Assembly (NCBI GenBank): GCA_030450655.1
Contig: JAKDIE010000017.1
Coordinates: forward strand, 1-11,729
Direction: 5' to 3'
DNA: 11,729 bases
Source of the DNA: Ruaniaceae bacterium
Lineage (GTDB): Bacteria; Actinomycetota; Actinomycetes; Actinomycetales; Actinomycetaceae
The notes under the pieces were generated by a model. The model ran no database searches. It saw only the letters and a list, made by a program, of their open reading frames with translations, and was not told the DNA's origin. A program made the position numbers and the translations under genes. Below, piece after piece: positions 1-11,729 of the stretch (position 1 is the first letter of the stretch; each line of letters opens with the position of its first letter).

Positions 1-24
1 GAATCTGGAACTCAAACCGGTGAT

Positions 25-45
25 GTCGTTGGTTTGAACAACGAC
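25..45 (-). terminator. Hairpin downstream of minus-strand tRNA-Val, possible weak terminator
   Basis: A perfect 7-bp inverted repeat (GTCGTTG, 7-base loop, CAACGAC) lies five bases beyond the encoded CCA end of the minus-strand tRNA-Val. Its place directly after the gene fits a terminator or 3' processing element. No T-run follows on the minus strand and the stem is only moderately GC-rich, so intrinsic termination is uncertain. Positions 1-24 show nothing else recognisable. Confidence 0.3.
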
Positions 46-49
46 CTTC

Positions 50-125
50 TGGTGGGCGATACCGGACTCGAACCGATGACCTCTTCCGTGTGAAGGAAGC
101 GCGCTACCAACTGCGCCAATCGCCC
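50..125 (-). tRNA. tRNA-Val (anticodon CAC)
   Basis: The reverse complement folds as a complete cloverleaf. The acceptor stem is GGGCGAT/ATCGCCC, the discriminator base is A (53), and the CCA end is encoded at 50-52. The anticodon stem CTTCC/GGAAG encloses the loop TTCACAC, giving anticodon CAC, which reads the valine codon GUG. The T arm contains GGTTCGA. It is transcribed away from the other three tRNAs and is almost the same gene as the tRNA-Val at 392-466. The two differ at the wobble base, by one base in the D loop, and at a few T-stem and variable-loop positions. It supplies the cognate tRNA for GTG, a common codon in this GC-rich window. Confidence 0.95.
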
Positions 126-138
126 CTGTGACTCGAAG

Positions 139-144
139 ATGTTA
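139..144 (-). promoter_or_regulatory. Candidate -10 box for minus-strand tRNA-Val
   Basis: On the minus strand this reads TAACAT, matching the actinobacterial -10 pattern TAnnnT. It places the transcription start about 7 bases before the tRNA 5' end at 125. No convincing -35 box is seen at 17-18 bases; a TTTCGA lies slightly too far upstream. The call rests on position and the -10 match only. Confidence 0.35.
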
Positions 145-169
145 CCCCAACACGGTGAACGGATCGAAA

Positions 170-200
170 TTGGACGTTCAGCCATCGATCGGGTTAGGCT
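170..200 (+). promoter_or_regulatory. Candidate promoter of the Gly-Cys-Val tRNA operon
   Basis: TTGGAC at 170-175 resembles a -35 box and TAGGCT at 195-200 fits the TAnnnT -10 pattern. The 19-base spacer is longer than ideal. The predicted start near 207 would give a short leader before tRNA-Gly at 220. The 94-base gap between the divergent tRNAs (126-219) has to hold both promoters, which supports a promoter here. The exact boxes are uncertain. Confidence 0.4.
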
Positions 201-219
201 CAATCCCGCAATAGACAGC

Positions 220-292
220 GCGGATGTGGCTCAGTTGGTAGAGCATCACCTTGCCAAGGTGAGGGTCGCGGGTTCGAATCCCGTCATCCGCT
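220..292 (+). tRNA. tRNA-Gly (anticodon GCC)
   Basis: A 73-base cloverleaf with acceptor stem GCGGATG/CATCCGC and discriminator T at 292. The anticodon stem TCACC/GGTGA encloses the loop TTGCCAA, so the anticodon is GCC, reading GGC and GGT. The T arm carries GGTTCGAATCC. The CCA end is not encoded (CGG follows), unlike in the other three tRNAs here, so it must be added by the CCA-adding enzyme. It is the first gene of a three-tRNA transcript, 18 bases ahead of tRNA-Cys. Confidence 0.96.
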
Positions 293-310
293 CGGAGGCT
301 CCGCCTCAGT

Positions 311-384
311 GGTGGCGTGGCCGAGAGGCGAGGCAGCGGCCTGCAAAGCCGTATACACGGGTTCGAATCCCGTCGCCACCTCCA
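311..384 (+). tRNA. tRNA-Cys (anticodon GCA)
   Basis: A cloverleaf with acceptor stem GGTGGCG/CGCCACC, discriminator T at 381 and encoded CCA at 382-384. The anticodon stem GCGGC/GCCGT (one G-T pair) encloses CTGCAAA, so the anticodon is GCA, reading TGC and TGT. The T arm carries GGGTTCGAATCCC. It is the middle gene of the Gly-Cys-Val run, with only 7 bases before tRNA-Val, so the tRNAs must be cut from a common precursor. Confidence 0.96.
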
Positions 385-391
385 CTCCATC

Positions 392-466
392 GGGCGATTG
401 GCGCAGTGGTAGCGCGCTTCCTTGACACGGAAGAGGTCGCTGGTTCGAACCCAGTATCGCCCACCA
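392..466 (+). tRNA. tRNA-Val (anticodon GAC)
   Basis: A cloverleaf with acceptor stem GGGCGAT/ATCGCCC, discriminator A (463) and encoded CCA (464-466). The anticodon stem CTTCC/GGAAG encloses TTGACAC, so the anticodon is GAC, reading GTC and GTT. It closes the tRNA operon, and the terminator hairpin begins three bases after CCA. Its near-twin, with anticodon CAC, is on the opposite strand at 50-125. Confidence 0.96.
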
Positions 467-468
467 AG

Positions 469-497
469 AGGGCCCCGAGTATCGCTCGGGGCCCTTT
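469..497 (+). terminator. Intrinsic terminator of the tRNA operon
   Basis: A perfect 10-bp stem, GGGCCCCGAG (470-479) with CTCGGGGCCC (485-494), has a 5-base loop and is followed by TTT. An A-T pair extends the stem by one. It lies immediately after tRNA-Val. The very GC-rich stem makes this a strong terminator despite the short T-run, and it separates the tRNA operon from the sulfur genes. Confidence 0.85.
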
Positions 498-560
498 GCT
501 GTGCGTGGAGCACGTGCGAAAGTTGGCCCAAACGTCCTATGCCGTTCGTCACATGATCGG

Positions 561-576
561 ATACCCTATGGGGTAT
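561..576 (+). promoter_or_regulatory. CsoR/CstR-like operator upstream of the sulfur genes
   Basis: ATACCC-TATG-GGGTAT is a 16-bp near-palindrome in which 7 of 8 position pairs are complementary. It ends 40 bases before the sqr-like start codon. CsoR-family repressors (CsoR for copper, CstR for persulfide) bind operators built from C-run/G-run inverted repeats flanked by ATA/TAT. The location before a sulfide/sulfur-relay operon favours a CstR-like sensor. It overlaps possible -10 boxes (TACCCT at 562-567; TATGGG at 567-572 with TTCGTC at 545-550), so binding there would block RNA polymerase. No regulator gene is in the window. The rest of 498-616 shows only an 8-bp palindrome GCACGTGC (510-517) and the start-proximal ribosome-binding site. 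Confidence 0.55.
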
Positions 577-616
577 GAATCGGCTAACGAGGGTCGGCTC
601 GACCAAAGGGCAGCAC

Positions 617-1870
617 ATGACTGACATCGTCATCCTCGGGGGCGGCACGGCAGGCACGCTCATCGCGCACTCTTTGCTGAAGCAACCCGGCAGCGACGCG
701 TGGAACATCACGGTCATCGATCGTGACGACGAGCACCATTACCAACCGGGCTACCTCTTCGTCCCGTTCGGCATGATGCCCGCCAAACGCATCGCGAAAC
801 CCCGGCACGAGTTCCTGCCCAAGCGGGTGACGTTCCTCGTAGATGAGGCACGCCGGATCGATCGGGAGCACCGGCTGATCGAACTCGCCTCGGGCGCAAC
901 CATCCATTTCGATCAACTCGTCATCGCCACCGGAACCACGCCCGATCCCACGGCAGTGCCCGGAATGGCCGACGGCGCCCTGTGGTTCAGTAGCGTTTTC
1001 GACTTCTACACGCTCGCGGGAGCGATGGCACTGAAGCCGGCCATCGAGGGCATGAAGAAGGGCCGCATCGTGGTGCACGTGAGCGAGACCCCGATCAAGT
1101 GCCCGGTGGCTCCCCTCGAGTTCGCGTTGCTCGCGCAGGACTACATGCGCAAGAAGGGCCGGGACTGGGAGGTGGACGTGGTGTACGTCACCCCTCTCGA
1201 CGGCGCCTTTACCAAGCCGGTGGCGTCCAAGACCCTCGGGGGATTGCTCTCCGAGCGCGGGATCGAGCAGGTCACGGACTTCCAGGTGGAGAGAATCGAC
1301 AACGATGCGAAGGAGCTCGTGAGCTACGACGGCCGTCGCGTCCCGTTCGATCTCTTGGTGACGGTTCCTCCCAACCGGGGCTCGGACGTCGTCGTCCATT
1401 CAGGACTGGGAGACGAGGCCGGGTTCGTCCCGGTGGACAAGCACACGCTCCAGTCCGAGATCGATCCGGACATCTGGGTGGTGGGCGATGCCACGAATGC
1501 TCCCACGTCCAAAGCCGGCTCGGTGGTGCACTTTGAGGTGGCCTCCTTCATCCCGAACCTGCTGGCGCATATGGCCGGGCGGCGGCTGCCCAGGCGCTTC
1601 GATGGTCACGCCAACTGCTTCATCGAATCGGGCCGGGGCCAGGCCATGCTCCTCGATTTCAACTACGAGCAGGAACCGGTGACGGGAGTGTTCCCCGTGC
1701 CGAAGGTGGGGCCACTGACGCTCCTGAAGCCCTCGGCCATCAACCACGCGTCGAAGCTCGCCTTCGAGGCCGTCTATTGGTACGGGCTGCTCCCAGGACG
1801 CCCGCTGCCGTTCCCGCACGACATGTCACTGGCGGGCAAGAACCTCCCGCCCACCACCCCAGCCCGATAG
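617..1870 (+). CDS. SQR/FCSD-type FAD-dependent sulfide oxidoreductase
   Basis: A 417-residue flavoprotein of the pyridine-nucleotide disulfide oxidoreductase fold, closest in character to sulfide:quinone oxidoreductase and the flavocytochrome c FccB subunit. These oxidise sulfide to zero-valent or polysulfide sulfur and pass electrons to quinone or cytochrome. Visible features are an N-terminal FAD-binding GGGTAGT (residues 8-14), the ATGTTPDP strand-turn near 104-111, Cys162 in KCPVAPLEFA, the second FAD motif VVGDAT near 288-293, and Cys334 in ANCFIE. C162 and C334 are the only cysteines and sit where the redox-active pair of SQR/FccB sits; a third SQR cysteine is absent. Hydrophobic, aromatic C-terminal segments (about 380-400) could dip into the membrane. 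The ATG at 617 was chosen over an in-frame ATG at 575 because AAAGGG lies 6 bases upstream, the FAD motif follows at once, and 575 overlaps the operator. It leads the dsrC-like and dsrE-like genes (9-base gap to the next). Sulfide as substrate is inferred from family and neighbours. Confidence 0.8.
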   Translation: MTDIVILGGGTAGTLIAHSLLKQPGSDAWNITVIDRDDEHHYQPGYLFVPFGMMPAKRIAKPRHEFLPKRVTFLVDEARRIDREHRLIELASGATIHFDQLVIATGTTPDPTAVPGMADGALWFSSVFDFYTLAGAMALKPAIEGMKKGRIVVHVSETPIKCPVAPLEFALLAQDYMRKKGRDWEVDVVYVTPLDGAFTKPVASKTLGGLLSERGIEQVTDFQVERIDNDAKELVSYDGRRVPFDLLVTVPPNRGSDVVVHSGLGDEAGFVPVDKHTLQSEIDPDIWVVGDATNAPTSKAGSVVHFEVASFIPNLLAHMAGRRLPRRFDGHANCFIESGRGQAMLLDFNYEQEPVTGVFPVPKVGPLTLLKPSAINHASKLAFEAVYWYGLLPGRPLPFPHDMSLAGKNLPPTTPAR

Positions 1871-1879
1871 GAGATCGTT

Positions 1880-2197
1880 ATGCCCGTCAACACGTTCCTT
1901 GGACGCCAGATCGACGTCAACGACGAGGGTTTCCTGACGAAGCCGGAGCAATGGGACGAGGAGCTCGCGCGCATGCTCGCGGGCATCGCCGGAGTGGACG
2001 AGATGACCGAGGCACACTGGGCCGCCGTGCGCTTCGTGCGATCCGACATGGTCGCGCCGGGATCATCTCCCACCCTCCACCGGATGCACAAAGTGGGCGG
2101 ACTCAACATCAAGGAACTTTTCGCCCTCTTCCCCGGCAAGCCAGCGAAGAAGCTGGCCTACATCGCCGGCGGACCAAAACCCACCGCGTGCGTCTGA
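1880..2197 (+). CDS. DsrC/TusE-family sulfur carrier protein, single catalytic cysteine
   Basis: A 105-residue protein of the DsrC/TusE/DsvC family, small cytoplasmic carriers that bind sulfur as persulfide or trisulfide on a flexible C-terminal arm. Family signs are residues 12-25 with the pattern D-x-x-GF-L-x-x-x-W, the helix near 77-84 with LFALFPGKPAKK following, and the hallmark tail GGPKPTACV with the penultimate Cys104 (CysA). The second cysteine of true dissimilatory DsrC (CysB, eleven residues earlier) is Ala93, so this is the TusE-like single-cysteine form and cannot make the intramolecular disulfide used by DsrAB sulfite reductase. Length is normal for the family. AGGAG lies 6 bases before the ATG. 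It sits between the sqr-like and dsrE-like genes, implying a sulfur-relay role between them; no tusBCD or dsrAB is present in the window. Confidence 0.88.
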   Translation: MPVNTFLGRQIDVNDEGFLTKPEQWDEELARMLAGIAGVDEMTEAHWAAVRFVRSDMVAPGSSPTLHRMHKVGGLNIKELFALFPGKPAKKLAYIAGGPKPTACV

Positions 2198-2209
2198 AGG
2201 AGATCCAGC

Positions 2210-2818
2210 ATGCCTATCGATGCCAACGGCAACCTCATCCCCGATTTTGGCGACGCCCCCGCGGCCGGCGCGTCCCCCTCCGGATCGCCCGGAACTCCCG
2301 GATTGGCCTACGACGGCCCACGCAAGATGGCGTTCATCTGCTCCAAAGGCAACCTCGACATGGCGTATCCGGCGCTCATCATGGCGAACGCGGCACTTGG
2401 GGAAGGGGTTGAGGTTCACATCTTCTTCACGTTCTGGGGGTTGGACATCGTGGATGTCCGGACTCAGGACACGCTCAAGTTCACTTTCGCGGGCAACACG
2501 GCCATGCACATGCCACAGCTCGAACGCGCCGCCGGGGGGTGGGGGACCAAGTCCTTCCCGCAGGCGATGGCCGCGCTTCCCGGTGTGACTCCGTTTGCCA
2601 CGCACATGATGAAGCAGCAGATGGCGGATCTGGGGATTCCTCCCGTCAAGGAGATGGTGGAGACCGTGGCGGCCCTCGGAGGCAATCTCTGGGCGTGCCG
2701 GCTCACCGTGGACATGATGCAGATCAAGAAGGCCCAGCTCGATCCCGCGGTGAAGGACATCATCTCGGCGGCCGATTTCATCGAGCTCTCGGCCGGCGCC
2801 CAGATCGTTTTCGTCTGA
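2210..2818 (+). CDS. DsrE2-like (DsrE/F/H family) sulfurtransferase
   Basis: A 202-residue protein of the DsrE/DsrF/DrsH-like family, closest to the DsrE2 branch. These proteins take up sulfane sulfur on cysteine and hand it to TusA- or DsrC-type carriers. Residues 1-37 are Pro/Gly/Ser-rich and probably disordered. The Rossmann-like core starts near 38 with ICSKGNLDMAYPALIMANAA (Cys44 in the SKG.LDMA.PA signature), then HIFFTFWGLDI (70-80). A Met-rich stretch follows (THMMKQQMADLGIPP, 131-145), then WACRLTVDMMQI (161-172) with Cys163. C44 and C163 are the only cysteines. No transmembrane helices are seen, although many DsrE2 proteins have them, so it is likely cytoplasmic. AAGGAG lies 7 bases before the ATG. 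It is the last gene of the sulfur operon; its natural partner is the DsrC/TusE-like protein encoded 12 bases upstream. Confidence 0.83.
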   Translation: MPIDANGNLIPDFGDAPAAGASPSGSPGTPGLAYDGPRKMAFICSKGNLDMAYPALIMANAALGEGVEVHIFFTFWGLDIVDVRTQDTLKFTFAGNTAMHMPQLERAAGGWGTKSFPQAMAALPGVTPFATHMMKQQMADLGIPPVKEMVETVAALGGNLWACRLTVDMMQIKKAQLDPAVKDIISAADFIELSAGAQIVFV

Positions 2819-2837
2819 GACTCCAACGCGCGGCTCT

Positions 2838-2866
2838 TTGGATGGCGCGCGCGGCGGCGATAGCCT
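2838..2866 (+). promoter_or_regulatory. Promoter of the thrS-lipid operon
   Basis: TTGGAT (2838-2843) and TAGCCT (2861-2866) are separated by exactly 17 bases and match the -35 and TAnnnT -10 patterns of the main actinobacterial sigma factor. The start would be near 2873, giving a leader of about 27 bases before the GTG of thrS. That leader is too short for a T-box. The 81-base gap otherwise holds an 8-bp inverted repeat, GAGACTCC (2817-2824) with GGAGTCTC (2890-2897), whose second arm covers the thrS ribosome-binding site. Confidence 0.6.
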
Positions 2867-2899
2867 TGAGCGGTTAGTCCCCGAGTCAAGGAGTCTCCC

Positions 2900-4891
2900 G
2901 TGAGCCATGCGCCACTACCCGTTCGTACCGAACAGCGCACCACAGGTACGGAGCTCTTTGCCACGGATCGCAGCATCGTGGCCATGCGGATCGCCGGAGA
3001 GTTGAAGGATCTCTTCGTGGAGATCGAGGCCGACGTCGAGGTGGAACCAGTCACGATCGATTCTCCCGATGGTCTGGCGATCCTCAGGCACTCCGCCGCG
3101 CACGTGCTGGCCCAGGCGGTGCAGCAGGTCAACCCGGATGCCAAGCTCGGGATCGGCCCACCGATCACGGACGGCTTCTACTACGACTTCGACGTGGAGA
3201 CCCCGTTCACGCCCGAGGACTTGCGCGCGCTTGAGAAGGCGATGCAGCGCATCGTCAGGGAGGGCCAGACCTTCCACCGCCGCGTGGTGGCTGACGATGA
3301 CGCACGCGAAGAACTCGCCGGCGAACCGTACAAGCTCGAGCTGATCGGCCTGAAGGGTTCGGGCGCCGAGAGCGCGGCCGAGGGCGCCTCTGTGGAGGTG
3401 GGCGCCGGCGAACTGACGATGTACGACAACGTGCGGCGCGGCGGCGCCGTGGCATGGAAGGACCTCTGCCGCGGTCCCCACCTGCCCTCGACCAAGCTGA
3501 TCGGTAACGGCTTCAAGCTGATGCGTTCGGCCGCCGCGTACTGGCGAGGCAGCGAGAAGAACCCGCAACTCCAGCGCATCTACGGCAAGGCATGGCCCAC
3601 GCAGTACGAGCTCACCGCGTACACCGAGCGCCTGGCGGAGGCCGAGCGGCGCGATCACCGCCGCCTCGGCACCGAGCTCGATCTGTTCTCCTTCCCGGAC
3701 GAGATCGGATCCGGCCTGCCGGTGTTCCACCCGAAGGGTGCGATGGTCCGCATGGAGATGGAGGAGTACTCGCGCCGCCGCCACGTGGAGGCCGGCTACT
3801 CCTTCGTCAACACCCCGCACATCACGAAGGCGCAGCTCTTCGAGACGTCCAGGCACCTCGACTGGTATTCCGAGGGCATGTACCCCCCGATGCGGATGGA
3901 CGAGGAGCGGGACGCCGCCGGGAACGTCACCAAGCAGGGCCAGGACTACTACCTGAAGCCCATGAACTGCCCCATGCACAACCTGGTGTACCGCTCCCGC
4001 GGCCGCTCCTACCGCGATCTTCCGCTGCGCCTGTTCGAGTTCGGTGCCGTGTACCGCTACGAGAAGTCCGGTGTGGTTCACGGCCTCACCCGGGCCCGCG
4101 GCTTCACGCAGGACGACGCGCACATCTACTGCTCCCGCGAGCAGATGCGCGAGGAGCTCGCGTCCCTGCTGACCTTCGTGCTCGATCTGCTGAAGGACTA
4201 CGGCCTCGACGAGTTCTACCTGGAGCTCTCAACTCGCGATCCGGAGAAGTCCGTGGGCGATGAGGAGACCTGGGACGTGGCCACGCGCGTCCTTGAGGAG
4301 GTGGCCACGGAGTCCGGGCTGGACCTCGTCCCGGATCCGGGCGGCGCCGCCTTCTACGGCCCCAAGATCTCCGTCCAGGCGAAGGACGCGATCGGACGCA
4401 CCTGGCAGCTCTCCACCATCCAACTGGACTTCTTCGAGCCCGAACTCTTCGATCTCGAGTACACGGCACCCGATGGCACACGCCAGCGCCCCGTGATGAT
4501 CCACCGCGCACTCTTCGGTTCGATCGAACGCTTCTTCGGCGTGCTCCTCGAGCACTACGCGGGCGCGTTCCCGGCCTGGCTTGCCCCCGTGCAGGTCACC
4601 GCCATCCCCGTGGCGGACGTGTTCGACGACTACCTGAAGAACGTGGTGGCACAGCTCGAGGCGCAGGGGATCCGCGCCGTGGTCGATACCTCCGATGATC
4701 GCTTCGGGAAGAAGATCCGCAACGCCGCCGCACAGAAGGTGCCGTTCGTGCTGATCGCCGGGGGAGAGGACGTGGAGGCCGGAGCGGTCTCCTTCCGCTA
4801 CCGCGGCGGCGAGCAGAAGAACGGCATCCCGGTGGAGGAGGCCATCTCCGAGATCGTGGAACACGTGCGTTCACGCAGGAACACGCTGTGA
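2900..4891 (+). CDS. thrS: Threonyl-tRNA synthetase
   Basis: A 663-residue class II synthetase that charges tRNA-Thr in the cytoplasm. Domain order is complete: a short TGS region (about 14-56); the editing/SAD domain with HSAAH (64-68) and C190-x3-H194; and the class II core, including KPMNCPMH with zinc ligand Cys357. Motif 2 follows around 386-405 ([19 protein letters not shown]), then the second zinc ligand His408 in DDAHIYC. Motif 3 carries His535 in [13 protein letters not shown], and the anticodon-binding domain runs from about 565 to the end ([12 protein letters not shown]). C357/H408/H535 are the usual zinc triad. The GTG start at 2900 follows AAGGAG by 6 bases. The stop overlaps the next gene's start (GTGA). 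It heads the phosphatidylinositol operon, a conserved actinobacterial order. Confidence 0.98.
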
Positions 4892-5430
4892 GCGAAGGCC
4901 CTCGTAATTTCGCCGGCACCCCCGATGCGTTCGAGCGGCTCTGGACGCCGCACCGGATGGTGTACATCGGCGGGGAGAATAAGCCCGACGACGACCGGGC
5001 CGAGTCCTGCCCCTTCTGCGCGATCCCGGCCCGTTCGGACGAGGACGGACTCATCGTGGCGCGCGGAGAGACGGCCTTTGTGGTGTTGAACCTGTACCCG
5101 TACAACCCGGGGCACCTGCTGGTGTGCCCCTACCGCCACGTTCCCAACTACACGGACCTTGAGGCCGCGGAGCGCGCGGAGTTCGGTGAACTCACCGCAC
5201 ACGCGATTCGCGCCCTCGCGGCGGCATCCCACCCCTCAGGCTTCAATACCGGCATGAATCAGGGCGAGATCGCCGGCGCAGGCATCGCGGGCCACCTCCA
5301 TCAGCACGTGGTGCCGCGGTGGCAGGGGGATTCGAACTTCTTCCCGATCGTGGCGCAGACCAAGGCACTGCCGCAGGTCCTCGGGGACACCCGGGACCTC
5401 GTCGCCGCAGCGTGGGAGCGCACATGCTAG
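4888..5430 (+). CDS. HIT-family nucleotide hydrolase/phosphorylase
   Basis: A 180-residue histidine-triad protein. The catalytic triad is [11 protein letters not shown] at 135-145 (H136, H138, H140), with His140 the expected nucleophile. CPFC at 41-44 suggests a zinc site, and the [19 protein letters not shown] segment (66-84) is the typical HIT core. Relatives in this genomic slot are annotated as HIT proteins resembling diadenosine tetraphosphate (Ap4A) phosphorylases or hydrolases (Rv2613c in M. tuberculosis, from memory). A link with ThrS is reasonable because synthetases make Ap4A as a side product, but this is inference. The GTG start overlaps the thrS stop by 4 bases and AGGA lies 7 bases upstream, so translation is probably coupled. 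Its own stop lies inside the start of pgsA. Confidence 0.92.
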
Positions 5431-6032
5431 GGGAGCGCGGGCGCTCGGTTGCGAACGCCGTCCTGGGCCCCGTCGCGCGCCTTTTCGTGAAGATGGGGAT
5501 TTCTCCCGACGCCGTGACGTACGCGGGCACCGCGCTGGGCATCGCCGTCTCCTTCGGCATTCTCGCGCGCGGGCACCTGGTGGCCGGCCCGCTGCTGCTG
5601 GCATTCATCCTGGTGACGGACTCGATCGATGGGCAGATGGCGCGGCAGACGGGCCGCTCCTCGGCGTGGGGGGCGTTCCTCGACTCCACCCTCGACCGTG
5701 CGACGGACGCCGCCGTGTTCCTCTCCATCGCGCTGGCTTCTCAGAGTTTCGACGGCGTGCTCGGCACCGTCACGTACGGCCTGGCCCTCGCGATCGTGCC
5801 CCTCGCGATGCTCGTCTCGTACACGCGCGCACGCGGTGAAGCCGTGGGAGCGAACCCGTCCCGCGGCCTGGCCGAGAGAACCGACCGCCTCGTGGTCGCG
5901 CTGGCGGGTTGCCTCGCGGTCGGGCTGGGAGCCCCCGTGTGGATCCTCACGATCGCGCTTGGATACGTGGCGATCGCCAGCACGATCACGGTGGTCCAGC
6001 GGATGATCGCGGTCAAGAAGCAGGTCGCCTAG
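5424..6032 (+). CDS. pgsA: Phosphatidylinositol phosphate synthase (CDP-alcohol phosphotransferase)
   Basis: A 202-residue integral membrane enzyme of the CDP-alcohol phosphatidyltransferase family. The signature D-x2-D-G-x2-A-R-x8-G-x3-D-x3-D is perfect: D66, D69, G70, A73, R74, G83, D87, D91. About six hydrophobic helices are visible. In actinobacteria the member in this gene order joins CDP-diacylglycerol with inositol-3-phosphate to give phosphatidylinositol phosphate, the precursor of PI and PI-mannosides. The substrate is inferred from the patA and pimA neighbours, since the motif alone does not separate it from phosphatidylglycerophosphate synthase. The ATG at 5424 overlaps the HIT stop by 7 bases and has GGGAG 5 bases upstream; an in-frame ATG at 5319 would add an unrelated Gly/Pro/Arg-rich extension and was rejected. 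Confidence 0.92.
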   Translation: MLGERGRSVANAVLGPVARLFVKMGISPDAVTYAGTALGIAVSFGILARGHLVAGPLLLAFILVTDSIDGQMARQTGRSSAWGAFLDSTLDRATDAAVFLSIALASQSFDGVLGTVTYGLALAIVPLAMLVSYTRARGEAVGANPSRGLAERTDRLVVALAGCLAVGLGAPVWILTIALGYVAIASTITVVQRMIAVKKQVA

Positions 6033-6965
6033 GTGGATGCTGGAAACGTATTCACCCTCGCCTGGCGGGTGCTCCCCAGGCTGCCAGAAGGCCTGGTCAC
6101 GGCCGCCTTCGCGGCTGGTGCGGACTACCTGTGGCGGCGGCGCATGCCGCAGGTGCGGCAGCTCGAGGCGAACCTGCGGCGAGTGCTACCCGCGGCGTCC
6201 GAGAAGGAGTTGCGCGCCACGAGCCGCGCGGCCACGCGCTCCTACGCGCAGTACTACGCGGAGATTTTCACCGCGCCGGGACTGAGTCGCGAGGAGATTC
6301 TGCGGCGAATCACGATCGAATCGCCTCCTGGGTTCACGCAGAACGTCGCCGAGGGGAGCGTGGTGCTCGCCCTCGGCCACACCGGGAACTGGGACTATGC
6401 CGGCTTCGGCGTGTCACACGAGTTGAACACGGTGCTCACGGTGGCCGAGGTTCTCGAGCCGCCGGAGATCTTCGAGGACTTCCTGGCCTTTCGTGAGGCG
6501 TTCGGGATCGAGATCATTCCGCTTCGCAAGGGCACGAACGTCTTCAGCCAGTTGCGCACCCGGGCGCGGGAGAGCAAGCGCATCGTGGCGTTGCTCGCCG
6601 ATCGCGATCTCACGCACAACGGTATCGAGGTGGAACTCGTGGGGCACCGCGCCCGCGTGGCCGCCGGTCCCGCCGCGCTCTCACACAGCCTCAAGATTCC
6701 GCTGTACTACGCGGGAATTCGGCACACGCGAGTGCCGGCACCTGCGTTCATGCGGCCGCGCCGCACGGTGGGTGGCATCACTGTCACCTTCATCGGGCCA
6801 ATCAGCGTGGAGCCGGGGCCGCGCGCCGTCGAACGCCTGTCCCAAGCATGGGCAGATGTGATGAGCGAGTGGCTTCGCCAGTACCCGGAAAGTTGGCACA
6901 TGCTCCAGAAGGTCTTTGTGGCGGATCTCGATCCCGATCGACTCACGGAGGCACGGAGCGCATGA
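6033..6965 (+). CDS. patA: Phosphatidylinositol mannoside acyltransferase (LPLAT family)
   Basis: A 310-residue acyltransferase of the lysophospholipid acyltransferase / lipid A acyltransferase-like family. The catalytic H-x4-D motif is HTGNWD (H116, D121). The LLADRDLTHNGIEVELVGHR region (187-206) and the AGPAALSHS turn that follows are typical of the family, as is the C-terminal SWHMLQKVFVADL. In mycobacteria PatA moves a palmitoyl group from acyl-CoA to the mannose of PIM1/PIM2 at the cytoplasmic face of the membrane. The GTG start follows the pgsA stop with no gap, and the stop overlaps pimA as ATGA. Position between pgsA and pimA makes the role secure. The start lacks a strong ribosome-binding site (GCAGG upstream) and probably relies on coupling. 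Confidence 0.93.
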   Translation: MDAGNVFTLAWRVLPRLPEGLVTAAFAAGADYLWRRRMPQVRQLEANLRRVLPAASEKELRATSRAATRSYAQYYAEIFTAPGLSREEILRRITIESPPGFTQNVAEGSVVLALGHTGNWDYAGFGVSHELNTVLTVAEVLEPPEIFEDFLAFREAFGIEIIPLRKGTNVFSQLRTRARESKRIVALLADRDLTHNGIEVELVGHRARVAAGPAALSHSLKIPLYYAGIRHTRVPAPAFMRPRRTVGGITVTFIGPISVEPGPRAVERLSQAWADVMSEWLRQYPESWHMLQKVFVADLDPDRLTEARSA

Positions 6966-8113
6966 GAGTTGGAATCGTCTGTCCCTACTCGTGGGACACT
7001 CCCGGTGGCGTGCAGTTTCACGTCCGGGATCTCGCCGAGACACTCATCAGGAAGGGCCACCATGTTTCGGTGCTTGCGCCATCCTCGGAGGAGACGGAGA
7101 TCCCCGAGTACCTCGTGAGTGCGGGCAGGAGCATCCCGATCCCCTACAACGGTTCGGTGGCGCGCCTCAACTACGGTTGGAGGACCTCCCGGCTCGTGGG
7201 GGAGTGGCTGGAGAGCGGCCGATTCGATCTCCTCCACCTTCACGAGCCGATCACCCCCTCACTGAGCATCCAGGCCCTCGCGCAGGCCGAGATACCAGTG
7301 GTGGCCACCTTCCACTCGGCTCAGGAGAGATCGCGTGCGCTGAACTTCGTCTCCCCGATGGTGCAGCCACTCCTGGAGAAGATCACCGCCCGCATCGCCG
7401 TCTCGGCGGAAGCGGAGAGAACTGTGGCCGAGCACCTCGGTGGCGACGCGTACGTGATTCCCAACGGCGTTTTCGTGCGCCCGTTCGCCACCGCCACGCC
7501 CGATTCACGGTGGGCGGGCCAGCGGCACGGGGGCTCGCCCACGATCGCATTCCTGGGGCGCCTCGACGAGTCCAGGAAGGGCCTGCCGGTCTTTGCGAAC
7601 GCGATCCATCGGGTGCACGCGGCGCGGCCCGAGGCGCGCTTCCTCATCGCCGGAAAGGGGGACGCGGAGGAGTCCCGCGCCGATCTTGCCGGCCTTCCTG
7701 TCGAGTTTCTCGGCGGGATCTCGGACAGCGACAAGGCCGCGCTGTTCGCATCGGTGGATCAGTACGTGGCACCCCAGACGGGCGGCGAATCGTTCGGGAT
7801 CGTGCTGGTCGAGGCGATGGCCGCCGGTGCGAGGGTGATTGCCTCGAGCATCCAGGCATTTGTGGATGTGCTGGACGGCGGAGCGGCGGGCGTCCTTTTC
7901 GATGTTGGAGACTCCGATTCGCTGGCACGTGCCATCCTCGCCGAACTCGATGCACCCCGCGGGCCGATGGATCGCCACGCAGCGCAGTGGGTGCAGCAGT
8001 ACGACTGGGGTGTGGTCACCGAACGGATCGAGAATGTGTACGAGGTGGCGATTCAGTCCGCCGCGCCTCGGCCGCACAGAAGCGTCCTGGATCGCTTGAG
8101 GAGAAAGCCGTGA
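6962..8113 (+). CDS. pimA: GDP-mannose-dependent phosphatidylinositol alpha-mannosyltransferase
   Basis: A 383-residue GT4 glycosyltransferase (GT-B fold) that transfers mannose from GDP-mannose to the 2-position of the inositol of PI, the first committed step to PIM, LM and LAM glycolipids. Visible elements: the acceptor-site loop TPGGVQFH (13-20), HLHEPITPS (92-100), His118 in ATFHSA, the C-terminal donor domain from about 195 with GRLDESRKG (R200, E203, K206), and the E-x7-E motif E276/E284 in GGESFGIVLVEA. His118, the R/K pair and the first Glu align with residues known in M. smegmatis PimA. The ATG at 6962 overlaps the patA stop and is immediately followed by MRVGIVCPYSWDTPGG; the upstream in-frame ATG at 6848 falls inside patA and was rejected. 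Confidence 0.95.
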   Translation: MRVGIVCPYSWDTPGGVQFHVRDLAETLIRKGHHVSVLAPSSEETEIPEYLVSAGRSIPIPYNGSVARLNYGWRTSRLVGEWLESGRFDLLHLHEPITPSLSIQALAQAEIPVVATFHSAQERSRALNFVSPMVQPLLEKITARIAVSAEAERTVAEHLGGDAYVIPNGVFVRPFATATPDSRWAGQRHGGSPTIAFLGRLDESRKGLPVFANAIHRVHAARPEARFLIAGKGDAEESRADLAGLPVEFLGGISDSDKAALFASVDQYVAPQTGGESFGIVLVEAMAAGARVIASSIQAFVDVLDGGAAGVLFDVGDSDSLARAILAELDAPRGPMDRHAAQWVQQYDWGVVTERIENVYEVAIQSAAPRPHRSVLDRLRRKP

Positions 8114-8673
8114 ACGAGCTATGGGTGGCGCTCGGCGCCGTCGTCCTGATCGCGATGATCTTGCACATCGTCCACCGTGCCACGCGCCTGGACCGTCTTC
8201 ATAACGATGTGCTCCGTTCGCGCGCCACGCTGGAACGCCTGCTCTCGAACCGGGCGCACATCGCGCTCGAGATGGTCGCGTTCGGCGAGTTCGATCTCGC
8301 ATCCGCACTCATCGTTGCCGATGCCGCCACGCGGGCGCTCGACGATCAACGTCACCTGGTGCCCGATGGGCTACAGACGGACACGGTCCCGCCCCCGGCG
8401 TTAGCCCCTGAAGGCACGCACTCGCGCGCAATGGTCGAGAGCGAACTCTCGCAGGTGCTGCGGGATGTGCTTGCCGAGCCCGAGACTCGGCAATCTGATC
8501 TCGCCCACAGGTTGCTCGATACGTGGGAGCAGGTCGCCATGGCCTGCCAGCTTCACAACCAGAAGGTCACACTCACGCGGCGGCTGCGTTCGCGCCCATT
8601 CGTGCGCCTTTTCCGGCTGGCAGGAGTCACACCCATGCCCGTCGCCTTCGACATGGACGATGCCCGGCCCTGA
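8110..8673 (+). CDS. Membrane-anchored LemA-like protein downstream of pimA
   Basis: A 187-residue protein of unknown function. Residues 3-22 form one transmembrane helix (LWVALGAVVLIAMILHIV), followed by a basic/charged helical region (RLDRLHNDVLRSRATLERLL, 26-45). A variable Pro-rich middle (about 88-103) separates this from a C-terminal segment, ACQLHNQKVTLTRRLRSRP (145-163), then FDMDD. The combination of an N-terminal anchor, a helical core and an N-x2-V-x3-R pattern near the end resembles LemA. The same domain sits after pimA in many actinobacteria; in mycobacteria (Rv2609c, from memory) it appears joined to a NUDIX domain, which here is a separate gene at 9809. The GTG start overlaps the pimA stop (GTGA), with GAGGAG 6 bases upstream. 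It is likely the last gene of the PI operon. Confidence 0.85.
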   Translation: MNELWVALGAVVLIAMILHIVHRATRLDRLHNDVLRSRATLERLLSNRAHIALEMVAFGEFDLASALIVADAATRALDDQRHLVPDGLQTDTVPPPALAPEGTHSRAMVESELSQVLRDVLAEPETRQSDLAHRLLDTWEQVAMACQLHNQKVTLTRRLRSRPFVRLFRLAGVTPMPVAFDMDDARP

Positions 8674-8686
8674 GCTCGCTCTCGCC

Positions 8687-8702
8687 TAGTCTTCTCCTCA
8701 TG
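8687..8702 (+). promoter_or_regulatory. -10 box giving a leaderless prsW-like transcript
   Basis: TAGTCT (8687-8692) fits TAnnnT, and the A of the ATG at 8700 lies 8 bases after its last base, where transcription would start. The bases before the ATG (CTTCTCCTC) contain no Shine-Dalgarno sequence. Together these predict a leaderless mRNA, common in actinobacteria. No clear -35 box is present. The promoter sits in the only gap (8674-8699) between the PI operon and the protease gene. Confidence 0.5.
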
Positions 8703-9812
8703 AGCATTACGCCGTTCTCGCAGTCCCAAGGATGGGCGCCGGTACGCCAACGCTCCACCGCCACCATGGTGGCCGAGATCATCGGGATCGGTGTGGGGCT
8801 GTGGGGGATCGTGACGATGCTGAATATCGTCAGCTCCGAAGGAGGTGCGGGCGCCACGGTGTTTGCCGGGATTCTGGCGTTTGTGCCACTGCTGGTGGTG
8901 CTGGGCGCAGTCCACTGGATCGATCGGTGGGAGCCCGAACCGAAGGCCACACTCGCGTTCGCGTTCGTGTGGGGCGCGGGCGTTGCCACCCTCGTGTCAC
9001 TCTTCTTCAACTCGATCCTCGCCGAGATCCTCGGGGTCTCGGGCATCGACTCAACATCGCAACTGGCGGTCTCGGTGGCGATTGGTGCGCCGTTCGTCGA
9101 GGAACTCACGAAGGGACTCGGCGTCCTCTTGATCTTCCTTGTCCAGCGCCGCCGCTTTGACGGACCGGTTGACGGGGTCGTGTACGGGGCAGTCGTGGCC
9201 GCAGGCTTCGCGTTCGTGGAGAATATTCTCTACTTCGTCCAGTACTCGGACCAGATCGGCGGCGTGTTCCTTGGACGCGCGATCATGTCGCCCTTCGCGC
9301 ACGTGATCTTCACCGCGATGACGGGGCTCATGCTGGGCGTGGCCGCGCGCTCCCAGTCCCGGCACGCATGGTTGGGGTACTTCCCCCTCGGCCTGACTCT
9401 CGCGATGCTGCTGCACGCGTTGTGGAACTTCTCGACCTTGTCCACGCATTACATGACGCTGTACGTGCTCCTCCAGGTTCCCCTCTTCATCGCGCTGATC
9501 GCGTTGGTGTACTGGCTTCGGAGAATGGAGCGAGATGTTCTCCGCCATCGCCTCGGCGAGTACGCTCAGGCCGGGTGGTTCTCGCCGAGCGAGGTTCACA
9601 TGCTCACGGACTTCCGCGAGCGGCGCCGAGCCCGCACGTGGGCGGCACAACGTGGCCGAAAGGCGGCGATGGCGGCCTTCCAGAAGGCCTCCACGGATCT
9701 CGCGTTCCAGCGTGAACGCCATGCAGCAGGTAGCGTCTCGGCGAGTTCCCACGCCGATCAGCAGCACCTCCTCGCGCAGGTCACGCAGGCGCGTGCGGAC
9801 GTCTTCGCATGA
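8700..9812 (+). CDS. PrsW-family intramembrane metalloprotease
   Basis: A 370-residue polytopic membrane protein with about eight hydrophobic helices between residues 23 and 273 and a hydrophilic, Arg/Ala-rich cytoplasmic tail (about 275-370). Family motifs are present: FVEELTKG (E134, E135, K138; EExxK), FAFVENILYF (E174, N175; the E-N pattern), SPFAHVIFTAMTG (His201) and LLHALWNFS (His239). These residues form the presumed metal/catalytic site of the PrsW/CPBP-like group. PrsW of B. subtilis cleaves the anti-sigma factor RsiW; the target here is unknown and no sigma/anti-sigma pair is in the window. The ATG at 8700 was preferred over an upstream in-frame ATG at 8523, which lies inside the preceding gene; ATG 8766 (M23) is a later alternative. 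The stop overlaps the NUDIX gene (ATGA). Confidence 0.9.
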   Translation: MSITPFSQSQGWAPVRQRSTATMVAEIIGIGVGLWGIVTMLNIVSSEGGAGATVFAGILAFVPLLVVLGAVHWIDRWEPEPKATLAFAFVWGAGVATLVSLFFNSILAEILGVSGIDSTSQLAVSVAIGAPFVEELTKGLGVLLIFLVQRRRFDGPVDGVVYGAVVAAGFAFVENILYFVQYSDQIGGVFLGRAIMSPFAHVIFTAMTGLMLGVAARSQSRHAWLGYFPLGLTLAMLLHALWNFSTLSTHYMTLYVLLQVPLFIALIALVYWLRRMERDVLRHRLGEYAQAGWFSPSEVHMLTDFRERRRARTWAAQRGRKAAMAAFQKASTDLAFQRERHAAGSVSASSHADQQHLLAQVTQARADVFA

Positions 9813-10327
9813 GCGTGAACTGGGATGAGTGGGACGAGCGGGACGGGATCCCGTTCCGGGAAGGTGCGCGGGTGATCCTGCTGGACGACGACGATCGCGT
9901 CCTCATGATCCGTGGGCATGACTTCGGCAAGCCCGATCGATCCTGGTGGTTCACACCCGGCGGGGGAGTGATGCCCGGCGAGGAATCCCGTGCCGCCGCG
10001 CGCCGAGAACTGCGCGAGGAGACCGGAATCGCCGTTGCGCACCTCGTGGGCCCTGTTGCCGAACGCGATGCGATCTTCGATTTCGCGCTCATCACCTGCC
10101 GTCAGCACGAGTTGTTCTACTGCGGCAGGACGTCGTCGACCACTATCGACGTTTCCGGTCACACCGAAATGGAGAAGGATCTCCTCGACGAGTTCACGTG
10201 GTGGCGTGCGGGCGAGTTGGCTCAGGCCCGCGCGGCGGGCGAAACGCTCTATCCCCCCGATATGCCGGAGCTCGTCTCGTGGCTCGCCCGCGGGTGGGAC
10301 GGCGAGCTCCGCACTCTCGGCGAGTAG
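9809..10327 (+). CDS. NUDIX hydrolase
   Basis: A 172-residue protein with a complete NUDIX box, G-x5-E-x7-REL-x-EE-x-G-I, at residues 52-74 (G52, E58, R66, E67, E70, E71, G73). The preceding strands VILLDDDDRVLMIRG and the WWFTPGGG entry are typical. These enzymes cleave nucleoside diphosphates linked to another group, using Mg2+ held by the Glu residues. The substrate cannot be told from sequence; MutT-like, sugar-nucleotide or dinucleotide substrates are all possible. The ATG overlaps the prsW-like stop by 4 bases and lacks a clear ribosome-binding site, so translation is likely coupled to it. The related domain is joined to the LemA-like domain in some actinobacteria, which hints at a shared function with the gene at 8110. 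Confidence 0.93.
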   Translation: MSVNWDEWDERDGIPFREGARVILLDDDDRVLMIRGHDFGKPDRSWWFTPGGGVMPGEESRAAARRELREETGIAVAHLVGPVAERDAIFDFALITCRQHELFYCGRTSSTTIDVSGHTEMEKDLLDEFTWWRAGELAQARAAGETLYPPDMPELVSWLARGWDGELRTLGE

Positions 10328-10330
10328 AAT
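10325..10330 (+). promoter_or_regulatory. Candidate -10 box for yebC-ruvC
   Basis: TAGAAT overlaps the stop codon of the NUDIX gene and matches TAnnnT closely. A second possibility, TACAGT, lies at 10334-10339. No matching -35 box is evident. Either would give a leader of roughly 20-30 bases with a strong AGGAGG (10357-10362) four bases before the yebC ATG. Confidence 0.4.
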
Positions 10331-10366
10331 CAATACAGTTCCCGACTCCATCTCTCAGGAGGTCCC

Positions 10367-11125
10367 ATGTCAGGCCACTCCAAGTGGGCGACCACGAAGC
10401 ACAAGAAGGCGGCGATCGACGCCAAGCGAAGCAAGCTTTTCGCGCGCCTCACCAAGAACATCGAGGTTGCCGCCCGCACAGGGGGCGGAGACCCTGCCGG
10501 CAACCCCACGCTCTACGATGCGATCCTGAAGGCGAAGCGAAATTCGTTGCCTGCGGACAACATCGACCGCGCCGTGAAGCGCGGTTCCGGCCTCGTGGCC
10601 GGCGGCGCCGATTACGAGACGATCATGTATGAGGGGTACGGCCCCGGCGGGATCGCGGTCCTCGTGGAGTGCCTCACGGACAACCGCAACCGCGCGGCCT
10701 CGGATGTGCGCGTGGCCTTCACGCGCAACGGCGGCCAGATGGCGGACCCAGGTTCGGTCTCGTACCTCTTTTCGCGCCGCGGCGTGGTGGTGGTACCCAA
10801 GACGGGTGAACTGACTGAGGACGATCTGCTGCTCGCTGTCCTCGACGCCGGAGCCGAGGAAGTTGAGGATCTCGGGGACGCCTTTGAGATCCAGTCCGAG
10901 CCCAGCGAAATCGTGGCCGTGCGCACGGCCCTGCAGGGGGCCGGGTACGATTACGAGTCTGCCGAGGCGCAGTTCGTTCCGGCCACCGAGATCGAGGTGG
11001 ACATCGATGGTGCCCGCAAGATCCTGAAGCTGATTGATGCATTGGAGGATTCCGACGACGTCCAGAACGTCTTCGCGAACTTCGATGCGTCCGACGAGGT
11101 GCTCGCCGCCCTCGACGACGAGTAA
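10367..11125 (+). CDS. yebC: YebC/PmpR-family protein (DUF28)
   Basis: A 252-residue protein of normal family length. It opens with the hallmark [20 protein letters not shown] and continues with the family's [18 protein letters not shown] (53-70) and the [19 protein letters not shown] region. The C-terminal domains include FEIQSEPSE and the closing NVFANFD segment. YebC proteins were long annotated as transcriptional regulators (PmpR); more recent work links the family to translation through stretches difficult for the ribosome, and both views rest on homologues. AGGAGG sits 4 bases before the ATG. It is 13 bases ahead of ruvC, a common bacterial pairing. Confidence 0.97.
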
Positions 11126-11138
11126 GCCGCTTCGTCCG

Positions 11139-11729
11139 ATGCGCATCCTCGGCATCGACCCTGGACTCACCAGATGCGGTGTGGGTGTCATCGAGGCCGG
11201 GCGCACCCCGCGTGCGGTTGCCTACGGCGTGATCCGCACGGATTCGGACTCGCCGATCGAAGCGCGCCTGCTGGCGGTGGCCAACGAGATTGATGAGTGG
11301 TTGGACACGTACGCGCCGGATGCGGTCGCGGTAGAACGCGCCTTCGCCCAACACAACGTCACCACGGTGATGGGGGTGGCACAGGTCGCCGGACTCGCGA
11401 TCGTGGCCGCGGCGCGCCGTGAGATCCCCGTTGCCATGCATACGCCTTCGGAAGTCAAAGCCGCTGTCACAGGGTACGGCAATGCGCCGAAGGCTCAAGT
11501 GCAACACATGGTGGCGCGCATTCTCGGGATGGATGCCATACCGCAGCCTGCGGATGCGGCGGACGCCCTCGCGCTCGCCCTGACTCAGCAGTTTCGCCAG
11601 GGTTCACCCGCCGCTGCCGGGTCCGGAGCGCAGACTCCCGCGCAGCGTGCGTGGGCCGAGGCCGAACGTGCGGCGCGCCGTGGCGGGCGGCGCCCTCGAC
11701 GACTCGACGCCGGAGATCCTCGCCGTGCG
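11139..11729 (+). CDS. ruvC: Holliday junction endonuclease RuvC (3' end outside window)
   Basis: 197 codons run open to the window edge without a stop, so the gene is partial at its 3' end. RuvC is the nuclease that cuts Holliday junctions symmetrically in the RuvABC complex. The acidic tetrad is visible: D7 in ILGIDPG, E66 in VAVERAF, and D139 and D142 in [12 protein letters not shown]. Residues 71-83 ([13 protein letters not shown]) and the [20 protein letters not shown] segment are typical. The nuclease core ends near 155. The tail beyond is Ala/Gln then Arg-rich ([14 protein letters not shown]) and already exceeds the roughly 170-190 residues usual for RuvC. ATG 11139 has no evident ribosome-binding site; the 13-base gap after yebC suggests reinitiation. 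ruvA would be expected next. Confidence 0.95.

Follow-up and report, generated by a model that had tools for sequence, protein, structure and literature searches.

In our judgement, the natural sulfur acceptor of SQR and the orientation of this enzyme in the membrane are open questions in many bacteria. In the locus studied here a gene for an SQR-type flavoprotein is followed by genes for a DsrC/TusE-like and a DsrE2-like protein. The locus lies in a stretch of 11,729 nucleotides from a Ruaniaceae bacterium, referred to as the window. Row counts given for SQR and DsrE2 cysteines below are from the best 80 of 587 related loci, chosen by SQR similarity.

561..576, no strand assigned: perfect palindrome ATACCC-TATG-GGGTAT (ATACCC-N4-GGGTAT), putative operator of the CsoR/CstR type, 40 nt upstream of the SQR start
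617..1870, + strand: type III SQR (Cys form of NF049943), 417 aa
1100..1102, + strand: codon of SQR Cys162 (KCPVAP), invariant (81/81 rows, best 80 of 587 loci)
1616..1618, + strand: codon TGC of SQR Cys334 (HANC), invariant in module loci (81/81 rows, best 80 of 587 loci)
1880..2197, + strand: one-cysteine DsrC/TusE-family sulfur carrier, 105 aa
2189..2191, + strand: codon of DsrC Cys104 (CysA, the penultimate residue), 91/91 module rows
2210..2818, + strand: divergent DsrE2-family (PF13686) sulfurtransferase-like protein, 202 aa
2339..2341, + strand: codon of DsrE2 Cys44, not universal (61/78 rows, best 80 of 587 loci)
2696..2698, + strand: codon of DsrE2 Cys163, invariant (78/78 rows, best 80 of 587 loci)

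A preliminary description of this DNA had reported the three genes, their order and their ribosome-binding sites, and had interpreted them as a sulfur pathway; the observation is confirmed and the interpretation is, overall, supported. The three open reading frames are consecutive on the + strand, separated by 9 nt (SQR/DsrC) and 12 nt (DsrC/DsrE2), and are preceded by the Shine-Dalgarno-like sequences AAAGGG (SQR), AGGAG (DsrC) and AAGGAG (DsrE2). The SQR start was placed at 617; a longer frame from the ATG at 575 would overlap the palindrome, and this start is not the conserved one. A scan for promoters and terminators gave nothing usable.

The flavoprotein had been described as SQR-like, and it does group with SQRs. 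It scores 549.2 bits over residues 3–409 against the type III SQR family NF049943 (cut-off 525). Its nearest solved sequences are SQRs, the best PDB relative being human SQOR (E 7e-38), and both cysteines are kept, Cys162 aligning with the KCAGAP motif of the human protein. The score against SQOR is 134 bits, compared with 42 bits for the best NADH dehydrogenase; on these values and the NF049943 score a non-SQR flavoprotein was rejected. A Cys159/Cys331 pair is reported for a type III SQR in the available text of PMC10989961, its spacing of 172 residues is the same as that of C162/C334 in the window. Judged by its sequence the window flavoprotein is a type III SQR, with predicted sulfide:quinone activity.

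NF049943 includes a selenocysteine form, the 'selenoprotein subtype', and an HxxU motif has been published for type III SQR (PMC13188914, in the part available), its counterpart in the window is H331-A-N-C334. The window SQR does not have the selenocysteine form, as codon 1616–1618 is TGC; Cys-form SQRs also exceed the NF049943 cut-off. All 6 Sec-type relatives whose sequence extends to the C334 column have an in-frame TGA there; a seventh (L095) ends before this column and was left out of the count. TGA also occurs within weaker SQR-like matches.

The DsrC protein scores 91 bits against PF04358 (cut-off 24.9) and 67 bits against TIGR03342 (DsrC/TusE/DsvC, cut-off 53.5). The column of the second cysteine, CysB, holds A, S or T in 91/91 module rows, compared with cysteine in 21 of 28 DsrC rows from other (dsr-type) genomes. 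The module DsrC is without CysB and an intramolecular DsrC trisulfide is therefore not expected.

The DsrE2 protein scores 105 bits against PF13686 (cut-off 25) and 97 bits against the sulfur carrier protein DsrE2 equivalog NF047629, below the cut-off of 210. Its predicted structure matches 2qs7 and 3pnx, which have the DsrE fold. Either Cys44 or Cys163 had been proposed as the sulfur acceptor; Cys163 stands, being invariant, and Cys44 was rejected as a general acceptor because it is kept in only 61/78 rows (best 80 of 587 loci). Three distant DsrE2 relatives contain an in-frame TGA at the C163 column. From the TGA codons found in relatives (six SQR and three DsrE2 sequences) we infer that SQR C334 and DsrE2 C163 are reactive positions.

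The order SQR-DsrC-DsrE2 is found in 77/80 related loci (best 80 of 587), with contig ends interrupting the other three, and in all 14 genomes with a Cys-type SQR in a sample of Actinomycetota. This bears out the expectation that the three families co-occur in this order in relatives, and rules out chance adjacency. The module had been placed in an actinobacterium, which holds for the host; its spread is wider, as the record titles of the best 80 of 587 loci name seven phyla, those with a single locus resting on MAG titles. Among Actinomycetota DsrC is present in 20/20 genomes with an SQR over the cut-off and in 6/178 without one, and among Bacteroidota in 39/40 and 0/108, one of the 39 having DsrC fragments only. 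The association has a Fisher p < 1e-21 in each phylum, with relatedness not corrected. Two Bacteroidota genomes with SQR are without a full DsrC, one (G253) has two fragments only and the other (G284) has none. DsrC is single-copy and lies within the module in 19/20 genomes. DsrE2-family genes are common without SQR, 84/198 genomes having one over the cut-off.

A quick tree of the SQR sequences contains two clades. The first comes mostly from dsrA-carrying genomes with a two-cysteine DsrC, and some of its members have an in-frame TGA exactly at C334. The second includes the window SQR and is associated with a one-cysteine DsrC. The DsrC tree (119 of 122 rows, three short rows being dropped) has too few columns to resolve these groups, 3 changes being required for the module rows and support for the dsr group standing at 53%, so the two-clade picture is that of the SQR quick tree only. 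A single Deinococcota locus (L031) nests within Actinomycetota in the SQR tree, transfer or mis-binning is therefore possible.

The usual partners dsrAB and tusB had been noted as missing from the window, and this extends to whole genomes: neither dsrA nor DsrH/TusB was found over the cut-off in any of 46 module genomes of relatives. TusA is present in only 20 of the 46 and was not found in 26/46, which rules it out as an obligatory next carrier. In one Bacteroidota genome that carries dsrA (G358), a CbiA-like gene, dsrC and dsrA directly adjoin an SQR belonging to the other clade. Clustering of the flanks on stop-to-stop ORFs gave no conserved downstream acceptor gene, only lineage-local genes and regulators. 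Simple gene calling was poor in high-GC DNA, and antisense ORF clusters were set aside as artefacts.

SQR is fused to DsrC in proteins of at least two origins. In an AlphaFold model of a natural SQR-DsrC fusion the linker (419–472) is predicted to be disordered, the position of DsrC relative to SQR is not fixed and contacts are not reported. On the basis of these fusions and the SQR/DsrC co-occurrence, DsrC rather than DsrE2 is favoured as the direct partner of SQR. The three-member relay of the preliminary description is supported, with DsrE2 as the direct partner of SQR less favoured.

We therefore consider it probable that the module is a stand-alone, inducible cassette for sulfide oxidation and sulfur relay, in which a cytoplasm-facing SQR would transfer sulfane sulfur to DsrC and DsrE2 would act as a relay partner. 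The family and the conserved cysteines suggest that a membrane-associated SQR would oxidise HS-, pass two electrons to quinone and hold a persulfide on C162/C334. Co-occurrence, gene order and fusions point to transfer of this sulfur to DsrC Cys104, probably at a cytoplasm-facing site. DsrE2 Cys163 would exchange sulfur with DsrC, comparable to DsrEFH in DSR organisms; its place in the relay may be before DsrC, following SQR, or behind DsrC. Candidates for the final acceptor are a low-molecular-weight thiol, polysulfide, a dioxygenase or biosynthesis; in relatives it would not be the DsrAB or TusBCD route. Against direct cytoplasmic transfer from SQR to DsrC stands the cable-bacteria model, as given in the available text of PMC13293266, in which a periplasm-facing type III SQR supplies DsrC via TusA and DsrEFH.

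The sulfur could instead take the order first proposed, SQR releasing polysulfide or a persulfidated small thiol like other SQRs, followed by DsrE2 and then by DsrC as terminal carrier. In cable bacteria sulfur is transferred from persulfidated DsrEFH to DsrC and not in reverse (PMC13293266, available text), DsrE2 is 3' of DsrC in the 14/14 Cys-type modules of the Actinomycetota sample, and a dsrEFH-like tusD/C/B set adjoins one Sec-type SQR (L081) and at least tusD another (L082). However, the fusions join SQR to DsrC, no DsrC-DsrE2 fusion occurs in the best 80 of 587 loci, and DsrC, not the widespread DsrE2 family, is the specific co-occurring partner; we regard this order as possible, on balance doubtful. 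A single cysteine in the CysA position is common to TusE and the window-family DsrC, and TIGR03342 groups both; sulfane sulfur from SQR might be passed on by a TusE-like DsrC to tRNA thiolation or the synthesis of cofactors. This appears unlikely, as DsrH/TusB was not found in 46/46 and TusA in 26/46 module genomes, the score of DsrC against the TusE equivalog PRK11508 is just 56 bits (cut-off 191), and flank clustering gave no generally conserved non-cassette neighbour pointing there. That the flavoprotein is another quinone-linked oxidoreductase (NDH-2-like), with neighbours acting on its product, is very improbable. The Pyr_redox_2 fold is common to both, and NDH-2-type proteins were also matched, by the model of a relative as well, but the NF049943 and SQOR scores and the invariant cysteines, spaced as Cys159/Cys331 (PMC10989961, available text), are those of an SQR.

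Inducibility of the preferred cassette is suggested by the palindrome at 561–576, which we take to be of the CsoR/CstR operator type; CsoR-family genes without the copper His, found near five related modules, were also used in this assignment. It is the sole match in the window (0 expected), and its first base is where the preliminary description began its finding, without mention of the palindrome. In 22/49 Actinomycetota loci the 150 nt upstream of SQR contain a palindrome-like site (at least 11/12 matches), compared with 0.12 expected from shuffles; at this threshold none was found in the other 27/49 nor in 24 Bacteroidota loci. No CstR gene was seen within the window. The upstream palindrome expected of a CsoR/CstR-regulated operon is thus present as a predicted operator, and in Actinomycetota persulfide would probably induce the operon via a CstR-like repressor. 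Detoxification or sulfur relay, suggested earlier in preference to energy metabolism, is favoured by this predicted CsoR/CstR-type site.

More tentatively, and with somewhat less than even confidence, we propose that the whole NF049943 family, Cys or Sec, is DsrC-coupled: its active site may face the cytoplasm and there pass sulfane sulfur to a DsrC-family protein without an intermediate. There would be two forms, one mostly feeding DSR with a two-cysteine DsrC, the other a DSR-free cassette (SQR, optional DUF1641, one-cysteine DsrC, DsrE2) with loci titled to seven phyla (best 80 of 587). If so, DsrC would accept sulfur from SQR physiologically, a role not recognised before. Acceptor and orientation are directly testable here, because this SQR family occurs almost only with DsrC and fusions of the two have arisen at least twice. 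With the cassette, heterotrophic Actinomycetota and Bacteroidota would be able to oxidise sulfide, a capacity overlooked by dsrAB-based surveys. dsrC by itself would be no marker of the DSR pathway, and the one-cysteine DsrC would be a natural simplification in which the carriage of persulfide is separated from the chemistry of the trisulfide. In the literature searched, which took in a minority of subscription papers, the module was not found described.

The module shares features with several known systems. With type III SQRs, Sec and Cys forms, it shares the curated family NF049943 and the HxxU-type motif (PMC13188914, in part), present as H331-A-N-C334; the TGA-type relatives have a two-cysteine DsrC elsewhere in the genome and are mostly dsrA-positive, whereas the window has cysteine and a linked one-cysteine DsrC and DsrE2. 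The cable-bacteria model (SQR/TusA/DsrEFH type II/DsrC) likewise leads from a type III SQR through a DsrE-type transferase to DsrC, but its SQR faces the periplasm and it also has TusA, DsrAB and a transporter of the YeeE-like type (PMC13293266, available text), and module genomes are without dsrA and, in 26/46, without TusA. The rDSR system (TusA/DsrEFH to DsrC to DsrAB) has SQR, a DsrE-type sulfurtransferase and DsrC in common with the module, which differs in its DsrC without CysB and in genomes where dsrA is over the cut-off in 0/46 relatives. The TusBCD-TusE relay for tRNA thiolation, of which IscS/TusA are the sulfur source, shares a one-cysteine DsrC-family end carrier; in the module, without TusB (0/46 genomes), DsrE2 would replace TusBCD and SQR would replace IscS/TusA. 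In the Staphylococcus cst operon, SQR is under the CsoR-family persulfide-sensing repressor CstR, with CstA and CstB as partners. The module likewise combines SQR with predicted CsoR-family control, and here the partners are DsrC and DsrE2.

Three genes lie close together on the forward strand of the window, each preceded by a Shine-Dalgarno-like stretch and separated from its neighbour by a short gap.

Features of the 5' part of the window
50-466, four tRNA genes 5' of the module: Val(cac) on the reverse strand, Gly(gcc), Cys(gca) and Val(gac) on the forward strand
561-576, palindrome ATACCC-TATG-GGGTAT, without a second site of its kind in the window (0 expected)
617-1870, forward strand, sulfide:quinone oxidoreductase (SQR)
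1880-2197, forward strand, DsrC-like gene
2210-2818, forward strand, DsrE2-like gene

The preliminary description of these genes as a compact sulfur module of an SQR-type flavoprotein, a single-cysteine DsrC/TusE and a DsrE2-like protein is right in substance. The flavoprotein, of 417 residues, scores 549 bits against NF049943 (curated cut-off 525), a family named 'type III sulfide quinone reductase, selenoprotein subtype', and its nearest solved relative is human SQOR. The DsrC-like protein scores above the cut-off of TIGR03342 and below that of the TusE equivalog. The DsrE2-like protein is above the cut-off of PF13686 and below that of the DsrE2 equivalog NF047629, it is therefore a divergent DsrE2; its predicted model (mean pLDDT 86, pTM 0.72) has DsrE-family structures as structural matches. 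The region 3' of the module (2900-11729) contains thrS and the actinobacterial lipid-synthesis genes for phosphatidylinositol phosphate synthase and a PIM acyltransferase. It also contains a HIT-family ATP adenylyltransferase-like protein, glycosyltransferase and Nudix proteins, all scoring under their cut-offs, and YebC- and RuvC-like ORFs recognised by reading the ORF list. This gene content fits an actinobacterial source.

A profile of 24 SQRs searched against GTDB species genomes gave 587 confirmed stretches, the best 80 of which are the loci compared here. By record title these include 49 Actinomycetota, 24 Bacteroidota and three Verrucomicrobiota, with one locus each from Planctomycetota, Acidobacteriota, Deinococcota and Chlorobiota. 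The order of the trio proposed earlier, all on one strand, is found in 77 of these best 80 loci; the remaining three loci are cut short by a contig end, no more than 151 bases past the last gene seen. SQR and DsrC are more than 400 bases apart in 18 loci, and each gap could hold a DUF1641-like gene. Two ORFs from such gaps tested by Pfam (L030, L042) both match DUF1641, one barely at the cut-off, and a profile of our own places such a gene between SQR and DsrC also in L089, L090, L126, L127 and L128. No other gene is generally conserved in the flanks of the best 80 loci. DsrC is present in one copy in 19 of 20 module-locus genomes and in two copies in one. Locus L088 has a second, more distant SQR-like gene immediately 3' of the module (7987-9081, reverse strand). 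No description of the SQR-DsrC-DsrE2 module was found in the open-licence literature searched.

Across 198 Actinomycetota genomes SQR is over the cut-off in 20 and DsrC in 26, and all 20 SQR genomes have DsrC. Six genomes have DsrC with no SQR over the cut-off. Four of them carry dsrA, a marker of the DSR pathway (G049, G068, G087, G136); G189 carries dsrA and an SQR split at contig ends; G154 has the module with a TAA in SQR. This TAA (L092, 5510-6634) breaks the frame, through either decay or an assembly error. In a seventh genome, G063, the sole DsrC match is under the cut-off. Among 148 Bacteroidota genomes SQR is over the cut-off in 40, and DsrC occurs in 39, every one within those 40 (as two short fragments only in G253, and as pieces on three contigs in G237); DsrC is found in none of the 108 genomes without SQR over the cut-off, and G284 is an SQR genome with no DsrC match. 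Fisher p values for SQR against DsrC, counting genomes as independent despite their kinship, are 2e-22 in Actinomycetota and 5e-35 in Bacteroidota. SQR-like matches under the cut-off (at most 372 bits, for example in G147, G126, G115 and G027) come from genomes that lack DsrC. DsrE2 is over the cut-off in 84 of the 198 Actinomycetota genomes and is therefore ruled out as the specific partner of SQR.

The Actinomycetota sample has 14 SQRs with a cysteine codon at the active residue (Cys-type); DsrC adjoins all 14 (with an insert in two), followed by DsrE2, and dsrA is over the cut-off in none of these genomes. Six SQRs of the sample have one in-frame TGA, and dsrA is present in five of those six genomes; in G055 no dsrA was seen, and a two-cysteine DsrC lies about 400 bases away on the opposite strand. 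In Bacteroidota dsrA is found in 25 of the 40 SQR genomes and is absent from all 13 whose DsrC adjoins SQR, DsrE2 being adjacent as well in the seven of these checked (7/7). Of the dsrAB and tusBCD partners noted as missing from the window, dsrA and TusB are missing over the cut-off in its relatives too. DsrH/TusB is over the cut-off in 0/46 module genomes (20 from the DsrC copy count, 14 more Actinomycetota including G154, and 12 more Bacteroidota), as is dsrA, whose model had no match in one genome subset and gave matches in the Actinomycetota and Bacteroidota samples. TusA is found in 20 of the 46.

A quick maximum-likelihood tree was built from 106 SQRs, and a fully supported branch in it sets the 92 module rows apart from all the others. 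On the opposite side are eight Cys-type Bacteroidota SQRs from module-less genomes and six TGA-type SQRs, each set forming one clade. Seven of the eight genomes carry dsrA; G284 has neither dsrA nor DsrC. In the dsrA-carrying G358, SQR, a CbiA/CobQ-like gene (dsrN by position), dsrC and dsrA lie in a row on one strand. Among dsrA-carrying Bacteroidota the Cys-type SQR adjoins the dsr cluster, together with a CbiA-like gene and dsrC in L113 (8137-11430), and with NrfD/Fe-S, molybdopterin oxidoreductase, TauE, DsrE2 and dsrC genes in L114 (5998-16919). The Actinomycetota loci L081-L086 hold TGA-type SQR genes. Close neighbours in L081 are aprA and a tusD/C/B-like (dsrEFH) set, L082 has at least a tusD/dsrE-like gene, and the two neighbours tested in L083 are neither tus/dsrEFH-like nor aprA. 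This type III SQR family (NF049943) appears to be a DsrC-coupled enzyme, of which the window represents the DSR-free form. The flavoprotein would be catalytically active as an SQR, and sulfur would move from it to DsrC, with DsrE2 taking part.

SQR C162 and C334 are unchanged in 81/81 alignment rows, and DsrC C104 in 80/80, or 91/91 with extra loci added. The preliminary description named two possible acceptors in DsrE2; C163 is invariant (78/78), and C44 is present in just 61/78. In canonical DsrC a second cysteine, CysB, is required for the DsrC trisulfide. The CysB column is A, S or T in all 91 module rows; in DsrC of dsr-type genomes it is C in 21 of 28 rows, a gap in three, and S or V in four.

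The TGA of Sec-type SQRs falls at the C334 column in 6/6 rows, a seventh (L095) ending before it, which agrees with the HxxU motif listed for NF049943 in PMC13188914. RNA folds 3' of five of these TGAs are hairpins with z-scores of -0.7 to -2.35, a modest support for selenocysteine. SelB is full length and over the cut-off in five of the six TGA-type genomes, and over the cut-off also in several Cys-type genomes. In three DsrE2 (PF13686) genes of dsrA-carrying Actinomycetota an in-frame TGA occupies precisely the C163 column (IPUQMTMD).

TGA codons in DsrE2 genes
L133, at 526, forward strand
L134, starting at 286, reverse strand
L135, at 524, forward strand

These are probable selenocysteine DsrE2 proteins; the main text of the 2026 selenoproteome review PMC13188914 does not mention PF13686 or DsrE2. 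A relative, L136, has Cys at the same position. A hairpin lies 3' of the DsrE2 TGA, but the RNA evidence here is weak, since the RNA of L136 can form a comparable hairpin. Exchange of Cys for Sec is expected at reactive nucleophiles, the positions of SQR C334 and DsrE2 C163 are therefore both probably catalytic.

The palindrome at 561-576, which we take to be a candidate CsoR/CstR operator, recurs with 11-12 of 12 matches within 150 nt 5' of SQR in 22 of the 49 Actinomycetota loci among the best 80, against 0.12 predicted from its rate elsewhere in the same loci; it occurs there in none of the 24 Bacteroidota and none of the other seven loci. CsoR-family genes near five modules keep two cysteines and lack the copper-sensing CsoR His, presumably the CstR signature.

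CsoR-family genes lacking the copper His
L003, 10534-11040
L037, 5407-5709
L005, 5628-5924
L018, 8726-9091
L021, 9020-9385

An NCBIfam search of the L003 protein returned no family named CstR, and the CsoR-like proteins of L079 and L091 retain the copper His. The operon may be inducible. More palindromes lie close to the CsoR-family genes of L003, L005 and L037, and L037 has a DUF302 gene at 5684-6163. CsoR-type palindromes are also present away from SQR in L082 (directly 5' of the tusD-like ORF), L085 and L086. A Crp/Fnr-like gene, identified from one tested member, is common to 11 Bacteroidota loci and is mostly directly upstream.

SQR and DsrC are fused in a single frame in three proteins, P0056 (locus L001), P0120 and that of L078. 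The fusions need two changes on a 46-row tree and form one group in 0/200 bootstrap trees. In a predicted fusion model (pTM 0.82) the best structural match of the SQR part is human SQOR, the linker is disordered and the docking of DsrC on SQR is not fixed. No signal peptide is evident in the fusion sequences, and the fused DsrC domain therefore argues for an SQR active site that faces the cytoplasm. This differs from the cable-bacteria model, where SQR is drawn in a periplasmic orientation (PMC13293266).
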